Below are positions 1 through 64,000 of a DNA stretch of 64,000 bases, in pieces. The translations under genes and the position numbers were made by a program. The first letter of the stretch is position 1. Every line of letters begins with the position of its first letter. This DNA is from an uncultured Trueperaceae bacterium (GTDB lineage Bacteria; Deinococcota; Deinococci; Deinococcales; Trueperaceae), in the NCBI GenBank assembly GCA_937873495.1, contig CALMXZ010000010.1, positions 434,001 to 498,000 of the forward strand. The letters run 5' to 3'. Below the pieces are notes generated by a model. The model saw nothing but the letters and a program-made list of their open reading frames with translations, was not told the DNA's origin and ran no database searches.

Positions 1-169
1 GCAGCCGCAGTGCCCCGGACAGGTAGTTGAGGCAGGCGAGCCCGAAGCCGCAGAGGTACGCCCAATACGGCACGCCAAGCGCCGTGCGGATGTCTTCCCC
101 CAGCGCCCAGAAGGTGATGCCGACACTGCCGAGGCCGATGACTACGGCTATGACGACGGCCCTGATCAC
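1..169 (-). CDS. Flippase-like membrane protein, N-terminal part only
   Basis: The reverse strand reads from a GTG at 169 for 56 codons to the window edge without a stop. The peptide has two hydrophobic stretches, the second ending in NYLSGALRL, which resembles the first helices of the lysylphosphatidylglycerol-synthase/YbhN-type flippase-like family (helix ending in a conserved Arg-Leu or Arg-Trp). The start lies 14 bp after the stop of the diguanylate cyclase gene, so the two are probably co-transcribed. The bulk of the protein is outside the window; the family assignment rests on these few residues and is tentative. Confidence 0.45.
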   Translation of the reverse strand, partial: MIRAVVIAVVIGLGSVGITFWALGEDIRTALGVPYWAYLCGFGLACLNYLSGALRL

Positions 170-183
170 GCGACCTTGACGCC

Positions 184-1848
184 CTACGCGCCGACGCGGT
201 TCTTGCCGAGGCGCTTGGCTTCGTAGAGGTTCGTGTCGGCCCGCATCAGGACGGTCGACTGGTCGTCGAGCTCCTCGGAGGTCGCGACGCCGACGCTCAC
301 CGTCACGTGGAGGCGATGGGCCTCCATCGCCTTGCGCGGCACGATCGCTAGCACCTTGTTGGCGACCTCGAGCGCTCCGCGCAGGTCCGTCTCGGGCAGG
401 AGGATCACGAACTCCTCGCCCCCGAGCCGCGCGACGACGTCGACCTCGCGCGTGCACTCAGTGAGGGCTTGCGCGGCCGTGCGGAGGACGGCGTCGCCGA
501 CGACGTGGGTATAAGTGTCGTTGAGGCGCTTGAAGTCGTCCAGGTCGACCATAAGCAAGCTGAAGGGGTGCCCGCCGCGGCGGAAGCGCAAGAGCTCGAT
601 CGACAGGGCGTCCTCGAACGCCCTGCGGTTGGGGACGCCGGTCAGGGAGTCGGTGCGCGAGAGGCGTTCGAGGTGGGCGGCCTGGGCCTCCAACCGCTCG
701 TGCAGCTGGCGCAGGTCCGTGTAGGCGTGCGCGAGCTCGACGTTGCGCAGCCGGTCGATCTCGCGGTCCTTGCGCATGCGCTCGACATCGAACTGGACCT
801 GGAGCAGCTGGGTCCTGCGGTCGGAGAGCTGCATCAGCGTCTGCTGGTTGAGCTCGAAGAAGCTCTCGAAGTGCGTCAGCGCCTCCTCCCACCGCCCCAG
901 GCGCTTGAGGGCGTCGGCCATGGCCCTATGCGCCGCGGCCGCGTCGACCGGGGCGCCGCTCGCGGTGCTCCGCTCGAGGGCGTGCGCGAGGGGGACGAGC
1001 GCCAGCTCCGGCTCGCCGTGGGCGAGGTGGACGCGACCGAGGCCGACGAGCGCCTGGCCGTCCGCCTGCTCGACCGACTCGCCCCGCAAGCTGATGCACT
1101 TCTCGAACGATTGGCGGGCCTCGTCCAGCTTCCCTTCCTCGAGGCTCAGGTCGCCGAGGCCGAGCAGGGCGAAGCGCTTGCCGTAGGCGTCGGAGCGCTC
1201 GAAGCACTCTTCGAAGGCGCGCCGCGCCGCGGCGCCGTCGCCCTGCTGCTGATGGGCGAGGCCGATGATGCGCAGGGCGGTGGAGGTGTCGCGGACGGCG
1301 TGCCGGGAGACGGAGGCCGCCTCCAGCCCGCGCAGCGCGTACTCGAGCGCCAGCTCCGGCTGACCGAGGTCGAGGTAGACGCGCGCGATGCCGTTGAGCG
1401 GCCCCGCGACCGCCTCGGGCGCCGAGCGCTCCAGGATGTCGAGGGCGACGGAGTGGTGGGCGAGCGCGTGTTGATAGAGCCCCACGGCGTGGTGACACCA
1501 GCCGAGGCCGACGGAGGCGAAGGCCTCGCCTCTCTCGTCGCCGATGTGGCGCCTGAGGTGGGCCTCGAGCTGCGCCACCTGGAGGGACGCGACGTAGTCG
1601 CTGCGTCTGAACAGGCTGATAGCCAGGGTCGTGGCAGCGTTCGCCAGGCTGGCCGCCGTCGCCGGGTCCAGTTCGGCGACGCAGGCGTCCCACTCGCGCG
1701 GGTCCGCCGTCGGGTCGAGGCCGACATGCGCCAAGGCTTCGCGGCCGTGGCGCATCGCCTCGTCGTAGTTGAACTCGTGGTTAGCCGCCGCCGCCGCTGC
1801 CGATAGCTCGCGCAAACGGGCGTCGGGTGGGAGCACGCTCTGCGCCAT
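184..1848 (-). CDS. TPR-repeat GGDEF diguanylate cyclase
   Basis: Predicted cytoplasmic 554-residue protein that would make cyclic di-GMP from two GTP. The N-terminal two thirds is a string of helical tetratricopeptide-like repeats (roughly residues 40-345), then a coiled-coil linker (about 350-400), then a GGDEF domain to the end. The catalytic motif is RLGGEEF, with GGEEF at 476-480, and an intact product-inhibition I-site, REVD, lies five residues upstream (467-470), so feedback control by c-di-GMP is likely. There is no membrane segment, so sensing is probably through a partner bound by the TPRs. An in-frame extension to 2007 has no family support; the ATG at 1848 has GGTGGAGG upstream and is preferred. 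It follows the VOC dioxygenase gene on the same strand. Confidence 0.9.
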   Translation of the reverse strand: MAQSVLPPDARLRELSAAAAAANHEFNYDEAMRHGREALAHVGLDPTADPREWDACVAELDPATAASLANAATTLAISLFRRSDYVASLQVAQLEAHLRRHIGDERGEAFASVGLGWCHHAVGLYQHALAHHSVALDILERSAPEAVAGPLNGIARVYLDLGQPELALEYALRGLEAASVSRHAVRDTSTALRIIGLAHQQQGDGAAARRAFEECFERSDAYGKRFALLGLGDLSLEEGKLDEARQSFEKCISLRGESVEQADGQALVGLGRVHLAHGEPELALVPLAHALERSTASGAPVDAAAAHRAMADALKRLGRWEEALTHFESFFELNQQTLMQLSDRRTQLLQVQFDVERMRKDREIDRLRNVELAHAYTDLRQLHERLEAQAAHLERLSRTDSLTGVPNRRAFEDALSIELLRFRRGGHPFSLLMVDLDDFKRLNDTYTHVVGDAVLRTAAQALTECTREVDVVARLGGEEFVILLPETDLRGALEVANKVLAIVPRKAMEAHRLHVTVSVGVATSEELDDQSTVLMRADTNLYEAKRLGKNRVGA

Positions 1849-1922
1849 GGCCGTGTACCCGTCCTCCACCTCTCCCGGATCTGTTCCTATTATGCCCGAT
1901 GGGGGCGGCGCCTGGTCGTTGC

Positions 1923-2912
1923 TCAGCGCTGCCAGCGGTCTGCGTACTCGGGGCTGGCGGTCACGGGCAGGCGCCCCCTGAGGAAGTCGCGCTCGCTCTC
2001 CAACCACGCGGGGAGCTTGAACGCGAGGCCGAGCTCGTCGGGCGGCTCGTCGATGAGGAAGCCCGGGCCGTCCGTGGCGACCTCGAGGATGGCGCCCCCC
2101 GGCTCCGTGAAGTACACGGACCTGAAGTACGTGCGGTCCTTGACGACGGTGGGCTTCAGCCCGGCGGCGAGCAGCGCCGCGCGCGCTTCCTCGATCTCGG
2201 CGTCCGGCACCCGCAGGGCGACGTGATGCAAGCTACCGGCGCCGAGCCTGCCTGGCTGCGGAGAAGGCACCTCGACCAGGTCGATGAAGCCGCCGGCGGG
2301 GTACACGATGCCTTCCGCGGAGGGGCCGGGGGCCAGGCGCAAGCGCCTGCCGGCGTCACTGATGTCCTCTGCGACGACCCGCATGCCGAGGGCGTCCTCG
2401 AGGAGGTGTGCCGTGAGCTCGGGTCGTGGTGCCGTCAAGGTCACGGCGTGCAGGCCTTGGAGGGCGAGGGCGTCCGGCAGGGGCGCGTCAGGCCAGTTGA
2501 GGCGCGGCCCGCCCCCGTCGGCCTCGGTCAGCTCCAGCGGGACGCCGTCCGGGTCGTGGAAGGCCACCACCTCCTCGCCGAAGCGCTCGAACGTCGTGTT
2601 GGCGAGGCCGTGCTGCTCCAAGCGCTCGCGCCACGCCCCCAGGCCGCCGGGCGAGACGCGGTAGGCGACGGCGACGCTCTCGCCCGCCCCCCGCACGGCG
2701 GGGCCGGCCCCCTGCCAGGGGAAGAAGGTGGCGACGGTACCCGGCTGGCCCATCGGACCGCCGAAGTAGAAGTGGTACGTCTGCGGGTCATCGTAGTTGA
2801 CGGTGCGCTTCACGAGCCGTTGGCCGAGCAGGCGCACCCAGAACTCGATGTTGGCTTGAGGCCTCGTGGCGATGCCGGTGACGTGATGGAGGCCGAGCGT
2901 GGCGACGGGCAT
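1923..2912 (-). CDS. VOC-superfamily ring-cleaving dioxygenase
   Basis: 329-residue two-module vicinal-oxygen-chelate protein of the ring-cleaving dioxygenase (MhqO/LinE-like) type, which uses Fe(II) to open hydroquinone or catechol rings. Both modules are visible: one opening LGLHHVTGIA and a second opening SLHHVALRV around residue 220. The His of each module plus the Glu in AILEVATDGPGF fit the 2-His-1-carboxylate metal site. Length fits the family (about 310-330). The ATG at 2912 is chosen; a TTG two codons upstream is possible. It is the first gene of a probable three-gene minus-strand unit with the diguanylate cyclase and flippase-like gene, though no functional link is evident. The substrate cannot be told from sequence. 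Confidence 0.85.
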   Translation of the reverse strand: MPVATLGLHHVTGIATRPQANIEFWVRLLGQRLVKRTVNYDDPQTYHFYFGGPMGQPGTVATFFPWQGAGPAVRGAGESVAVAYRVSPGGLGAWRERLEQHGLANTTFERFGEEVVAFHDPDGVPLELTEADGGGPRLNWPDAPLPDALALQGLHAVTLTAPRPELTAHLLEDALGMRVVAEDISDAGRRLRLAPGPSAEGIVYPAGGFIDLVEVPSPQPGRLGAGSLHHVALRVPDAEIEEARAALLAAGLKPTVVKDRTYFRSVYFTEPGGAILEVATDGPGFLIDEPPDELGLAFKLPAWLESERDFLRGRLPVTASPEYADRWQR

Positions 2913-2955
2913 GCCCAAGAGCCTAGCAGTAGGGCGGCCGCGCGCCCCGAGGCTA

Positions 2956-2985
2956 TTGAACCTTGGCGTGCCGTTCGGCTAAGAT
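2956..2985 (+). promoter_or_regulatory. Sigma-70-type promoter of rplS
   Basis: TTGAAC (2956-2961), an 18-bp spacer and TAAGAT (2980-2985) form a good housekeeping promoter. Transcription would begin near 2992, leaving a leader of about 140 nt before rplS. Confidence 0.65.
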
Positions 2986-2991
2986 GGCAAG

Positions 2992-3131
2992 GCTTGACGC
3001 AAGGAGGCCGGCTCGCGGCGCGAGTCGGTGCCGACCGCTGGTCTGCCACCCTCCCCGATGCGTCCGCTGCTCGCGCCTAGGCGCCGCTGCGAGAAGTCCG
3101 ACCGCTTAAGGTCGACGACCTGGAGACGAAG
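2992..3131 (+). promoter_or_regulatory. Long structured 5' leader of rplS
   Basis: About 140 nt separate the predicted transcription start from the rplS ATG, which is long for this genome. The leader holds a 12-bp palindrome GCGCCTAGGCGC (3073-3084) and a hairpin AGGTC-GAC-GACCT (3109-3121) ending next to the ribosome-binding GGAG. Ribosomal-protein leaders of this kind often carry autoregulatory structures; whether this one does is an inference from position and folding potential only. Confidence 0.4.
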
Positions 3132-3545
3132 ATGAAGTACAACAAAGGTGCAATCCTGCGCTCGATCGAGCAGCCCTACCTGCGTGGCGACATCCCCGAG
3201 TTCGATTCGGGCGACACGGTCCGCGTCGACTACAAGGTCGTCGAAGGCAACCGCACCCGCATCCAGGCCTTCGAGGGTGTCGTCATAGCTCGCAAGAACG
3301 GCAAGGGCGCCCGCAGCACCGTCACCGTTCGCAAGGTGTCGTTCGGCGAGGGTGTCGAGCGCGTCTTCCCCCTGCACTCGCCCTTGATCGAGAAGATCGA
3401 GGTCGTTCGCCGCGGCCGTACGCGCCGCGCCAAGCTCTACTACCTGCGCGAGCTGCGCGGCAAGGCCTCGCGCCTCAAGACGGACGTCGCCCGCCAGGAG
3501 CAGGACCGCGCCGCCGCCCGCGCCGCCAAGGGCGACAAGGAGTAA
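3132..3545 (+). CDS. rplS: 50S ribosomal protein L19
   Basis: Structural protein of the large ribosomal subunit at the 30S-50S interface. The 137-residue product has the full L19 fold signature: an N-terminal helix ending before [11 protein letters not shown], the core [15 protein letters not shown], the segment [20 protein letters not shown] and [22 protein letters not shown]-terminal Lys/Arg/Ala-rich tail of about 20 residues ([16 protein letters not shown]) extends beyond the usual 115-residue core, as is common in high-GC relatives. GGAG lies 8 nt before the ATG. It stands alone, with its own promoter and terminator, rather than in the rpsP-rimM-trmD-rplS order often seen in other bacteria. 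Confidence 0.98.
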
Positions 3546-3590
3546 AGCTCGCGGCCGCGCCGGTCGTGGCCTGATCATCGAGGCAAGAGC

Positions 3591-3627
3591 GCGCCCCTCG
3601 CTTACTTGAGCGAGGGGCGCTTCTTCA
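3591..3627 (+). terminator. Rho-independent terminator after rplS
   Basis: GCGCCCCTCGC (3591-3601) pairs perfectly with GCGAGGGGCGC (3610-3620), can extend by two more pairs around an ACTT loop, and is followed by TTCTTC. Confidence 0.9.
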
Positions 3628-3645
3628 TGGCTCGGTTCGTGTGAG

Positions 3646-3725
3646 ACCTTCGGTGGCAGCCGAAGGTAACCCTCGGCCAGCGGCCGAGGGCAACCCTCGG
3701 TGCCGGCCGAGGGTCACCCTCGGCC
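3646..3725. repeat. Array of short hairpins between convergent genes
   Basis: Three consecutive inverted repeats and a spare arm: ACCTTCGG/CCGAAGGT (3646-3653, 3660-3667), CCCTCGGCC/GGCCGAGGG (3670-3678, 3682-3690), CCCTCGG/CCGAGGG (3694-3700, 3707-3713) and a fourth CCCTCGGCC (3717-3725). The arms are near copies of each other, so the block is both a tandem and an inverted repeat. It lies between convergent rplS and the HD-domain gene and may act as a bidirectional terminator or be a palindromic intergenic element. Confidence 0.6.
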
Positions 3726-3751
3726 GCCGCCGCGGATAGGGGTCGGCTGGG

Positions 3752-5275
3752 TCAGTCGACGACGACGATCGCGCTCGGTTCGAACGTGCGGGGGGCGAGG
3801 ACGGCGCGGGCCGCCGGGGTCGCCAGGAAGAGCTCGAGCCCTGCGAGGGCTGCCCTGGCCACCTGGTTCGCGCCGGCGGCTTCCGAGCGCAGCACCGCTA
3901 CGGCGTCCTCGAGGCTCTTCCGCTCCCTATGGGGGCGGGGCGCCGTCAGGGCCTCGAACTTCTCCGCCTGCTCGAGGAGGGTGTGGATGAGCTCGCAGCA
4001 CTCAAGGCGGCTCAGCGCGTTGGGCCCCTCGCTGACCAGGCCGGGCGGTTCGGCGGTCACGTACGTCTCGGTCACTGGGGCCTCGTCGGCGAGGTCGAGG
4101 ACGCGGTCGAGCACGCCCGGCGCGATCGGCTGGTCCGCGCGCATGAGCTGCAGCTCGGTGTCCGAGAAGGTGCGGTCGCTGTCGATCATCTCGCTCGGCG
4201 TGGCGAGGCGCGCGATGTCGTGCAGGAGCGCGGCGCGCTTGAGGCGCCTCAGGCAGGCGCTGCCGGCCCAGTTGACGCCGTCGAGCTGGAGCGCGGCGCC
4301 GACGGCCAGCTCCCTCACGCGCTCGGAGTGCCGGTACTTCCAAGGCGACTTGGCGTCTATGAAGCGGGCGAAGCCGCTGAACACGCGGTCGACGCGCGAG
4401 GCGGAGACGTAGCCACGCGCGTTCGGCTCGGCGGCGATGACGAGCTGCTCGATCTCCTTGCTGCCCAGCTCGGCCTCGAAGGTCGGTTCGGCCAGCAGCC
4501 GCAAGGCAGCGGCCACGGCCTCAGGGTCGAGGCGCGTGCCGGCGTGCTCCTTGAGGTGGTCGACGGCCTCGGCCACGCCGCCACGGAACCAGGCGCTGAC
4601 CAGGTTCTGTGCCACGTTGAGGATCCTGCCGCCGATCGCGATCGCGGGGCCCGAATCGCCGTCGGTGCGCCCACGGCCGTCCCAGCGCTCGTTGCGGGCG
4701 AGGATGGCGTCGGCCGTGCCGCGAGTGAAGCCCATGTCGAGCGCGATCGAGGCGCCGGAGCGCCCACGCAGGCGCTCGATCTCGGCGGGCCCGCGGGCGC
4801 CGCCGACCGTCATGTCCATGAAGTTGGCGAGCCTGCGCCCGAGCGGGGCGCGGGTTCGCAGTAGCGGGCCGGCCACCTTGAGGGCGCCCCGCAGCGTGCT
4901 GAAGTCCGCCTGGTGCAGCGCGTGGTAGATGGCCCCTGTGCCCGGCCCGAACATGTGGGCCGCCTTCGAGCGCGCGCTCGTGGCGCCGAGGTCCTTCAGG
5001 AGGGCGGCGTAGTACAGGTCGGTGAGGGCCCGCGCGTCGAGGCCGAGCAGCTCGCCGACGCGCAAGGCGGCGAGGGCGGTACGCATGGAGTGGCTGATGG
5101 GCGCGCCCTCCGCAGCGTCGATCGCGGGCGTGAGGGGCACCACGATCTCGCAGAGGCGGGGCGCGGACGCGACCACCTGGTCGGAGACCGCCGTGTCGGC
5201 GTCGGGCGCGCGCCGCCGCGCGCCGTCGTAGCGGTTGGGCAAGAAGCTACTGCGATCTCCGCGGCCCAGGGTCAT
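3752..5275 (-). CDS. Tandem HD-domain (HD-GYP-like) signalling protein
   Basis: 507-residue soluble protein with two HD-type metal-phosphohydrolase modules. The first, from about residue 60, has HSMRTALAA then ALLKDLG in place of the canonical LLHDIG, and later RNERWDGRGR in place of HHERWDGxGYP, so it looks like a degenerate HD-GYP domain. The second, from about residue 315, keeps YRHSERV and LLHDIARL and probably still binds metal. HD-GYP proteins hydrolyse c-di-GMP, but with the first module damaged and the second lacking GYP the activity is uncertain; it could be a nucleotide hydrolase or a binding protein. A G-rich ribosome-binding site lies about 10 nt before the ATG. It sits 2 kb from a GGDEF gene on the same strand, separated by rplS. 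Confidence 0.75.
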   Translation of the reverse strand: MTLGRGDRSSFLPNRYDGARRRAPDADTAVSDQVVASAPRLCEIVVPLTPAIDAAEGAPISHSMRTALAALRVGELLGLDARALTDLYYAALLKDLGATSARSKAAHMFGPGTGAIYHALHQADFSTLRGALKVAGPLLRTRAPLGRRLANFMDMTVGGARGPAEIERLRGRSGASIALDMGFTRGTADAILARNERWDGRGRTDGDSGPAIAIGGRILNVAQNLVSAWFRGGVAEAVDHLKEHAGTRLDPEAVAAALRLLAEPTFEAELGSKEIEQLVIAAEPNARGYVSASRVDRVFSGFARFIDAKSPWKYRHSERVRELAVGAALQLDGVNWAGSACLRRLKRAALLHDIARLATPSEMIDSDRTFSDTELQLMRADQPIAPGVLDRVLDLADEAPVTETYVTAEPPGLVSEGPNALSRLECCELIHTLLEQAEKFEALTAPRPHRERKSLEDAVAVLRSEAAGANQVARAALAGLELFLATPAARAVLAPRTFEPSAIVVVD

Positions 5276-5368
5276 GCCCAGATTCTCCCCCCGCGTTTCT
5301 TACGGACCTCTTACTTGGCTCACATCATTCAGGACTCATGAAGACGCGGGGGTCCTCGGGCCCCCGGC

Positions 5369-6832
5369 TCAGCCGGCGATGTGAACGGACTTGCTCAGGA
5401 GGAACTCTTCCAAGCCGGGTCGGCCGAGCTCGCGCCCGAAGCCGCTCGCCTTCCAGCCACCCACGGGGACCTCGGGGTTGACGATGCCCCAACCGTTGAC
5501 CCACACGGTACCGGCCTTGAGGCCGCGCGCCACACGCAGCGCTTTGCCGACGTCGCGCGTCCAGACGCCAGATGCGAGGCCGAAGACGGTGTCGTTGGCC
5601 AGCGCGACGGCCTCCTCGACGTCGCCGAAGCGCATGACGGCGAGGAGCGGCCCGAACACCTCCTCCTTGGCGATCGTCATGCTCGGCGCGACGTCAGTGA
5701 AGACCGTCGGGCCGATGTATGCCCCCCGCCCGTACTCCCCGCCGGCGAGGCGCTCGCCGCCGTGGAGCAGCCGCGCGCCTTCCGCCAGGCCCGAGGCAAC
5801 GTAGCGCTCGATGCGCTCGAGGTGAGCGGGCGAGATCACCGGCCCGAGGTCGACGTCGTCGCGTTCTGGTGAGCCGACACGCATGGTCTTGGCGGTCGCC
5901 ACCAACCGCTCGACGACCTCGTCGTGCACGCTGTCCTGTACGAAGAGGCGCGAGCCGGCCGTGCACACCTGGCCGGAGCGCCAGAAGATGCCCCAGGCCG
6001 CGGCGGTCGAGGCGGCCGCCAAGTCGGCGTCCTCGAAGACGATGTTCGGCGACTTGCCGCCCAGCTCGAGGGAGACGCGCTTGAGCGAGCGCGACGCGAG
6101 CTCCATCACGCGCTTGCCGCTCGCCGTGGAGCCGGTGAAGGAGACCATGTCGACGCGCTCGTCGGTGATGAGCGGCTCGCCTATCTCGGCGACCTCGCCC
6201 ATCACGACGTTCATGACCCCGGGCGGGAGGCCGGCGTCCGTGAGGAGCCGCGCCAGGCCGACCGTCGTGGCCGGCGTCTGGGAGTCGGGCTTCACCACGA
6301 CGCTGCACCCGGCGGCGAGCGCGGGGCAGATCTTCCAGGCGGCCTGGTTGAGGGGGAAGTTCCACGGTGCTATCAGGGTGGCGACGCCGACCGGCTCCTT
6401 GACGGTGAAGGCGAGGAGGCCCGGCCCGAAGGTCGTCGTCTCGCCGTGGACGTCGCGCGCCAGGCCGGCGTAGTAGCGCAGGAGGTCGACGACCCAGTCG
6501 ATCATCTGCCGCGCCTGCCCGATGGGGGCCCCGCTCGTGACGCTCTCCCAGCGAGCGAACCGCTCCTTGTCGTCCTGTAGGGCCGCGGCGGTCCTGAGGA
6601 GCACGTCGGCGCGCGCGGCGCCAGTGGCGTTCGACCAGGCGCCGGCGTCGAACGAGCGGCGGGCTGCCGCGATGGCGGTGCGCGCGTCGTCGGCCCCACC
6701 GGACGCGAAGCTGCCTACGAGTGCCCCCGTCGCCGGGTCGAGCCTCTCGTAGCGGGCGCCGCTCGCCGCCGGACGCTCCGCCCCGTCTATGAAGAGGTCC
6801 ATCGACACGACCCGGTGCTCGGTTGCTGGCAT
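5369..6832 (-). CDS. NAD(P)-dependent aldehyde dehydrogenase
   Basis: 487-residue member of the aldehyde dehydrogenase superfamily, oxidising an aldehyde to its acid with NAD(P). All landmarks are present: PWNFPLNQAAWK with Asn158, FTGSTASGK of the cofactor fold, general base Glu256 in LELGGKSPN, and nucleophile Cys290 in GQVCTAGSR, plus the C-terminal GGWKASGFGRELG. Length is normal. GAGGGAAGG precedes the ATG. It diverges from the GH31 sugar operon over 172 bp that contains its promoter and a probable GntR-type operator, so it likely belongs to that pathway and may oxidise the aldehyde released by the aldolase (lactaldehyde or a related three-carbon aldehyde). Closest subfamily looks betaine/lactaldehyde-like; the substrate is inferred. 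Confidence 0.9.
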   Translation of the reverse strand: MPATEHRVVSMDLFIDGAERPAASGARYERLDPATGALVGSFASGGADDARTAIAAARRSFDAGAWSNATGAARADVLLRTAAALQDDKERFARWESVTSGAPIGQARQMIDWVVDLLRYYAGLARDVHGETTTFGPGLLAFTVKEPVGVATLIAPWNFPLNQAAWKICPALAAGCSVVVKPDSQTPATTVGLARLLTDAGLPPGVMNVVMGEVAEIGEPLITDERVDMVSFTGSTASGKRVMELASRSLKRVSLELGGKSPNIVFEDADLAAASTAAAWGIFWRSGQVCTAGSRLFVQDSVHDEVVERLVATAKTMRVGSPERDDVDLGPVISPAHLERIERYVASGLAEGARLLHGGERLAGGEYGRGAYIGPTVFTDVAPSMTIAKEEVFGPLLAVMRFGDVEEAVALANDTVFGLASGVWTRDVGKALRVARGLKAGTVWVNGWGIVNPEVPVGGWKASGFGRELGRPGLEEFLLSKSVHIAG

Positions 6833-6877
6833 GTGCGCGGCCTTCCCTCTACCGCCTCGGAAGCGGCTCTCGTGAAG

Positions 6878-6923
6878 TTGACAACTCGCTGGTGACTATA
6901 TACGCTGTAGACGCTGTATACAA
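6878..6923. promoter_or_regulatory. Divergent promoters with a GntR/FCD-like operator
   Basis: Minus strand: TTGTAT (6918-6923), 17 bp, TATAGT (6895-6900) directs the aldehyde dehydrogenase. Plus strand: TTGACA (6878-6883) lies within GTTGACAAC, with TACGCT 17 bp downstream as a weak -10. The region holds the palindrome TGTATACA (6915-6922), fitting the general GntR half-site pattern (GT...AC), and a tandem 9-bp repeat ACGCTGTAG/ACGCTGTAT (6902-6919). A regulator bound here would cover both promoters. The FCD-type GntR gene of the same locus (12539) is the obvious candidate; this link is inferred. Confidence 0.6.
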
Positions 6924-6978
6924 CTCTAGCAGAAGCGCGTCGGGGACGCTAGAACAGCGGCGTTTGGAGCGAGAAGCC

Positions 6979-7008
6979 ATGCGAACGATCACGGGTAGAC
7001 GCCGATGA
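6979..7008 (+). CDS. Nine-residue leader ORF overlapping the GH31 start
   Basis: ATG at 6979, preceded by GGAGCGAGAAG, reads MRTITGRRR and stops at TGA 7006-7008, which overlaps the ATG of the GH31 gene (7005) as ATGA. It could drive translational coupling of a gene that has no good ribosome-binding site of its own. Alternatively it is the genuine N-terminus of the glycosidase, shifted out of frame. Function is not known. Confidence 0.35.
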   Translation: MRTITGRRR

Positions 7009-9377
7009 CGGGGAAGACCGCCGGCCACCCCGGTCCGGGCGGCGCGGGCCCCGGGGGAGGGCGGCTCCCTGCGGGAGTGGGTCTCCCCGGGGGAGGGCGT
7101 CTCGCCTGGGCGGGTGAAGAGCGTTCCGCCGCGCGCTCGCGCATCGTGTTCGAGGGCGGCGGCGTGGCCTGTTACGCGGGCGGTGAGCGCCGCTGGTCGG
7201 TGCTCAGCGTGGCCTGTCGCGCTCAGGACGGGCGGTGGCACGCCGTCGCGGTCGGCGCTCTCCTCGCCGCACCGACCGCGCTGGGCGCCGGCGCAGGTGT
7301 GGAACTCGCTCTCCCGGCGGCCGCGAACGTGGAGTTCGCGCCCGGCCTGTCCGGCACCCTCGAGCTGCGTGCGCCGCGGGAGGCCCCGCCCCTCGCGACC
7401 GGGGCGCCGTCGAAGTGCGCCGCCGACCTGGAGCTGGAGCTGAGCGTTCCGGGTGCCGCCTGGTGCGCCGTCGACCTGGTCTCCGAACACGACGAGCACT
7501 ACCTCGGCTTCGGCGAGCGCTTCGACAGCATCGACAAGCGTGGCCGGGAGGTACGGGTCGAGGTCGTCAACGGGGCCTCCGGCAACCTGGCATACAAGCC
7601 CGTTCCGTTCTTCGTCTCGAGCCGCGGCTACGGCGTTCACGTCGTGACGGACGCGCGCCTCGACGCGCGCATGGCCGTGCCGGACTCCCCGGCCACCGCC
7701 TCGCTGCGCGTCGCGAACTCCTCGGTGAGCTTGCGCTTCTACCACGGCGCCCCGACGGAGGTCCTCGCGGCCTACACGTCCGAGGCCGGCCGGCCCGCGC
7801 TGCCGCCCGCCTGGGTGTTCGGCCCGTGGAAGTCGCGCGACTGGACGCTCGAGGATCAGGCGACGGTGCTGGAGGACGTACGCGAGTCGCGCCGTCACGA
7901 CCTGGCGAACAGCGTCAAGCTCATCGACGCCAAGTGGGAGACCGCCGAGCACACCTTCGTCTTCGACGAGGCCAAGTACCCCGACGCGGCGGCGATGGTG
8001 CGCGAGATCCGCGCCTCTCGCATGCGCCTCGTGCTGTGGCTCTCGCCCTGGCTCGTCCTCAACGATGAGACGGCCGCGGTCCACGCGGCGGCGGCCGCCA
8101 AGGGCTACCTCATCAAGGACCGGCGCGGCGCGACGTACGTCCACCGCCTCGGCAACAGCCCCGACTTCGTCGGCAGCTGCGTGGATTTCACGAACCCCGC
8201 CGCCGTGGCATGGTGGCAGGAGAACGTGCGGAGGCTCGTCGAGCTGGGGGTGGACGGCTTCAAGACGGACTTCGGTGAGCAGGTGCCCGAGGACGCCGTC
8301 TTCTTCGACGGCAGCACCGGCGCGCAGATGCACAACGTGTTCCCGCGCCTGTACAACGCCGTGACGTACGAGGCCATGCAGTCAAGGACGAACGGCGTGC
8401 TCCTCGCCCGCTCGGCGTGGCACGCCTCGCAAGGGCTCTCGGCCATCTGGGCGGGCGACCAGGCGTCCGACTTCGGCCCCGCCACCGGCCTCGAGAGCGT
8501 CATCCGGGCAGGTCAGAACGCCGGTGCCTCCGGCTTCCCCTACTGGGCGAGCGACATCGGCGGCTACTTCGGGGTGCCGACCGACGAGGTGTTCGCACGC
8601 TGGGCGCAGTTCGGCGCGTTCTCGCCCATCATGCAGGTCCACGGCATGGGCAAGCGCGAGCCGTGGCGCTTCGAGCCGAGGACGTTGGCCATCTACCGCG
8701 CGTACGCGCAGCTCCACACCGACCTCTTCCCCTACCTCTACGCCGCCGCGCGCGACGCGAGCGAGCAGGGGGTGCCGATCATGCGCCCGGTCGCGTTCGC
8801 CTTCCCCGGCACCGACGCCTGGGGCGACACGCAGGAGCACCAGTACCTGTTCGGCGCTTCGCTCCTCGTTGCGCCCGTCTACGTCGGCTTCAACAAGCGC
8901 AAGGGCGTGTGGCTGCCGCCCGGTGCCGACTGGTTCGAGCTCTGGACGGGCCGCCGCTACGCCGGCGGTCGGACGGTCGTCGTCGACGTGCCCCTCGAGC
9001 GCATCCCCGTCTTCGTCGCGGCCGGCTCGCTGGTGCCTCTGCTCACCGAGTCGCCGAGGACCCTCGTCTGTGAAGGCGACGACCCGCTCGCCGCCTGGCC
9101 CGACCTCGACGTCCTCGTCTACCCTGGGAACGACGCGGCGTTCCGCCTCACCGACGGCACCGAGCTGCGGTGGGACGACGCCGGGCGGCGGCTGACCGTC
9201 GCCCGTTCGCCCAGGCCGCGGCGCGTCGCCGTCCACCTGATGGACGGCGCGGGCCTCGCCGTCTTCGACCGCGCGCCCGGGGCCCGAGCGGTGGACGGCA
9301 GGCTGCCGCGCACCTTGGAAGTGACGCCGCACGACCACGCGACCAGCGTCCGGTTCGACTACGAGAAGGAGGAGTGA
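7005..9377 (+). CDS. GH31 family alpha-glycosidase
   Basis: Up to 790 residues; retaining alpha-glycoside hydrolase of family 31, cytoplasmic because no signal peptide is seen. The nucleophile is Asp422 in DGFKTDFGE and the acid/base is Asp485 in WAGDQASDF. FKTDFGE and the following MHN segment resemble alpha-xylosidases of the YicI type, while WAGDQ and SDIGGYF resemble the YihQ (sulfoquinovosidase) branch. The sulfonate-binding Arg/Trp loop I recall from YihQ is not visible: the equivalent stretch, LIDAKWETAEHTF, is short. The substrate is therefore an imported alpha-glycoside of unknown type. The N-terminus is doubtful: the first 35 residues are Gly/Pro-rich and encoded by two copies of a 15-bp repeat (7049-7063, 7085-7099), so the true start may be downstream, for example near residue 45. 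It heads the plus-strand sugar operon. Confidence 0.9.
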   Translation: MTGKTAGHPGPGGAGPGGGRLPAGVGLPGGGRLAWAGEERSAARSRIVFEGGGVACYAGGERRWSVLSVACRAQDGRWHAVAVGALLAAPTALGAGAGVELALPAAANVEFAPGLSGTLELRAPREAPPLATGAPSKCAADLELELSVPGAAWCAVDLVSEHDEHYLGFGERFDSIDKRGREVRVEVVNGASGNLAYKPVPFFVSSRGYGVHVVTDARLDARMAVPDSPATASLRVANSSVSLRFYHGAPTEVLAAYTSEAGRPALPPAWVFGPWKSRDWTLEDQATVLEDVRESRRHDLANSVKLIDAKWETAEHTFVFDEAKYPDAAAMVREIRASRMRLVLWLSPWLVLNDETAAVHAAAAAKGYLIKDRRGATYVHRLGNSPDFVGSCVDFTNPAAVAWWQENVRRLVELGVDGFKTDFGEQVPEDAVFFDGSTGAQMHNVFPRLYNAVTYEAMQSRTNGVLLARSAWHASQGLSAIWAGDQASDFGPATGLESVIRAGQNAGASGFPYWASDIGGYFGVPTDEVFARWAQFGAFSPIMQVHGMGKREPWRFEPRTLAIYRAYAQLHTDLFPYLYAAARDASEQGVPIMRPVAFAFPGTDAWGDTQEHQYLFGASLLVAPVYVGFNKRKGVWLPPGADWFELWTGRRYAGGRTVVVDVPLERIPVFVAAGSLVPLLTESPRTLVCEGDDPLAAWPDLDVLVYPGNDAAFRLTDGTELRWDDAGRRLTVARSPRPRRVAVHLMDGAGLAVFDRAPGARAVDGRLPRTLEVTPHDHATSVRFDYEKEE

Positions 9378-9507
9378 ACCGACAGGTGAGCCACCGGGTT
9401 GACCAGCGGGTGAACAGACGGATGGCTCGAGGTAGGCACGCTAGCCCCAGCCCGGCCCCAGGACTCCTGGTCGCCGGAGACCCTCATGGACGGGAGACTC
9501 CAGGAAG

Positions 9508-10740
9508 ATGAAGAAGCCGACAAGGTTGCTGTTCGTTGCCGCCGCGTTCCTTACGCTGGCGGTCGCCAACGCCCAGACGCGCGTCAACGTCTGGATCTAC
9601 GAATCGTTCGCGGGCAACGACTCGCCCATCTCCAAGGCCGCCGCGGACTTCATGGCTCAGAACCCGGACGTCGAGATCAACCTGATCCCCACGGCCTCGA
9701 CCTCGTCCGCCTACCGCGACCCGTTCATGGTCGCCGCTCAGGGCGGCGGCGGTCCGGATGTGCTCATGGCCGACATCGCCTGGTCGCCGGAGTTCGCCGC
9801 GATGGGCATCGTCAAGGACCTGAGCGGCCACCTGGCAGGCAAGGAGGACGAGTTCTTCCCTGGGCCCCTAGACACCCTGCGCTACGAGGGCGGCATCTAC
9901 GGCGTGCCCTTCTACACGAACGCGCTCGGCATGTTCTACAACAAGACGGCCTTCGTCGAGGCCGGGCTACCGCTGCCGGATGCCGACTGGACCTGGGCGG
10001 ACTTCCGCACGGCCGTCGACACGCTCTCGAACGGCGAGATGTACGGCTTCGGCCTGGAAGGCGCCTGGGGCGGCACGTTCGAGTGGTACCCCTGGTTCTG
10101 GCAGGCCGGCGGGCAGCTCCTGAGCGACGACGGCACGACGCCGACGTTCAACTCCGAAGCCGGCCTCGAGGCGACGCGCTTCTTCCTCGACATCGTCACC
10201 AACCCGCGTTACGTCCCGGAAGCCGCCAAGACGTGGAAGGGCTGGGCCGAGCTGGCCGCCGCCTTCTCCAACAAGGTGATCGCGATGTACGAGGTCGGTG
10301 ACTGGGGCATCGCCATGGTCGACGGCATGAACCCGCCGTTCGAGTGGGGCGTCGCGCCCCTCCCGTCCAACGGCCAGCGCGCCAGCCTCGTCGGCGGCGC
10401 CAACTGGGTCATGAATGCCAACACCAAGGTCGAGGACGCCGCCTGGCGCTGGCTCGAGTACGTCACCGGCCCGGCCGTCTTCCCGCTGATGGACGGTTAC
10501 AACCGCGTGGCCGCCCGCCGCGGCGCCGCCGAGGCGCAGGAGATCGTCAAGGCCGACCCGCGCATGCAGGTCCTCACCGCGAGCCTGGAGTTCGCCAAGG
10601 CGCGCCCGACCGTGCCACTGTGGACGACCATCGACTACGACTGCCTGCAGCCCGCGTTCGTGCGCGTCATCCTCGAGGGTGCGGACGTGACGAGCGAGAT
10701 GGCCAACGCCGAGATGTGCGCCCTGGACGTGCTGAGGTAA
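9508..10740 (+). CDS. ABC sugar transporter, extracellular solute-binding protein (family 1)
   Basis: 410-residue secreted binding protein that would deliver an oligosaccharide or sugar to the two permeases that follow. A Sec signal peptide covers residues 1-22 with cleavage after ANA; there is no lipobox Cys. The mature part has the family-1 layout: VNVWIYESFAG opening, GPDVLMADIAW, YGVPFYTNALGMFYNK hinge and a tryptophan-rich ligand cleft (EWYPWFWQAGG). Two cysteines near the C-terminus (in DYDCLQP and AEMCALD) could form a disulfide. GGGAG lies about 11 nt before the ATG, in a 130-bp gap after the GH31 gene where no clear promoter is seen. Confidence 0.92.
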   Translation: MKKPTRLLFVAAAFLTLAVANAQTRVNVWIYESFAGNDSPISKAAADFMAQNPDVEINLIPTASTSSAYRDPFMVAAQGGGGPDVLMADIAWSPEFAAMGIVKDLSGHLAGKEDEFFPGPLDTLRYEGGIYGVPFYTNALGMFYNKTAFVEAGLPLPDADWTWADFRTAVDTLSNGEMYGFGLEGAWGGTFEWYPWFWQAGGQLLSDDGTTPTFNSEAGLEATRFFLDIVTNPRYVPEAAKTWKGWAELAAAFSNKVIAMYEVGDWGIAMVDGMNPPFEWGVAPLPSNGQRASLVGGANWVMNANTKVEDAAWRWLEYVTGPAVFPLMDGYNRVAARRGAAEAQEIVKADPRMQVLTASLEFAKARPTVPLWTTIDYDCLQPAFVRVILEGADVTSEMANAEMCALDVLR

Positions 10741-10747
10741 CGAGCGC

Positions 10748-11695
10748 GTGGTGAGGCGCGGCGAGAAGGAAGGGTTGGTGGCGAGAGAGCGCGCCACCAA
10801 CCGCCGCCCGGGCCGGCTGCACCGCAGCTGGCCCGGCTACGTGCTCGTGTTGCCTGCCATGCTCGCCCTCGTCGGGGTGATCGGCTACCCGCTCGTGCGC
10901 GCGTTCGTCATGAGCTTGCACAAGATCATCCTGATCAGGCCCCAGCTCGGCCAGCCGTTCGTGGGGTTCGAGAACTACTTGACCGTCCTCAAGTCGCCCT
11001 ATTTCTCCAACGCTATCTGGCAGACCTTCGTATGGACCTCGGTGAACCTCGTCGGGCAGCTCGCGCTCGGACTGCTCATAGCCCTATTGCTCAACTCGGC
11101 GTTCCCCGGCAGGGGCATCGCCCGCAGCGTGATGCTCATCCCGTGGGTCATCCCCTCGGTGGTCGCCGTGCTGACCTGGAAGTGGATGTACGACGGCCAG
11201 TTCGGCGTCATCAACTCCTTCCTCGTGCGCCTCGGCGTGATCGAGAAGGGGGTCGCGTGGCTCGGTAACACTGGCACCGCCATGGGCGCCGTGCTCATCG
11301 AGAGCATCTGGAAGGGCACCCCGTTCGTGCTCATCATGCTCCTGGCCGGGCTGCAGGCCATCCCGGCCGAGCTCACGGACTCGGCGAGCGTGGACGGCGC
11401 CAACGTCTGGCAGCGCTTCCGCTACGTCACGCTCCCGTTCCTGAAGCCCACCATCGTCATCGCCGCCACCCTGACGACCATCTACTCCTACAACAACTTC
11501 AACGCCATCTGGCTCATGACGGAGGGCGGACCGTTGCGCGCGACCGAGACCCTGACGATCCTCACCTACAAGCTCGCCTTCCGTAACTTCGACATGGGCA
11601 GCGCCACGGCCGCCGGGGTGCTGACCTTCTTCGTGCTCCTCGTGTTCGTGGTCGTGTTCGGGCGCCAGTACGTGAAGTCGCAGATGGAGTTCTGA
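10748..11695 (+). CDS. ABC sugar transporter permease (MalF/UgpA type)
   Basis: 315-residue inner-membrane permease with six predicted helices and the EAA loop, here DSASVDGANVWQRFRYVTLP, that docks on the ATPase. A GTG start at 10748 follows GAGGT by 9 nt; a second GTG at 10778 after GGAAGGG is an equally reasonable start. It begins 7 bp after the binding-protein stop and is followed after 1 bp by the partner permease. No ATPase gene is in the operon, so an MsmK/UgpC-type multitask ATPase elsewhere must energise it, as is common for family-1 sugar importers. Confidence 0.92.
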   Translation: MVRRGEKEGLVARERATNRRPGRLHRSWPGYVLVLPAMLALVGVIGYPLVRAFVMSLHKIILIRPQLGQPFVGFENYLTVLKSPYFSNAIWQTFVWTSVNLVGQLALGLLIALLLNSAFPGRGIARSVMLIPWVIPSVVAVLTWKWMYDGQFGVINSFLVRLGVIEKGVAWLGNTGTAMGAVLIESIWKGTPFVLIMLLAGLQAIPAELTDSASVDGANVWQRFRYVTLPFLKPTIVIAATLTTIYSYNNFNAIWLMTEGGPLRATETLTILTYKLAFRNFDMGSATAAGVLTFFVLLVFVVVFGRQYVKSQMEF

Positions 11696-11696
11696 C

Positions 11697-12542
11697 GTGG
11701 CCGCCGCCGGCCTGCGCCGCCGCGCGCGGCGGCTGCCAGCCATGCTGGCGGCGTTCTTCATCTGCTTCGTGTTCGCCATCCCGTTCCTATGGATGATCCT
11801 GACCTCTTTGAAGCTGCCATCCGAGCTCTTCACGAGCCCCGTCCAGGTCTTCCCGCGCTCCGGCGTCTACTGGGAGGCGTACACGCGAATCTGGACGGCG
11901 GGCCAGTTCGGCCGTTACTTCTGGAACAGCACGCTCGTCGCGAGCATCGCGACGAGCGCGTCCGTCGCCCTGTCCGTCTTCGCGGCGATCGGCTTCGCGC
12001 GCTACAAGCTCAAGGGCGGCAACTACCTGCTGCTCGGCGTGCTCCTCAGCCAGCTCTTCCCGCTCGTGCTCCTCGTGCCGCCGTTCTACACGGTGCTGCG
12101 CGAGCTGCGTATCCTCGACACCCACCTGGCCCTCGTCATCGCGTACACGAGCTTCGCCCTACCGTTCAGCATCTGGATGCTGACGGGCTACTTCCGCTCC
12201 ATCCCGGCCGAACTCGAGGAGTCCGCGATGATCGACGGCGCGACCCGCCTCGGCGCCCAGCTCAGGGTGATCCTGCCTCTGGCGGGGCCCGGCATCGCCG
12301 CCACCGTCATCTACAGCTTCATCCTCGCGTGGAACGAGTTCCTCTTCGCCACTACCTTCATCAGCTCGCCCGAGTTGAGGACGTTGCCGATCGGCCTGCA
12401 GTCGTTCATCGGGCAGTACAGCACCGACTGGAACCTGCTCATGGCGGGCGCCGTCGTCACGACCGTGCCAGTGATCGTCCTGTTCGTGTTCCTGCAGCGC
12501 TACCTCGTGGCCGGGCTCACGGCCGGGGCGGTGAAAGGGTGA
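11697..12542 (+). CDS. ABC sugar transporter permease (MalG/UgpE type)
   Basis: 281-residue second permease of the importer, six predicted helices, with the EAA loop ESAMIDGATRLGAQLRVILP and the typical end segment TDWNLLMAGAVVTTVPVIVLF. The GTG start lies immediately after the stop of the first permease, and its own stop overlaps the GTG of the GntR gene by 4 nt (GTGA), so transporter and regulator are translationally coupled. Confidence 0.92.
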   Translation: MAAAGLRRRARRLPAMLAAFFICFVFAIPFLWMILTSLKLPSELFTSPVQVFPRSGVYWEAYTRIWTAGQFGRYFWNSTLVASIATSASVALSVFAAIGFARYKLKGGNYLLLGVLLSQLFPLVLLVPPFYTVLRELRILDTHLALVIAYTSFALPFSIWMLTGYFRSIPAELEESAMIDGATRLGAQLRVILPLAGPGIAATVIYSFILAWNEFLFATTFISSPELRTLPIGLQSFIGQYSTDWNLLMAGAVVTTVPVIVLFVFLQRYLVAGLTAGAVKG

Positions 12543-13285
12543 TCACCAGGCTCTCCCCGCCCGACTGGCGCGCGGCCCTCGCCGTGACCGGGAAGGTCGT
12601 CGGCACGTCCCAGAGCGAGTACGCCCACAGCACGCTCTTCCAGGCGATCGTCCAGGGGCGCGTTGGCCCGGGCTGCCATCTGGCCGAGCAGCCGATCGCT
12701 GACACCATCGGGGTGAGCCGCATCTCCGTGCGCGACGCCATCCGCCAGTTGGAGTCGGCGGGCCTGGTGAGCATCTACCCGCATCGGGGCGCGTTCACGG
12801 TGAGCTTCACGCCGCAGGACATCGAGGAGATCTTCGGCCTGCGCTCCGCCCTGGAATCCCTCGCCATCAGGCTCGTGGCCCAGGCCGCCAAACGCACGGA
12901 CATCGCGCGGCTCGAGGACGTCATCGACGAGATGGCCGCCGTGGAGGCGCGCGGCGATCGCTACGCCGGCGCGCGCGTCGACGCGAAGTTCCACGGCATC
13001 CTGATGGAGGTCTCCGGGCACGGCCGCGCGTTCGAGGCCTGGAAGCGCATGAGCGCGCAGATCACCATGGCCGTCTACAGCGCGGCCTCCTACTACGACG
13101 CCATCGGCAACCTCGCCGAGCGCCACGTGACGATCATCGAGGGCCTCAAGTCCGGCGACGCCGACCGCTGCGAGCGCCTCATCGTCGAACACATCATCAG
13201 CGGGAGCCACCGCCTGCTGGAGGCCGTCGGCCGCCAGCGGCTGCTGGAAGAGCAGGCCCGCCGCCGTGAGCACACGGCCAGCTAA
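12539..13285 (+). CDS. GntR-family transcriptional regulator, FCD subfamily
   Basis: 248-residue regulator with an N-terminal winged HTH (about residues 30-90; LAEQPIADTIGVSRISVRDAIRQLESAGLVSIYPHRGAFT) and a C-terminal all-helical FCD domain of the kind that binds organic or sugar acids, often through a metal. The GTG start overlaps the permease stop; an in-frame extension far upstream lies inside the permease gene and is discarded. As the only regulator in the locus, it probably controls the divergent promoters near 6.9 kb, where a TGTATACA palindrome matches GntR-type operators. The neighbouring acid-sugar dehydratase fits an acidic inducer. Confidence 0.9.
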   Translation: MITRLSPPDWRAALAVTGKVVGTSQSEYAHSTLFQAIVQGRVGPGCHLAEQPIADTIGVSRISVRDAIRQLESAGLVSIYPHRGAFTVSFTPQDIEEIFGLRSALESLAIRLVAQAAKRTDIARLEDVIDEMAAVEARGDRYAGARVDAKFHGILMEVSGHGRAFEAWKRMSAQITMAVYSAASYYDAIGNLAERHVTIIEGLKSGDADRCERLIVEHIISGSHRLLEAVGRQRLLEEQARRREHTAS

Positions 13286-13294
13286 GGAACGCGC

Positions 13295-14455
13295 ATGAGA
13301 ATCGACCGCATCACGGCCTCCGTCATCCGCTACCCGCTCCCGCGCCCGCTCAGGCCTTCGTGGGCGCCGGGCAGGGAGTTCAGCCACACGACCTGCACAC
13401 TCCTCGAGGTCACGACGGACGACGGCGTCGTCGGCTACGGGGCCGCGCCCGACACCGGGCAGATCGGCCTCGCGACCATCTCCGACATGGTCGCCCCGTA
13501 CGTGCTCGGCAAGGACCCGTTCCAGGTTGAGGAGCTGAGCCCCATCCTGCGCAACGCCGCGCGCGACGGCAGCTACCCGTGGGGCTTCGAGACCGCCCTG
13601 TGGGACATCATCGGCAAGGCCGCCGGCATGCCCGTGTACCGGCTGTGGGGGGCGCACAAGCGGCGCATCCGTGCGTACGCGAGCCTGGCCGAGCTCACTA
13701 GCGTCGAGGAGCAGGTCGAGCGCCTCGGCGCCCTCAAGGCACTCGGCTTCACCGCCGCCAAGCTGCGCCTGCGCCGCCCGAGCGTCCGCGAGGACATCGC
13801 GTTCGTCGAGGGGGTGCGCTCCGCCATCGGCGACTCCATGGAGCTCATGGTCGACGCCAACCAGGCGCACGTCATGCCGAGCCCCGGCCCGCACAACTTC
13901 TGGCGCTTCGAGGACGCGCTCGCCGTCGCCAGGGCCATGCAGGACCTCGGCGTCGTCTGGCTCGAGGAGCCGCTGCACCGCTACGACTACGGCGGCCTGG
14001 CGCGCCTGTGCGACGCCGTCGACATCCCGATAGCCGGTGGCGAGCTCAACCTCGGCCTGCACGAGTACAAGCTCCTCATCGACCGCGGCTGCTACGACAT
14101 CATCCAGGCCGACTGCGCCTTCTCCGAGGGCGTGTTCCAGCTGCGCAAGGTGGCCGCCCTGGCCGAGCTCGCCTACAAGCGCTTCATCCCGCACACCTGG
14201 TCGAACGGCGTCGGGTTGGCGGCCAACCTGCAGCTCGCCGCCGCCACGCCCAACTGCGACTGGTTCGAGTTCCCCATCGACCCGCCCGCCTGGACGCCGG
14301 CCGCGCGCGACTTCATGCTCGACCGGCCGTTCCAGGTCGACGCGGACGGCTACATCACCGTCGGCGACGCCCCCGGCATGGGCATGGAGTTCGACCGGGC
14401 GGCCGTGGCGCCGTACGTCGTCGCGACGTGGGACAGCCGGGCGGTGGCGGGTTGA
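13295..14455 (+). CDS. Enolase-superfamily (mandelate racemase/MLE type) sugar-acid dehydratase
   Basis: 386-residue enzyme of the mandelate racemase-like group; such proteins usually dehydrate aldonic or aldaric acids, abstracting a proton next to a carboxylate with Mg2+ help. Metal ligands are visible as Asp187 (MVDANQ), the Glu pair at 224-225 (WLEEPL) and Glu250 (AGGELN). The base Lys156 in AAKLR and His300 in PHTW form the usual pair. AAGGAA precedes the ATG by 4 nt, and it follows the regulator after 9 bp. Its presence implies that an acid sugar is also handled, or that this is a racemase/epimerase; the exact reaction cannot be deduced. Confidence 0.85.
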   Translation: MRIDRITASVIRYPLPRPLRPSWAPGREFSHTTCTLLEVTTDDGVVGYGAAPDTGQIGLATISDMVAPYVLGKDPFQVEELSPILRNAARDGSYPWGFETALWDIIGKAAGMPVYRLWGAHKRRIRAYASLAELTSVEEQVERLGALKALGFTAAKLRLRRPSVREDIAFVEGVRSAIGDSMELMVDANQAHVMPSPGPHNFWRFEDALAVARAMQDLGVVWLEEPLHRYDYGGLARLCDAVDIPIAGGELNLGLHEYKLLIDRGCYDIIQADCAFSEGVFQLRKVAALAELAYKRFIPHTWSNGVGLAANLQLAAATPNCDWFEFPIDPPAWTPAARDFMLDRPFQVDADGYITVGDAPGMGMEFDRAAVAPYVVATWDSRAVAG

Positions 14456-14463
14456 ACGGTCGG

Positions 14464-15708
14464 ATGGCCTTGCGGCAGGCGGCGCACGCGGTGGCGGCCG
14501 CGCCGGCATCCGAGGCGGCGGGGCTCGCCGCCGCCCTGCTGATGGACTGCGCACGCTTCGGCGTGGCGCCCGCGCCGGTCGGGACCATCTACCGCGCGCT
14601 CGCCGAAGGCCGGCTCGCGCCGCTCACGGTGCCGGCCTTCAACGTGCGCGGCCTCACCTTCGACGTGGTGAGCGCCGTCTACCGGCGCGCCATGGAGCTG
14701 GACGCGGCCGGCGTGATGTTCGAGCTGGCGCCGTCGGAGGCCGCCGTGGCCGACCAGTCGTTCGCCCAGTACGCCGCCCTGGTGTGCGCGGCGGCCGCCA
14801 CGACCGGCTACCGCGGACCGGTGCTCATCCAGGGCGACCACTTCACCGTCGAGAGCGACGACGACGCGAGCGTGGCCGAGGTGGAGGGGCTCGCGCGCTC
14901 GGCGCTCGACAGCGGCTTCCTCCAGCTCGACCTCGACGCCGCCGCCCTGGCCGTGGAAGGCTCCAGCGCCGCGGCGCGCCAGGACCGTAACGCCGCCGTC
15001 ACCGCCGGCCTGATGGCGCGGTTGGCGCCGCGCGCGCCCGCCGGCGCGATCTTCGGCGGAGAGGTTGGCGAGATCGGCGGCGCTAACACCACGCCGGAGG
15101 AGCTCGACGTGTTCGTCGACCTCGTGCGGCGCCACGCCGGCGCGGCCGCGGGCGCCTTCGGCAAGGTGAGCGTTCAGACGGGCACGCGCCACGGCGGCAT
15201 GACCGACGCGTCCGGCAAGCCGGCACGCATGCCGCTCGACACGGCGCTGGCGCGCGAGCTCGCTGACGTCGCCAGGGCCAAAGGCCTCCCCGGCATCGTC
15301 CAGCACGGCGCCTCGACGCTCCAGAGCGATCAGTTCGCCGCCCTGCCGGGCTGCGGCGTAGTAGAGGTGCACCTGGCGACGAACCTGCAGGACCTCGTCT
15401 TCGACTCACCCGCCTTCCCGCCCGAGCTGCGCGCCGAGCTGGTGGCCGCCGCCTTGGGTGGCCCCGCCGGAGCCGCCGAACGGGGTGCGGACACCTCCGG
15501 TGTGGGCGACCAGCTCTTCAGGCAGCGGCGGTGGAGCCTCTGGGGGCCGTTCAAGCGCCGCCTCCTCGACCTCCCCGACGAGACCCGGGCGGGCCTGGCC
15601 GCTGGCGTCGCCGACTGGGCCGGCGACCTCATGGTCGCGTTCGGCCTCGCAGGGCGCGCGGCGGAGCTACGCGGCCTGTACACGGGCGCGGCGGCGTCGG
15701 GTAGGTGA
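14464..15708 (+). CDS. Class II (metal-dependent) aldolase of the FBA/TBA family
   Basis: 414-residue protein, longer than ordinary class II fructose-bisphosphate aldolases (about 285-360). Family marks are PAFNVRG near residue 58, Asp125-His126 in IQGDHF, Glu200/Glu203 in GGEVGEIGG, His243 in TGTRHGG and His281 in VQHGAST. These correspond to the catalytic Asp and the zinc ligands, so it should be active. It would split a phosphorylated ketose into a triose phosphate and an aldehyde. In context it follows the kinase and isomerase steps encoded just downstream, and the aldehyde dehydrogenase across the divergent promoter could take the aldehyde. No strong ribosome-binding site is seen at the ATG; the C-terminal 80 residues (a WSLWGPFKRR segment onward) are an extension I do not recognise. 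Confidence 0.8.
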   Translation: MALRQAAHAVAAAPASEAAGLAAALLMDCARFGVAPAPVGTIYRALAEGRLAPLTVPAFNVRGLTFDVVSAVYRRAMELDAAGVMFELAPSEAAVADQSFAQYAALVCAAAATTGYRGPVLIQGDHFTVESDDDASVAEVEGLARSALDSGFLQLDLDAAALAVEGSSAAARQDRNAAVTAGLMARLAPRAPAGAIFGGEVGEIGGANTTPEELDVFVDLVRRHAGAAAGAFGKVSVQTGTRHGGMTDASGKPARMPLDTALARELADVARAKGLPGIVQHGASTLQSDQFAALPGCGVVEVHLATNLQDLVFDSPAFPPELRAELVAAALGGPAGAAERGADTSGVGDQLFRQRRWSLWGPFKRRLLDLPDETRAGLAAGVADWAGDLMVAFGLAGRAAELRGLYTGAAASGR

Positions 15709-15838
15709 GGGGGTGTCCGACTACCCCGCTATGTACGTCCGCACCGACCGACGGGTCGGGGCGGCGATGACGCGGCGCCGGTCATACGCTCGCCGGATGC
15801 GTGACGACCGACGGCTCGGGGGGACCATTACCCCGCGC
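15709..15838. repeat. Short gap with imperfect direct repeats spaced 60 bp
   Basis: The gap between aldolase and kinase contains GACCGACGGGTCGGG (15746-15760) and GACCGACGGCTCGGG (15806-15820), 60 bp apart, each followed by a G-rich run. Near-copies of TACCCCGC also flank the pair (15722 and 15829). No promoter is evident. Confidence 0.45.
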
Positions 15839-16834
15839 ATGAACGCCCCCATCCTCTTCCTCGGCATGGCGACGCTCGACTTCGTGACTGTCGTGCCGTA
15901 CCTGCCGGCGTCCGACGAGGTGTTCGAGGTCCGCTCCCTGAGCATGCACGGCGGCGGTCCGGCCGCCACGGCGGCCGTGGCCTGCGCCCGGCTGGGTGGC
16001 AGCGCGCGCTTCGCCGGCGCGCTCGGGCGGGATCCCGTTGCCGAGACGGTCGTCGCGCAGCTGGCGAGCGAGGGCGTCGACACGCGGCTAGTCGGGCTCG
16101 CGCCGAACGCCTCCACGCCTTCCGCCGTGATCCTCGTGGAGGAAGGCGTAGGCCACCGCGCGATCCTCTACTCCAAGGGCACCGCGCCGGAGCCGGAGTG
16201 GAGCGGCGAGCTGGAGGCAGCCGTGCGCGGCGCCGCCATGCTGCACATCGACGGCTTCCATCCGCTCACGGCCATCCGCGCTGCCCGGGTGGCGCGCGAG
16301 GCCGGGGTGAGCGTGTCGCTCGACGGGGGCGCCGGCATGCGCTGGCCACACCTCGACGAGCTACTGCCGCTCGTAGACCTGCTCGTCGTGGCGCGCTCCT
16401 TCGCCGAGCGCGAGGCGGGTGAGAGCGATCCCGCCGCGGCCGCACGAGCGTTGGCCGCGTCGTTCGAGGCTAGGGAGGTCGTGGTGACGGACGGGGCGCG
16501 CGGGGCCTGGTACCACGTCGCCGACCGCGCTGGTAGGGCCGGCGGCAGGGGTGAGGAGAGTCACGGGGGAGAGGATCACGGGGTCGAAGAGGGTCACGTG
16601 CCGGCCTTCGCCGTCGACGTGGTGGACACGACGGGCGCCGGCGACGTCTTCCACGGCGCCTACGCGCTGGCCAGGTCAGAAGGGATGGCGGTGCGGGAGG
16701 CCGTGCGCTTCGCGTCGGCCGCCGCGGCGCTCAAGTGCCGCGCGCCTGGTGGCAGGGCGGGCATACCGAGCCGCGCCGAGGCCGAAGCCTTGGTTACCGG
16801 CCGCCCGGCCGGCGAAGGGAACGGGAACGCATGA
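15839..16834 (+). CDS. PfkB-family sugar kinase
   Basis: 331-residue ribokinase-like enzyme that would phosphorylate a ketose with ATP. Signature 1 is HGGGPAATAAVACARLGG (about 37-54) and signature 2 is DTTGAGDVFHGAYAL with catalytic base Asp269. The final block AALKCRAPGGRAGIP is of the kind I recall in YihV (sulfofructose kinase) and some ketohexokinase-like PfkB proteins. An odd 23-residue Gly/Glu/His-rich insert (about 231-253) interrupts the loop before signature 2. The ATG at 15839 is chosen because the family N-terminus (ILFLGMATLDFV) starts there. Its stop overlaps the next ATG by 4 nt (ATGA), coupling it to the isomerase-like gene. Confidence 0.88.
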   Translation: MNAPILFLGMATLDFVTVVPYLPASDEVFEVRSLSMHGGGPAATAAVACARLGGSARFAGALGRDPVAETVVAQLASEGVDTRLVGLAPNASTPSAVILVEEGVGHRAILYSKGTAPEPEWSGELEAAVRGAAMLHIDGFHPLTAIRAARVAREAGVSVSLDGGAGMRWPHLDELLPLVDLLVVARSFAEREAGESDPAAAARALAASFEAREVVVTDGARGAWYHVADRAGRAGGRGEESHGGEDHGVEEGHVPAFAVDVVDTTGAGDVFHGAYALARSEGMAVREAVRFASAAAALKCRAPGGRAGIPSRAEAEALVTGRPAGEGNGNA

Positions 16835-18150
16835 CGAAGAGCAGGGTCGGACTAGTGTCAGTCGGCGTGCCGTGGTTCGACGTGGCTCGCGCCGACGAGA
16901 TGGTCGGCGCCACCCGCGTGGCCCTGGAACGGGAGTTCGCCGTGGTGGGTCCGACGCGGACGGTCACGGACGGCGCCGAGCTCACGAGCGCGCTCGCCGC
17001 CATGCGGCAGGCCGAGGTGAGCGCGGCGGTGTTCCAACTCGGGACGTTCCCCGACGGCAACACGCCCGCCCAGGTGGCCGAGACGCTTGGCGTGCCCGTC
17101 GTGCTGAGCGGCTTCCCCGAGCCTCTCGCGGACGGCCGCGTGCCGAACAACAGCCTGTGCGGCCTGAACATGGCGACCTACACGCTGGCGGAGCTCGGGC
17201 ACAGGTTCTCGCACGTCTTCGGCGACCCGCGCGAGCCGCGAGCCGCCGCGCGGCTCGTGCAGCACGCCCGCGCGGCCGCCGCGTTGCAGGGCCTGCGCGG
17301 CAGCGTCGTCGGCCTCCTCGGCTACCGCGCGCCCGGCTTCTATCCGGCCACGTTCGACGAGCTGCTGCTGCGGCGCACGTTCGGCGTGCGGGTGGAGCAC
17401 CTCGGCATCCAGGAGGTCACGGACCGGGTGAGGGCGGGCGCTTTCAAGGAGCCGCCCGTCGCGGCGTTCCCCACCATCGAGGGGGGAGAGCTCGGGCCGG
17501 AGGCCGTGCGGTGGCTGGGGCGGTACTACGGTGCCCTCTCCGAGGCCGTTGCGGCTAGCGGGCTCGGCGCGGTGGCGATCAAGGACTGGCCCGAGATGGC
17601 GCCGTTCGTGCCGGAGATACCGGCCGGCATCTGGCCAGCGCTGAGCTGGCTGCAGGACGACGGCGTGAACGTGGCGCCAGAGGGCGACGTCAACGGCGCC
17701 GTGACCATGGAGCTGCTCGCGCGCCTCACGGGTGGCGGCGTGCCGTTCTTCGCGGACATCAGCGCGTTCGACGAGGCCGCCTCCACGCTCGTCCTCTGGC
17801 ATTACGGGGGCGGCACCAAGCTCGCGCGCTCCCCGGGCGACATCAGGTTCGGCGCAGATGGGCGCGAGCTCGAGTTCTCGCTCAAGCCGGGGGCGGGAGT
17901 CCTGGCGCGCCTGGGCTACAGCCGCGGGGCGTACCGGTTGCTGCTCATCGAGGTGGAAGTCATGGACGAGCGTCTGACCCTGCGGCGGGCCGCGGGCCGC
18001 GTGCGCACCACGCGCACGAACGCCGCCGCCGTGGTCGAGGAGCTGCTGAGCAAGGGCTGGGAGCACCACGTGTCGTTCGTGCATGGCGACGTGGCCGAGG
18101 CGCTCGGCGCGTTCGCGAAGCAGGCGGGGTTGCCGATCACGCGGCTGTAG
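16831..18150 (+). CDS. L-fucose/L-arabinose isomerase-family protein
   Basis: 439 residues. The C-terminal half has the fucose-isomerase metal-site layout: KDWPEM, then EGDVNGAVTMELL, then PFFADIS and LVLWHYGGG, giving the acidic, Asp and His ligands. Family members interconvert aldoses and ketoses with Mn2+. Start at the ATG within ATGA of the kinase stop; GGGAACGGGAACGC precedes it. In this operon it would make the ketose that the adjacent PfkB kinase phosphorylates. It is shorter than FucI of enteric bacteria (about 590) and matches the shorter, less characterised branch. Its stop codon TAG overlaps a -10-like TAGTCT serving the next gene. Confidence 0.82.
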   Translation: MTKSRVGLVSVGVPWFDVARADEMVGATRVALEREFAVVGPTRTVTDGAELTSALAAMRQAEVSAAVFQLGTFPDGNTPAQVAETLGVPVVLSGFPEPLADGRVPNNSLCGLNMATYTLAELGHRFSHVFGDPREPRAAARLVQHARAAAALQGLRGSVVGLLGYRAPGFYPATFDELLLRRTFGVRVEHLGIQEVTDRVRAGAFKEPPVAAFPTIEGGELGPEAVRWLGRYYGALSEAVAASGLGAVAIKDWPEMAPFVPEIPAGIWPALSWLQDDGVNVAPEGDVNGAVTMELLARLTGGGVPFFADISAFDEAASTLVLWHYGGGTKLARSPGDIRFGADGRELEFSLKPGAGVLARLGYSRGAYRLLLIEVEVMDERLTLRRAAGRVRTTRTNAAAVVEELLSKGWEHHVSFVHGDVAEALGAFAKQAGLPITRL

Positions 18151-18159
18151 TCTGGCCGC

Positions 18160-18615
18160 ATGATCGAAGGTGCCCGCTACGCGCACACGAACCTCGTCGC
18201 CCGCGACTGGCGGGCCTTGGCCGCGTTCTACACCGACCTCTTCGGCTGCCGGTTCGTGCCGCCCGAGCGCGACGACGCCGGCGCTCTCCTCGAGGCCGGT
18301 ACGGGCGTGGCCGGCGCCAAGATGGCCGGGGTGCACCTGCGCCTGCCAGGGCACGGCGACACGGGGCCGACGCTCGAGATCTACGCGTACTCGCCCCTGC
18401 TGGAGGCGCCCGGCACGGCCGTCAACCGCCCCGGCTACGGGCACCTCGCGTTCGAGGTCGCGTCCGTGGCCGACGCGCGGGAGCGCGTCTTGGCCGCCGG
18501 TGGGCGGAGTGTCGGCGAGATCGTCACGCTGGAGCGCACGGGCGGCTCGAAGGTTACGTGGTGTTACGTGACCGATCCAGAAGGGAACATCGTCGAGCTG
18601 CAGGCTTGGAGTTAG
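18160..18615 (+). CDS. VOC/glyoxalase-family protein
   Basis: 151-residue single-gene VOC protein with paired beta-alpha-beta modules: YAHTNLVARDWRALAAFYTDLFG at the start, GYGHLAFEV in the middle and VTDPEGNIVELQAW at the end. His, His and Glu at these places suggest a metal site, so it may be a lyase, isomerase or dioxygenase; no substrate can be named. TAGTCT (18148-18153) lies 6 nt before the ATG and there is no ribosome-binding site, so it is probably a leaderless transcript separate from the sugar operon. Confidence 0.8.
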   Translation: MIEGARYAHTNLVARDWRALAAFYTDLFGCRFVPPERDDAGALLEAGTGVAGAKMAGVHLRLPGHGDTGPTLEIYAYSPLLEAPGTAVNRPGYGHLAFEVASVADARERVLAAGGRSVGEIVTLERTGGSKVTWCYVTDPEGNIVELQAWS

Positions 18616-18665
18616 CGTGGGACTCCATATCTGGGGTAGACTGAACCCATGGATGGAGGTGCGTG

Positions 18666-19118
18666 ATGGCCGGCGCCATGTTCGTTCCCACCCGCTCCGC
18701 GCCGCCCGTTCTGGGCGTGCGTGCTCTGGCCCTCGAAGCGGATAGTGAGTTCGAGGTCGCGGCCCGCATCAAGGAAGGGCTTCCGAGCTCCGCCGTCCAC
18801 GCCTTGGCCAGGCAGCTCGACCGCCCGAGCAAGTACGTCCTCGAGGTCGTCGGGATCCCCGAGAGCACCTTCCATAGCCATCAGAAGACGCGCAAGCCGT
18901 TGTCGGCGGACGCGTCGAGCAGGGTGTACCAGGTCGCGAGAGTGGTAGAGGCGGCGGAGGAGTACTTCGGTGGCGACAAGGATGCGGCGCGGCGCTGGCT
19001 CACGCACCCCAAAGTCGCCCTCGGCGGGGAGGTCCCGCTCGAGTTCGCCAGCACCCCGCAGGGCAGCGATTACGTCGTCAAGCTCCTTGGCCGCATGGCG
19101 CACGGGGTCGTCAGCTGA
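18666..19118 (+). CDS. ParS/MbcA-Xre-type antitoxin (DUF2384)
   Basis: 150-residue antitoxin partner of the RES toxin that overlaps its end. The central region is helical (SSAVHALARQLDRPSKYVLEVVGIPESTFHSHQKTRKPLS) and the last 70 residues have the toxin-binding DUF2384 pattern with RVYQVARVVEAAEEYFGG and AARRWLTHPKVALGGEVPLEFA. GGAGGT lies 5 nt before the ATG at 18666; a GTG one codon earlier is less well spaced. An inverted repeat TGGAGT/ACTCCA (18607-18612, 18622-18627) just upstream is a possible autoregulatory operator. The antitoxin would neutralise the toxin and repress the pair. Confidence 0.88.
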   Translation: MAGAMFVPTRSAPPVLGVRALALEADSEFEVAARIKEGLPSSAVHALARQLDRPSKYVLEVVGIPESTFHSHQKTRKPLSADASSRVYQVARVVEAAEEYFGGDKDAARRWLTHPKVALGGEVPLEFASTPQGSDYVVKLLGRMAHGVVS

Positions 19119-19606
19119 GCCGCACGACCTACCGCATCAGCAAGGCCCAGTACCGCGACACTACGATGACCGGCCTGGGAGCGCGCCTTTTCGGAGGTCG
19201 CTGGAACACGCCCGGGCACGACGCGATCTACACGAGCGGCAACCTCAGCCTCGCGATGCTGGAGGTGCTCGTTCACGTCGATGACGCGGAGGCCTTCCGC
19301 AGGACGCTGCACGTCTTCCACGCGGTGAGCTTTACCGAGGATGCCGTCGCCACCCTGGCCGCGACCGATCTGCCCGCAGGGTGGAACTCGCATCCAGAAC
19401 CGTTGCGGACGCAAGTCGCCGGCGACGAGTGGCTCGACAGCCTCATCGCGCCGGTCCTCGCGGTCCCGAGCGTCATCGTCCCGCCCGAACTTCGCTACGA
19501 TCCGGCTTACCTCACCTACGTCATCAACCCCAGACACCCTGACTTCGCGACCGCCGTCGTGCCCGGCCCCGTCTATGACCTGACGTGGGATCCGCGGCTC
19601 AAGTAG
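19115..19606 (+). CDS. RES-domain toxin (NAD-degrading)
   Basis: RES toxins deplete cellular NAD. The conserved triad is present as Arg29 (FGGRWN), Tyr39 and Glu50 (AMLEVLVH), with exactly the 10- and 11-residue spacing I recall for characterised Res toxins (R31, Y41, E52). To include the family N-terminus TTYRISKAQY, translation must begin upstream of the first ATG (19166); the only suitable place is CTG at 19115, which overlaps the antitoxin stop as CTGA. No in-frame ATG, GTG or TTG exists there. So either a CTG start with translational coupling is used, or a truncated protein starts at 19166. Length from CTG is 163 residues, normal for the family. Confidence 0.85.
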   Translation: MSRTTYRISKAQYRDTTMTGLGARLFGGRWNTPGHDAIYTSGNLSLAMLEVLVHVDDAEAFRRTLHVFHAVSFTEDAVATLAATDLPAGWNSHPEPLRTQVAGDEWLDSLIAPVLAVPSVIVPPELRYDPAYLTYVINPRHPDFATAVVPGPVYDLTWDPRLK

Positions 19607-19657
19607 CCGACCGCCCGTGTAGGTCAGTATGTACGTAGAGCCACGTTGGAGCGCTGT

Positions 19658-19686
19658 CTTGAACGGTCCACTCAAGGAGGCTTGAG
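19658..19686 (+). promoter_or_regulatory. Hairpin with the Shine-Dalgarno in its loop
   Basis: CTCAAG (19671-19676) and CTTGAG (19681-19686) pair around a four-base loop GAGG, which is the ribosome-binding core for the DinB gene at 19691. An upstream CTTGA (19658-19662) can pair with TCAAG (19672-19676) instead, freeing GAGG. The arrangement permits two exclusive folds; whether it regulates translation is untested. Confidence 0.4.
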
Positions 19687-19690
19687 GTCG

Positions 19691-20227
19691 ATGGAGCAGA
19701 TCAAGGAGTACTACTCTCAAGCGCCGCTACGGCAGTTCGGCGACACGGTCGCTGCCGCTGGCGAGCAGGTCGAGATGGCGGTAGAGGGAGTGATCGAGAG
19801 ACTCGAGGCGCTTGGCCCCGAGGCTCTGAGAACCCCGGTGGCGCCTGGTAAGTGGACGCCCCTTGGCGTGGCCGACCACTTGCAGCGTGTCACGGACGTC
19901 TACGCGTACAGCCTGACGCGCGTGATGCGGGGGCAGGAGCCGTTCAGGACGGAGAAAGGCTTCATCGCGCAAGACGGTGGGCTGGTGGTGAACATCCCGG
20001 AAGTGGAACCCGGAGACGACCTGACGTTGGAAGGCGTGGCGGCGGCGCTCAGGAGTTCCACCCGCAGGCTCATCGAGGTGGCCAAGGCCGCCGAGGCTGA
20101 CGGCCTGGCGGACGTGGTAGCCAACACGAACCCCTTCTTCGGCGAGTTGACCCCGCTCGGCAGCGTTCAGATGGCGGCATTGCATGCGCGGCATCACATC
20201 AGGCGGCACTTGTCTGGCAGGTCGTGA
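19691..20227 (+). CDS. DinB-family metal-binding protein
   Basis: 178-residue four-helix-bundle protein of the DinB/YfiT group. Metal-ligand histidines appear in GVADHLQRV (around 60) and ALHARHHIRRHL near the C-terminus, the usual three-His pattern. Family members include thiol-dependent transferases and many proteins of unknown role. AAGGAGG lies about 10 nt upstream of the chosen ATG; an upstream in-frame ATG at 19646 runs through the Shine-Dalgarno and is rejected. It is separate from the toxin-antitoxin pair by 84 bp. Confidence 0.82.
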   Translation: MEQIKEYYSQAPLRQFGDTVAAAGEQVEMAVEGVIERLEALGPEALRTPVAPGKWTPLGVADHLQRVTDVYAYSLTRVMRGQEPFRTEKGFIAQDGGLVVNIPEVEPGDDLTLEGVAAALRSSTRRLIEVAKAAEADGLADVVANTNPFFGELTPLGSVQMAALHARHHIRRHLSGRS

Positions 20228-20288
20228 AGACCAGTAGAGAGTCTTCGAGCCCAACGCCGCCTCGAGAGAAAGAACCAACTACGGGCGT

Positions 20289-20318
20289 TTGACACGGCCG
20301 CGGCGGCGTCGGTAGACT
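20289..20318 (+). promoter_or_regulatory. Promoter of tRNA-Ala
   Basis: TTGACA (20289-20294), 18-bp spacer and TAGACT (20313-20318); a start near 20325 leaves about 40 nt before the tRNA. The perfect -35 suits a stable-RNA gene. Confidence 0.7.
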
Positions 20319-20363
20319 TACCTTCGCTTCGGGGCCGGTCGGTTGCCGGAGCGGGTACGACGT

Positions 20364-20439
<76 letters not shown>

Positions 20440-20444
20440 CATCC

Positions 20445-20482
20445 AGGACGCAGAATCTCAAGGTTCTGCGTCCTCTTCATTT
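20445..20482 (+). terminator. Terminator after tRNA-Ala
   Basis: AGGACGCAGAA (20445-20455) pairs perfectly with TTCTGCGTCCT (20464-20474) over an 8-nt loop, followed by CTTCATTT. Confidence 0.9.
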
Positions 20483-20736
20483 CGCGAGTTATCCAACGAG
20501 ATATCCAAAGACCCGGCCAGGTGCCGGGGTTCTTGCTATTTCACGCTATGTGGAGCGCATCGGCCGTAAGCCAGGACCCATGCTCGACGACTATGGTGAT
20601 CTAGTCAGGGGCGTGGCTTGCGGCGGGTCTACATGCTGAAGAGGCTGGACTCATGACGGGACTTGCGGCATGGCGATCTCGTCCAGCGGGACGAAACGGA
20701 TAGGCGCATCACCGGCGAAAGGTTGGGCACAAGACC
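20483..20736. other. Non-coding gap downstream of the tRNA
   Basis: About 250 bp with no convincing gene. It holds a second hairpin, CCCGGC/GCCGGG (20512-20517, 20523-20528), followed by GTTCTTGCTATTT. Base composition is less GC-rich than its surroundings in the first part. Sites behind tRNA genes are common integration targets, but no duplicated tRNA end or integrase remnant is visible. Confidence 0.4.
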
Positions 20737-21174
20737 ATGAGTATCAGGCTGGACAACATCGGCATCGTCGTGCGGGACCTGGACCCGGTGATCGCGTTCT
20801 TCCTCGACCTCGGCCTCGAACTCGAAGGCCGCACCATGGTCGAGGGCGAGTGGGCCGGCCGCTGCACAGGCCTTGGCGATCAACGCGTCGAGATCGCGAT
20901 GCTGCGCGCGCCGGACGGCCACGGTCGGGTGGAACTCTCGCGTTTCCTCGAACCCGAGGTGATCGAAGACCACCGCAACGCGCCCGTCAACGCCCTCGGC
21001 TACCTCCGCGTGATGTTCGAGGTGGACGACATCGACGGAACGCTCGCCCGGCTCGGCAAGCACGGCATTCAGCTCGTGAGCAGCGAGGTGGTCCAGTACC
21101 AGGACGTATACAGGCTCTGCTACCTCCGTGGGCCAGAAGGCATCCTCATCGGACTCGCGCAGAGCCTCCGCTGA
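20737..21174 (+). CDS. VOC/glyoxalase-family protein
   Basis: 145-residue VOC protein with module starts RLDNIGIVVRDLDPVIAFFLDLGLELEG and LGYLRVMFEVDDIDGTLARL, ending YLRGPEGILIGLAQ. The first conserved His is replaced (DNIG) and the last Glu is shifted (GILIGLAQ), so the canonical metal site looks incomplete; it may be a binding or resistance-type protein rather than an enzyme. A weak AAAGG lies about 13 nt upstream. It is convergent with the PLP enzyme gene 24 bp downstream. Confidence 0.78.
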   Translation: MSIRLDNIGIVVRDLDPVIAFFLDLGLELEGRTMVEGEWAGRCTGLGDQRVEIAMLRAPDGHGRVELSRFLEPEVIEDHRNAPVNALGYLRVMFEVDDIDGTLARLGKHGIQLVSSEVVQYQDVYRLCYLRGPEGILIGLAQSLR

Positions 21175-21198
21175 GTACTGCGAGGGTCTGCCACGCCG

Positions 21199-22311
21199 TC
21201 AGGCGAGTGCGTCCAGCACGGTGTTGATCTCTTCCCACAGCGCCTCGGTAGGCTCGCAGCCAACGGAAAGTCGCACGTAGCCTTCCGCGACCTTGTCGCC
21301 CCACCGGGCGCGCCGCTCGGCCGAGCTATGCACGCCGCCGAAGCTCGTGGCAGGCACGATGAGGCTCGTGTTCTCGATGAACCGGTCGGCCGCTGTCGCG
21401 TCGGCGAAGGTCAACCCGATGATCGTTCCGAACCTGGTCATCTGCCGCTTCGCGATCTCGTGACCCGGATGGGTCGCCAGGCCCGGATACGTTACCGACC
21501 TGATCGCCGGGTGCGCCGAGAACCGCTCGGCCAGGATGGCGGCCGTCGTGGTCATCCGCTCGTAGCGGACCTCGAAGCTCTCCAGCCCGCGGTGCACGAG
21601 CCAAGCTTCGAACGGACCTGGGATGGCGCCGACGAACTTCCGCCAGTCCCGGACCGGCTCGAGCAGGCCGGCGTCGCGCGCGGCGACATGCCCGAACAGG
21701 ACGTCCGAGTGGCCGTTGAGCGCCTTGGTGTCGGACGCGACCACGAGGTCGGCGCCGCGGTTCAGCGGCCGCTGGCCCAGTGGGGTCATGGTGGTGTTGT
21801 CGGCGACGACGAGGGCTCCCGCCGCCTTGGCCCGGCCGGCTACCTCCGCCAAGTCGCAGATGTCCAGCCCCGGGTTGGAGGGCGTCTCGATGAAGACGAG
21901 CTTGAAACCGGAGAGGTCCTGCGTGGCGTAGTCCGCCGTCGCGCGAAGCTCCGCCTCGACGCCGTGCGGGGCGAGGTACTTCTCGACGAGCACGCGGGTC
22001 GTGTAGTAGCCGTCGCTCGGCAGCAGCACGCGGTCCCCGGTGCGGAGGTGCGTCATGAACACCGAAGCGATGGCGGCCATCCCGGAAGGGAAGATCGCGA
22101 CCGACGCGTCTTCGAGGATGGCGAGCGCGTCCTCCAGGACCTCCCACGTGGGGTTGCTCCACCGGCCGTACTGGTGCTTGGCGTTGGGAGTGCCGGGGAG
22201 GAAGTAGTTGCTGGCGGACGACAGCGTCGCCTGAACGGGCTGGCCCGGCTCCAGGTTCCCGGTTCGATGATGGAGCATGCGCGCGATGAGCCGCTCGTCG
22301 GGTGAACTCAC
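21199..22311 (-). CDS. Cystathionine gamma-synthase/lyase-family PLP enzyme
   Basis: 370-residue Cys/Met-metabolism PLP enzyme (fold type I). PLP contacts are visible: SGMAAIASVF phosphate loop, stacking Tyr in SDGYYTTRVLVEKY, Asp in VVADNTT and the Schiff-base Lys in ASDTKALNGHSDVLFG. YGRWSNPTW near residue 48 is the subunit-interface Tyr-Arg motif. Reaction could be gamma-synthase, gamma-lyase or a related beta/gamma elimination; sequence inspection alone does not separate them. The GTG start is preceded by GAGAGGCGGG and overlaps the stop of a short upstream ORF (22308-22397) as GTGA. No other sulfur-metabolism gene is adjacent, apart from an ACT protein upstream. Confidence 0.88.
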   Translation of the reverse strand: MSSPDERLIARMLHHRTGNLEPGQPVQATLSSASNYFLPGTPNAKHQYGRWSNPTWEVLEDALAILEDASVAIFPSGMAAIASVFMTHLRTGDRVLLPSDGYYTTRVLVEKYLAPHGVEAELRATADYATQDLSGFKLVFIETPSNPGLDICDLAEVAGRAKAAGALVVADNTTMTPLGQRPLNRGADLVVASDTKALNGHSDVLFGHVAARDAGLLEPVRDWRKFVGAIPGPFEAWLVHRGLESFEVRYERMTTTAAILAERFSAHPAIRSVTYPGLATHPGHEIAKRQMTRFGTIIGLTFADATAADRFIENTSLIVPATSFGGVHSSAERRARWGDKVAEGYVRLSVGCEPTEALWEEINTVLDALA

Positions 22312-22397
22312 GTTTCGGCCCGCCTCTCGCCGTTGGTGTGGCGACGGTGCGCCGCCAGCTCGAGCTTGCCTGACGACGAGGAGCGGCGTCCGGTCAC
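22308..22397 (-). CDS. Leaderless 29-residue leader ORF before the PLP enzyme
   Basis: On the minus strand TAGAAT (22405-22410) lies 7 nt before a GTG at 22397 that opens a 29-codon frame beginning MTGRRSSSSGKLEL. Its stop TGA overlaps the GTG start of the cystathionine-type gene (22309-22311). The peptide is Arg- and Ser-rich with four consecutive Ser codons and lacks Cys and Met. The arrangement suggests a leaderless upstream ORF whose translation is coupled to the enzyme; an attenuation role is speculation. Confidence 0.4.
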   Translation of the reverse strand: MTGRRSSSSGKLELAAHRRHTNGERRAET

Positions 22398-22444
22398 GGC
22401 GCCCATTCTAGTTCGTTGACCACCGCTCGGGCCGCTCGGTGGGA

Positions 22445-22846
22445 CTAGCGAGGCTCGGCTCGCAACGCTCTCAGTACGCTCACGGCCTGGTCCAGCCGGT
22501 CGTAGGGCACCAGCAGGTGGTCGTGATAGAAACCCGCGAGGACGTTGCAGCTGATGCCGGCCTGAGCCAACGCGGTCGAGAAAGCGGCGGTCAGGCCAAC
22601 GGCCTCCAGCGACGAGTGGACGGTGAGCGTCAGCCACGCCATGGCGGGGGAGGCGTCGAGCCCGTGCCGCCTGGCCTCAACGGCAGTCAGGATCAGCGTG
22701 ACGCCCTCGGTTTCGTTTATCGAAGCCTGGGCTGCGGCTATCGCCGGCGATCCGGCCGGCACCGTGGCGAACACGTACCGATCCGGGCGGGCCGAGATGT
22801 CCAGTGACCGCAGGATGTCATCGAGGTCGGTCAGCGCTGTGCTCAT
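22445..22846 (-). CDS. ACT-domain protein
   Basis: 133-residue free-standing protein of the ACT-domain type (tandem small beta-alpha-beta folds that bind amino acids). The second half, MAWLTLTVHSSLEAVGLTAAFSTALAQAGISCNVLAGFYHDHLLVPYDRLDQAVSVL (given as a region, residues about 69-125), is a typical ACT fold with the ligand-loop AGISCNV. GGGAGGAG lies 8 nt before the ATG. It is on the same strand as the PLP enzyme, so an amino-acid sensing link is possible but unproven. Confidence 0.8.
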   Translation of the reverse strand: MSTALTDLDDILRSLDISARPDRYVFATVPAGSPAIAAAQASINETEGVTLILTAVEARRHGLDASPAMAWLTLTVHSSLEAVGLTAAFSTALAQAGISCNVLAGFYHDHLLVPYDRLDQAVSVLRALRAEPR

Positions 22847-22903
22847 CGCATGCTCCTCCCGTCTGTGAGGCGATCAGGAGAGATCATCTCACGTAGCCGG
22901 AGA

Positions 22904-23113
22904 TCACGGCTCAATGGCGGAGACTCGCAGCAACCGACCGAGCTCAGCGAACGTGGCTTCGGCATCGTCGACCGGGCACGTGCGCCCCAGCACCTGCTTG
23001 AGCGTCATGTGGTCGAGCGCCGCGCTGTGGCACCGCTGGAGCGGGTCCACCCCGTGGCGCTTGAGAACCTCGCGTGCCTTAGGCACGGCGGTCAGGAGTT
23101 GGCGCATCCTCAT
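22904..23113 (-). CDS. Small helical protein, DUF542/DUF1858-like
   Basis: About 69 residues from an ATG at 23113 (another ATG two codons on; the frame stays open further upstream). The core PKAREVLKRHGVDPLQRC followed by HMTLKQVLGR resembles the short helical domains found at the N-terminus of ScdA/RIC iron-sulfur repair proteins, with a Cys at the usual place. No strong ribosome-binding site is visible, so the start is uncertain. It could equally be an unrelated small ORF; evidence is family resemblance and conserved-looking composition only. Confidence 0.4.
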   Translation of the reverse strand: MRMRQLLTAVPKAREVLKRHGVDPLQRCHSAALDHMTLKQVLGRTCPVDDAEATFAELGRLLRVSAIEP

Positions 23114-23452
23114 TGAGGAGAGGTCCGTGTCCACGGCGTTAGGGTCGCATCGTCCGGCGTCGTGTTCCAGGACCTCGGTCAAGGCTGGCGGCGGCCTCAT
23201 GTACGCCTTCATGCGCCTAAGGCGCGAGCCGAACGGCACACCGCGGCAGTGGCCTGGCCGGGATGGCCGTGGTGGTGCCGAGCGAGCAGGTGTCCACCGA
23301 AACGGGGTTAATCCCGTCCGAGTCGGGCTCGCGCCACATGATGCAGGTAGACGCGCAACATGGTGTAGGTAGATGTGCCGGGCTTAGGCCTCTACTCGTC
23401 ACTGACCCTGGCGTCTAACCTGCCGCAGACTGCGACTCATCGGAGGACTCGG
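23114..23452. other. Gene-poor stretch with short repeats
   Basis: About 340 bp with no convincing gene. It contains the inverted repeat ACGGG/CCCGT around GTTAAT (near 23301-23316), a GCGCC/GGCGC hairpin near 23215, and an imperfect tandem repeat with a 22-bp period beginning CATGATGCAGGTAGA (23337) and CATGGTGTAGGTAGA (23359). It reads like decayed sequence; I could not identify its source. Confidence 0.4.
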
Positions 23453-24052
23453 ATGGGCAAGGTGTACTGCGACATCGCCGTCTCGGCCGACGGCTTCGCG
23501 ACGGGGCTGAACCAGCGCGAGGAGGCGCCGTTCGGCGACATCGACGACGGCTGGTTGCACCGCTGGATGTTCGACACGTACGAGGAGAACCGCGCCGAGG
23601 TGGACGCGATCCTCGACTCTGGCGCGACCATCATGGGGCGCAACATGTTCGGCCCCGTCCGCGGCGAGTGGGACCGCGACTGGCGCGGCTGGTGGGGCAA
23701 GGAGCCGCCGTACCATGGGCCCGTCTTCGTGCTTACCCATCACGCTCACGAACCCATCGAGATGCTGGGCGGCACCACGTTCTATTTCGTCACGGACGGC
23801 ATCCGCTCCGCGCTCGACCAGGCCCGCGCTGCGGCCGGCGAGCGGAACATCTCCATCGCGGGTGGCGCCAGCACAGTCAACCAGTACCTGGCAGCCGGAC
23901 TTCTCGACGAACTGCGCCTCCACATCACGCCATGCATCCTAGGTGCCGGCGAGCGGGTGTTCGACGGGGTGCCTCCGCAGAGGCTAGAGCGGGTGTCGGT
24001 GCGCGCGGCTTCGCTCGTCACGCATGTCACTTATAGGCCAGTAAGGCAGTAG
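23453..24052 (+). CDS. DHFR/RibD-C-family reductase
   Basis: 199-residue protein of the RibD C-terminal/dihydrofolate-reductase-like family (YyaP/YwjB type). It opens GKVYCDIAVSADGFATG, has the NADPH-site segments TIMGRNMFG and ISIAGGASTVNQYLAAGLLDELRLHITPCILGAG, and ends with a beta strand VTHVTYRP. GGAGG is 8 nt before the ATG. Such proteins are probable NADPH-dependent reductases with unknown substrates. It is convergent with the alcohol dehydrogenase 4 bp away. Confidence 0.88.
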   Translation: MGKVYCDIAVSADGFATGLNQREEAPFGDIDDGWLHRWMFDTYEENRAEVDAILDSGATIMGRNMFGPVRGEWDRDWRGWWGKEPPYHGPVFVLTHHAHEPIEMLGGTTFYFVTDGIRSALDQARAAAGERNISIAGGASTVNQYLAAGLLDELRLHITPCILGAGERVFDGVPPQRLERVSVRAASLVTHVTYRPVRQ

Positions 24053-24055
24053 CCC

Positions 24056-25093
24056 TCAGCGCGCCGGGTCGATCATCGTCATCCCGGCGACGGTGGCCCG
24101 GTCGAACCGCGGCAGCAGCTCGGCGGCCTCTGCGAGGCCGATGGTGCGTTCGATCAGCCGCTGCGGTTGCAGCACGCCCCGTTCGATCAGTTCCAGCATC
24201 TTCGGGTAGTCGACGGCGGCCATGCCGTGGCTGCCGAGCAGGTCGAGCTCCCAGGCGATGGCGCGGGCCATCGGCACTCGCGGGTGCCCGGAGACGGGCG
24301 GCAGGAGGCCGACCTGGACGTGCCTGCCCCGCCGGCGCAGGCTCAGGATCGAGTCGGAACAAGCCTGCTCGTTGCCGACGGCGTCGACGGCCACGTGGCT
24401 GCCGCCGCCCGTGAGCTCGAACACGGTGGCGGGGATATCGGTGCCGTCGGCGAGGAGCGTGTGCTCGGCGCCCACCTGCTTGGCTACCGCGAGCGCTTCG
24501 GCGTTGCGGTCCACGGCGATCACCCTGGCGCCCATGGCGTGGGCGATCATCACGGCGCTCAGGCCCACCCCGCCGACACCGACGACCGTCACCCACTCGC
24601 CCTCGCGCACGCGGGCGCGGGCGGACAGGGCGCGGAAGGCGGTCGCGAACCGGCAGCCAAGGCTGGCCGCGGTGGCGTACTCGACCTGCTCCGGGATGGC
24701 CACCAGGTTCGTGTCGGCGGCGTGCAGCGCCACGTACTCGGCGAACGAGCCCCAGTGGGTGAACCCAGGCTGCTGCTGATCGGGGCAGACCTGCGCGTTG
24801 CCTGACTCGCACCACTCGCAGTGGCCGCAGCCGCACACGAACGGTACCGTCACCCGGTCGCCCGGTCGCCAGCGGCGCACCTGTGGGCCCGCTTCGACGA
24901 TCACCCCGGCCAGTTCGTGGCCCGGGACGTGGGGGAACGCGATGTCCTCGTGCCCGGCCCAGGCATGCCAGTCGCTGCGGCATAGCCCGGTGGCGATGAC
25001 CTGCACGAGCACGCCGTTGGCCGGCACGGCTGGCTCCGGCACCGAACGGACTTCCGGCTGGGCCCTTACCGCATCCAGGACGACCGCGCGCAT
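24056..25093 (-). CDS. Zinc-dependent alcohol dehydrogenase
   Basis: 345-residue medium-chain dehydrogenase. Catalytic zinc ligands are the Cys in GLCRSDWH and the His-Glu pair in VPGHELAG; the structural zinc site is the four-Cys lobe CGCGHCEWCESGNAQVC. GVGGVG marks the NAD(P)-binding fold, followed by the basic strand VIAVDRN suggesting NAD. Substrate range cannot be inferred; the closest type is AdhA-like zinc alcohol dehydrogenase. TAGGAT (25100-25105 on the minus strand) lies 6 nt from the ATG, indicating a leaderless transcript. Confidence 0.92.
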   Translation of the reverse strand: MRAVVLDAVRAQPEVRSVPEPAVPANGVLVQVIATGLCRSDWHAWAGHEDIAFPHVPGHELAGVIVEAGPQVRRWRPGDRVTVPFVCGCGHCEWCESGNAQVCPDQQQPGFTHWGSFAEYVALHAADTNLVAIPEQVEYATAASLGCRFATAFRALSARARVREGEWVTVVGVGGVGLSAVMIAHAMGARVIAVDRNAEALAVAKQVGAEHTLLADGTDIPATVFELTGGGSHVAVDAVGNEQACSDSILSLRRRGRHVQVGLLPPVSGHPRVPMARAIAWELDLLGSHGMAAVDYPKMLELIERGVLQPQRLIERTIGLAEAAELLPRFDRATVAGMTMIDPAR

Positions 25094-25200
25094 GCGCCCA
25101 TCCTATCCAGCCGGGCGTAACCATACGGCGCGCTCGGACCCCTGGGCAGCGCGAGCGCGCCGTGGTCGACCACTCCGTCCGCTGTTCTTCGGCCCGCTCG

Positions 25201-25680
25201 TCACAGCGGCAGCACGGCCACGATCTCGTCCTCGTCCAGCTCGCCGGTCTCCCTGAACCCGACTTGCAGGTACAGCGCCCTGGCGACGTCGTTGCCCGGC
25301 ACGAAGCTGGTGGCGACGTGGCTTCCCGGGCCGAGGGGCTTGGTGCGCAGGATCTCGACGGTCTGTTCCAACGCGCGTCTGCCGATGCCGCGGCGCTGGT
25401 GGCGCCTGTCGATCATGAACCGGTACATCTCGTAGAACGGCTCCTCGCCGGTGTTCTCGGCAGGTTGGTGGGCTATGGCTATCAGCCCCACCACGGCGGC
25501 GCCAAGGAAGATCCCGTAGACGCGCGGGGTGAACTCGTCCGTCGTCAAGGCGAGGTACGCCTCCGCCAACGTGTACTCGTTCGGAGCCACGAACTTGTCC
25601 TGGCCCTCGTCGAGTTCCAAAGCGAGGACGGCGGAGAGGTCGTCGGTCGTCAACGTGCGCAGCGTGACTTCTGGCTCCAT
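25201..25680 (-). CDS. GNAT acetyltransferase, SpeG-like
   Basis: 159 residues with a complete GNAT fold: acetyl-CoA loop RRHQRRGIGRRALEQ and the late motif GNDVARALYLQVGFRETGE. The spacing and the FYEMYRFMIDRRHQRRG stretch resemble spermine/spermidine or diamine acetyltransferases. The start at MEPEVTLRT fits the family; there is no obvious ribosome-binding site, and an upstream in-frame start at 25752 has no support. About 280 bp of non-coding DNA separates it from the divergent antiporter gene. Confidence 0.8.
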   Translation of the reverse strand: MEPEVTLRTLTTDDLSAVLALELDEGQDKFVAPNEYTLAEAYLALTTDEFTPRVYGIFLGAAVVGLIAIAHQPAENTGEEPFYEMYRFMIDRRHQRRGIGRRALEQTVEILRTKPLGPGSHVATSFVPGNDVARALYLQVGFRETGELDEDEIVAVLPL

Positions 25681-25963
25681 GGTGGACGCATAGTGCACCG
25701 CCGCACGGTTGCCAGGCAAGGCCCAGGCCGTGGGCGCAAGGCTGCCGGTCACGCGCCGCCAACGGCGGTCGGTTGAACCGAGTCGCCCCTGCTAGCGGGA
25801 GCGACGCTTGCGTGCGGAAGGAGCCGGGCCGCCGGCGATAATGCCGAAGATGACGGGGAGGGCGCTCGGAGACGGCGCCTTCCGAGAGCCGCTCCACCGG
25901 CCCGCCTTGCCAACCTGAGCCTGCCGGTGGGCTCGCGGCCCGACGCACTGGAGAGGAGGAAGC
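25681..25963. other. Divergent intergenic region
   Basis: Gap between the GNAT and antiporter genes. GC-rich with no recognised promoter pair; a ribosome-binding GGAGAGGAGG lies at its right end for the antiporter. Open frames on the minus strand here are antisense-type and unsupported. Confidence 0.4.
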
Positions 25964-27634
25964 GTGACGGAACTGCTGGTCGTGCTCGTGACGGGGTTGC
26001 TGGTGATCGCTGGCGCGACGGTGATAGGCCCGCGCCTCGGCGTCGCCTCGCCGCTCGTCCTGGTAGCGGTGGGCGTCGCGGCCAGCTTCCTCCCGATGTT
26101 CGGGGCGTTCGAGATCGACCCCGAGTGGATCCTGGAGGGCCTGCTGCCACCGCTGCTGTACTCGTCGGCGGTGTCGCTGCCGACCATGAACTTCCGCCGC
26201 GACTTCGGGACTATAGGCGGCCTCTCGGTGCTCCTGGTCGTCGGTACCTCGCTCGCGCTCGGCCTGTTCTTCATGCTGCTCGTACCCGGACTCGGGTTCA
26301 CCTGGGGTGTGGCGCTCGGGGCGATCGTCAGCCCGACCGACGCGGTGGCGACCTCGATCGTGAAGCGCTCCAGCGTGTCCAGGCGCGTCGTGACGATACT
26401 GGACGGCGAGAGCCTCCTCAACGACGCGACCGCGCTCGTGCTGCTGCGCACCGCCATCGTCGCCACGGCTGCCTCGTTCTCCTTCTGGGGCGCCGTCGGC
26501 ACCTTCGCTTACTCCGTCATGCTCGCGCTACTGATCGGCGCGGCCGTGGGGGTGCTGAACCTGGCCGTCCGCAAGCGCGTGACCGACGCGACCGTCAACA
26601 CCGTGATCTCGTTCGCCGTGCCGTTCGTGGCCTCGATCCCGGCCGAGCTGCTTGGCGCGTCCGGCCTCGTGGCGGCCGTGGTCGCCGGCCTGATCACTGG
26701 CCTCCGCGCGCCGAGGGTGCTGTCGCCGCGCCACCGGCTGTCGGACTCGCAGAACTGGCACACGGCGGAACTCGTTCTCGAGGGCGCCGTGTTCTTGACG
26801 ATGGGGTTGCAGCTGACTGCGATCGTGACGCACGTGCACGACGACCACGCCGGCGTCGCCGCAGCGGTGAAGGTGGCCTTGGGGGCCCTGCTCCTGACGA
26901 TCCTCGTCAGGGCTGCGTACGTCGCCCCGCTCCTCGGCATCCTCTCGGCGCGCGGCCGCCTCTACGGCAAGATGCAGCCGCGCTTCCAGGGTCTCCAGGA
27001 GCGCATCAGCACGCCGGAAGGCAGGCAGCGGACGCTGGACCGGATGAACGCCGCCGGGCGCAAGGCCACGGAGCAAGACCTCGACCGGTTCGCCGTGCGG
27101 GTCACTCGCGGGCTCGCCGACATCCAGTACTTGCTGCGCGCCCCGCTCGGTTGGCGGGAAGGCACGGCCGTCGTGTGGGCCGGCATGCGGGGCGCCGTCA
27201 CGGTCGCGGCCGCCCAGACGCTACCCGCCGACACGCCGCAACGCTCGGTCCTGGTCCTGATCGCCTTCGCGGTCGCGGTGGCGTCGCTCCTACTGCAGGG
27301 CGGCACCCTCGGCCCTTTGCTGAGGGTCATCGCGCCGAAAGCGGGCCAGGCGGCGCTCGCCGAGGAGGCGGCCGCCGAACGGGCCCGGATCGTCGAGCTG
27401 CTGCGAGAGACCGGTGAGGCCGTCCCGGAACCGGCCGTTCCGGAGGGCGCCGGCAGGCAGGAGCAGCTCGCCCTGGCTACCAGTCGGCGCTTGGCCGTGT
27501 TGGGCGCCCAGCGGTCCGCGCTGCTCGACGCGCGCGACAACGGTGTCTTCGACGCGGATGTGCTCGAAGCCGCCTTGATCGACCTGGACGCGGCGCAGAT
27601 CGCCATCGAGCTGCGGGGGCGGCATGCGCACTGA
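25964..27634 (+). CDS. CPA1-family Na+/H+ antiporter
   Basis: 556-residue membrane exchanger of the NhaP/YjcE type (about 12 helices in the first 410 residues) exporting Na+ or K+ for H+. The transport-site motifs are SPTDAVATS and GESLLNDATALV, including the paired Asn-Asp typical of electroneutral or CPA1 types. The hydrophilic C-terminal 130 residues contain a helical coiled region (AEEAAAERARIVELLRETG) and resemble the regulatory tail of bacterial YjcE proteins. The GTG start follows a very strong GGAGAGGAGGAAGC. No partner genes are adjacent. Confidence 0.93.
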   Translation: MTELLVVLVTGLLVIAGATVIGPRLGVASPLVLVAVGVAASFLPMFGAFEIDPEWILEGLLPPLLYSSAVSLPTMNFRRDFGTIGGLSVLLVVGTSLALGLFFMLLVPGLGFTWGVALGAIVSPTDAVATSIVKRSSVSRRVVTILDGESLLNDATALVLLRTAIVATAASFSFWGAVGTFAYSVMLALLIGAAVGVLNLAVRKRVTDATVNTVISFAVPFVASIPAELLGASGLVAAVVAGLITGLRAPRVLSPRHRLSDSQNWHTAELVLEGAVFLTMGLQLTAIVTHVHDDHAGVAAAVKVALGALLLTILVRAAYVAPLLGILSARGRLYGKMQPRFQGLQERISTPEGRQRTLDRMNAAGRKATEQDLDRFAVRVTRGLADIQYLLRAPLGWREGTAVVWAGMRGAVTVAAAQTLPADTPQRSVLVLIAFAVAVASLLLQGGTLGPLLRVIAPKAGQAALAEEAAAERARIVELLRETGEAVPEPAVPEGAGRQEQLALATSRRLAVLGAQRSALLDARDNGVFDADVLEAALIDLDAAQIAIELRGRHAH

Positions 27635-27673
27635 CGGGCGACTACGCGCGGTGGTCGAGTAAGCTCTAGGGCC

Positions 27674-28723
27674 ATGCGCGGCCAGACGATCAACCCACCC
27701 AAACCCCGCCCGGGCGACAAGGTGGCGGTCCTCTCGCCGTCTTTCGCCGCCCCGGCCGTCGCGCCGGAGGTGCACGAACAGGCGCTACGCCGCCTCACCG
27801 CGCTCACAGGGCTGGTGCCGGTCGAGTTCCCGACCTCGCGCAAGCTCGGAGCCTCTCCCCAGGAGCGCGCCGCCGACTTCAACGCGGCGTTGGCTGACCG
27901 CGAGGTACGGGCCATCATGGCGAGCATCGGTGGTGAGGATCAGATTCGTGTCGTTCCCTACCTGGACCCGAGGCTCCTCCGCGAGGATCCGAAGCCGTTC
28001 CTCGGCTACAGCGACAACACGAACATCCTGAACTGGTTCTGGACGAACGGGGTCGCCGGTTTCTACGGCGGCTCGACGCAGGTGCACCTCGGCCCCGGCC
28101 CGCGCGTCGATCCGGAGCATCTCGTCTCCCTTACGGCGGCCCTGGTGAACGGCGGGCGTCTCGAGGTAACGGACCCGGGAGAGTCGGAGGACTACGGTCG
28201 GGACTGGCAGGACCCCCGGGCGTTGCTGGAGTTCGGCGAGCGCGAGGCGACCGAGCCGTGGGCTTGGGCCGGGCCGTCACGCGCGGTCACGGGCCGCACC
28301 TGGGGCGGTTGCCTCGAGGTGATCGATTGGCTCGCCCTGGCCGGGCGGATGCCGACCGACGAGGACCTCGCGGGGGCCATCCTCCTGCTCGAGACGAGCG
28401 AGGACCTGCCCCCGCCGCGCATGGTGCGCTGGTGGGTTCGCGCCCTTGGCGAGCGCGGCGTTCTGGCGGCGGTCGCGGGCGTGCTGGTCGCCAGGCCACC
28501 GGCGAGCGCGCTCGGCGCGCCCACGCCGACGACCGACGAACGCGCCGCGTGGCGCGCGGCCCAACGGGACGCGGTGATCGAGGAGATTTTGGCCTACAAC
28601 CCCGAGGCCGTGATCTGCGTCGGACCGCCCTTCGGGCATACCAGGCCGCAATGGATCCTGCCGTACGGCGGCGAGGTCACCCTCGACGGCGAGTCCCGGC
28701 GGGTCTTCGCGTCCTACGGTTGA
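27674..28723 (+). CDS. S66-family LD-carboxypeptidase / MccF-like peptidase
   Basis: 349-residue serine peptidase of family S66. The Ser-Glu-His triad is seen as Ser in GYSDNTNILNW (nucleophile elbow, about residue 116), Glu in LLLETSEDLPPP and His in FGHTRPQW. Members cut murein tetrapeptides (LdcA) or the amide of microcin C7-type toxins (MccF); the segments GGSTQVH and YNPEAVICVGPPFGHT look closer to MccF. No signal peptide, so cytoplasmic. It could be a detoxification or wall-recycling enzyme. Confidence 0.9.
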   Translation: MRGQTINPPKPRPGDKVAVLSPSFAAPAVAPEVHEQALRRLTALTGLVPVEFPTSRKLGASPQERAADFNAALADREVRAIMASIGGEDQIRVVPYLDPRLLREDPKPFLGYSDNTNILNWFWTNGVAGFYGGSTQVHLGPGPRVDPEHLVSLTAALVNGGRLEVTDPGESEDYGRDWQDPRALLEFGEREATEPWAWAGPSRAVTGRTWGGCLEVIDWLALAGRMPTDEDLAGAILLLETSEDLPPPRMVRWWVRALGERGVLAAVAGVLVARPPASALGAPTPTTDERAAWRAAQRDAVIEEILAYNPEAVICVGPPFGHTRPQWILPYGGEVTLDGESRRVFASYG

Positions 28724-28756
28724 GCCTCCTACGGCCGAGCCCCACGCTCGAGCCTC

Positions 28757-29380
28757 CTACCGCCGGGCGGCGACCGGCTGCCTGAGGATCGTCCGCAGCT
28801 TCGCCGGGGCGACCTTGCGGAAGTCGCTCAGGTAGATCTCGTGGTGCTTCCCGGTCATGTGCAGCCCGTTCGCGGGGATGAACTCGCCGTGCAGCCGCTC
28901 GAGCACGGCCGCTTCCTCGTCGAAGGAACCGACGTGCAGCGTCTGGACGCACCGCCCTTCGGACAGGGCTTGGAGGCGGACGTCGTGCAGGCGCGCCGGC
29001 GTGGCCTTGGCGCCGGCCTGCTCCACGGCGGCCTCGAACGCGCTCCGGTCGAGCCAGTCGGGGACCATGAGCATCGCCGTCCAATCCCAGCGGGACTTGT
29101 CGCGTGACACGGTGAAGGCCTCCATGCCCTCGGCCCACCACAGGCCCTCCAGCGGTGGGACGACGTAGTCGCGCCCCAGTTCGCGCTTGCTCAGGAACTT
29201 GAGCTTGTAGGCCACCGGGTAGAGCGCCTCCAGCGCCTGGGCGAAGGCCGGCGACGTGTTCGGGTCGCCGTGCCCGTCGACCATCAGGTACTGCATGTCG
29301 GGCACGTCAACGAGCTGGAACCGACCCCGTTGGGCCTGGTAGCTGCCGAGCGTCTTCTTGAAGTCGAGCTTGTCGGTCAT
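28757..29380 (-). CDS. GyrI-like small-molecule-binding protein
   Basis: 207-residue protein related to the GyrI-like (SbmC/effector-binding) fold: GRFQLVDVPDMQYLMVDGHGDPNTS near the start, WTAMLMVPDWLDR in the middle and a C-terminal YLSDFRKVAPAKLRTILRQPV. Members bind cationic compounds or act as hydrolases; a catalytic Glu/Tyr set is not obvious. The ATG lies 3 bp after the stop of the hydroxy-acid oxidase gene, and GGAAGG of its ribosome-binding site lies inside that gene, so the two are co-translated. The functional link is unclear. Confidence 0.85.
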   Translation of the reverse strand: MTDKLDFKKTLGSYQAQRGRFQLVDVPDMQYLMVDGHGDPNTSPAFAQALEALYPVAYKLKFLSKRELGRDYVVPPLEGLWWAEGMEAFTVSRDKSRWDWTAMLMVPDWLDRSAFEAAVEQAGAKATPARLHDVRLQALSEGRCVQTLHVGSFDEEAAVLERLHGEFIPANGLHMTGKHHEIYLSDFRKVAPAKLRTILRQPVAARR

Positions 29381-29383
29381 TCA

Positions 29384-30562
29384 CTAACTACGCCTTCCAG
29401 GCCACCCCGCCGGCAAGCTGTACAGCTCGTCGGTGAGTTCGCCGAGCGATGCGCAGCCGAGCAGCCTGAAGGTGCGCTCGAGCCCAGAGCGCAGGATCTC
29501 GATGGCGGTCGCCACCCCTGCCTTGCCTCCGGCAGCGAGGCCGTACGCGTACGCCCGCCCGACGAGGACGGCGCGCGCGCCGAGCGCGAGCGCCACGGCC
29601 ACGTCGGCTCCGCCCCTGATACCGCCGTCGAGCAGGACCTCGACCTGGTCTCCGACCGCGTCAACCACTTCGGGCAGCGCGTAGAGCGACGGAGCCACCC
29701 CGTCGAGTTGCCGGCCGCCGTGGTTGGAGACGACGACGGCGCTCGCGCCTGCGTCGACGGCGCGCCGCGCGTCGTCCGCGATGTGGACGCCCTTGACGAT
29801 GATCGGTCCGTCCCACAGCTCCTTGATCCATCCGAGGTCGGTCCAGGCCACGGCCGCGGCGGCGAGCTGGGCGCCGATGTCGCCGTACTTCATGGGGCCG
29901 TCGGGCAGGACGACGTTGGGGAAGTTCATGGCGCCGCCCTCCTGGAAGAACTCGAGGAGCCACCCTGGTCGGGCGAGGACTTGCGGCACGTACGGCAGCA
30001 TGTCAGGCAGCTTCCGGGAGATGAGCTGGGGCGCGCCGTCGCGGATGTCGCGCTCGCGCATGCCGGCCACGGCCGTGTCTATCGTCACGACCAGCGCCGA
30101 GTAGCCGGCCGCCTTGGCCCGCTCGATGGCGCTCGCGGCCACGTCGCGCCCGCCGCAGAGGTAGAGCTGGTACCAGCACGTGCCTTTGCTGGCGGCGCGC
30201 ACGTCCTCCAGGCGCGTGCCCGAGAGCGTGGAGAGGGTGTAGATGGTTCCGGCCTCGCCGGCGGCCGCAGCGGCCGCCTCCTCACCGTGGGGCCAGAACA
30301 TCCGCGAAGAGCCGACGGGCGCGAGGATGATGGGGAAGGGCAACTGGCGACCGAGAACGGTGGTGCCGAGGTCGACGCGGTCGAACTTCACCGCGCCGCG
30401 CGGGCGCCAGACCAGGTCCTCGTAAGCGGTGACGTTGGCGCGGAGCGTGCGCTCGTTGTCGGCCCCGCCGTCGATGTAGTCGAACACCATGCGGGGTAGC
30501 CGCCGCTTGGCCCTGCGCCGCAGGTCGCCGATGCTGGCTACACCTGGCAAGGACCTGCTCAC
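29384..30562 (-). CDS. lldD: FMN-dependent alpha-hydroxy-acid oxidase/dehydrogenase (LldD-like)
   Basis: 392-residue flavoenzyme oxidising L-lactate, glycolate or another 2-hydroxy acid to the 2-oxo acid. FMN and active-site signatures: FDYIDGGADNE, the PVGSSRMFWPHGE segment, WYQLYLCGGRD, and SNHGGRQLD containing the catalytic His and the FMN-phosphate Arg, then LDGGIRGGADVAVALALGARAVLVGR. Length is normal. It leads a two-gene unit with the GyrI-like protein. The region upstream (30563-30744) carries no clear promoter on this strand. Lactate and related acids from the sugar locus are plausible substrates, though this is inference. Confidence 0.92.
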   Translation of the reverse strand: MSRSLPGVASIGDLRRRAKRRLPRMVFDYIDGGADNERTLRANVTAYEDLVWRPRGAVKFDRVDLGTTVLGRQLPFPIILAPVGSSRMFWPHGEEAAAAAAGEAGTIYTLSTLSGTRLEDVRAASKGTCWYQLYLCGGRDVAASAIERAKAAGYSALVVTIDTAVAGMRERDIRDGAPQLISRKLPDMLPYVPQVLARPGWLLEFFQEGGAMNFPNVVLPDGPMKYGDIGAQLAAAAVAWTDLGWIKELWDGPIIVKGVHIADDARRAVDAGASAVVVSNHGGRQLDGVAPSLYALPEVVDAVGDQVEVLLDGGIRGGADVAVALALGARAVLVGRAYAYGLAAGGKAGVATAIEILRSGLERTFRLLGCASLGELTDELYSLPAGWPGRRS

Positions 30563-30709
30563 TGCTCGATCCGATGGCTGGCAGAAACTGTCATATTCGC
30601 GTCCTCCAACGGGTACTCACCGCTGTCGCATGCTACCGCCAAGTCGCATCGAGCGACCGACCCCCCGGCGAGGCCCGGCGTGTTCAGCGGCTCGGCGGCG
30701 CCTGCCCGG

Positions 30710-30744
30710 TTGCGTTTCGGCTCACCCTGCCCTAACGTTTAGGC
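30710..30744 (+). promoter_or_regulatory. mntR promoter overlapping a palindrome
   Basis: TTGCGT (30710-30715), 17 bp and TAACGT (30733-30738) form a promoter whose start point would be the A of the ATG at 30745. CCTAA-CGT-TTAGG (30731-30743) is a perfect inverted repeat spanning the -10 and reaching to within two bases of the start codon, a likely autoregulatory or metal-regulator site. Confidence 0.6.
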
Positions 30745-31560
30745 ATGACTAAGGAGCGCAAGGTGGCGAGCGAAGCCGAGGCGAACGCTGAGGCCCCAGT
30801 GCCGTCCGACGCGCGAGACGACGCGGCTACGTTCGACTCCGAGGACGGTGCCGCCGCGCCACACCAGAAGGACGACGCCAACCGCCTCTCCAGCTCCGTC
30901 GGCGACTACCTGAAGGCGATCTGGCTGCTGGCAGGCGACGGCGTGGCCGGGACCGGCGAGATCGCGCGCGAGCTGGGCGTGACGGCGCCGTCTGTCACGG
31001 CCATGTTGAGCAAGATGAGCGGTGCGGAACTCGTCTCCTACTCGCCCTACCGCGGCGCTTCCCTCACGCCGGCCGGGCGCCGCGAGGCCCTGCGGCTGGT
31101 GAGGCGCCACCTGCTCCTCGAGATGTTCATGGTCACTCAACTCGGTTTCGGGTGGGACGAGGTCCATCAGGAGGCCGAGTTGATGGAGCACGTCGTCTCG
31201 GACGTGTTCGCGGAACGGCTGGCCAAGCACTTGGACGACCCGGAGTTCGACCCGCACGGTTATCCCATACCAAGGATCGACGGTAGCGTGCCGGTGGCGC
31301 CGACCACGCCACTGACCGACCTCGCGGTGGGTGGGCGGTTCCGCGTCCACCGCCTCATGACCCGCGACCGCGCCGTGCTCTCCTACCTCGAGTCGCGCGC
31401 CGTCGAGCCGGGCGCGGAGCTCGTTCTCAGGTCGCTCGAGCCCGGCGGCAACCTGCTCCACCTCGAGTTCGTGAGCATCGGCAACGGCGCGCGCGGACGC
31501 AAGGTCGCGCTGTCTCGCGAACTGGCCTCGCTCGTGCTGGGCGAGAACCTGACCAACTGA
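30745..31560 (+). CDS. mntR: DtxR/MntR-family metal-dependent repressor
   Basis: 271-residue regulator. After a 47-residue acidic extension (DSEDGAAAPHQKDDAN) comes the DtxR-type winged HTH with SSVGDYLKAIWLL, GTGEIARELGVTAPSVTAMLSKM and YRGASLTPAGRREA. The following dimerisation region carries metal ligands in HLLLEMF and EVHQEAELMEHVVS, and the last 75 residues form an FeoA/SH3-like domain (TDLAVGGRFRVHRLM to VALSRELA). It should bind Mn2+ or Fe2+ and repress the adjacent importer when metal is ample. The ATG is only 6 nt from the -10 hexamer, so the mRNA is leaderless. It is followed by the sitABCD genes in the same direction. Confidence 0.9.
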   Translation: MTKERKVASEAEANAEAPVPSDARDDAATFDSEDGAAAPHQKDDANRLSSSVGDYLKAIWLLAGDGVAGTGEIARELGVTAPSVTAMLSKMSGAELVSYSPYRGASLTPAGRREALRLVRRHLLLEMFMVTQLGFGWDEVHQEAELMEHVVSDVFAERLAKHLDDPEFDPHGYPIPRIDGSVPVAPTTPLTDLAVGGRFRVHRLMTRDRAVLSYLESRAVEPGAELVLRSLEPGGNLLHLEFVSIGNGARGRKVALSRELASLVLGENLTN

Positions 31561-31673
31561 GCACCGCCGACCGACCGCCTTGACGCTGATGGGCGCGCTT
31601 GGTTCCGGGCGAGCCGAGTCGTGCCACCCAGGTCGCCGAGCCTGGGCGGTCTTCCGGTCATGTCGAGCGCCGC

Positions 31674-31764
31674 TTGACGGGAGCGGGACGGCACGCTAGA
31701 TTAGTCGCGGCTAAACCCTGGACTAGCCGCGGCGAATAAGCCGAGAGCCTAGCCGCAGGTCGAA
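31674..31764 (+). promoter_or_regulatory. sitABCD promoter with a row of metal-regulator boxes
   Basis: Promoter: TTGACG (31674-31679), 17 bp, TAGATT (31697-31702), start near 31709. Three related palindromes cover and follow it: TTAGTCGCGGCTAA (31701-31714), CTAGCCGCGGCGAA (31723-31736, exactly 22 bp later) and a degenerate CTAGCCGCAGGTCGAA (31749-31764). The consensus TTAGCCGCGGCTAA is palindromic. The location over the start point of a Mn importer next to mntR makes these probable MntR operators. Confidence 0.7.
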
Positions 31765-31784
31765 GCCGAGATACCTCAGGAGGC

Positions 31785-32723
31785 ATGATGAGAACCCCGT
31801 CCCGACGCGCTTGGCCCCTCGCCCTGATCCGCGTGCTCGCCGTGGGCCTGGCCCTGTCAGGAAGCATGGTCTTGTTCGGCGCCTCGACGGCCCTTGCCCA
31901 AGAGCAGTTCAAGGTCGTCACCACCTTCACCGTCATCGCCGACATGGCACGCAACGTCGCGGGCGACGCCGCGATCGTCGAGTCGATCACGAAGCCGGGT
32001 GCCGAGATCCACGACTATCAGCCGACGCCTGGCGACGTGCGCCGCGCCCAGGACGCCGACCTCATCCTCTGGAATGGCCTCAACCTGGAACGCTGGTTCG
32101 AGCGCTTCTTCGAGAACCTGCGCGGCGTCCCCAGCGTCGTCGTCAGCGACGGTGTCGAGCCGATCGGTATCTTCGAGGGGCCGTACGAGGGCCTCCCCAA
32201 CCCGCACGCCTGGATGTCGCCGACCAACGCCCTCATCTACGTAGACAACATCCGCGCGGCCCTTGTGGAGCACGACCCGTCGAACGCGGCGGTCTACGAG
32301 GCCAACGCCGAGGCTTACAAGGCGCGGATCGAGAGCGTCATCGGTCCGATCAGGGAGGCGCTCGCCGAGGTGCCCGAGGGGCAGCGCTGGCTGGTGACGA
32401 GCGAGGGGGCGTTCTCCTACCTCGCGCGCGATTTCGGGTTCAAGGAGCTCTACCTCTGGCCCATCAACGCCGACGCCCAGGGCACCCCGCAACAGGTCAA
32501 GAAGGTCGTCGACGGGGTACGGGAGAACGGGATCCCGGTGGTGTTCTCCGAGAGCACCGTCTCGGACAAGCCCGCGAAGGAAGTGGCGCGGGAGACGGGC
32601 GCGCGCTACGGCGGCGTGCTCTACGTCGATTCGCTCACGGACGCCGGTGGCGCCGTGCCGACGTACCTGGACTTGTTGCGCGTTACCAGCGAGACGATAG
32701 CCAAAGGCTTCCTGGGGGAGTGA
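31785..32723 (+). CDS. sitA: Manganese ABC transporter substrate-binding protein
   Basis: 312-residue periplasmic cluster-A-I metal-binding protein. A Sec signal peptide of about 38 residues ends at ALA. The four metal ligands are His76 (EIHDYQPTP), His141 (NPHAWMSP), Glu207 ([14 protein letters not shown]) and Asp282 (YVDSLTD). Two His, one Glu and one Asp are typical of Mn(II)/Fe(II) proteins such as SitA/MntC, whereas zinc proteins have a third His and a His-rich loop, both absent here. AGGAGG precedes two adjacent ATG codons (31785 and 31788). It is the first gene of the sitABCD operon. Confidence 0.93.
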
Positions 32724-32733
32724 AGAGGCGGGT

Positions 32734-33597
32734 ATGACTGCAGGAGTCGAGACGACCGACGTGCCTAACGCGGACCTCGTAGGTATCAGCGTTCAGGACG
32801 TGACCGTCACGTACCGCAACGGGCACACCGCCCTCAGGGGCGCGAGCTTCGAGGTGCCGGTTGGAACCATCACCGCGCTCGTCGGGGTGAACGGCGCGGG
32901 CAAGTCCACGATGTTCAAGGCCATCATGGGCTTCGTCAGGCCGGCGCGCGGTGAGATCAGTGTCCTGGGTCGCAGCGTCGCGAAGGCGTTGCGCCAGAAC
33001 CTCATCGCGTACGTGCCGCAGGCGGAGGAGGTCGATTGGAACTTCCCCGTGCTCGTCGATGATGTCGTGATGATGGGGCGCTACGGCCACATGGGCGGCA
33101 TGCGCATCCCGCGCCGCGCCGACCGCGAGGCCGTCGGCGCCGCGCTCGAGCGCGTGGGGATGAGCGCGCTGCGTGACCGGCAGATCGGTGAACTCTCGGG
33201 CGGACAGCGCAAGCGCGTGTTCCTGGCCAGGGCCATCGCTCAGGACAGCCGCGTCATCCTGCTCGACGAGCCGTTCAGCGGCGTGGACGTCAAGACGGAG
33301 GAGAGGATAGTCGCCCTGCTCACGGAGCTGCGTGCCGAGGGGCGCGTCATGCTCGTGTCGACGCACGACCTGGCCTCCGTGCCGACGTTCTGCGATCACG
33401 TCGTGATCGTCAAGGGCACCGTCCTCGCCTACGGCCCTACCGCGGTCACGTTCACCAAGGAGAACCTCGACTCGGCGTTCGGGGGCGCCGTCGGGCGAAC
33501 CATGCCGGACCGCCCGTTCTTCGGGGCGCCGACCGACATCGAAGAGCGTCCCGCCGAGCGGGCCCTCGGCGCGCGGCTGGGCGGCACGCAGAACTGA
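32734..33597 (+). CDS. sitB: Manganese ABC transporter ATP-binding protein
   Basis: 287-residue ATPase of the metal importer. Walker A is GVNGAGKST, the signature is [17 protein letters not shown] and Walker B is [12 protein letters not shown], with the switch His in STHDL. Q-loop at VPQAEEVDW resembles SitB/ZnuC-type subunits. Normal length with a C-terminal extension of some 30 residues. Its stop overlaps the start of the first permease by one base (TGATG). Confidence 0.95.
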
Positions 33598-34457
33598 TGG
33601 CGACGCTGCTCGAGCCGTTCTCGTACGGCTACATGCAGAACGCCATGTGGGTCTCCGCTCTCGTCGGCTGCGTGTGCGCGTTCCTCTCCTGCTACCTGAT
33701 GCTGAAAGGGTGGTCGCTCATCGGCGACGCGCTCTCGCACGCCATCGTGCCGGGAGTGGCCGGGGCGTACATGCTCGGGCTGCCGTTCTCGGTCGGGGCG
33801 TTCGTGGCCGGCCTGCTGGCGGCCGGCACCATGCTCGTGCTGAACCAGCGCACGAAACTGAAGGAGGACGTGGTCATAGGGCTCATCCTCGTCACGTTCT
33901 TCGGTCTCGGTCTGTTCATGGTGTCCGTCTCGCCCGTCCACGTGAACGTGCAGACCATCGTCCTTGGCAACGTCCTCGCCATCAGCCCCGCGGACACGCT
34001 TCAACTTGCCATCATCGGCTTCGTGTGCCTCGCCGTGCTCCTCCTCAAGTGGCGGGCGTTGGTGCTGACCTTCTTCGACGAGAACCATGCGCGCTCCGTT
34101 GGGCTGCGGCCGGGCAGGCTGAAGGTCCTGTTCTTCACCCTCCTGGCCGCGGCCACGGTGGCGGCCCTGCAGACGGTCGGAGCGTTCCTCGTGATCTGCA
34201 TGGTGGTGACGCCCGGCGCCACCGCGTACCTCCTGACGGACCGCTTCCCCAGGCTCCTCGCCATAGCCGTGGCGATCGGCACTGTTACCAGCTTCGTCGG
34301 GGCCTACGTAAGTTACTTCCTCGACGGCGCGACGGGCGGCATCATCGTGGTCATGCAGACGGCCATCTTCCTTGCCGCCTTCACCTTCGCGCCCAAGCAC
34401 GGTGTGCTCGCCGCGCGGAGGCGGGCAGCCCAGGCGCTGCGTAAGGGGGCTGCCTGA
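33597..34457 (+). CDS. sitC: Manganese ABC transporter permease 1
   Basis: 286-residue ABC-3-family permease with about eight hydrophobic helices. Family marks are LKGWSLIGDALSHAIVPGVAGAYM near the start and TVGAFLVICMVVTPGATAYLLTDRFPRLL in the second half. It overlaps the ATPase stop and is followed after 2 bp by a homologous permease, so the channel is probably a SitC-SitD heterodimer. Confidence 0.93.
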   Translation: MATLLEPFSYGYMQNAMWVSALVGCVCAFLSCYLMLKGWSLIGDALSHAIVPGVAGAYMLGLPFSVGAFVAGLLAAGTMLVLNQRTKLKEDVVIGLILVTFFGLGLFMVSVSPVHVNVQTIVLGNVLAISPADTLQLAIIGFVCLAVLLLKWRALVLTFFDENHARSVGLRPGRLKVLFFTLLAAATVAALQTVGAFLVICMVVTPGATAYLLTDRFPRLLAIAVAIGTVTSFVGAYVSYFLDGATGGIIVVMQTAIFLAAFTFAPKHGVLAARRRAAQALRKGAA

Positions 34458-34459
34458 TC

Positions 34460-35308
34460 ATGCTCGAGACTCTCCTCGCGCCGTTCCGGTTCGAGTTCAT
34501 GAACGAGGCCTTCCTCATCGTGACCCTGGTGGCCGTTCCCGCCGCCCTGCTCTCCTGCTTCCTCGTCCTCAAGGGGTGGGCGTTGCTCGGCGACGCGGTC
34601 AGCCACGCCGTGTTCCCCGGCGTCGTGCTCGCGTACATCCTCGGCTGGCCTCTGGCGGTCGGCGCGTTCCTCGCCGGCATGTTCACCGCGGTCGCCACCG
34701 GCTACCTCGGGGCCAACAGCCGCATCAAGCAGGACACGGTCATGGGCGTGGTGTTCGCCGGGATGTTCGGGCTCGGGGTCGTCATGTTCGTGAAGGTCAA
34801 GACGGACGTGCACTTGAACCACATCCTCTTCGGGAACATGTTGGGCGTGAGCTGGGGGGACGTGGTCCAGACGGGCGTCATCGCCCTGGGGGTGACCAGC
34901 CTCATGGCGTTCAAGTGGCGCGACCTCCTGCTGTACGTCTTCGACCCCGCCCACGCGCGCGCCGTCGGGCTGAGAGTGCAGGTACTGCACTACGGGCTCC
35001 TCGGGCTCATCGCGTTGACGATCGTGGCCGCGCTGCAGGCCGTCGGCATCATCTTGGCGGTCGCGATCCTGATCGCGCCTGGCGCGATCGCCTACCTGCT
35101 CTGCCGCACGTTGCGGGGCATGCTCGTCTGTGCGGCTACCGTCGCGGTAGTCGCGGCGTTCCTTGGCGTCTACCTCTCGTTCTTCATCGACAGCGACCCG
35201 GCGGCGACGGTCGTGCTCGTCCTCGCCGCCGGCTTCTTAGCGGCGTTCGCTGTAAGCGTCGTACGCTCTGCGCGCAAGACGCTGGCCGGCGTTGAGACGG
35301 GCAACTGA
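34460..35308 (+). CDS. sitD: Manganese ABC transporter permease 2
   Basis: 282-residue paralogue of the preceding permease: LKGWALLGDAVSHAVFPGVVLAYILG, AVGIILAVAILIAPGAIAYLLCRTLRGML and a hydrophobic C-terminus. Having two permease genes is the Sit arrangement rather than the single-permease MntABC/ZnuABC one. Last gene of the operon; no clear terminator was seen in the 80 bp after it. Confidence 0.93.
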   Translation: MLETLLAPFRFEFMNEAFLIVTLVAVPAALLSCFLVLKGWALLGDAVSHAVFPGVVLAYILGWPLAVGAFLAGMFTAVATGYLGANSRIKQDTVMGVVFAGMFGLGVVMFVKVKTDVHLNHILFGNMLGVSWGDVVQTGVIALGVTSLMAFKWRDLLLYVFDPAHARAVGLRVQVLHYGLLGLIALTIVAALQAVGIILAVAILIAPGAIAYLLCRTLRGMLVCAATVAVVAAFLGVYLSFFIDSDPAATVVLVLAAGFLAAFAVSVVRSARKTLAGVETGN

Positions 35309-35389
35309 GTCAGGCGCCTCGCGCCCTTCTCGCCACGGCGCTCAGCCCTGCGCGACCGATGTCGCCGGCGCCCATGTATAGAATCCCTC

Positions 35390-36421
35390 GTGGACGCAAG
35401 AGTCAACTTCATAACTCTGGCCGTCGCCGACGTGCGCGCCTCGCGCGCGTTCTACGTCGACGGCCTCGGCTGGCAGCCCATCTTCGATGTCCCTGACGAG
35501 ATCGTGTTCATCCGGCTCTCGCCGGCGCTCGTCCTCTCGCTCTGGCGGGCGGGCGCCTTCGAGGACGAGGTAGGCCGGCTCGGCGCTCGCCTGGGCCACG
35601 CGCCGTTCACCCTGGCGCACAACGTGCCGACCCCCGGGCTCGTCGACGAGGTCATGGCGACGGCGAGCGCCGCCGGCGCCACCGTCCTCAAGCCCGCCGT
35701 CCAGCGCGATTGGGGCGGCTACTCCGGCTATTTCGCGGACCCCGACGGCTTCGCCTGGGAGGTCGCATACAACCCCGGCGAGATCGGGGTCGCCCTCATG
35801 GCTGCGGTCGCTGTGGAAGCGGAGCCGACGACCGTCGACGTGATCCGCACTCGTCGCTCCGTTCCGCAGGGGAAGTTGATCGCCGGCCCGGCGCTCGACC
35901 ACCGCGAGGTCGTCGCGGCCGTCGAATCGGCCCGCTGGGCGCCGAACCACAAGCGCACCGAACCGTGGCGCTTCTACCTGCTGGACGACGAACGGATAAC
36001 GCGGCTCGCGGGGCTCTGGGGCGAGCAGCTCGAGCGGACCGGCTCGAAGCCCGAGCGGGTTGAGGCCAAGCGCCGGGATTGGGCGTCGGTGCCAGGGGTG
36101 CTGATCGTCACCTGCACGAGCGCCGCTGATGCCGACGACACGTTGCGGCTGGAGAACTACGCCGCCACGGCCTGCGCCGTCCAGAACGTGTGCCTGCACC
36201 TCTGGTCGAAGGGCATCGCCACGAAGTGGTCGACGGCGGCCGTGAGCGATCACGAGGGCTTCTGGCCGCTCCTCGGCCATGAGCGCGCGCCGGACGACAC
36301 GCGCGTCGTCGCCTTCCTCTTCTACGGGCTGGCGGCGGAGCTCCCCAAGGCGCACCGGAAGCTCCCCGTAGAGCATGTCCTAGTCGACCACCGCCACGGC
36401 GTGCGAGACGGGATCGGCTAG
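35390..36421 (+). CDS. Fusion of a VOC module with a nitroreductase
   Basis: 343 residues in one frame. Residues 1-135 are a VOC/glyoxalase-like fold (NFITLAVADVRASRAFYVDGLGW, then GYSGYFADPDGFAWEVAYNP). Residues 145-330 are a nitroreductase of the YdjA-like type (RTRRSVPQGK, SARWAPNHKRTEPWRFYLL, NYAATACAVQNVCLHLWSKGIATKWS), an FMN-dependent NAD(P)H oxidoreductase fold. No stop or frameshift separates them, and the linker is only about ten residues. The GTG start at 35390 lies 5 nt after TAGAAT (35379-35384), a leaderless arrangement. I do not know this fusion as an established family; the VOC module may present or bind the substrate. Confidence 0.82.
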   Translation: MDARVNFITLAVADVRASRAFYVDGLGWQPIFDVPDEIVFIRLSPALVLSLWRAGAFEDEVGRLGARLGHAPFTLAHNVPTPGLVDEVMATASAAGATVLKPAVQRDWGGYSGYFADPDGFAWEVAYNPGEIGVALMAAVAVEAEPTTVDVIRTRRSVPQGKLIAGPALDHREVVAAVESARWAPNHKRTEPWRFYLLDDERITRLAGLWGEQLERTGSKPERVEAKRRDWASVPGVLIVTCTSAADADDTLRLENYAATACAVQNVCLHLWSKGIATKWSTAAVSDHEGFWPLLGHERAPDDTRVVAFLFYGLAAELPKAHRKLPVEHVLVDHRHGVRDGIG

Positions 36422-36441
36422 GGCAGCGCCGCCGCCCGGCT

Positions 36442-38628
36442 TCAGCAGATGACGGTGAAGCGTAGGACCACGTAGTCCTCACCCACGTTCCCAAGCGCGT
36501 CGGTCACCCTCACGCGCAGGCGGATGAGCATGTCGACCTCGCAGACGTTGCCTCCGAAGCCAGGGAGCTGCGAGACGCTCCACTTCCCCTGCTCATCTGG
36601 CACCACGGGGTAGAGGGCCGTGCCGGTGCCGCTGTTCGGGTCGTAGTCGACCAGCGCGTCCCAGGCCGTGCCGACTAGGGCGTCGCCCTCGGGGTCGATG
36701 GCGTCGAAGCTGAGGGTCAACGGCTCGAACTGCGGCGCATAGCTGTAATCCCGCGGGCTGGTGATGGTGACGAGCGGTGGGTAGTTGTCGGGCGTTGGGT
36801 CGATCGAGAGGCTGACCTGAGCCGAGCTGACGGCGCCGTGGCTGTCGGTGGCCGTGAGGGTGACCACGCGCGCCCCTTCGGCGAAGCCCTCCGTCATGGT
36901 CAGCGTGCAGCCCGTCCCCAGCGGGGTGCCGGCGCTCCAGACGAGCTGCTCGCACGGCACCGTGTACCCCGACTCGTTGGGGTCGTAGTTGAAGGACCGG
37001 AAGCGCACGGGCTGGCCGGCGTAGAACGGTTGGCCGTTGTAGGGCGCCGTGATGGTCACCTCAGGGGCGGTGTTCTCCACGCCGAGCGTGAGCGTCTTGG
37101 TGGTCTGCTTGCCGCCGGAGTCGGTCGCCGTAACGGTGATGGTGCGGTTGCCGGTGGTGGCGAAGGCCACGACCACCTCGGGCGAGGGGCCGGACGCCGT
37201 CCCTAGGAGGCCGGAGGCGCCGTCGGCCGGGTTGCTGGAGCGGAACGTGGTGGCGCAACAGGTGTTCCCGTCCTCCGCGTCGCGCGCCGTGGCCCGGATG
37301 GTCGTGCCGTTCGGACCGACCTGCACGGGCCCCTGGGTCAGGATGGTCAGCTCGGGCCCGGTGTTGTCCGACTGGGCCACCTGCCACTCCAGGTCGATGA
37401 GCTTGGCTTGCCAGTCCTTGTGGAACAGCCAGACGTCGATGGTGATGCCGGCGTTGGCCTCGAGGCCCGCGGTGAGCTTCCAGATGGGCGCGCGCGGGTA
37501 GGCGATGTCCACCCCTACCGAGGGCACTATCTCGGCGTAGGTCCCTACCACCCCGTAGAGGAGCAGCTCGCCGCGGATGACGCCCTTGAGCTTGGCCTTG
37601 GCCACTACTTGGACGAACGATTGGGACTTCACGGGCTGCGCCACTTCCTCGTGGCTGGCGTCGCTGATGTTGGACCACTTGCCGTTCTTGTACTGGCCGC
37701 CTGCCTTCAGCGTCACGGTCTCCTGCACCTCGTAGCTGACGCTGAAGCCGATGGAGCCGTCGACCCGCAGCTCGAGCTTGAGCTTGGGCACTATGACCAC
37801 CGGGACCGGGCCGATGGAGAACGTGATGGCGTTGCCCGTGATGGTCGCGAGCGGGATGGCCTTGCTGAGCGTTACCCCCGCCGGCGTCTTGCTGTCGAGC
37901 GCCAGGCGCGCGATCACCTGGCCGCCGACCTCGAACTTGAAGTAGGGGTTCGTCTTCAAGCATAAGTAGCTGCAGTTGAGGGCGAAGGCCACATCGAAGA
38001 TGGGTTTCACCCCCACGTCGCCCTTGACGAGCACCTGGTCGCCCTTGGTGTTCAGGTTCCCGTCCGCGTCGTAGACGACCAGGTCGTCGAAGCTCCAGCC
38101 GATGAAGCCGGAGGGCAGGGCGAGGGGCGAGACGTCGCCCTCGGCCGCGGCGGCCAGCCGGCTGCGCTCGGCCGGATCGGCCGGGTCGAACAGGCGCAGG
38201 CCCTCCACGTGGTACTCCACCGCGGCGACGTCGTCAGGCGTCATGGTGAAGCTCTCGTAGAGCGAGCCCGACTCCAGCGCCATGTCGAGCGACGCCGGTT
38301 CGGTCTGCAGGGTGAGCTCCCCCGCCACCGAGTCGTCGACGCCGGTGACGCGCCGCAGGATGCCGTAGGGGGCCGCGGGGGTCGGTTCGGAGACCACGAC
38401 GTTGCCGACCGCCAGCGCCGGCAAGTCGGCGCCCGAGAAGACCAGCGCGCCGCTGTCCTGGTCGTAAGCCTGCACGGCGGCACGAGCGGCCGCGTCCAGG
38501 ACCCTGGTGTCAGCATGGGCCACGGCCGGGTAGTGCGGCTGGTCCTCGGTCGGTGGCGTTGGGGCGCCGCAAGCCGCCAGCAACACGAGCACCGAGACCA
38601 CAAGCCTACCGAGGGAGCGTTTGTTCAT
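36442..38628 (-). CDS. Large lipoprotein with PKD-like domains
   Basis: 728-residue exported lipoprotein of unknown function. The signal peptide (about 1-21) ends in the lipobox LLAAC, so Cys22 would be lipidated. The middle (roughly 70-430) is beta-rich and contains a transporter- or sheath-like repeating pattern of valine-rich strands (GPVPVVIVPKLKLELRV). The last 270 residues are three immunoglobulin/PKD-like domains, each with a pattern like TVTATDSGGKQTTKTL, VVTLTATDSHGAVSS and RVRVTDALGNVGED. Several cysteines (CSYLCLK, CC at NTCCATTF) may form disulfides. The ATG at 38628 has AAGGAG 13 nt upstream; an in-frame extension to 38712 is rejected. Surface adhesion or polysaccharide binding is possible; nothing is proven. 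Confidence 0.75.
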   Translation of the reverse strand: MNKRSLGRLVVSVLVLLAACGAPTPPTEDQPHYPAVAHADTRVLDAAARAAVQAYDQDSGALVFSGADLPALAVGNVVVSEPTPAAPYGILRRVTGVDDSVAGELTLQTEPASLDMALESGSLYESFTMTPDDVAAVEYHVEGLRLFDPADPAERSRLAAAAEGDVSPLALPSGFIGWSFDDLVVYDADGNLNTKGDQVLVKGDVGVKPIFDVAFALNCSYLCLKTNPYFKFEVGGQVIARLALDSKTPAGVTLSKAIPLATITGNAITFSIGPVPVVIVPKLKLELRVDGSIGFSVSYEVQETVTLKAGGQYKNGKWSNISDASHEEVAQPVKSQSFVQVVAKAKLKGVIRGELLLYGVVGTYAEIVPSVGVDIAYPRAPIWKLTAGLEANAGITIDVWLFHKDWQAKLIDLEWQVAQSDNTGPELTILTQGPVQVGPNGTTIRATARDAEDGNTCCATTFRSSNPADGASGLLGTASGPSPEVVVAFATTGNRTITVTATDSGGKQTTKTLTLGVENTAPEVTITAPYNGQPFYAGQPVRFRSFNYDPNESGYTVPCEQLVWSAGTPLGTGCTLTMTEGFAEGARVVTLTATDSHGAVSSAQVSLSIDPTPDNYPPLVTITSPRDYSYAPQFEPLTLSFDAIDPEGDALVGTAWDALVDYDPNSGTGTALYPVVPDEQGKWSVSQLPGFGGNVCEVDMLIRLRVRVTDALGNVGEDYVVLRFTVIC

Positions 38629-38791
38629 GCCGACGTCACTCTCCTTGCGGCGCCGGGCCGGAGGGGCGTGCCTACCCGGTACCGGAGTACATCCTGCGAG
38701 CGGAGGTGCCACAACGCTGCCACAAGCCGGGTGCAGCCGCTAGTGAGCGCAGACGAGACCTACCCGGTCGGGCACCTGGTACGTTACCGGC

Positions 38792-39751
38792 ATGGTGTCC
38801 GCGAACCCGGCTTCCGGGGCCCTCTTGGAGGTCAAGGAACTGAAGAGGAGCTTCGGCGCCCTGCAGGCCGTGCGCGGCGTGTCGTTCGCCGTGCGGCGCG
38901 GCGAGACCTACGGGCTGCTCGGCCCGAACGGCGCGGGTAAGACGACCACGATCTCGATGGTCGCCGGCATCTTGAGGCGAGACGGGGGCACGGTCGTGCT
39001 GGACGGCGAGCCGGTGACGACGACGAGCGTCGCCGGCCGGCGGTCCATCGGCCTCGTGCCGCAGGACCTCGCCATCTACCCGGACCTGAACGCGCGCGAG
39101 AACCTCACCTTCTTCGGCAGGCTGTACGGGCTCGGGGGCAAGGACCTCACGCGGCGTTGCGCCGCCGTGCTCGAGACGGTCGGGCTGCAGGACCGCGCCG
39201 GGCAGCTCGTTCGCGAGTACTCGGGCGGCATGAAGCGCCGTCTCAACATCGCCGCCGGGCTCCTCCACGAGCCGAAGCTCCTCATCCTCGACGAGCCGAC
39301 CGTGGGCGTCGACCCGCAGTCGCGCAACGCCATCCTGGAGACGATCGAGCGCCTGGCGGGGGGCGGCCTGGCCGTCCTCTACACGACGCACTACATGGAG
39401 GAGGCCGAGCGCCTCTGCGATCGCATCGGCATCGTCGACGACGGGCGCCTGGTGGCCGAGGGTACGCGCGCGGAGCTGGTGCGGCTGATAGGCGGCGAGG
39501 ACGACGTGCGCGTGAGCGCCACGGGCGACCTCACCGGCGCTGCCGAGCGCGTGCGGAGCGTGGGCGGCGTCCTGCGCGTCGATGTCGTTGACGAGGGCCT
39601 GCGTCTGGCGGCCGAAGGGGCGAGCGGCCTCCTCACGCAGCTGGTTCATGCGCTGGACGCCCCGGGCGTCAACGTCACCGGCATCGAGGTGAGGGAGCCG
39701 GACCTCGAGGCGGTGTTCCTAGGCCTCACCGGCAAGGCGCTGCGAGACTGA
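38792..39751 (+). CDS. ABC-2 exporter ATP-binding protein (daunorubicin-type)
   Basis: 319-residue ATPase with GPNGAGKTTT Walker A, YSGGMKRRLNIAAGL signature, LLILDEPTVGVDPQSR Walker B and TTHYMEEAERLCDR, plus a C-terminal domain of the DrrA/CcmA type that regulates export. TACGTT (38780-38785) lies 6 nt before the ATG; no ribosome-binding site, so leaderless. Head of a three-gene operon with two membrane subunits. The cargo is unknown; this class exports antibiotics, lipids or other hydrophobic compounds. Confidence 0.93.
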   Translation: MVSANPASGALLEVKELKRSFGALQAVRGVSFAVRRGETYGLLGPNGAGKTTTISMVAGILRRDGGTVVLDGEPVTTTSVAGRRSIGLVPQDLAIYPDLNARENLTFFGRLYGLGGKDLTRRCAAVLETVGLQDRAGQLVREYSGGMKRRLNIAAGLLHEPKLLILDEPTVGVDPQSRNAILETIERLAGGGLAVLYTTHYMEEAERLCDRIGIVDDGRLVAEGTRAELVRLIGGEDDVRVSATGDLTGAAERVRSVGGVLRVDVVDEGLRLAAEGASGLLTQLVHALDAPGVNVTGIEVREPDLEAVFLGLTGKALRD

Positions 39752-39752
39752 C

Positions 39753-41033
39753 ATGCGCGCCGTCCTCCTCATCGCCTGGAAGGACCTGAGGCAGCGGCTG
39801 CGCGACCGCTCCTTCTTCATCTACGGCGTCGCCGCGCCGCTCGCCCTCGCTTACGTCTTCAGCCTGCTCCTCGGACCCCTGGCGCGGGGCGTGCCCGATC
39901 CGCCGACCATCGGCCTCGTCGACGGCGACCGGTCGGCCGTCTCGGCCGGCATGCGGTCGTTGCTCGGGGCCGTTCAGGACGCCGGCGTCATCACGTGGCG
40001 GGAAGTAGAGCCCGCGGCAGGCGCTCCGGCGCCCGCCTACGTCTCGAGCGCCGCTACGGACGGGCTCGCCGGCGATGCACGCTTGGAGCCGGTGCTCAGC
40101 GTCTACCCCGACCCCGCGAGCGCGATCGAGGGCGAGGCGTACCGTGAGTTGGCGGCGCGCGAGCTCGACGCCGCCATCGTCGTGCCCGTTGGGCTTCTCG
40201 AGGCGCTGGGGCGCGAGCCGGCCACGGTGCGGGTGCTTGGCACGACGAACACGCTCTTCGGCACGCAGCTCGCCGAGACCCTGGTGGACTCGTTCCTCGC
40301 TCGTCTGCGCGCCGGCGCCTGGACCGTCGCCGCGCTGAGCGAGCGGGGCGGTGTGGTCCTCGCGCCGCTCGTCATGGCCCAGGTCGCCTCCGCGCCGCAG
40401 CCGCTCGTGCTCGTGGACCGACGCACGTCGGAGCGCCAGCTCGACCTCGTCACGTACATGGCAGCCGGCATGGCCGTGTTCTTCGTGTTCTTCATCGTCC
40501 AGATGGGGGTCGCCGGCCTGCTCGACGAGGAGAGGGACGGCACCATGGCCCGCCTCATGGCCGCGCCCATCGGCCGCCGCGCGATAGTCGGCGGCAAGGT
40601 CCTCGCCAGCGTCTGCATCGGGGTGCTGAGCCTGCTCGTGCTCTGGGGCGCGAGCACGCTCCTCATGGGCGCCAGGTGGGGCGAGCCGGTCGCGGTGCTC
40701 CTGCTCATCATGGCCGTCGTCGCGGCCGCCGCCGGCGTGCTCATGGCGGTGGCCGCGTTCGCGCGGAGCGCCGAGGCGGCCGGCAACGTCCAGTCGATCG
40801 TTGCCATCACGCTCGGCGTCCTCGGCGGCACGTTCTTCCCGCTGCCGGAGGCGGGCGGCGCGCTGTCGCTCCTCATGCGCGTCTCGCCGCACTTCTGGTT
40901 CTTGCGCGGCATGGCGGACGCGGCGGGCGGGGGCGTGGCCGCCGCCCTGCCCGACGTCCTCGCCATCCTCGCCTTCGCCGCCGTGGCGGGCGGGCTCGGC
41001 TGGGCGGCCTTCGGCAGGAGGCTCACGCGGTGA
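39753..41033 (+). CDS. ABC-2 type permease, first subunit
   Basis: 426-residue membrane protein: one N-terminal helix (RLRDRSFFIYGVAAPLALAYVFSLL), a large extracytoplasmic domain (about residues 50-225) and five C-terminal helices with EERDGTMARLMAAPIGRRAIVGGKVLAS, the conserved cytoplasmic helix of ABC-2 exporters. Starts 2 bp after the ATPase stop, and its own stop overlaps the next GTG by 4 nt. Confidence 0.9.
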   Translation: MRAVLLIAWKDLRQRLRDRSFFIYGVAAPLALAYVFSLLLGPLARGVPDPPTIGLVDGDRSAVSAGMRSLLGAVQDAGVITWREVEPAAGAPAPAYVSSAATDGLAGDARLEPVLSVYPDPASAIEGEAYRELAARELDAAIVVPVGLLEALGREPATVRVLGTTNTLFGTQLAETLVDSFLARLRAGAWTVAALSERGGVVLAPLVMAQVASAPQPLVLVDRRTSERQLDLVTYMAAGMAVFFVFFIVQMGVAGLLDEERDGTMARLMAAPIGRRAIVGGKVLASVCIGVLSLLVLWGASTLLMGARWGEPVAVLLLIMAVVAAAAGVLMAVAAFARSAEAAGNVQSIVAITLGVLGGTFFPLPEAGGALSLLMRVSPHFWFLRGMADAAGGGVAAALPDVLAILAFAAVAGGLGWAAFGRRLTR

Positions 41034-42190
41034 GCAAGGTCCTCGCGATCGGCTTCAACAACCTCAGGCGGTTCCTTAGGGACCGCTCGAACTACTTCTT
41101 CGCCCTGCTCCTGCCCATCGGGTTGATCTTCATAACGGGCGTGACGTTCGGCGCGCAGACGCGAGCGCGTATCGCCGTCTTCGGCGACGGACGGCTCGTC
41201 GAGCGGTTCGTCGCGGCGCTGGGCGAACGCGAGGGTCTGGAGGTCATGCGCGTGGCCGAGGAGCCGGCGCTCAGGGGTGGGGTCGAGCGGGGCGGCTACG
41301 TGGTCGGCGTCGCCTTCCCGCCCGGGCTGGACGAGCTCGTGGCCGCGGGTGCCACCGCGGAGGTCGCCTACTACGGGCGCTCCGGCGGGGCGGGGCAGAA
41401 CTACCGCCTCGACGTCCAGGCGGCGCTCGAGTCCGCCACCACCGATGCGCTCGCCGCCGGTTACCTCGCCAGGCGGACGGGCGAGCCGTTCGCCGATGCG
41501 CTCGCCGCGGTCCGCGAGGCCGCCACCGAGGTGCCGGAGCTGACCTTGAAGACGCTCATCGTCGACGCCGCCGGCGCGCGCAGGAACTACCTGGGTTTCG
41601 GGCTCGTCTCCGCGGCCGAGCTGGTCCTGTTCGTGTTCCTCACGGGCCTGACGAGCGCCACCAACCTGGTCGAGAGCCGCAAGCTCGGGGTCGCCAGGCG
41701 CATGCTCGCCTCCCCGACCAGCTCCCTTGCCATCGTCGTGGGGGAGGGGCTCGGGCGCTTCCTGGTCGCCCTGTTCCAGGGGTTGTACGTGGTGGTCGCC
41801 TCGAACCTGGTGTTCGGCGTCCAGTGGGGCGCACCGCTCCCCGTCCTCGTGCTCCTGTGCGCGTTCTCGGCGGTGGCGGCGGGCGCTGGCATGCTGATCG
41901 GCTCCGTCTTCTCGTCCGCGCAGCAGGCCGGCGGCGTGTCGGTCATGCTCGGCCTCGTCCTGGCCGCGCTCGGCGGCTGCATGGTCCCGCTCGAGCTGTT
42001 CGGGAGGACCATGCGCGAGGTCGCCAGGATAGTGCCGCACTCTTGGGCGCTGGAGGCGTTCAACGTCCTCGTGCGCCAGGAGGGCGGGCTCGCGGCCGTG
42101 CTGCCGTACGTCGGCGTCCTGGCCGGCTTCGCCGTGGCGCTCTTCTGGCTCGCGGGCTGGAGGCTGCGGGTCGCGCTGACCAACGCCTAG
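41030..42190 (+). CDS. ABC-2 type permease, second subunit
   Basis: 386-residue paralogue of the preceding permease with the same topology: FLRDRSNYFFALLLPIGLIFITG at the start, an outside domain, then VESRKLGVARRMLASPTSSLAIVVGEGLGRF and four more helices. GTG start within GTGA overlap. Two non-identical subunits suggest a heterodimeric exporter. No accessory or regulatory gene is adjacent. Confidence 0.9.
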   Translation: MSKVLAIGFNNLRRFLRDRSNYFFALLLPIGLIFITGVTFGAQTRARIAVFGDGRLVERFVAALGEREGLEVMRVAEEPALRGGVERGGYVVGVAFPPGLDELVAAGATAEVAYYGRSGGAGQNYRLDVQAALESATTDALAAGYLARRTGEPFADALAAVREAATEVPELTLKTLIVDAAGARRNYLGFGLVSAAELVLFVFLTGLTSATNLVESRKLGVARRMLASPTSSLAIVVGEGLGRFLVALFQGLYVVVASNLVFGVQWGAPLPVLVLLCAFSAVAAGAGMLIGSVFSSAQQAGGVSVMLGLVLAALGGCMVPLELFGRTMREVARIVPHSWALEAFNVLVRQEGGLAAVLPYVGVLAGFAVALFWLAGWRLRVALTNA

Positions 42191-42279
42191 GCCGGCGGTC
42201 TGCAGGATGCGGCCGCCAACGCCCGTTATGTGACGGCGCCGCGTGGGCCGGGTCACCGGCACGGCGCGTATGCTTGCGC

Positions 42280-43752
42280 ATGGCAGCACAAGGTCTTCCC
42301 GAGCTGGTCGACTTCGTCGAGGAGTACGCCGCGAGCAACTTCAGCCCAAGCGGCATCGTCGCCGTGGCGCGCGGTGGCGAGATCGTGCAGACGGGCACGT
42401 GGGGCGCCGGCGGCTACGACGTCACGACCCCCTTCCGCATCGCGTCTTGCACCAAGAGCTTCACGGCGCTCGCGCTCCTGATGCTGCGGCGGGAAGGACG
42501 CCTGAGCCTCGACGACGAGGTTGGCCTCCACCTGAGCGAGCTCAAGGTCGTGGCGCCGGCGAGCTGGCCCGCCCTGCGCGTCCGCCACCTTCTCGCCATG
42601 TCCGGCGGCCTGGCGACGGACAACCCGTGGGGCGACCGACAGGAGTCGCGGTCGCGCGGGGAGCTCGGCGCGTGGCTGGCGGACGGCCTCCGGCTCGTCT
42701 TCCCGCCCGGTAGCTCGTACGAGTACTCCAACCTTGGCTACGCGCTCCTGGGCGAGGTGATCACGCGTCTGAGCGGGCAGGACTACAAGGAGTTCGTGCG
42801 GCGGCGCATCATCGACCCCCTCGGCCTGAACGACACGCGCTTCTCCGCCGGCGAGCTGCCCGCGGTGGCCGCCGGCTACCACCGCGAGCCGCCGCTGCCT
42901 GGGCAGCCGGGCGGCTGGATGCCACAGCCGCCCTCGGGGCCCGGCGTGTTCTCGCCCATCGGGGGCCTGTACTCGAGTGTGCGCGACCTCGCGGCGTGGG
43001 CGCAGCTCCACCTGAGCCTCGCGGTGCCCGAGGGCGTCGCTTTCACGGCTGCCGACCTCGTCGAAGGACAACAGCCCCTCACGTACATCGGGACGGCCCC
43101 GGCTCAGCCCCCGCTGCGCGGGCTCGTGACCACGGCCTACGGCTACGGGCTCAAGGTGGAGACCTACTCCGAGCACGGCACCCTCCTGTCACATGCGGGC
43201 GGCTACCCGGGCTTCACGGCTTACATGTGCTGGCACCCGGAGTCCAGCTACGTCGTGATCGCCTCCTCGAACGGCACGCACTCGAGCGCCCCAGCGTTGG
43301 CGCGGCGCGTGATGCTGCCGCTCATGGCGCGGGCGGGCAGCGCGCCGGCGCAGGGCGAAGGCCTCGCCACGCAGGTCGGAACGCAGGAGCCGTGGCCGGA
43401 GACCCTGACCGCGGTGAAGGCCCTCACCGCGCTGGTCGAGGAGGCTAGGACGACGGACGCCGGTGCTCTGGCGGCGCGCTACGCCGACGTGTTCGCGGAG
43501 AACGCCGAACTGGACTTCCCGCTGACGCAGCGGATCGAGTACCTGAAACAGGCGTTCGTGAACCTGGGGGCGCCCCGGCCGGCACCTCAGCAGCCGAAGC
43601 TCGCGCACGAGAGACCCTCGCAAGCGCGCTGGACCGTCGCGGCCGAGTTCGGCGCGCTGGAGCTGTACGTGGAGCTGGCGCCCGTGGCGCCGTTCGGCAT
43701 CCAGACGTTCGAGGCGACCGTCCTGAACTCGGGCAGGGCCGAACTCTTCTGA
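42280..43752 (+). CDS. Serine beta-lactamase-like hydrolase
   Basis: 490-residue class C beta-lactamase/DD-peptidase-like protein without signal peptide, so probably a cytoplasmic esterase or peptidase. Active-site motifs are Ser-x-x-Lys in ASCTKSFTAL (nucleophile near residue 62), YSN in YEYSNLGYALLG and a HAGG in LLSHAGGYPGF replacing KTG. The last 130 residues form a separate beta-rich domain (YADVFAENAELDFPL onward) typical of longer serine hydrolases. TATGCT (42269-42274) lies 5 nt before the ATG, indicating a leaderless mRNA. Substrate not inferable. Confidence 0.87.
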   Translation: MAAQGLPELVDFVEEYAASNFSPSGIVAVARGGEIVQTGTWGAGGYDVTTPFRIASCTKSFTALALLMLRREGRLSLDDEVGLHLSELKVVAPASWPALRVRHLLAMSGGLATDNPWGDRQESRSRGELGAWLADGLRLVFPPGSSYEYSNLGYALLGEVITRLSGQDYKEFVRRRIIDPLGLNDTRFSAGELPAVAAGYHREPPLPGQPGGWMPQPPSGPGVFSPIGGLYSSVRDLAAWAQLHLSLAVPEGVAFTAADLVEGQQPLTYIGTAPAQPPLRGLVTTAYGYGLKVETYSEHGTLLSHAGGYPGFTAYMCWHPESSYVVIASSNGTHSSAPALARRVMLPLMARAGSAPAQGEGLATQVGTQEPWPETLTAVKALTALVEEARTTDAGALAARYADVFAENAELDFPLTQRIEYLKQAFVNLGAPRPAPQQPKLAHERPSQARWTVAAEFGALELYVELAPVAPFGIQTFEATVLNSGRAELF

Positions 43753-43764
43753 GCCGCCGCGCGC

Positions 43765-44673
43765 CTAGTCGCCCCGCGGCGCGGCGCGCACGATGGCGAG
43801 GACGCTGAGCACGATCACCGTCATGCCGGCCAGCGCGGGTAGGGTGAGGCGCTCACCCGCGAACCACGCTCCGAGCAGCACGGCCACGACGGGGTTCACG
43901 TACGCGTACGACGTCATGAGCGCGGGCCTGACGCGCTGGTTCAGCAGGTAGACGTACGCGCTGAAGCCGATCAGCGAGCCGAACACGACGAGGTACGCGA
44001 GCGCGAGGGCCGGGCCGACGGAGGGCCACGCGTCGAGGCTCTCGCCGCGCACGAGGCCGAGGGGCACGAAGAGCGCACCGGCCGCCAGCATCTGCGCCGC
44101 CGACCCCATGCCACCCGCCGCCTGGGGAAGCTTGCGGCTGAGCGCCGACCCCAACGCCCAGGAGAACGGCGAGAGGAGGAGCAGGAGCGCCGCCACCGGG
44201 TTGCTGCGCAGGCCGCTGTCGAGGTTGAGGAGCAGCACGCCGACGATGCCGAGGGCCATCGCGACGTAGTCGCGCCTGTTGGTCCGTTCGCCCCCGAGCG
44301 CCAGCAGCAGCGTCAGCCAGAGGGGCATCGTGGCGATCATCACGGCTGCCAGTCCGGAAGGGGCTCCGAAGGCCTGGGCCAAGCCAACGCTGCCCATGCC
44401 GCCGACGAGCAGGAGGACGCCGACGGCCGCCGAGCCGAGCCACTGCCGTCCGGACGGGTTCGCGGCGCCGCGCATGCGCGAGTAGGCGTACATGATGGTG
44501 CCGGCTATGCCGAAGCGCACCGCCAGCATGAGGTACGGCGGCAGCTCCTCCACCGCGATCTTGATGGCGAGGTAGGTGGAGCCCCAGACGAGGTAGAGGA
44601 TCACGAGCGCCACGGCCACCTCGAGCGACACCGACGCGGCGGCGCCCCTGCGCGGGTGTCCTGTGGGCGGCAC
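43765..44673 (-). CDS. EamA-family transporter, YedA-like
   Basis: 302-residue drug/metabolite transporter with ten predicted helices in two EamA repeats: VILYLVWGSTYLAIKIAVEELPPYLMLAVRF and LAYLVVFGSLIGFSAYVYLLNQ, ending LAGMTVIVLSVLAIVR. GTG start at 44673 with TAGAAT 5 nt upstream on the minus strand (44679-44684), leaderless. It is followed in the minus orientation by no partner; exported substrate unknown. Confidence 0.9.
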   Translation of the reverse strand: MPPTGHPRRGAAASVSLEVAVALVILYLVWGSTYLAIKIAVEELPPYLMLAVRFGIAGTIMYAYSRMRGAANPSGRQWLGSAAVGVLLLVGGMGSVGLAQAFGAPSGLAAVMIATMPLWLTLLLALGGERTNRRDYVAMALGIVGVLLLNLDSGLRSNPVAALLLLLSPFSWALGSALSRKLPQAAGGMGSAAQMLAAGALFVPLGLVRGESLDAWPSVGPALALAYLVVFGSLIGFSAYVYLLNQRVRPALMTSYAYVNPVVAVLLGAWFAGERLTLPALAGMTVIVLSVLAIVRAAPRGD

Positions 44674-44699
44674 GGCTCATTCTATTTCTACGTGCGCGG

Positions 44700-45176
44700 C
44701 TACTTGTAGAACCCCTCGCGCAGGTTGATACCGTGCTCGACCCACGCTTTGAGCGCCGCCAGCATGCCGGTCCATCCCTCGCAGTTGCCGAAGGCGCTCT
44801 TGGCCCCGGCCGGGGTCGGCTGCCAGGTCGACTCCGTGATGGTGACGAGCGTGCGCGTGTTGCCGTCGAGCGGTTCGAACTCGAACGTCGCCCTCGTCAT
44901 GCCGGAGGGGTCGAGCGTGTTGTTGCCGCTCCACTCGATGACGATGCGGCGCGGCGGGTCCGCCTCCACGACCGTGACGGGGAACGCGCCCGGGAAGTCG
45001 TGGAAGTCCCACGTCACAGCCTGGCCGGGCTCGAGGCGGCCGCGGGCGCCGCCGGTCGTGAAGTACTCGGAGAGCCGGGCCGGATCGGCGACCGCCTCGT
45101 AGACCTCCTCGCAAGGACGAGAGACGCGCGCCGAGACCGTGAAGGACAGGCCTGTCAACCGCTCTGGATCTGTCAT
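44700..45176 (-). CDS. SRPBCC/AHSA1-domain protein
   Basis: 158-residue START-like (Aha1-C, SRPBCC) protein: FTVSARVSRPCEEVYEAVADPARLSEYFTT, VTWDFHDFPGAFPVTVVEADPPRRIVIEW and a C-terminal helix NCEGWTGMLAALKAWVEHG. Such hydrophobic-cavity proteins often pair with an ArsR-type regulator, as here with the divergent gene. TATAAT (minus strand, 45183-45188) preceded by TG lies 6 nt before the ATG, so it has a strong extended -10 promoter and leaderless mRNA. Confidence 0.9.
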   Translation of the reverse strand: MTDPERLTGLSFTVSARVSRPCEEVYEAVADPARLSEYFTTGGARGRLEPGQAVTWDFHDFPGAFPVTVVEADPPRRIVIEWSGNNTLDPSGMTRATFEFEPLDGNTRTLVTITESTWQPTPAGAKSAFGNCEGWTGMLAALKAWVEHGINLREGFYK

Positions 45177-45192
45177 GTTACAATTATATCAC
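45177..45192. promoter_or_regulatory. Overlapping divergent -10 elements
   Basis: A 16-bp gap carries TATAAT on the minus strand (45183-45188) and TACAAT on the plus strand (45179-45184), overlapping each other. Only one polymerase can bind at a time, so the SRPBCC gene and arsR probably compete, and the regulator could repress both at once. Confidence 0.6.
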
Positions 45193-45606
45193 ATGTTGCC
45201 TGCCGGTAAGAGCGAACCGCTCGACGACCCCGACGATGACACCGACGAGCACACGGACGACGACGTTGACGACGACGTTCGCGATCACGCCGCCGACCAC
45301 TCTTACGACCAGGCGGACGACGACCTCGTGTTCAAGGCGTTGGCATCCGCCACCAGGCGGCGGATGCTCGACGCCCTGCGCCGCGCGCCTCTGACGACGG
45401 GCACCCTCTGCGACCAGCTGCCGAACCTCGATAGGACCACCGTCCTCCAGCACCTCCGCGTCCTCGAGCGCGCCGAACTCGTCATCGGCCGCAAGGTGGG
45501 GCGCGAGCGCGTCCTGACACTGGCGCCGCTGCCCATCAAGCGGATCCACGACCGCTGGATAGGCGAGTACGCACGTGCGGCCGTCGAGCTGCTCGGGCGG
45601 TTGTAG
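45193..45606 (+). CDS. ArsR-family regulator with Asp/His-rich N-terminus
   Basis: 137-residue winged-helix regulator. The core (about 43-137) is ArsR-like: VFKALASATRRRMLDALRRAPLTTGTLCDQL, recognition helix LDRTTVLQHLRVLERAELV and the wing RKVGRERVLTLAP. It is preceded by a 34-residue tract with about 18 Asp and several His (between PLDDPDDDTDEH and QADDD), unusual for the family; it may bind metal or only be a linker. An ATG start at 45193 follows TACAAT by 8 nt. No other start codon fits except a GTG inside the first helix (VFKALAS). It diverges from the SRPBCC gene, a pairing often seen. Confidence 0.88.
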   Translation: MLPAGKSEPLDDPDDDTDEHTDDDVDDDVRDHAADHSYDQADDDLVFKALASATRRRMLDALRRAPLTTGTLCDQLPNLDRTTVLQHLRVLERAELVIGRKVGRERVLTLAPLPIKRIHDRWIGEYARAAVELLGRL

Positions 45607-45616
45607 GCTTTGACGC

Positions 45617-46126
45617 ATGACAGACGCCGTGCCAGGACCAGACCCCGCGGCCGCCGTGGCAGCCGCGTACGACCACCTCAGCGACGCGAGCCACGACGGC
45701 TTCACGCCCTTCGATCGGGCCCTGGACGGTCTGAGCGGCGAGGTGGCCGCCACGCGGCCAGCTGGGAGTCCATACAGTCCGGCCGAGGTGCTCTCGCACA
45801 TGCTGTTCTGGCAGCAGCGGCATCTGGCCATCCTGGACGGCGCCCCGCCTACGCCCGTCGCGACCGCCGCCGTGGGCTGGCCGAGCGCGACGGCTGCCGA
45901 CTGGGACGCCATGGTCGAGAGCTACATGGCCGGCCTCGCCCGCTACCGGGCCGTAGTCGCGGAGCCGGGGGCGGTCACGCGTCCGGTGCGCGAGGGGAGC
46001 GCCGTCTCCGCCGCCACCAGCACCATGTCGATGTTCATCCACGACGCGCACCACCTCGGTCAGATCATCCTGCTGCGGCGCATGTTGGGCGCCTGGCCGC
46101 CGCCCGGCGGCGGCGACACCTGGTGA
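45617..46126 (+). CDS. DinB-family protein
   Basis: 169-residue four-helix protein. Histidines in VLSHMLFWQQRHL (about 60-72) and HDAHHLGQIILLRRM near the C-terminus are the expected metal ligands. TAGGCT (45604-45609), starting at the arsR stop codon, lies 7 nt before the ATG, so the gene seems to have its own leaderless promoter. Biochemical role unknown. Confidence 0.85.
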   Translation: MTDAVPGPDPAAAVAAAYDHLSDASHDGFTPFDRALDGLSGEVAATRPAGSPYSPAEVLSHMLFWQQRHLAILDGAPPTPVATAAVGWPSATAADWDAMVESYMAGLARYRAVVAEPGAVTRPVREGSAVSAATSTMSMFIHDAHHLGQIILLRRMLGAWPPPGGGDTW

Positions 46127-46142
46127 GCGCGTCGGCGTCCGG

Positions 46143-47513
46143 CTAGGAGCCCTCCCGCGCCCCGGCCACCGGGCCGGCCAGGCGACCGTCCGGCCCGGCG
46201 GCGCTGGTCAGCCGGTCGAGCGCGAGGTACGCCGTCACGCCCAGGGCCAGCACGCCCGCGCACACGCACCAGACCACGGCGATCGACGTCGCTTGAGCAA
46301 GCGGGGCGAGCAGCAGGCTGCCGAGGAAGCTGCCGGCGAACCCGGCCAGCGAGAGCACCGAGAGCATGACCGACCGGCGCGCCGCCGGCACCGCGGCGTT
46401 GAACAGCGCCAGGTGGGGCGACGACCAGGCCGAGCGCGTCACGTAGGTCAGCCAGAAGAGCGCGGTGGCGCCGATCAGGCCCGTCTGCCATGCGAGGACG
46501 ACGAACGCCACGGCCTGCAGGCCCTGGAAGACACCGGCCGCCAAGGCGTTGCGCCCCTTCAGGAGCCTGGTCAGCCGTGTGGCCGCGACGTTGCCGAACA
46601 CGCCCATCGCGAAGCTGCCGCCGAGCACGAACCCGAGCACCCGCGCGTCGGCGGCGGCCGTGGTGCCGAGGAGGTGGGCGACCAGGTCGGCAGCGCCCCG
46701 CGACGCCTCGCCGAGCCGCGCCTCGCTGATCCGTGTAGCGAAGAACGGCTGCCAGAGCGTCTCGGAGGTCATGAGCGCGACGCCGACCAGGCACTCGCCT
46801 AAGAGCAGCAACTGCAGCGGCCGGCTGCCGCGCGTGAGGGCGGCCGCGTCCAGCATTACAGTGCGTACCTCGGCCAGCGCGGAGCGCAGTCCGGACCGCC
46901 CACCGACCCGTCCGCGGTCCGGCGGCGGCTCGCGGACCAGTAGCGCGGCGAGGGCGATGACCGCGGCCTGCGCCACCGCCGAGACGATCACCGTTGCCGA
47001 CAGCGGGGTGAGCACCGCGGCGCCGTCGCTCGGCAGCCACGCGAAGAGGCCGGGCAGCATGGCGCCCGTCACGGTCCCGGCGGCGAGGCCGACGAGGTTG
47101 TACGAGCCGGCCGCCGCGAGCGCACTCTGGAGCGGAGCGTTCGGCTCGCGCGCCTGCAACGCGTCGACGAACCATGCTTCCAGCGCCCCGGAACTGAGGG
47201 CGCGCGCAGTGCCCCAGAGGAGCGCGTAGGCGACGAAGCCTGACAGGTCGAACGCCAGGAGGAACAAGACCTTGGCGGCGAGCGCGAGCGCACCGGCGAG
47301 CAGGTACGTGCGCTTGCGTCCGAACGTGTCCGCCAGAGCACCGGAAGGCAGTTCCAGGAGCACGACCGTGAGGGCGTAGACGGCGCCGTACACGCCGATC
47401 TGTCCGAGCGACAGACCCCGTGACTGCGCGAACAGGACGGAGACGGCCATGGGCACGACGTTGGCGAACCAGTTGAGGGAACTCACCAGGTAGTAGGTGG
47501 CACGAACGCTCAT
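46143..47513 (-). CDS. MFS transporter
   Basis: 456-residue major-facilitator protein with twelve predicted helices. The loop between helices 2 and 3, GALADTFGRKRTYLLAGA, matches the MFS signature, and WLTYVTRSAWSSPHLALFNAAVP and ARRSVMLSVLSLAGFAGSFLGSL form the second half. It diverges from a helix-turn-helix regulator gene only 30 bp away, so a regulator-effluxer pair is likely; the transported compound is unknown. Confidence 0.88.
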   Translation of the reverse strand: MSVRATYYLVSSLNWFANVVPMAVSVLFAQSRGLSLGQIGVYGAVYALTVVLLELPSGALADTFGRKRTYLLAGALALAAKVLFLLAFDLSGFVAYALLWGTARALSSGALEAWFVDALQAREPNAPLQSALAAAGSYNLVGLAAGTVTGAMLPGLFAWLPSDGAAVLTPLSATVIVSAVAQAAVIALAALLVREPPPDRGRVGGRSGLRSALAEVRTVMLDAAALTRGSRPLQLLLLGECLVGVALMTSETLWQPFFATRISEARLGEASRGAADLVAHLLGTTAAADARVLGFVLGGSFAMGVFGNVAATRLTRLLKGRNALAAGVFQGLQAVAFVVLAWQTGLIGATALFWLTYVTRSAWSSPHLALFNAAVPAARRSVMLSVLSLAGFAGSFLGSLLLAPLAQATSIAVVWCVCAGVLALGVTAYLALDRLTSAAGPDGRLAGPVAGAREGS

Positions 47514-47543
47514 GGGCAGAGCGTGGCGGTTACCCTACTTGTG

Positions 47544-48335
47544 ATGACAGAGGCTGGTTCAGGTAGGGAAGATGAAGCCCAGGTAGAAGGTAAGGCCCGG
47601 GTATCCGACTCGCGAGCGCCCTCCGCAGCGGCGCGGGGCCCGTCAGGTAGGAACGAGCCCGTCCCCGGCTCCGCCCGCGACCGCGGCGCCGCCGACCGCG
47701 CTTACCACAGGGTGACGAACGCGGAGCAGGCGCGCCTCCTCACGGAACCCGCCTACGACGAGGCCTTCCGTCCGTTCCTCGCACGTGAGTGCTCGGTCGG
47801 CGAGGCAGCGGCAGAGACGGGCCTGACACTGGACGCCATGCTCTACCGCGTGCGCGTGCTGCTGAAGGCAGGGCTGCTCGTGGTGGCGCGCCTGAAGCGG
47901 CGAGCCGGTCGGCCGATCAAGCTCTACCGTTCGGCGCACGACGCCTACTTCATCCCGTACGAACTGACGCCGTTCGCGAGCTTGGAGGAGCGGCTCCGGC
48001 GGCAGTTCATGCCCGAACTGGAGGAGCGGCTCGCCATCCAGGCGCGGCGGCTGCGCGAGCGGGGCTTCTACGGTCAGCGCCTCTACCGGAACGACTTCGG
48101 GGAGACGTTCTCGGAGTCCGCGCCGGACGCCGTGAGGCCGCTCGACTTCCTGGACGCGGAGCGCGAACCGGCCATCGATTACTGGACAGACGTCACGCTA
48201 GCGGAGCCCTGGGCGCGCGAAGTGCAGCGCACCCTCTACGACCTGTGGCGCCGCTCGCAGGGGTCGGAGGCCGAAGCGGGAGATGGGAGGAGGCGCTACC
48301 GGTTGGCCGTCGCGTTCGTGCCGCTCGACGACTGA
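47544..48335 (+). CDS. HTH-domain transcriptional regulator
   Basis: 263 residues. After a 50-residue disordered Ser/Arg/Glu-rich N-terminus, a winged HTH begins: LLTEPAYDEAFRPFLARECSVGEAAAETGLTLDAMLYRVRVLLKAGLLVVARLKRRAGRPIKLYRSAHDAYF (residues about 65-135, given as a region) in ArsR-like layout. The C-terminal 130 residues are helical (RQFMPELEERLAIQARRLRERGFYG) with no recognised domain. TACCCT (47531-47536) lies 7 nt before ATG 47544; a GTG at 47523 is an alternative. Located divergently next to the MFS gene, it probably controls it. Its 3' end overlaps the convergent DinB gene by 40 bp. Confidence 0.75.
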   Translation: MTEAGSGREDEAQVEGKARVSDSRAPSAAARGPSGRNEPVPGSARDRGAADRAYHRVTNAEQARLLTEPAYDEAFRPFLARECSVGEAAAETGLTLDAMLYRVRVLLKAGLLVVARLKRRAGRPIKLYRSAHDAYFIPYELTPFASLEERLRRQFMPELEERLAIQARRLRERGFYGQRLYRNDFGETFSESAPDAVRPLDFLDAEREPAIDYWTDVTLAEPWAREVQRTLYDLWRRSQGSEAEAGDGRRRYRLAVAFVPLDD

Positions 48336-48883
48336 GCCAGCCACTTCCTAACCGTGCCCCGGATGGCGTACAGGTGGCCGGCCTCGTGCTCGGTGAGGTG
48401 CCACACGATCCACTCCGGCGTCACGGCGTAATCCACGCCCGCCGGTTCGCGCATGCGTCGCCACGCGGCCAGATCTAGCGCGCTGACGACTTCGAGGAAA
48501 CGCGCGCGCGACGTATGCAGCCGGGCGACGTGCTCGCTCAGGGCTATGCCGGGCACGTGTTGGAGGGCACCGGTCGCGTCGCGGACGGGGTACGGGAACA
48601 GCTCCAGCACGTCGGGCGGGAACTCCTGCATCAGCAGGTCCGCGTAGAGCCAGTCCAACTCGATGCCTGCCACGTGATAGAGGAGCGAGCCGACGGAGTT
48701 GTCGTCGCCGGTCACACCGCGCCAGTCGATGCACTCCTGGCTTAAGCCCCCGGCGTCGATGCGCTCGACGGTGTCAAGGAGCGCCTGCCTGATGCGCTGC
48801 AACCCCCCGAGCCACAGCCCGACCTCGGGCGTGGCGCTGGGGTATGGCTCGATGACGAGCTGCGTCCGTGCTCCGGCTGCCAT
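48296..48883 (-). CDS. DinB/DUF664-family protein
   Basis: 195-residue four-helix protein of the DinB-like (DUF664) type: SVGSLLYHVAGIELDWLYADLL holds the first His, and the C-terminal helix WIVWHLTEHEAGHLYAIRGTVRKWL holds the two others. GGAGGAGG directly precedes the ATG at 48883. A longer frame to 48988 has no support. The gene ends inside the 3' end of the convergent regulator gene. Confidence 0.86.
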   Translation of the reverse strand: MAAGARTQLVIEPYPSATPEVGLWLGGLQRIRQALLDTVERIDAGGLSQECIDWRGVTGDDNSVGSLLYHVAGIELDWLYADLLMQEFPPDVLELFPYPVRDATGALQHVPGIALSEHVARLHTSRARFLEVVSALDLAAWRRMREPAGVDYAVTPEWIVWHLTEHEAGHLYAIRGTVRKWLAQSSSGTNATANR

Positions 48884-48986
48884 GGGTCCTCCTCCGCGTA
48901 ATATAGCGGTCGCGGCGCGGTCGTCACTCTGGGTGCCGCACACGCCGTTCGCGCTACGGGCGCGGAACGCTCGGGAGAAGGCTTCC

Positions 48987-49907
48987 ATGAACCGCTACAA
49001 CTGGCTGGGGCTGGCGCTCGCTTTGGCGTCCTCCGCCGCGTTCGGCACGTCAGGGTCGTTGGCCAAGGGGCTGCTCGTGGCGGGGTGGTCGCCGGCCGGC
49101 GCCGTCACGTGGCGCGTCGGGATCGGCGCGCTGGCCCTGCTGCTTCCCGCGGCCCTGGCCATGCGTGGTCGCTGGGGGACGCTGCGCCGCGGTTGGCCGA
49201 CCGTCCTGCTCTTCGGGCTGGTCGCTGTCGCCGGCTGTCAGCTCGCCTACTTCCTGGCCGTCGAGCGCCTCTCCGTCGCCATCGCGCTCCTAGTCGAGTA
49301 CCTGGGCGTGATCCTCGTCGTGATCTGGCTCTGGTTGCGCCGCGGCCAACGCCCGAGGCCACTCACGCTGGCGGGCGCGGTACTGGCGATCGTCGGGCTG
49401 GTGCTGGTGTTGGACGTGTTCGGCGCCATCCGGGTCGACCTGCTCGGCGTCTTCTGGGGCCTGGTGGCGGCCTTCGGGCTCGCCACGTTCTTCGTCGTCT
49501 CGGCGGACGACCGCAGCGGCCTGCCGCCCATCGCCATGGCCGCCGGCGGCCTGCTCGTCGGCGCCGTCGTGCTGCTGCTGGCCGGGTGGAGCGGCATCGT
49601 CCCGTTCCAGTGGAACACGTCGGATGTCGCGCTGGCCGGGTACCGGGTGGCGTGGTGGGTCGATATCGCGGCGCTCGGCCTCTTCGCGGCGGCCTTCGCG
49701 TACGTCGCGGGCATCTTCGCCGCGCGGCGCCTTGGCTCCAAGCTCGCCTCGTTCGTCGGGCTCTCGGAGGTGCTCTTCGCCGTCCTCTGGGCCTGGCTGC
49801 TCCTCGGCGAGCTGCCCGTCGCCATCCAGCTGCTCGGCGGGGCGTCGATCCTGATCGGGGTGGTGCTGGTGAAGCTGGACGAGGGCCCCGTCAAGGCGGC
49901 CGGATGA
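48987..49907 (+). CDS. EamA/RhaT-family transporter
   Basis: 306-residue DMT-superfamily transporter, ten predicted helices: LALALASSAAFGTSGSLAKGLLVAGWSP, RVGIGALALLLPAALAM, and YLGVILVVIWLWL, then a second repeat with YVAGIFAARRLGSKLASFVGLSEVLFAVLWAWLLLGE. GGGAGAAGG is 6 nt before the ATG. It is divergent from the DinB gene, and an adjacent TATATT on the minus strand (near 48899) serves the other. The cargo is unknown. Confidence 0.9.
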   Translation: MNRYNWLGLALALASSAAFGTSGSLAKGLLVAGWSPAGAVTWRVGIGALALLLPAALAMRGRWGTLRRGWPTVLLFGLVAVAGCQLAYFLAVERLSVAIALLVEYLGVILVVIWLWLRRGQRPRPLTLAGAVLAIVGLVLVLDVFGAIRVDLLGVFWGLVAAFGLATFFVVSADDRSGLPPIAMAAGGLLVGAVVLLLAGWSGIVPFQWNTSDVALAGYRVAWWVDIAALGLFAAAFAYVAGIFAARRLGSKLASFVGLSEVLFAVLWAWLLLGELPVAIQLLGGASILIGVVLVKLDEGPVKAAG

Positions 49908-49972
49908 TAGATTCTTCACAGGGAGACACCGCTCCCCTCCGAGCATCCTCACTAGTGAAAGGCAGGTTCCAG

Positions 49973-51532
49973 ATGACCTGGTCGACCGTCAAGCGCGCGC
50001 TGTTCGTCTTCGCCGCGTTGCTACTAGCCGTTCCAGCCGCTGCGCAGGAGACGCCCGTCAAGGGTGGCACCGCCATCGTCATCCTCGGCTCCGATCCCGA
50101 GCACCTCAACGTAGGTATCAGCACCAGTTACCCCACGGCCGCCGTCGGGGCGAACATCTACAGCGGCCTCGTGAGGTCCCGCGCGGACGGCCGGCCGGAA
50201 GGCGACCTCGCCAGCAGCTGGACGGTGTCCGACGACAACCTGACCTACACCTTCACGCTGCGGCAGGCGAACTTCCACGACGGCACGCCCGTCACGAGCG
50301 CCGACGTCGTCTACTCCATGCTCCAGATCGAGGCGCCCAACCACGGACGCTTCAAGACGGCCTACGACCAGATCGCCTCCATCGAGGCGCCGGACGCCCA
50401 GACCGTGGTCATCACCCTGAAGGCGCCTTACGCGCCGCTCCTGAGCCTCCTGACGGTGTTCGACGCCCCGGTCCTGCCGAAGCACGTCTTCGAAGGCACC
50501 GATCCCCTCACGAACCCGGCCAACGACGCCCCCATCGGCAGCGGCCCCTTCAAGTTCGCGAACTGGGTGCGCGGCGAGCGCGTCGAGATCGTGCGCAACG
50601 ACGACTACTTCCTCGAGGAAGCTCTCCTCGACAAGATCATCTTCCGCATCGTGCCGCAGGACGTGGCGCGCTCCACCGCCATCGAGGTCGGCGAAGCCGA
50701 CCTGCTGTGGGGCTTCTACATGCCGCCGGCCGACCTGCCGCGCCTCGAGTCCGACCCGAACGTCAACACCTGGACTGGCATCACCATCCCGGCGCTCTAC
50801 TTCGTCTTCATCAACACCAACACCCCGGGCCTAGACGACGCGCGCGTCCGCCAGGCCATCATGTACGCCGTCGACCGCGAGCAGGTCGTCGATCAGGCGC
50901 AGGGCGGTCTCGGCCAGGCCGGCTCCGGTCCGTTCGGCGGTGGCTTCGCGTACGCCTACGACGAGTCGACCGACTTCCGCACCCGCTACCCCTACGACCC
51001 GGAGAAGGCCAAGGCGCTCCTCGCCGAGGCCGGCGTGAGCGGGCTGCAGCTGCGCTTCGTCTACGACTCGGCCCGCGGCGCCTTCGCCGCCGCCGGCGAC
51101 ATCATGCGCGACCAGCTGCGTCAGGTCGGCATCGACCTCGTCCTCCAGCCGGCCGAGCGCGCCGTGATGGTCGACCGCGTCTACAGCGGCGACTACGACC
51201 TCACCATGCAGTCGTTCACGTCGGGCGGCGACCCGACGATCGGCTACCACCGCATCTACCGCAGCGCCGCTCCCGGCACGCCGTTCGTCAACGCCACGGG
51301 CTACTCGAACCCCGACATCGACGCGTGGCTCGACCAGGCGGGCGGTCTCGCCGACCAGGACGCCCGTGCGGAGTACTACGGCAAGATCAACGAGGTGCTC
51401 GCGAACGACGTCCCGGTGATGGTGATGTTCGACGAGCTGGCCTCCGAGGCCTCCTCCGGGAACCTGCGCGGCATGCGCACGCTCCTCGACCAGCGCGACG
51501 GGCTCGAGTTCCTCTGGTTCGCCCCGCGGTAG
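49973..51532 (+). CDS. ABC transporter solute-binding protein, family 5
   Basis: 519-residue secreted protein of the peptide/opine/nickel-binding family. A signal peptide of about 26 residues ends in PAAAQ. The mature part has the lobe marks VKGGTAIVILGSDPEHLN, LAASSW-like WTVSDDNLTYTFTLRQANFHDGTPVTSADVVYSM (residues about 85-118) and IPALYFVFINTNTPGLDDARVRQAIMYAVDRE (about 255-288). AAAGG and CAGG precede the ATG. It starts an operon with two Dpp-type permeases and a nucleoside/peptide catabolic set, so peptide or nucleoside uptake is suggested. Confidence 0.92.
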   Translation: MTWSTVKRALFVFAALLLAVPAAAQETPVKGGTAIVILGSDPEHLNVGISTSYPTAAVGANIYSGLVRSRADGRPEGDLASSWTVSDDNLTYTFTLRQANFHDGTPVTSADVVYSMLQIEAPNHGRFKTAYDQIASIEAPDAQTVVITLKAPYAPLLSLLTVFDAPVLPKHVFEGTDPLTNPANDAPIGSGPFKFANWVRGERVEIVRNDDYFLEEALLDKIIFRIVPQDVARSTAIEVGEADLLWGFYMPPADLPRLESDPNVNTWTGITIPALYFVFINTNTPGLDDARVRQAIMYAVDREQVVDQAQGGLGQAGSGPFGGGFAYAYDESTDFRTRYPYDPEKAKALLAEAGVSGLQLRFVYDSARGAFAAAGDIMRDQLRQVGIDLVLQPAERAVMVDRVYSGDYDLTMQSFTSGGDPTIGYHRIYRSAAPGTPFVNATGYSNPDIDAWLDQAGGLADQDARAEYYGKINEVLANDVPVMVMFDELASEASSGNLRGMRTLLDQRDGLEFLWFAPR

Positions 51533-51554
51533 AGCAACGGGATAGGTAGCTCGC

Positions 51555-52544
51555 ATGGCTGCTGAGGGTGGCGGCAACGGCTTGGCGCTCTACGCGTTGC
51601 GTAGGGCCGTCAACGCCGTTCCGCTCATCCTCGGCGTCGTCATCGTCAACTTCGTCCTCATCGCCCTCGCGCCCGGCGACCCGGTCATGTCGCTTATCGG
51701 CGAGTACCCGGCCCCGCCTGAGTACGTGGAGCGCGTGAGGCAGGACTTCGGCCTCGACAAGAGCATCCCCGAGCGCCTGTGGCTCTACCTGGTGAACGTG
51801 GCGCAGGGCGACCTCGGGTTCTCCTTCGCCAACCGCCAGCCCGTCCTCGACCTGCTGCTCCAGAGGTTGGGGCGCACGCTGATCCTGATGCTGAGCACCG
51901 TGGTGGTCGCCTCCACCATCGGCCTCTTCCTCGGCGTCATCGCCGCTCGCAAGCCCGGCTCGTTGACCGACCGCGGAGCCACCGGCTTCGCGCTCATCGG
52001 CTACGCCGTGCCGGAGTTCTGGCTCGGGCAGATCCTCATCCTCGTCTTCGCCGTCTTGCTCGGCTGGTTGCCGGCGGGTGGGTTCCGCAGCGTCAGGATC
52101 GAGTACACCGGCCTGGCGGCGGCCCTCGACATGTTCAAGCACATGCTGCTGCCGATGGCGGCGTTGTCGTTCAGGTACATGGCCATCACCACGCGCCTGA
52201 CGCGCGCCTCGCTCCTCGAGGTGATGAGCGCCCAGTACATCGTCGCGGCCAGGGGGCGCGGCCTGTCCGAGAACACCATCCTCTGGCGGCACGCCCTGCG
52301 CGCGGCCGCCCTTCCCGTCGTCACGGTCATCGGCTACAACTTCGGGTTCATCGTCGCCGGCTCGGCCCTGGTCGAGACGGTGTTCGGCTGGCCGGGGATC
52401 GGGCGGCTCATGTACGACTCCATCTACACCCGCGACTACCCCGTGCTGCTCGGCATCCTGCTCTTCGTCTCCGTGACCGTCATCATCGTCAACCTCATAA
52501 CGGACGCGTTCTACGCGGTCCTCGACCCGCGAGTGAGGTACTGA
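51555..52544 (+). CDS. ABC transporter permease, DppB type
   Basis: 329-residue permease with six predicted helices: a first helix preceded by LYALRRAVNAVPLILGVVIVNFVLIALAPGDPV (residues about 10-42) and the EAA-type loop AARGRGLSENTILWRHALRAAALP. Ends AFYAVLDPRVRY as typical. It starts 22 bp after the binding protein and its TGA overlaps the ATG of the second permease by one base. Confidence 0.93.
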   Translation: MAAEGGGNGLALYALRRAVNAVPLILGVVIVNFVLIALAPGDPVMSLIGEYPAPPEYVERVRQDFGLDKSIPERLWLYLVNVAQGDLGFSFANRQPVLDLLLQRLGRTLILMLSTVVVASTIGLFLGVIAARKPGSLTDRGATGFALIGYAVPEFWLGQILILVFAVLLGWLPAGGFRSVRIEYTGLAAALDMFKHMLLPMAALSFRYMAITTRLTRASLLEVMSAQYIVAARGRGLSENTILWRHALRAAALPVVTVIGYNFGFIVAGSALVETVFGWPGIGRLMYDSIYTRDYPVLLGILLFVSVTVIIVNLITDAFYAVLDPRVRY

Positions 52545-53413
52545 TGGAGACCGCCGCCGCCCCGACCGTCGGGCGCTCGAACACCGCCGCGGCCTGGCGC
52601 CGTTTCAGGCGCAGCAGCTCCGGCGTCTTCGGGCTCATCGTGGTCGCGCTGCTGCTCCTCACCGCGGTCCTGGCGCCCGTCCTCGCGCCTTACGACCCTC
52701 ACTCGACGTCGCGGGCCGCCTTCGCGCCGCCCCTGGCGCCCGGGCACTTCCTCGGGACCGACAACCTCGGTCGCGACGTCCTCAGCCAGGTGATCTGGGG
52801 CTCGCGCGTCTCGCTCATGGTCGGGCTCGCCGCGGCCGCCACGGCCACCCTGATAGGCGTCCTCGTCGGCGCCCTGGCCGGCTACCTCGGCGGCTGGTTC
52901 GACGAGCTGCTCATGCGCATCACGGAGTTCTTCCAGGTCATCCCGCGCTTCGTGCTTGCCCTCATAGTGGTGGCGTTCTTCGGCTCGGGGCTCGTGAACC
53001 TCATCCTCGTCATCGGGCTGTTGAGCTGGCCGCAGACCGCGCGCCTGGTTCGCAGCCAGTACCTGAGCCACAAGACCCTGCCGTACGTCGATGCCGGCCG
53101 CGCGCTCGGCATGCGCAAGTTCCGCATCATGTTCTTGCAGATACTCCCGAACGCCATGGGGCCCGTGCTCGTCGTCGCGTCGCTCGACGTCGCGCAGGCG
53201 ATCCTCCTCGAGGCCAGCCTCGGCTTCTTCGGCCTCGGCGATCCGAACCTGACGAGTTGGGGCGGCATGCTCAACACGGCCCAGACCTTCATCCGCCGCG
53301 CCTGGTGGATGAGCGTGTTCCCCGGGTTCGGCATCACGTTGGCGGTGCTCGGCTTCAACCTCTTCGGCGACGGCCTCACCGAGGCGTACGACCCCCGCAT
53401 GGCGCCGCGCTGA
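52544..53413 (+). CDS. ABC transporter permease, DppC type
   Basis: 289-residue permease: N-terminal cytoplasmic stretch, LLTAVLAPVLAPYDPHST, HFLGTDNLGRDVLSQVIWGSRVSL (the DppC motif after helix 1) and the EAA loop ALGMRKFRIMFLQILPNAM, ending ASLGFFGLGDPNLTSWGGML. Operon member between DppB and the phosphorylase. No ATPase subunit (DppD/DppF) is encoded in the operon. Confidence 0.93.
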   Translation: METAAAPTVGRSNTAAAWRRFRRSSSGVFGLIVVALLLLTAVLAPVLAPYDPHSTSRAAFAPPLAPGHFLGTDNLGRDVLSQVIWGSRVSLMVGLAAAATATLIGVLVGALAGYLGGWFDELLMRITEFFQVIPRFVLALIVVAFFGSGLVNLILVIGLLSWPQTARLVRSQYLSHKTLPYVDAGRALGMRKFRIMFLQILPNAMGPVLVVASLDVAQAILLEASLGFFGLGDPNLTSWGGMLNTAQTFIRRAWWMSVFPGFGITLAVLGFNLFGDGLTEAYDPRMAPR

Positions 53414-53441
53414 AGCGGCTGCGCCTTAGGAGAGAGCTTCG

Positions 53442-54179
53442 ATGTCAGACATCCAACGCCACCTGCGCGCCAAGACCGGCGACGTCGCCCCGTACGTCCT
53501 CATCCCAGGCGATCCCGGCCGCGCCGAGCGCATCGCCGAGACGTTCGTCGCGCCGCAGCTCGTCGCGCGCAACCGCGAGTACACGCTCTTCACGGGTCGC
53601 ACGGCGGCCGGCACGCCCATCAGCGTCTGTTCGACCGGCATCGGCGGACCGTCGGCGTCCATCGCCGTCGAGGAGCTCGTGCGCATCGGCGCCACGCACT
53701 TCATCCGCGTCGGCTCGGCCGGCGGCCGGCAGCCCGGCACGCCGATCGGCTCGGTGATCGTCGTGACGGCGGCCTTCAGGGGCGAGGGCACGTCCCTCGA
53801 CTACATCCCGCTCGGCTACCCGGCGGCGGCCGACCTCGACGTCACGCTCGCCCTGCGCCGCGCCGCCGAGGAGTACCTCGGCAGGCGCGCCATCGAGGGC
53901 GTGGTGTACACGCGCGACGCCTTCTACCGCCGCGACGACGGCCTCAACCAACGCCTCACCGAGGCCGGGGTGGTCGCGGCCGAGCAGGAGTGTTCTACGG
54001 TCTTCGTCGTCGGCGCCCTCCTCGGCGTGAAGGTCGGGGCCGTGCTCGGCACGGACTCGAACATCTACCTCGACCCCCAACCGACCCGCGAGGAGAAGGA
54101 AGCCCTCTACCGGCAGGTCGAGCGGGAGACCATCGCCATCGCCAGCGCCGCCGTGGACCGGCTCCACGCCGAGGCGTGA
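53442..54179 (+). CDS. Nucleoside phosphorylase (uridine/purine type)
   Basis: 245-residue enzyme of the PNP_UDP family that cleaves a nucleoside with phosphate to base and ribose-1-phosphate. Phosphate-site segments PGDPGRAERIA and STGIGGPSASIAVEEL, the RVGSAGG segment and the base-site Glu in AAEQECSTVFVV are present; the Arg/Glu pattern suits hexameric uridine phosphorylase-like enzymes. GGAGAG before the ATG. Followed by adenine deaminase with a 4-nt overlap (GTGA), so adenosine cleavage followed by deamination of adenine is plausible. Confidence 0.85.
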   Translation: MSDIQRHLRAKTGDVAPYVLIPGDPGRAERIAETFVAPQLVARNREYTLFTGRTAAGTPISVCSTGIGGPSASIAVEELVRIGATHFIRVGSAGGRQPGTPIGSVIVVTAAFRGEGTSLDYIPLGYPAAADLDVTLALRRAAEEYLGRRAIEGVVYTRDAFYRRDDGLNQRLTEAGVVAAEQECSTVFVVGALLGVKVGAVLGTDSNIYLDPQPTREEKEALYRQVERETIAIASAAVDRLHAEA

Positions 54180-56008
54180 CCCCCACGGCGTTCGGTCCGC
54201 CCGAGTGGCCGCGCGGCGCCACCGCCGAAGCAGCGGCCCCCTTCGCACCGAGCCTCACGGAGCGCGACCTGTTGGTGACGGGCGCGACGCTCGTCGACGT
54301 GGTCACGCAGTCGACCTACCGCGGCTGGTTCACCGTGTGGCGGGGGCGGTTCGTCGAGGTCGAGGAGGGCGAGCCCACCGCGGCCGACCTGGTCGGCCTG
54401 AGCATCGCGGAGCGCCGCGATCTCGCGGGGGCCTTCGTGCAACCGGGCATGCTCGACGTGCACATGCACATCGAGAGCAGCCTCGTCACGCCGCGGCGCT
54501 TCGCCGAGGCGGCCCTGCCGCACGGCACCACGACCATCCTGCAGGACCCGCACGAGGTAGCGAACGTCCTCGGCGCGCCCGGCATTGTCGCCATGCACGC
54601 GTCCTCCAGGGGCCTCCCGCAGCGCGTCTACACGGCCGTGTCGAGCTGCGTGCCGGCGACCTCCGCCGACATCGAGACGCCCAACGCCGCCATCACCCCG
54701 GCGGAGGTGGCCGAGCTGGCCCGCGACCCTGAGGTGATCGCCCTCGGCGAGGTCATGGACTACCAGGGCCTCGTGGCGGGCGACGCGCACCTCAGGGCCA
54801 TGGTGGCCGCTGGGCACGGAGCGGGGTTGAGCGTGGAGGGGCACGTGCCGAGTCTCGCCGGCGCCGCCCTGTCGCGCTACGTGGCTCATGGCGTGCGCTC
54901 CGACCACACGCTCGCCACGCCGGCCAAGCTCCTCGAGGAGCTTCGCAAGGGCCTGTGGGTGATGATCCAGGAGAAGTCGCTCACACCTGACGTCGTGCGG
55001 GAGATCGTCGCCCTGCCTGATCGCAGCCGGGTGCTGCTCATCACGGACGACGTGATGCCGAACCGCCTCCTGAGCGGCCACCTGAGCCGTCTCGTCTCGC
55101 TCGCCTCCGAGTTGGGCTGGCCGGTCGTCGACGCCGTCGCGTCGGCCACTTTGCGCCCAGCCACCTACCTTGGGCTCGCCGGGCTCGGCATCATCGCGCC
55201 TGGCGCCCACGCCGACTACCTCGTCACCGAGGGCCTGGCCGCGTACCCGCCGCTCGAGACGCATCGCGGGGGGAGGTTGGTGGCGCGCGGCGGCGAGACC
55301 GTCGTCGCCTGCTCCGCCGCGGGGTTGCCGAGCGCCGGTCAGGTGTACGAGGCGGCGAACGTGGCGCCGGGCGCGCTCGGCTTCGGGACGGACACCGCGG
55401 GGCGAGGACCGCGTGTGCCGCGCGCGGGGCGGTGGACGGCGCGGGCCCGTGTCATAAGGGTCAACAAGACGAACAGCTTCACGACGTTGCGAGAGGCCGA
55501 TGTCGAACTCCAGGACGGCGTGCCGACCGACCCGGACATCGCCCTCGCCTGCGTGATCCCGCGCGCCGCGCTGCTGCCCGGCGCGGGGGCGTACCGGCCC
55601 GTCGTCTGCCTCGTCGCCGGCACCGGGCTGCGCTCCGGCGGCTACGCTTCCACGTTCGCCCACGACAGCCACAACGTCTTCCTGTTCGGGCGTAGCCTGG
55701 ACGCCATGCACACATCCCTAGCCCGTATAGCTGCCGAGGGCGGCGGCATGGCGTTCACGACCGACTCCGGCACCGCGCTCCTGCCACTGCCCATCGCCGG
55801 CCTCCTGTCCGACGAGCCGGTGAGCGTCGTCGGCGCCGAGTTCGACGCGCTGGAGCGTGCCCTGAGGGAGGCCGGCATGGACGTGAAGGCGCCGGTGCTC
55901 CTCCTCACGCTCCTGCCCCTGAGCGTGAGCCCGGACTTCAAGGTGACGGACAAGGGCATCGTCGACGTGCAGGCGCGGCGCGTCCTCGCGCCTGAGGTGG
56001 TCGCGTGA
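54176..56008 (+). CDS. ade: Adenine deaminase
   Basis: 610-residue amidohydrolase-superfamily enzyme converting adenine to hypoxanthine and ammonia. Marks are the metal site PGMLDVHMHIESSLVTPRRF, PHGTTTILQDPHEVANVLG, EGHVPSL, SDHTLATP and ITDDVMPNRLL, with the C-terminal segment SGGYASTFAHDSHNVFLFG and FKVTDKGIVD of AdeC. The GTG start overlaps the phosphorylase stop; the first 45 residues are an uncharacteristic extension but fit the reading frame. It couples purine nucleoside breakdown to nitrogen supply. Its stop overlaps the peptidase GTG by 4 nt. Confidence 0.93.
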   Translation: MTPTAFGPPEWPRGATAEAAAPFAPSLTERDLLVTGATLVDVVTQSTYRGWFTVWRGRFVEVEEGEPTAADLVGLSIAERRDLAGAFVQPGMLDVHMHIESSLVTPRRFAEAALPHGTTTILQDPHEVANVLGAPGIVAMHASSRGLPQRVYTAVSSCVPATSADIETPNAAITPAEVAELARDPEVIALGEVMDYQGLVAGDAHLRAMVAAGHGAGLSVEGHVPSLAGAALSRYVAHGVRSDHTLATPAKLLEELRKGLWVMIQEKSLTPDVVREIVALPDRSRVLLITDDVMPNRLLSGHLSRLVSLASELGWPVVDAVASATLRPATYLGLAGLGIIAPGAHADYLVTEGLAAYPPLETHRGGRLVARGGETVVACSAAGLPSAGQVYEAANVAPGALGFGTDTAGRGPRVPRAGRWTARARVIRVNKTNSFTTLREADVELQDGVPTDPDIALACVIPRAALLPGAGAYRPVVCLVAGTGLRSGGYASTFAHDSHNVFLFGRSLDAMHTSLARIAAEGGGMAFTTDSGTALLPLPIAGLLSDEPVSVVGAEFDALERALREAGMDVKAPVLLLTLLPLSVSPDFKVTDKGIVDVQARRVLAPEVVA

Positions 56009-57198
56009 GCGGCGGTGGCGGCGCTTCTGGCGGGCGCCGGGAAGCTGCCGGCCCACATGCCGACGGGCGTGAGAGCGCCACGGCGTTGACGACCGGCCTC
56101 CTGACGCGCCTCGTCGACCTGTGCGGCACGGCGAGCCCGAGCCGGAACGAGCGCGAGATCGCCGACAAGCTCCGCCGCGAGTTCAAGAGCCTCGGCATGA
56201 CGGTGCGCGAGGACGACGCCGGCTCAAGCACGGGTGGGAATGCGGGCAACCTGATCGCCGAACTGCCGGGTGGCCGCCCTGAGCGCGTCGTGCTGGCCGC
56301 CCACATGGACACGGTGCCGTTGGCGCACGGGGAGCCGCTCGCCCCCATCGTCGACGGGACCGTCGTGCGCACGACCGGCAGGCAGATCCTCGGCGCGGAC
56401 GACAAGGCGGGCGTGAGCGTCGTACTCGAGCTGGCGGCCCGCGCCGCGGCCACGCCCTTCGCCGAGCGCCCTACCGTCGTGGCGGTCATCACCGTCTGCG
56501 AGGAGCTCGGGTTGCTCGGCGCCAAGCACCTCGACGTGGCGTCGTTGCGGGCCGACCACGGCTACTCGTTCGACGGCGAGGTGCCGGTCGGCGAGCTCGT
56601 CACGGCGGCCGTGTTCAAGGAGGACGTGACGTTCACGGTCACGGGCCGCGCCGCCCACGCCGCCCTGGAGCCCGAACGGGGCATCCACGCCATCAAGGCC
56701 GCGGCCGCGCTCGTGGCGGCCATCCCGCTCGGCCGCGTGGCCGACGACCAGGTCCTGAACATCGGCGCCATCCAAGGGGGCGGTTCCACCAACGTGATCC
56801 CGGCCCAGGTGACCATGCGCGGCGAGTTCCGGTCGTTCACGGCGGAGCGCCTCGAGGAGCTGGCCGAGCGTGTCGTCGGGCTCGCGTCGGCTGCCGTGGC
56901 CGAGCACGGCGCGCGCCTGGGCGTCGAACGCAAGCGCCTCTACGCCGGCTACTCCCTGCCGGACGACGCCGTCCCCGTGCGGCGCCTGGCGGAGACGGCC
57001 GCGGCCAACGGCATCGACGTGCGCACCGTGTCGTCGATCGGCGGCTCGGACACGAGCATCTTCAACCAGAAAGGGCTGCCGACCGTCAACGTCGGCGTCA
57101 ACATGCACGAGATCCACTCGGTGAACGAGTGGATCGACGTGAACGACCTGGCGCGTGTCGTCAGATGGGTGGGAGCGGCGCTGGGGCTAAGCGCCTAG
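56005..57198 (+). CDS. M20-family metallopeptidase (PepT-like)
   Basis: 397-residue peptidase with the two-zinc M20 layout: VVLAAHMDTVPLAH, ILGADDKAGV (bridging Asp), CEELGLLGAKHLD (catalytic Glu then ligand Glu), and the lid domain with GRAAHAALEPERGIHAIKA, then GSDTSIFNQKGLPTVNVGVNMHEIHSV with the final ligand His. Closest in arrangement to the tripeptidase/PepT-like group that prefers small peptides. GTG start in a 4-nt overlap. Last gene of the operon, convergent with an SDR gene 1 bp away. Pairing with a Dpp-type transporter fits peptide use. Confidence 0.9.
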   Translation: MSGGGGASGGRREAAGPHADGRESATALTTGLLTRLVDLCGTASPSRNEREIADKLRREFKSLGMTVREDDAGSSTGGNAGNLIAELPGGRPERVVLAAHMDTVPLAHGEPLAPIVDGTVVRTTGRQILGADDKAGVSVVLELAARAAATPFAERPTVVAVITVCEELGLLGAKHLDVASLRADHGYSFDGEVPVGELVTAAVFKEDVTFTVTGRAAHAALEPERGIHAIKAAAALVAAIPLGRVADDQVLNIGAIQGGGSTNVIPAQVTMRGEFRSFTAERLEELAERVVGLASAAVAEHGARLGVERKRLYAGYSLPDDAVPVRRLAETAAANGIDVRTVSSIGGSDTSIFNQKGLPTVNVGVNMHEIHSVNEWIDVNDLARVVRWVGAALGLSA

Positions 57199-57199
57199 C

Positions 57200-57961
57200 T
57201 CAGCCGGCCAACCAGCCGCCGTCTATCGGGTAGTACGCGCCCGTGATGTACGAGGCGTCCTCGGAGCAGAGGAAGACGATCAGCTTGGCGATCTCGGCCG
57301 GCTCGCCGAAGCGTCGCATGGGTGTGACGCTCTTGAGCCAGGCCGTGGTCTGCTCGTCCTCGAAGATCGCTTCCGTCATGCCGGTCCGTACGACGCCGGG
57401 CCCCACGCAGTTCACGCGCACGCCCTGCGTGGCGTACGTGAGGGCGGCGGACTTGGTGAGCCCGCGCACGGCGTGTTTGCTCGTCGGGTAGGACGGGTCG
57501 CCGGCCGTGGCGCGATCGCCCATGGTGCTGGCCAGGTTGACTACGCCGCCCCCGCCGACCTTGAGGAGTTCCGGGATCGCATGCTTGAGCCCCAGGAACG
57601 TACCCACCACGTTGACGTCGAGCACGCGCTCGAACGCCTTGACGTCCACCTCGTGGAGGGGAACGTTCGGTCCGGCGGCGGCGATGCCGGCGTTGTTGAC
57701 GAGGTAGTCCACGCGCCCGAAGGCGCGGACGGTGGCGGCCACCATCTCCTTGACGGAGGCCTCGTCGGCCACGTCCACCTTGACGGCCGCCGCCTTGCTG
57801 CCGGCCGCCAGCACTTGGCGCACCGTCTCCTCGGCGCCGGTCAGGTTGAAGTCCGCGACCATAACGGCCGCGCCCTTCGCAGCGAACTCCAGCGCGACGG
57901 CGCGTCCGATCCCGGATCCCGCGCCCGTCACCAGGGCCACCTTGCCAGTCATCGTGTCCAT
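57200..57961 (-). CDS. Short-chain dehydrogenase/reductase
   Basis: 253-residue classical SDR. Rossmann motif TGAGSGIG, NNAGIAAAG, catalytic Ser in NLASTMGD, Tyr and Lys in YPTSK, and PGVVRTGM after it; the C-terminal GAYYPIDGGWLAG is typical. Cofactor selectivity: VADFN after the second strand suggests NAD. GAGGTG lies 5 nt before the ATG; a longer frame to 58150 has no support. Substrate unknown. Confidence 0.93.
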   Translation of the reverse strand: MDTMTGKVALVTGAGSGIGRAVALEFAAKGAAVMVADFNLTGAEETVRQVLAAGSKAAAVKVDVADEASVKEMVAATVRAFGRVDYLVNNAGIAAAGPNVPLHEVDVKAFERVLDVNVVGTFLGLKHAIPELLKVGGGGVVNLASTMGDRATAGDPSYPTSKHAVRGLTKSAALTYATQGVRVNCVGPGVVRTGMTEAIFEDEQTTAWLKSVTPMRRFGEPAEIAKLIVFLCSEDASYITGAYYPIDGGWLAG

Positions 57962-58082
57962 ACGACACCTCTTTCCGCCTCCAGCGTAAGAGGGGACGCG
58001 TAGGACAAATGGCCGCGCAGGCTCATCGGAGCGCCGGCGCGAAGTGCGGCGCGCTCGCGCCCCGTCGGAGGTAGCATCTGCC

Positions 58083-58622
58083 ATGGACGAGAACGCTGGC
58101 AGGACCGTTGGCGGAGCAGGAGCGGGTGACGAGGTAGGGGCCGTCTTCATCGCCGAGATCGAGCGCGGCTACCGCGCGCAGAAGCTCCAGGCCGAACGTG
58201 CCCTCGATCAGTTGGAAGCCGCCGACTGGCACCGCGCCCTCGACGACGACGGCAACTCCATTGCGGTCATCGTGCGCCACCTGACCGGCAACCTGCGCTC
58301 GCGCTGGACGGACTTCCTGACGAGCGACGGCGAGAAGTCGGACCGGAACAGGGACGGCGAGTTCGAGTCCGGTCTGCACGGCAGGGAAGAGATGCTGGCC
58401 GCCTGGGACGAGGCCTTCAAGGTCGTGTTCGACACGCTGGCCGCGCTCGCGCCGTCCGACCTTGGCAGGACCGTCACGATCAGGGACCAACCCCTAGGGG
58501 TCGTGTCCGCCATCCTGCGCAACTTCGAGCACACGGGCCACCACGTGGGGCAGATCGTGCTGCTCGCCAAGCATTGGCGCGGCCCCGAGTGGCGGACGCT
58601 GTCGATACCCAAGAAGCGCTGA
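58083..58622 (+). CDS. DUF1572/DinB-superfamily protein
   Basis: 179-residue helical protein of the DUF1572 group within the DinB superfamily. The His ligands are in IAVIVRHLTGNLRSRW and FEHTGHHVGQIVLLAKH; DGEKSDRNRDGEFE is the family loop. TAGCAT (58072-58077) lies 5 nt before the ATG, giving a leaderless transcript. Function not known. Confidence 0.88.
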   Translation: MDENAGRTVGGAGAGDEVGAVFIAEIERGYRAQKLQAERALDQLEAADWHRALDDDGNSIAVIVRHLTGNLRSRWTDFLTSDGEKSDRNRDGEFESGLHGREEMLAAWDEAFKVVFDTLAALAPSDLGRTVTIRDQPLGVVSAILRNFEHTGHHVGQIVLLAKHWRGPEWRTLSIPKKR

Positions 58623-58627
58623 GCGAC

Positions 58628-59620
58628 TCAGCTACCCGGCCGTAGGCCCCGCATGGCGCGTTGTTCCTTGAGCGAGATCGCTACGCCGGCGCCAACCACG
58701 ATCACGATGCCGAGCCAACCGAGCACGTCCGGCACGAAGCCGTACGCGAGGTAGCCGTAAGTGACCGCCGTGACCATCTCGAAGTAGCCGACGGGTGCCA
58801 GCCACGTGGCGGGGGCGTAGTCGAACGCCTTGATGAGCAGGAAGTGGCCGCCGGCCGCGAGGAGGCCGAGCAAGGCCAGCACGGCGAGGTCCGCCGGCGC
58901 GGGCCGTTGCCACACGAGCGGCAGGACGAGCGTCATCACGACCGCCCCGACTACGGCCGTGTAGCCGAGCGTTAGGAGCGGCGGCGCGCTACCGGCCAGG
59001 CGCCTGGTGAAGACCATGTAGAAGCCGTGCACCACGCCGGCCGCCAGCGCCAGCGCCGCGCCCCAACCGAAGACGCCCGCTCCCGGCCGCAGGATCAGGA
59101 CGATGCCGACGAAGCCGATCAGGACCGCTACGACGCGCCATGGGCCGACGCGCTCGCCGAGGAGGAGCGGCGCGAGCATGGTGACTACGAGCGGCGACAC
59201 GAAGAAGAGGGCGAGCGCCGTGGCCTGCGGCAGCATGGCGAGCGCGAAGAAGAACAGGGCCGTGCCGCTCAGCAGCAGCGAGCCCCTGACGAGCTGCAAC
59301 CCGAGCTGCCGCGGGACGAGCGCCCGCGGTCCGAAGCGCAAGAGGAGGAGCGGCAGCAGGCAGAGCAGGTGGAAGAAGTAGCGCGCCCAGATGATCATCG
59401 GCACGGGCAGGCGTTCGGAGAGGCCCTTGGCGAGGCCGTCCATCATGGGGAGGAGCACCATCGAGGCCAGCATGAGGCCGGTGCCGAGGGCGAGGTTCGT
59501 GGCCGGGGCGACGCGGCCGCCGCGCGGCAGCGGCTGCGGTGGGTCGGCCTGCCGTGAGTGCGCCGCCTCGACGCTGCGTTCGACCTCGACAGTGGTGGCG
59601 GACGGACCAGGCGCTGGCAC
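58628..59620 (-). CDS. EamA-family transporter
   Basis: 330-residue DMT-superfamily transporter, ten predicted helices. First repeat GLMLASMVLLPMMDGLAKGLSERLPVPMIIWARYFFHLL, SGTALFFFALAMLPQATALALFFVSPL; second repeat with HFLLIKAFDYAPATWLAPVGYFEMV, ending VGAGVAISLKEQRA. GTG start at 59620 with TATCAT (minus, 59627-59632) 6 nt upstream; a longer frame to 59917 is rejected. Divergent from a GNAT gene with the same leaderless design. Confidence 0.88.
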   Translation of the reverse strand: MPAPGPSATTVEVERSVEAAHSRQADPPQPLPRGGRVAPATNLALGTGLMLASMVLLPMMDGLAKGLSERLPVPMIIWARYFFHLLCLLPLLLLRFGPRALVPRQLGLQLVRGSLLLSGTALFFFALAMLPQATALALFFVSPLVVTMLAPLLLGERVGPWRVVAVLIGFVGIVLILRPGAGVFGWGAALALAAGVVHGFYMVFTRRLAGSAPPLLTLGYTAVVGAVVMTLVLPLVWQRPAPADLAVLALLGLLAAGGHFLLIKAFDYAPATWLAPVGYFEMVTAVTYGYLAYGFVPDVLGWLGIVIVVGAGVAISLKEQRAMRGLRPGS

Positions 59621-59704
59621 CAGCAGATGATAAGTGAGGGACGCCGATCCGGCGAGGCCCAGGATGCGGCGCCCGGTAGGCCGCGCTCCGCATATCATCG
59701 GCCT

Positions 59705-60643
59705 GTGCCAGGACCGTTCACGCTCAGGCGCTTCACCGACCCTCGCGTCTTCGCCGCCTCCGCCGAGCCGTTCATGCTCGAGCGCGAAGCGGCCAACTGC
59801 CTCCAGCTCGGTCTCCTTCCGGCCATCGTCGCCGGCCTCTTCGACGACGTCTACCAGGCGCTCGTCGAAGGCCCTGACGGCGCCACCGTCCTCGTGGCGC
59901 TCCAGACGCCGCCGCACCGGTTGCTCCTGAGCGAAGCGGTCGGCCAGGGGGCGGTGTCTGGCGCCGCCGCTGCGGACGCCGCGACGCTGACGGCGCTCGC
60001 GGAGACGCTGATCGAGGCGTTGCTCGAGCCGCCGTCAGGCGAGCCCGTATACATCCCTGGTGTCCTCGGCCCCGTGCCGCTGGCGGCGGCTTTCGCCAAG
60101 GCCTGGGGCGAACGCCGCGCCGTTCCGGTGCGCCGGTCCATGCAGGAGCGCGTCTACGTCTGCACGCAGGTCGTGCACGGGAGCGGAGGCGAGGTGCCTG
60201 GCGCCATGGTCAAGGCCGGCCTCGACCGGTTAGACGTGCTCGTCGACATGGTGGCGCGCTTCAGGGAGGAGGCGTTGCCTGACGACCCACCCTCGACGCG
60301 CGAGCAGGTGGCGGCCGGCGTGAGGCGCGACCTCGCCTCGGACGGCGGGGGGTTGTGGCTCTGGGAGCATGCCGGACGCGTGGTGAGCCTGGCCGGGGCG
60401 CGCGGCCCGACGAGGCACGGTGTGCGCGTCGGGCCCGTCTACACCCCGCCGGAGCTCCGCGGTCACGGCTACGCCACGGCCCTGACGGCGGCCCTCACCA
60501 CTCACCTACTGGCGGGCGGCCGCGAGCAGGTCACCCTCTTCACCAACCTGGCCAACCCGACCTCGAACGCCATCTACCAGCGCATCGGGTACGTGAAGGT
60601 GACGGACCGCGACGTGTACGACTTCGGTCAGGCGGTCGGCTGA
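59705..60643 (+). CDS. GNAT N-acetyltransferase, two-domain type
   Basis: 312 residues: an N-terminal domain of about 150 residues (LRRFTDPRVFAASAEPFMLEREAANCLQLGLL and a later VYVCTQVVHG) and a C-terminal FR47-like GNAT domain with VGPVYTPPELRGHGYATALTAALTTHLLAGGREQVTLFTNLANPTSNAIYQRIGY (residues about 240-300). GTG start at 59705 lies 6 nt after TATCAT (59693-59698), leaderless. Acceptor not known. Confidence 0.85.
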   Translation: MPGPFTLRRFTDPRVFAASAEPFMLEREAANCLQLGLLPAIVAGLFDDVYQALVEGPDGATVLVALQTPPHRLLLSEAVGQGAVSGAAAADAATLTALAETLIEALLEPPSGEPVYIPGVLGPVPLAAAFAKAWGERRAVPVRRSMQERVYVCTQVVHGSGGEVPGAMVKAGLDRLDVLVDMVARFREEALPDDPPSTREQVAAGVRRDLASDGGGLWLWEHAGRVVSLAGARGPTRHGVRVGPVYTPPELRGHGYATALTAALTTHLLAGGREQVTLFTNLANPTSNAIYQRIGYVKVTDRDVYDFGQAVG

Positions 60644-61257
60644 GCCCGCAGGAGCCGCTGCTCCTCGACCGCCTTGGCGAGGGCGGCAAGCATGGCCTGG
60701 CCGGACTTGGTCATCGTCTCGTTCGCGTCGACGGCGCCCGTCTCGCCGACCACGTTCGCGACGAACGGCACGTTGACGGCCTGCGGTAGCGGCCGCATCC
60801 CCAGGCAGGCCACCACGGGCTGGAGGGCGACCATCGCGCGCGTCCCGGCCGACACGCCGCCGTAGGTCAGGTAACCGAGCGGCTTGTCGCGCCACTCGGC
60901 GTTCAGGTAGTCGATCGCGTTCTTGAGACTGGCGGGGTAGGAGTGGTTGTACTCCGGGGTCACGAACACGACCGCGTCGGCGCGCTCCACGCGCCGCGAC
61001 CACGCCTTGGTGTGCTCGTGCTGGTAGCGCCGCAGCCGCGGGTGGTGCGGCTCGTCGAGCATGGGCAGGCCCAGCTCCGCCAGCTCGACCACGTCGATGT
61101 CGAAGGCGCCCTGCTGATCGGCCAGGCCGTGCAACCATGCCGCCAAGGCCGTGCTCTTGCGCACTGGACGCGTGCTGCCGCTGATGACGAGGAGGACGGG
61201 GCGGCCTTCGCTCGAGGTGACGGGCTGATCCGGTTCGGTGGTAGCGGTGGTTGGCAT
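60628..61257 (-). CDS. NADPH-dependent FMN reductase
   Basis: 209-residue flavodoxin-fold reductase: VLLVISGSTRPVRKST (FMN phosphate loop), VELAELGLPMLDEPHHPR and VVFVTPEYNHSYPASLKNAIDYLNAEWRDKPLGYLTYGGVSAGTRAM (residues about 106-152). Members reduce FMN, quinones or azo and chromate substrates. ATG at 61257 lies 6 nt from TACGGT on the minus strand (61264-61269), a weak leaderless -10. Its 3' end overlaps the convergent GNAT gene by 16 bp. Confidence 0.92.
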   Translation of the reverse strand: MPTTATTEPDQPVTSSEGRPVLLVISGSTRPVRKSTALAAWLHGLADQQGAFDIDVVELAELGLPMLDEPHHPRLRRYQHEHTKAWSRRVERADAVVFVTPEYNHSYPASLKNAIDYLNAEWRDKPLGYLTYGGVSAGTRAMVALQPVVACLGMRPLPQAVNVPFVANVVGETGAVDANETMTKSGQAMLAALAKAVEEQRLLRAQPTA

Positions 61258-61456
61258 CGAGCCACCGTATCTTGGCACCGGCCTCCGGCATGTAGGGTGT
61301 GCCACGGCGGTGCCTGCACGGGCAGGCGCTGACGGCGGCGCCCGGGCAAGGCGCAGCGCCGCGCCTTCCCAGGCGCAGCACGGGCTACGATGGACCGCAC
61401 GTCTGAAGCGCCAGGGCCGGATCCGGCCCGCGCGCAACCGACATCAGGAGGACACC

Positions 61457-61894
61457 ATGCCAGTCACCAAGGCAGACGCGACCTGGAAGGGCTCTCTCAA
61501 GGAAGGTCAGGGCACGATGAGCCTGGCCAGCGGCGCCTACAGCGGGCCGTTCTCGTTCGTCTCGCGCTTCGAGAAGGGCGCCGGCTCGGAGACGGGGACC
61601 AACCCGGAGGAGCTCCTCGCGGCCGCGCACGCCGGCTGCTTCTCGATGGCTCTCTCCGGCCGCCTCTCCGGCGCCGGGCACGTGCCGGACAGCATCGCGA
61701 CGACCGCCGCCATCACCATGGAGCGCGTGGACGGCGCCATGACCGTGAGCAAGAGCCACCTGGTGAGCAAAGTGAGGGTCGCTGGGCTTGACGAGGCGAC
61801 GTTCCAGGAGCACGTGCAAGCCGCCGCGGCCACGTGCCCCGTCTCGCGCGCGTTGGCCGGCGTGGCGATCACGGTCGAGGCGACGCTCGGCTGA
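61457..61894 (+). CDS. osmC: OsmC-family peroxidase
   Basis: 145-residue thiol peroxidase removing organic hydroperoxides. Peroxidatic Cys in AAHAGCFSMALSGRL and resolving Cys in AAATCPVSRALAG; the conserved Arg in SFVSRFEKG and Glu in NPEELLAAAHA complete the site. The FSMALSGRLSGAGHVPDSIATTA stretch places it in the OsmC rather than Ohr subgroup. AGGAGG lies 7 nt before the ATG. Confidence 0.95.
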   Translation: MPVTKADATWKGSLKEGQGTMSLASGAYSGPFSFVSRFEKGAGSETGTNPEELLAAAHAGCFSMALSGRLSGAGHVPDSIATTAAITMERVDGAMTVSKSHLVSKVRVAGLDEATFQEHVQAAAATCPVSRALAGVAITVEATLG

Positions 61895-61921
61895 CGGTTC
61901 GCCGAAGCCCCCGGGCGTCGG

Positions 61922-62470
61922 TCAGGGAAGGGGCCGGCGCCCGGGGTTGCCGTCGGTCGCCTTGGTGGGCACGTGGTTCACGTACCAGACGCCGTAGATG
62001 GCGACCGCGGCGATGATGACGCCGACCACGGTGTTGCCGCGCTTGACCCCGACCAGCCAGACGCTGAACGCCGAGAAGCCGATGATCATCGCAGAGGCGT
62101 ACCACTTGACCCAGCCGGGTATGCCCTTGCCTGCCCGGTAGTCGCGGATGAGTGGCCCGATGACGCGATGGTTCAGGACCCAGTTGTAGAACCTGGGGCT
62201 CGACTGGCCGAAGAACCACGTCGCGATCAGGAAGAACACGGTGCCGGGCATGCCGGGCACGATGTAGCCGACGATCCCGAGGCCCACCGCCACCAACCCA
62301 GCCGCGACGAACACCGCCCGTAGCGCGGGGTTCTTGAAGATGCGCAGCTCGGCACTGTAGTCGACCCAGTCGGCACGGTGTCGGGGGTTAGCGGGCGCGC
62401 CAGGTGCCGGCCGCGCCGGACTCGGCTCGTTCGGCTCCGGCTCTGGTGAGGAAGGCTGGACCGGCATCAC
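61922..62470 (-). CDS. ybaN: YbaN-family inner-membrane protein (DUF454)
   Basis: 182 residues: a hydrophilic Pro/Glu-rich N-terminus of about 40, then the YbaN domain LRAVFVAAGLVAVGLGIVGYIVPGMPGTVFFLIATWFFGQSSPRFYNWVLNH (residues about 50-101), a hairpin of helices with the typical RDYRAGKGIP segment, and a third helix pair. GTG start at 62470 with TACACT (62477-62482 on the minus strand) 6 nt upstream, leaderless; an ATG is the next codon. Function unknown in the family. Confidence 0.9.
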   Translation of the reverse strand: MMPVQPSSPEPEPNEPSPARPAPGAPANPRHRADWVDYSAELRIFKNPALRAVFVAAGLVAVGLGIVGYIVPGMPGTVFFLIATWFFGQSSPRFYNWVLNHRVIGPLIRDYRAGKGIPGWVKWYASAMIIGFSAFSVWLVGVKRGNTVVGVIIAAVAIYGVWYVNHVPTKATDGNPGRRPLP

Positions 62471-62555
62471 TGACAGAGTGTACCCGTGCCGGACGGGCGG
62501 GCGCGACGAGGTGCAGCCCGCTTCGAGGCGGGCGTCCGGGTCGCCGAGCGTTCGC

Positions 62556-63215
62556 TCACGGTTCGCTGCTCACCGCCACCATCCCGGGCGCCAACCGCGC
62601 GCGGCGCAGGCCGCGCAGGGAGTTGCCGAGGTAGAACTCGCCCGCCTCGAGCTCGGCGAGGGTCACGTCACCCACCACGCAGCGGCCGGTGCCTAGCAAC
62701 TCGCCGCGCAGCACGCCCGGCAGCGCGCCGGCGTCGACGGGCGGCGTGACCAGAGCGTCGCCGCGCCGCACGAACACGTTCGAGATGCCGCCTTCCGCCA
62801 CCGCGCCGCGGCGGTTGAGGAACACGATGTCGGCGAGGCCGATGGCCTGCGCGCGGGCGGTGGCGAGGTCGTACAGCGCCCGCGCGGTCGTCTTGTGGCG
62901 CCTGAGCGGATCGCTCTCGTCGACCAGCTCGAACGCCACGCCAACGGACACGACGGCGTCGGTGGCCGCGGGGAGCGGCGCCGTCGTCACGCCGGGAACA
63001 CCCGTGCGCGCCAGCAACAGGCGCACGCGCGCCGGCTCGCTGCGCTCCGCCACGGCCGCGGTGAGCGCGGCGCGGGCGCTCGCGGCGGAGAACGGGATGC
63101 CGAGGTAGCCCGCGGAACGGGCCAAGCGCGCCAGATGGGCGTCCAGCCGCGCGAAGCCGCCCGCGCCAGGCTCCCAGCGCAACGTCTCGAACGGTTCCGG
63201 TCCAGGTTCCTGCAT
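62556..63215 (-). CDS. pabC: Aminotransferase class IV, PabC/aminodeoxychorismate lyase-like
   Basis: 219-residue PLP enzyme of fold type IV. It opens MQEPGPEPFETLRWEPGAGGFARLDAHLARL (the form seen in PabB-PabC fusions), has the PLP Lys in RRHKTTARALYDLA and FLNRRGAVAEGGISNVFVRR, and ends LPGVLRGELLGTGR and FYLGNSLRGLRRARL. It would release pyruvate and 4-aminobenzoate from aminodeoxychorismate for folate, though branched-chain or D-amino-acid transaminase activity cannot be excluded. No pabA/pabB gene is next to it. Start at ATG 63215; an upstream extension is rejected. Confidence 0.85.
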   Translation of the reverse strand: MQEPGPEPFETLRWEPGAGGFARLDAHLARLARSAGYLGIPFSAASARAALTAAVAERSEPARVRLLLARTGVPGVTTAPLPAATDAVVSVGVAFELVDESDPLRRHKTTARALYDLATARAQAIGLADIVFLNRRGAVAEGGISNVFVRRGDALVTPPVDAGALPGVLRGELLGTGRCVVGDVTLAELEAGEFYLGNSLRGLRRARLAPGMVAVSSEP

Positions 63216-63306
63216 GACTGAGCGCAGCCTATCCCGCCCGGAGGTCGCGCCCTGTGGTCGCGCCCGAGGTGGTGCCGGGCCGTCGCTTGGTGCGACAATG
63301 CCACGC

Positions 63307-63360
63307 GTGAAACCCGCCTTCATCGAGCAGCCCCCTCGCCGCACCCCGCACACCGCATGA
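63307..63360 (+). CDS. 17-residue leader ORF overlapping the ABC-exporter start
   Basis: GTG at 63307, 7 nt after a -10-like GACAAT (63294-63299), reads VKPAFIEQPPRRTPHTA and stops at TGA 63358-63360, overlapping the ATG of the next gene (63357) as ATGA. The arrangement is like the leader ORFs at 6979 and 22397. No function known. Confidence 0.35.
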   Translation: MKPAFIEQPPRRTPHTA

Positions 63361-64000
63361 TCGAGGCACGGGGCGTGAGGCCCCCGCCCAAGGCCCCAGA
63401 CACGTCGACGCCCATCTCGCTGCGTCAGCAGCTCCGCGACCTGCGCGCCACCCTCGGCCTCGTCCTCTCGGCCAGCCGCGCCTCGACGGTCGGCCTGGTC
63501 GCGCTGAGCGTCGTGCAGGCCCTCATGCCGGCCGCCAACCTGTGGGTCGCCAAGCTCCTCCTCGACGCGGTGGCGGCGGCCATCGGCGGTGAGTTCGGCT
63601 CTCCAGCGGAGGCCCTGAGCCGCATGCTCACGCTCCTGCTCATCCAGGTGGGCCTGACGGCCGTGACGAGCGCGCTCGGCACGTTCCAGCGTTCCACCCA
63701 GGAGCTCCTCGGCGACTCCCTCCAGAACCGCATCAGCCGCCTGATCCTCGCCAAGGCGTCGCAGCTCGAGATGGCGCAGTTCGAGGACCCCAAGAGCTAC
63801 GACGCGCTTCAGAACGCTTACCGCGAGGTCGGCTCGCGGCCGCTCGGGGTCTTCACGCAGGTCGTCTCGCTCGGGCAGTCGCTCCTGACCCTTGGCTCCG
63901 TCAGCGCCATCATGCTCCAGCTCGGCTGGGCGGTCGTGCCGCTGGTGCTAGTCGCCTCCGTGCCGAGCGTCATCGCGTCGTCGCGCTTCGGGACCGAGGG
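63357..64000 (+). CDS. ABC exporter (fused membrane and ATPase), N-terminal part
   Basis: The frame runs 214 codons from ATG at 63357 to the window edge. It has the first helices of an ABC exporter membrane domain (LRATLGLVLSASRASTVGLVALSVVQALMPAANLWVAKLLLDAV, residues about 28-72; then LLLIQVGLTAVTSALGTFQRSTQELLGDSLQNRI) and the coupling segment FEDPKSYDALQNAYREVGSRPL typical of type IV exporters. The nucleotide-binding domain must lie beyond the window. A 17-codon leader ORF overlaps its start. Confidence 0.85.
   Translation, partial: MIEARGVRPPPKAPDTSTPISLRQQLRDLRATLGLVLSASRASTVGLVALSVVQALMPAANLWVAKLLLDAVAAAIGGEFGSPAEALSRMLTLLLIQVGLTAVTSALGTFQRSTQELLGDSLQNRISRLILAKASQLEMAQFEDPKSYDALQNAYREVGSRPLGVFTQVVSLGQSLLTLGSVSAIMLQLGWAVVPLVLVASVPSVIASSRFGTE

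Follow-up and report, generated by a model that had tools for sequence, protein, structure and literature searches.

Which sugar is broken down by the ten-gene locus at positions 5369–18150 of the window (the whole stretch of 64,000 nucleotides that was analysed, from a Trueperaceae genome of the phylum Deinococcota), and is this sugar sulfonated? Every gene in the original prediction is present and intact at the coordinates listed below, as are the PGGRAGIP, WAGDQ and DIGGY segments that it had named. A divergent aldehyde dehydrogenase (ALDH) gene is followed by genes for a GH31 glycosidase, a solute-binding protein, two permeases, an FCD regulator, a mandelate racemase/muconate lactonizing (MR/MLE) superfamily enzyme, a class II aldolase, a PfkB kinase and an isomerase, with intergenic gaps that are short or absent across most of the run.

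5369–6832, minus strand: aldehyde dehydrogenase (PF00171), divergent from the operon
6874–6929, no strand: 56-bp intergenic block with a TGTATACA core at 6915–6922, identical in three congeners; candidate operator and divergent promoter region
7005–9377, plus strand: GH31 alpha-glycosidase (PF01055); start codon uncertain
9508–10740, plus strand: ABC solute-binding protein (SBP_bac_1; PDB neighbours mostly sugar-binding proteins)
10748–11695, plus strand: sugar ABC permease 1 (BPD_transp_1)
11697–12542, plus strand: sugar ABC permease 2 (BPD_transp_1)
12539–13285, plus strand: GntR/FCD transcriptional regulator (PF00392 and PF07729, scanned inside a longer frame)
13295–14455, plus strand: MR/MLE superfamily enzyme (PF13378/PF02746)
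14464–15708, plus strand: divergent class II aldolase that may act on a ketose-1-phosphate (PF01116 over cut-off)
15839–16834, plus strand: PfkB kinase related to YihV; the equivalents of YihV 27 and 138 are not basic (PDB search, alignment and tree)
16831–18150, plus strand: aldose isomerase of the SftI/SqvD branch (NF048012, fold, tree and motif)
18160–18615, plus strand: VOC/glyoxalase-family protein (PF00903), possible last operon gene; starts 9 bp downstream of the isomerase

The cluster is conserved in three congeners. Genome G004 contains all ten genes in the same order (isomerase 94%, aldolase 89%), and there too a VOC/glyoxalase-family gene follows the isomerase. G003 contains the same ten genes in the same order, split over two contigs. 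The isomerase and the aldolase are missing from the same-genus genomes G001, G002 and G005. With its start read at 12539, the FCD regulator gene overlaps that of permease 2 by 4 bp. The block at 6874–6929 between the ALDH and GH31 genes is invariant in three species while its flanks vary, which makes the shared operator proposed for this region plausible. A promoter scan of the block found no consensus sigma-70 site, and TGTATACA occurs three times in the whole genome.

The predicted kinship of the PfkB kinase with YihV is borne out. YihV (7ag6) is its best solved relative (140.7 bits, against 118.7 bits for ribokinase); the two proteins are 37–39% identical and have PGGRAGIP and VDTTGAGDVFHGA in common. 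We take K27, N109 and R138 of YihV to be its sulfonate-binding residues, and conservation alone was examined for them in this analysis. Of the sulfo-type kinases, 18 of 18 are basic at position 27 and 17 of 18 at position 138; apart from YihV, the reference clusters from which they come owe their label to family and context. None of the five kinases in the clade of the window enzyme is basic at either position (Val at the first, Phe or Val at the second); the locus kinase has V28 and F140. This clade is sister to the sulfo-kinases and lies outside them (support 81/85), and a topology that unites it with YihV was rejected (p-AU 0.02). Neighbouring genes of kinases from the window clade in G015, G032, G020 and G030 differ and give no clear pointer to the sugar. 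A search for relatives of the kinase on plasmids gave no match. A paralogue in the same genome (L146, 38%) is uninformative: dipeptide/ABC transport genes surround it, and a gene for a canonical class II aldolase is close by.

Over its full length the isomerase adopts the fold of L-arabinose/L-fucose isomerases (Z 32.7; next non-family row 12.7), and the catalytic residues E284, D309 and H324 are invariant. Its sole NCBIfam match is sulfoquinovose isomerase SftI (NF048012) with 200 bits, below the curated cut-off of 700. This cut-off alone is not decisive, because the Chlorohelix isomerase scores 343 bits and no Deinococcota genome reaches the threshold. In the tree, the protein groups with the SqvD-like isomerases of Chlorohelix and Zymomonas (100/99). 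An HxNR motif after the WHCG box occurs in 14 readable sulfo-type isomerases and is absent from the locus and G004 proteins; that this motif binds sulfonate is a guess. Sulfolactaldehyde dehydrogenases carry either an Arg pair (R171/R289 in RlGabD) or a His/Asn pair at the anion-anchor positions (PMC10599462). In our alignment the ALDH of the locus has neither pair: both positions are Trp, whereas its SSADH/SLADH relatives have Arg at both.

The GH31 protein had been predicted to lack the sulfonate loop and to resemble the YihQ branch. The first statement holds. The RxxW loop of YihQ, whose R301 and W304 presumably bind sulfonate (conservation alone was examined here), is absent from the alignment of the locus enzyme, which contains KTDFGE and WAGDQ and has LIDAKW at the C6-pocket strand. 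The second is not supported: by sequence the enzyme is closer to YicI than to YihQ (262 vs 185 bits), and in the tree it belongs to a separate clade on a long branch, the placement of which is not reliable. Within the C6-pocket strand, K310 replaces the C307/F308 pair of YicI and could bind a charged C6.

The metal site of the aldolase, predicted to be intact, consists of D125, H126, H243 and H281, which are invariant in a five-sequence alignment. The AF2 model (pLDDT 87) shows a class II aldolase fold, with GatZ and the 4-epimerase UxaE tied with aldolases among its neighbours. A phmmer search against the PDB matched no solved relative of the aldolase; a profile search of the same database gave two weak matches, both to aldolases. 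The aldolase and kinase genes are adjacent in the locus, in G004, G020 and G030, and in Chelatococcus.

We consider the chances about even that this is a regulated catabolic locus for a non-sulfonated sugar with a sulfo-EMP-like route through a ketose-1-phosphate. The ABC importer would take up an alpha-glycoside, from which the GH31 enzyme, apparently cytoplasmic, would release the aldose. The SftI-branch isomerase may convert this aldose to a 2-ketose, which the PfkB kinase would phosphorylate at C1. From the ketose-1-phosphate, the divergent class II aldolase would produce DHAP and a short aldehyde, and the ALDH would oxidise this C2 or C3 aldehyde. We infer the sequence of hydrolysis, aldose–ketose isomerisation, phosphorylation, class II cleavage and aldehyde oxidation, in agreement with the original prediction; C1 as the site of phosphorylation, the compartment in which the GH31 enzyme works and the nature of the sugar are likewise proposals. 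The suggested analogy with sulfo-EMP gains from the SftI match and the YihV kinship and loses from the absence of sulfonate-linked residues. The locus has the architecture of sulfo-EMP without these positions, so that a non-sulfonated sugar is most likely. The kinase, isomerase and ALDH are all without sulfo-type basic positions or motifs, and sulfoquinovose itself is therefore unlikely. Judged by sequence, the locus probably degrades a different, non-sulfonated sugar. The original prediction is thereby supported in part: the reaction order, the YihV kinship and the missing GH31 loop stand, and the YihQ branch is not supported.

The hydrophobic Val/Tyr/Phe set in the kinase suits a sugar without a charged C6, perhaps D-xylose or 6-deoxy-D-glucose (quinovose). 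The former would yield DHAP and glycolaldehyde, the latter DHAP and lactaldehyde. We tentatively propose a natural bacterial pathway for an alpha-xyloside or alpha-quinovoside via a ketulose-1-phosphate. It would draw on a branch of the sulfoglycolysis enzyme families that does not bind sulfonate, and on a subfamily of class II aldolases that has received little study. No TIGR02631 xylose isomerase was found in the genome, which leaves room for the xylose version; XylB-like and GlcD-like matches there are all under cut-off. Among the papers listed by a literature search for quinovose or 6-deoxyglucose with lactaldehyde, aldolase and catabolism, none names either sugar.

Among the alternatives, a true but divergent sulfo-EMP pathway is unlikely, if the least so. 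In such an EMP1/EMP2 hybrid the sulfonate would be held by other residues, for example K310 in the C6-pocket strand of the GH31 enzyme. Hybrids of this kind are on record (PMC9594981; PMC12890257), the gene order resembles that of sulfo-EMP-like clusters in Deinococcota, and the isomerase and kinase are akin to SftI and YihV; however, this reading must accommodate the losses in kinase, isomerase and ALDH, the missing YihQ loop and a kinase clade outside the sulfo clade. Ordinary hexose scavenging comes next and is improbable. Here, the GH31 enzyme would free glucose or galactose. Passage through fructose-1-phosphate or tagatose-1-phosphate would yield DHAP along with glyceraldehyde, and then glycerate. 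The similarity of the GH31 and binding proteins to maltose/alpha-glucoside systems would fit, and a C6 hydroxyl would leave the chemistry unchanged, but glucose has no need of such a route and the residues at YihV 27, 109 and 138 offer this hydroxyl no polar partner except Tyr.

The proposed ketose-1-phosphate scheme gives the MR/MLE enzyme no role. Together with the FCD regulator, this enzyme points to an acid sugar, which counts against our preferred reading. In a hexuronate or aldonate pathway, the GH31 enzyme would free a uronate held by K310, the lysine that replaces the YicI pair, the isomerase would form a ketouronate, the MR/MLE enzyme would dehydrate an aldonate, and the PfkB protein would be a 2-keto-3-deoxy sugar acid kinase. 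The top NCBIfam matches of the MR/MLE enzyme are arabinonate and talarate/galactarate dehydratases, both far under cut-off. UxaE is among the closest folds of the aldolase, although by sequence this protein belongs to PF01116. The kinase matches ribokinase and YihV far better than it does KDG kinases (131 vs 72 bits), its residues at YihV 27, 109 and 138 are hydrophobic, and the cluster is without a ketouronate reductase. We regard this pathway as quite improbable.

Least probable is a reading in which the aldolase gene encodes a 4-epimerase that resembles class II aldolases, or else a GatZ-like subunit; the pathway would then not end in DHAP and an aldehyde. The fold neighbours of the protein are tied within about 1 Z (GatZ 28.6, GatY/AgaY 27.9, SqiA 27.9, UxaE 27.5), and what we take to be the class II N230 position aligns with H303, but PF01116 is over cut-off while the GatZ family is under it in the relatives, the PDB profile matches are aldolases, and the gene is repeatedly paired with kinases. 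The residues observed in the kinase, isomerase, ALDH and GH31 enzyme speak against a plain sulfoquinovose pathway.

How does the locus compare with known systems? Its proposed reaction logic of glycosidase, isomerase, PfkB kinase and DHAP-yielding aldolase is that of sulfo-EMP, by which other bacteria degrade the plant sulfosugar sulfoquinovose, as encoded by E. coli yih (YihQ, YihS, YihV, YihT, YihU). In contrast to that system, the locus has an SftI-branch isomerase instead of YihS, a class II instead of a class I aldolase, an ALDH instead of a reductase, another importer type and another GH31 branch, and it has lost the basic positions YihV 27 and 138. Like the proposed route, the L-fucose pathway (FucI, FucK, FucA) isomerises, phosphorylates at C1 and splits to DHAP and lactaldehyde, and its isomerase has the same superfamily fold. 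It differs in its FGGY kinase and FucA-type class II aldolase, which belong to other families. The ED-type sulfofucose pathway of Paracoccus wurundjeri (Sfc) resembles the locus in its ABC importer and PF13378/PF02746 dehydratase (PMC12421959), but is an oxidative route with a dehydrogenase, a lactonase and a PF03328 aldolase, none of which was found in the locus. Sulfo-EMP2 (SqvD, SqiK, SqiA) shares the SqvD/SftI-branch isomerase, a PF01116 aldolase and the ALDH end step (PMC9594981), whereas the locus has a PfkB instead of a PfkA-type kinase, an aldolase that is no close relative of SqiA, and an isomerase without HxNR.

One review does not list Deinococcota for the sulfo-EMP pathway (PMC12890257). 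We found sulfo-EMP-like clusters in this phylum, on pDEIPE01 of Deinococcus peraridilitoris and elsewhere. They share with the locus an ABC importer, an SftI-type isomerase, a YihV-type kinase, a GH31 enzyme and an ALDH. Unlike the locus, they contain a class I LacD-type aldolase, an SSADH-type ALDH with Arg/Arg, a GH31 enzyme with DGRAW, and kinases that are basic at 27 and 138. If our preferred reading is correct, the sulfo-EMP toolkit has a sister route for a non-sulfonated sugar, which would bear on the origin or repurposing of sulfosugar breakdown and would provide natural controls for which residues grip sulfonate. Family membership alone is an unsafe basis for annotating such clusters as sulfoquinovose pathways.

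The gene set predicted at 5369-18150 is real: we identified an aldehyde dehydrogenase (ALDH) on the minus strand and nine genes on the plus strand.

Genes of the sugar locus
5369-18150, minus strand, first gene: ALDH
5369-18150, plus strand: GH31, solute-binding protein, two ABC permeases, GntR/FCD regulator, MR/MLE enzyme, class II aldolase, PfkB kinase, aldose isomerase

By their coordinates, neighboring genes share up to 4 bp or are spaced by 1-9 bp in two runs, one reaching from the binding protein to the aldolase, the other made up of kinase and isomerase. About 130 bp lie between GH31 and the binding protein, and again between aldolase and kinase. The G+C content of the locus (0.71) equals that of the window (0.70). 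The ten-gene order is conserved in the same-genus genome G004, and also in G003, split over two contigs; the isomerase and aldolase are missing from G001, G002 and G005 of this genus. Block 6874-6929 between ALDH and GH31 is identical across three species while its flanks vary. This pattern fits a shared regulatory site such as the operator proposed there; a promoter scan of the block gave no match. Directly downstream of the locus lies a pair of Xre/MbcA/ParS-type antitoxin and RES-domain toxin (18663-19606).

Together, these genes could mediate sugar import, hydrolysis, isomerization, phosphorylation at C1, aldol cleavage and aldehyde oxidation. Sulfo-EMP, the breakdown of sulfoquinovose to which the locus had been likened, follows the same step order. 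This part of the analogy stands, but the sulfonate-linked features are lost in kinase, isomerase, ALDH and GH31. The residue comparisons rest on two recurring sulfo-EMP-like modules in Deinococcota, assigned by family and context.

Sulfo-EMP-like comparison loci
Module A (D. peraridilitoris pDEIPE01 and five others), L054 2548-13272, also L021, L026, L147, L148, L149: importer, SftI-type isomerase, YihV-type kinase with basic 27/138
Module A, most loci: class I aldolase of LacD type, GH31 with DGRAW, SSADH-type ALDH
Module B (Trueperaceae), L022, L024, L025, L150-L155: isomerase, YihV-type kinase, usually LacD-type aldolase, Gfo/Idh-family genes replacing GH31

The Gfo/Idh-family genes of module B could be GH188-like sulfoquinovosidases.

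As predicted, the kinase resembles the sulfofructose kinase YihV, its best solved relative (140.7 bits vs 118.7 for ribokinase; 37-39% identity), and both end in PGGRAGIP. We take K27, N109 and R138 of YihV to be the sulfonate-binding residues. In a set of 18 sulfo-type kinases, 16 of them from Deinococcota clusters and the others YihV and the Chelatococcus protein, the position equivalent to 27 is basic in all and that equivalent to 138 in 17. The five kinases of the window clade contain Val and Phe or Val, respectively, and Tyr at position 109, which also varies among sulfo-type kinases. This clade falls outside the sulfo clade (81/85). A window plus YihV clade was rejected (p-AU 0.02) by a topology test chosen after the tree was seen.

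The sole NCBIfam match of the isomerase is the sulfoquinovose isomerase SftI. It scores 200 bits, and the cut-off is 700, which none of 111 Deinococcota genomes passed; within the phylum, the window protein ranks among the best. Its AF2 model (pLDDT 83) matches L-arabinose and L-fucose isomerases along its whole length with Z from 32.7 to 27.6, and the row after these drops to 12.7; E284, D309 and H324 are invariant. The maximum-likelihood tree places it on a long branch with Chlorohelix and Zymomonas proteins (100/99). The Chlorohelix homologue scores 343 bits against SftI and adjoins a sulfite reductase and a PfkA-type kinase. Its plasmid locus (L052, 7422-17592) contains a SqvD-like isomerase, PfkA-type kinase, SSADH-type ALDH, nitrite/sulfite reductase and siroheme genes; Zymomonas plasmid pZZM402 (L053, 128-4636) encodes a class II aldolase, aldose epimerase, SftI-like isomerase and Gfo/Idh genes. 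An HxNR motif downstream of the WHCG box occurs in 14 readable sulfo-type isomerases (two further relatives carry a variant and one row is unreadable) and is missing from the window and G004 proteins.

Sulfolactaldehyde dehydrogenase has a proposed sulfonate-binding pair, Arg171/Arg289, which is His/Asn in Bacillus (PMC10599462). The window ALDH carries Trp/Trp at these positions; Arg/Arg is found in the relatives from Deinococcota and Chlorohelix as well as in E. coli GabD. The GH31 contains the catalytic segments KTDFGE and WAGDQ, and the RxxW loop of the sulfoquinovosidase YihQ was not found in it, as had been noted. Its proposed likeness to the YihQ branch was not supported: the protein is closer by sequence to YicI (262 bits) than to YihQ (185 bits) and forms a long-branched clade of its own. 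At C307/F308 of YicI, presumably specificity determinants, it has Ala/Lys. This lysine is the main argument for a charged C6.

The aldolase exceeds the PF01116 cut-off, yet is distant from solved members; two ordinary class II aldolases are encoded elsewhere in the genome. Its rare relatives occur in other Trueperaceae, in Chelatococcus beside a PfkB kinase, and on a Nealsonbacteria contig beside a Pfk gene. The Chelatococcus plasmid locus (L051, 11621-18463) combines a DeoR regulator, YihV-like kinase, window-type aldolase and sugar importer, with no isomerase nearby. Since class II aldolases, GatZ and UxaE fit the AF2 model (pLDDT 87) similarly well (Z 28.6-27.5), its probable role as an aldolase rather than an epimerase rests on sequence family and pairing with kinases.

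Because kinase, isomerase, ALDH and GH31 show independent losses, we argue that the sugar is non-sulfonated. Val, Tyr and Phe, the likely surroundings of C6, suggest a pentose or 6-deoxyhexose. Since the genome encodes no TIGR02631 xylose isomerase, redundancy is no argument against xylose. An acid-sugar pathway is kept alive as an alternative by the MR/MLE enzyme and FCD regulator, which fall outside the non-sulfonated scheme.

One review (PMC12890257) places sulfo-EMP in Proteobacteria and Actinobacteria, and sulfo-EMP2 in Firmicutes. Within the limited body of literature searched, we found no paper joining sulfoquinovose and sulfoglycolysis with Deinococc-. Each component of the locus is a member of a known family, and the order of the L-fucose pathway is alike in logic to the non-sulfonated scheme. 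What sets the locus apart is the combination of genes and the lost sulfonate positions.
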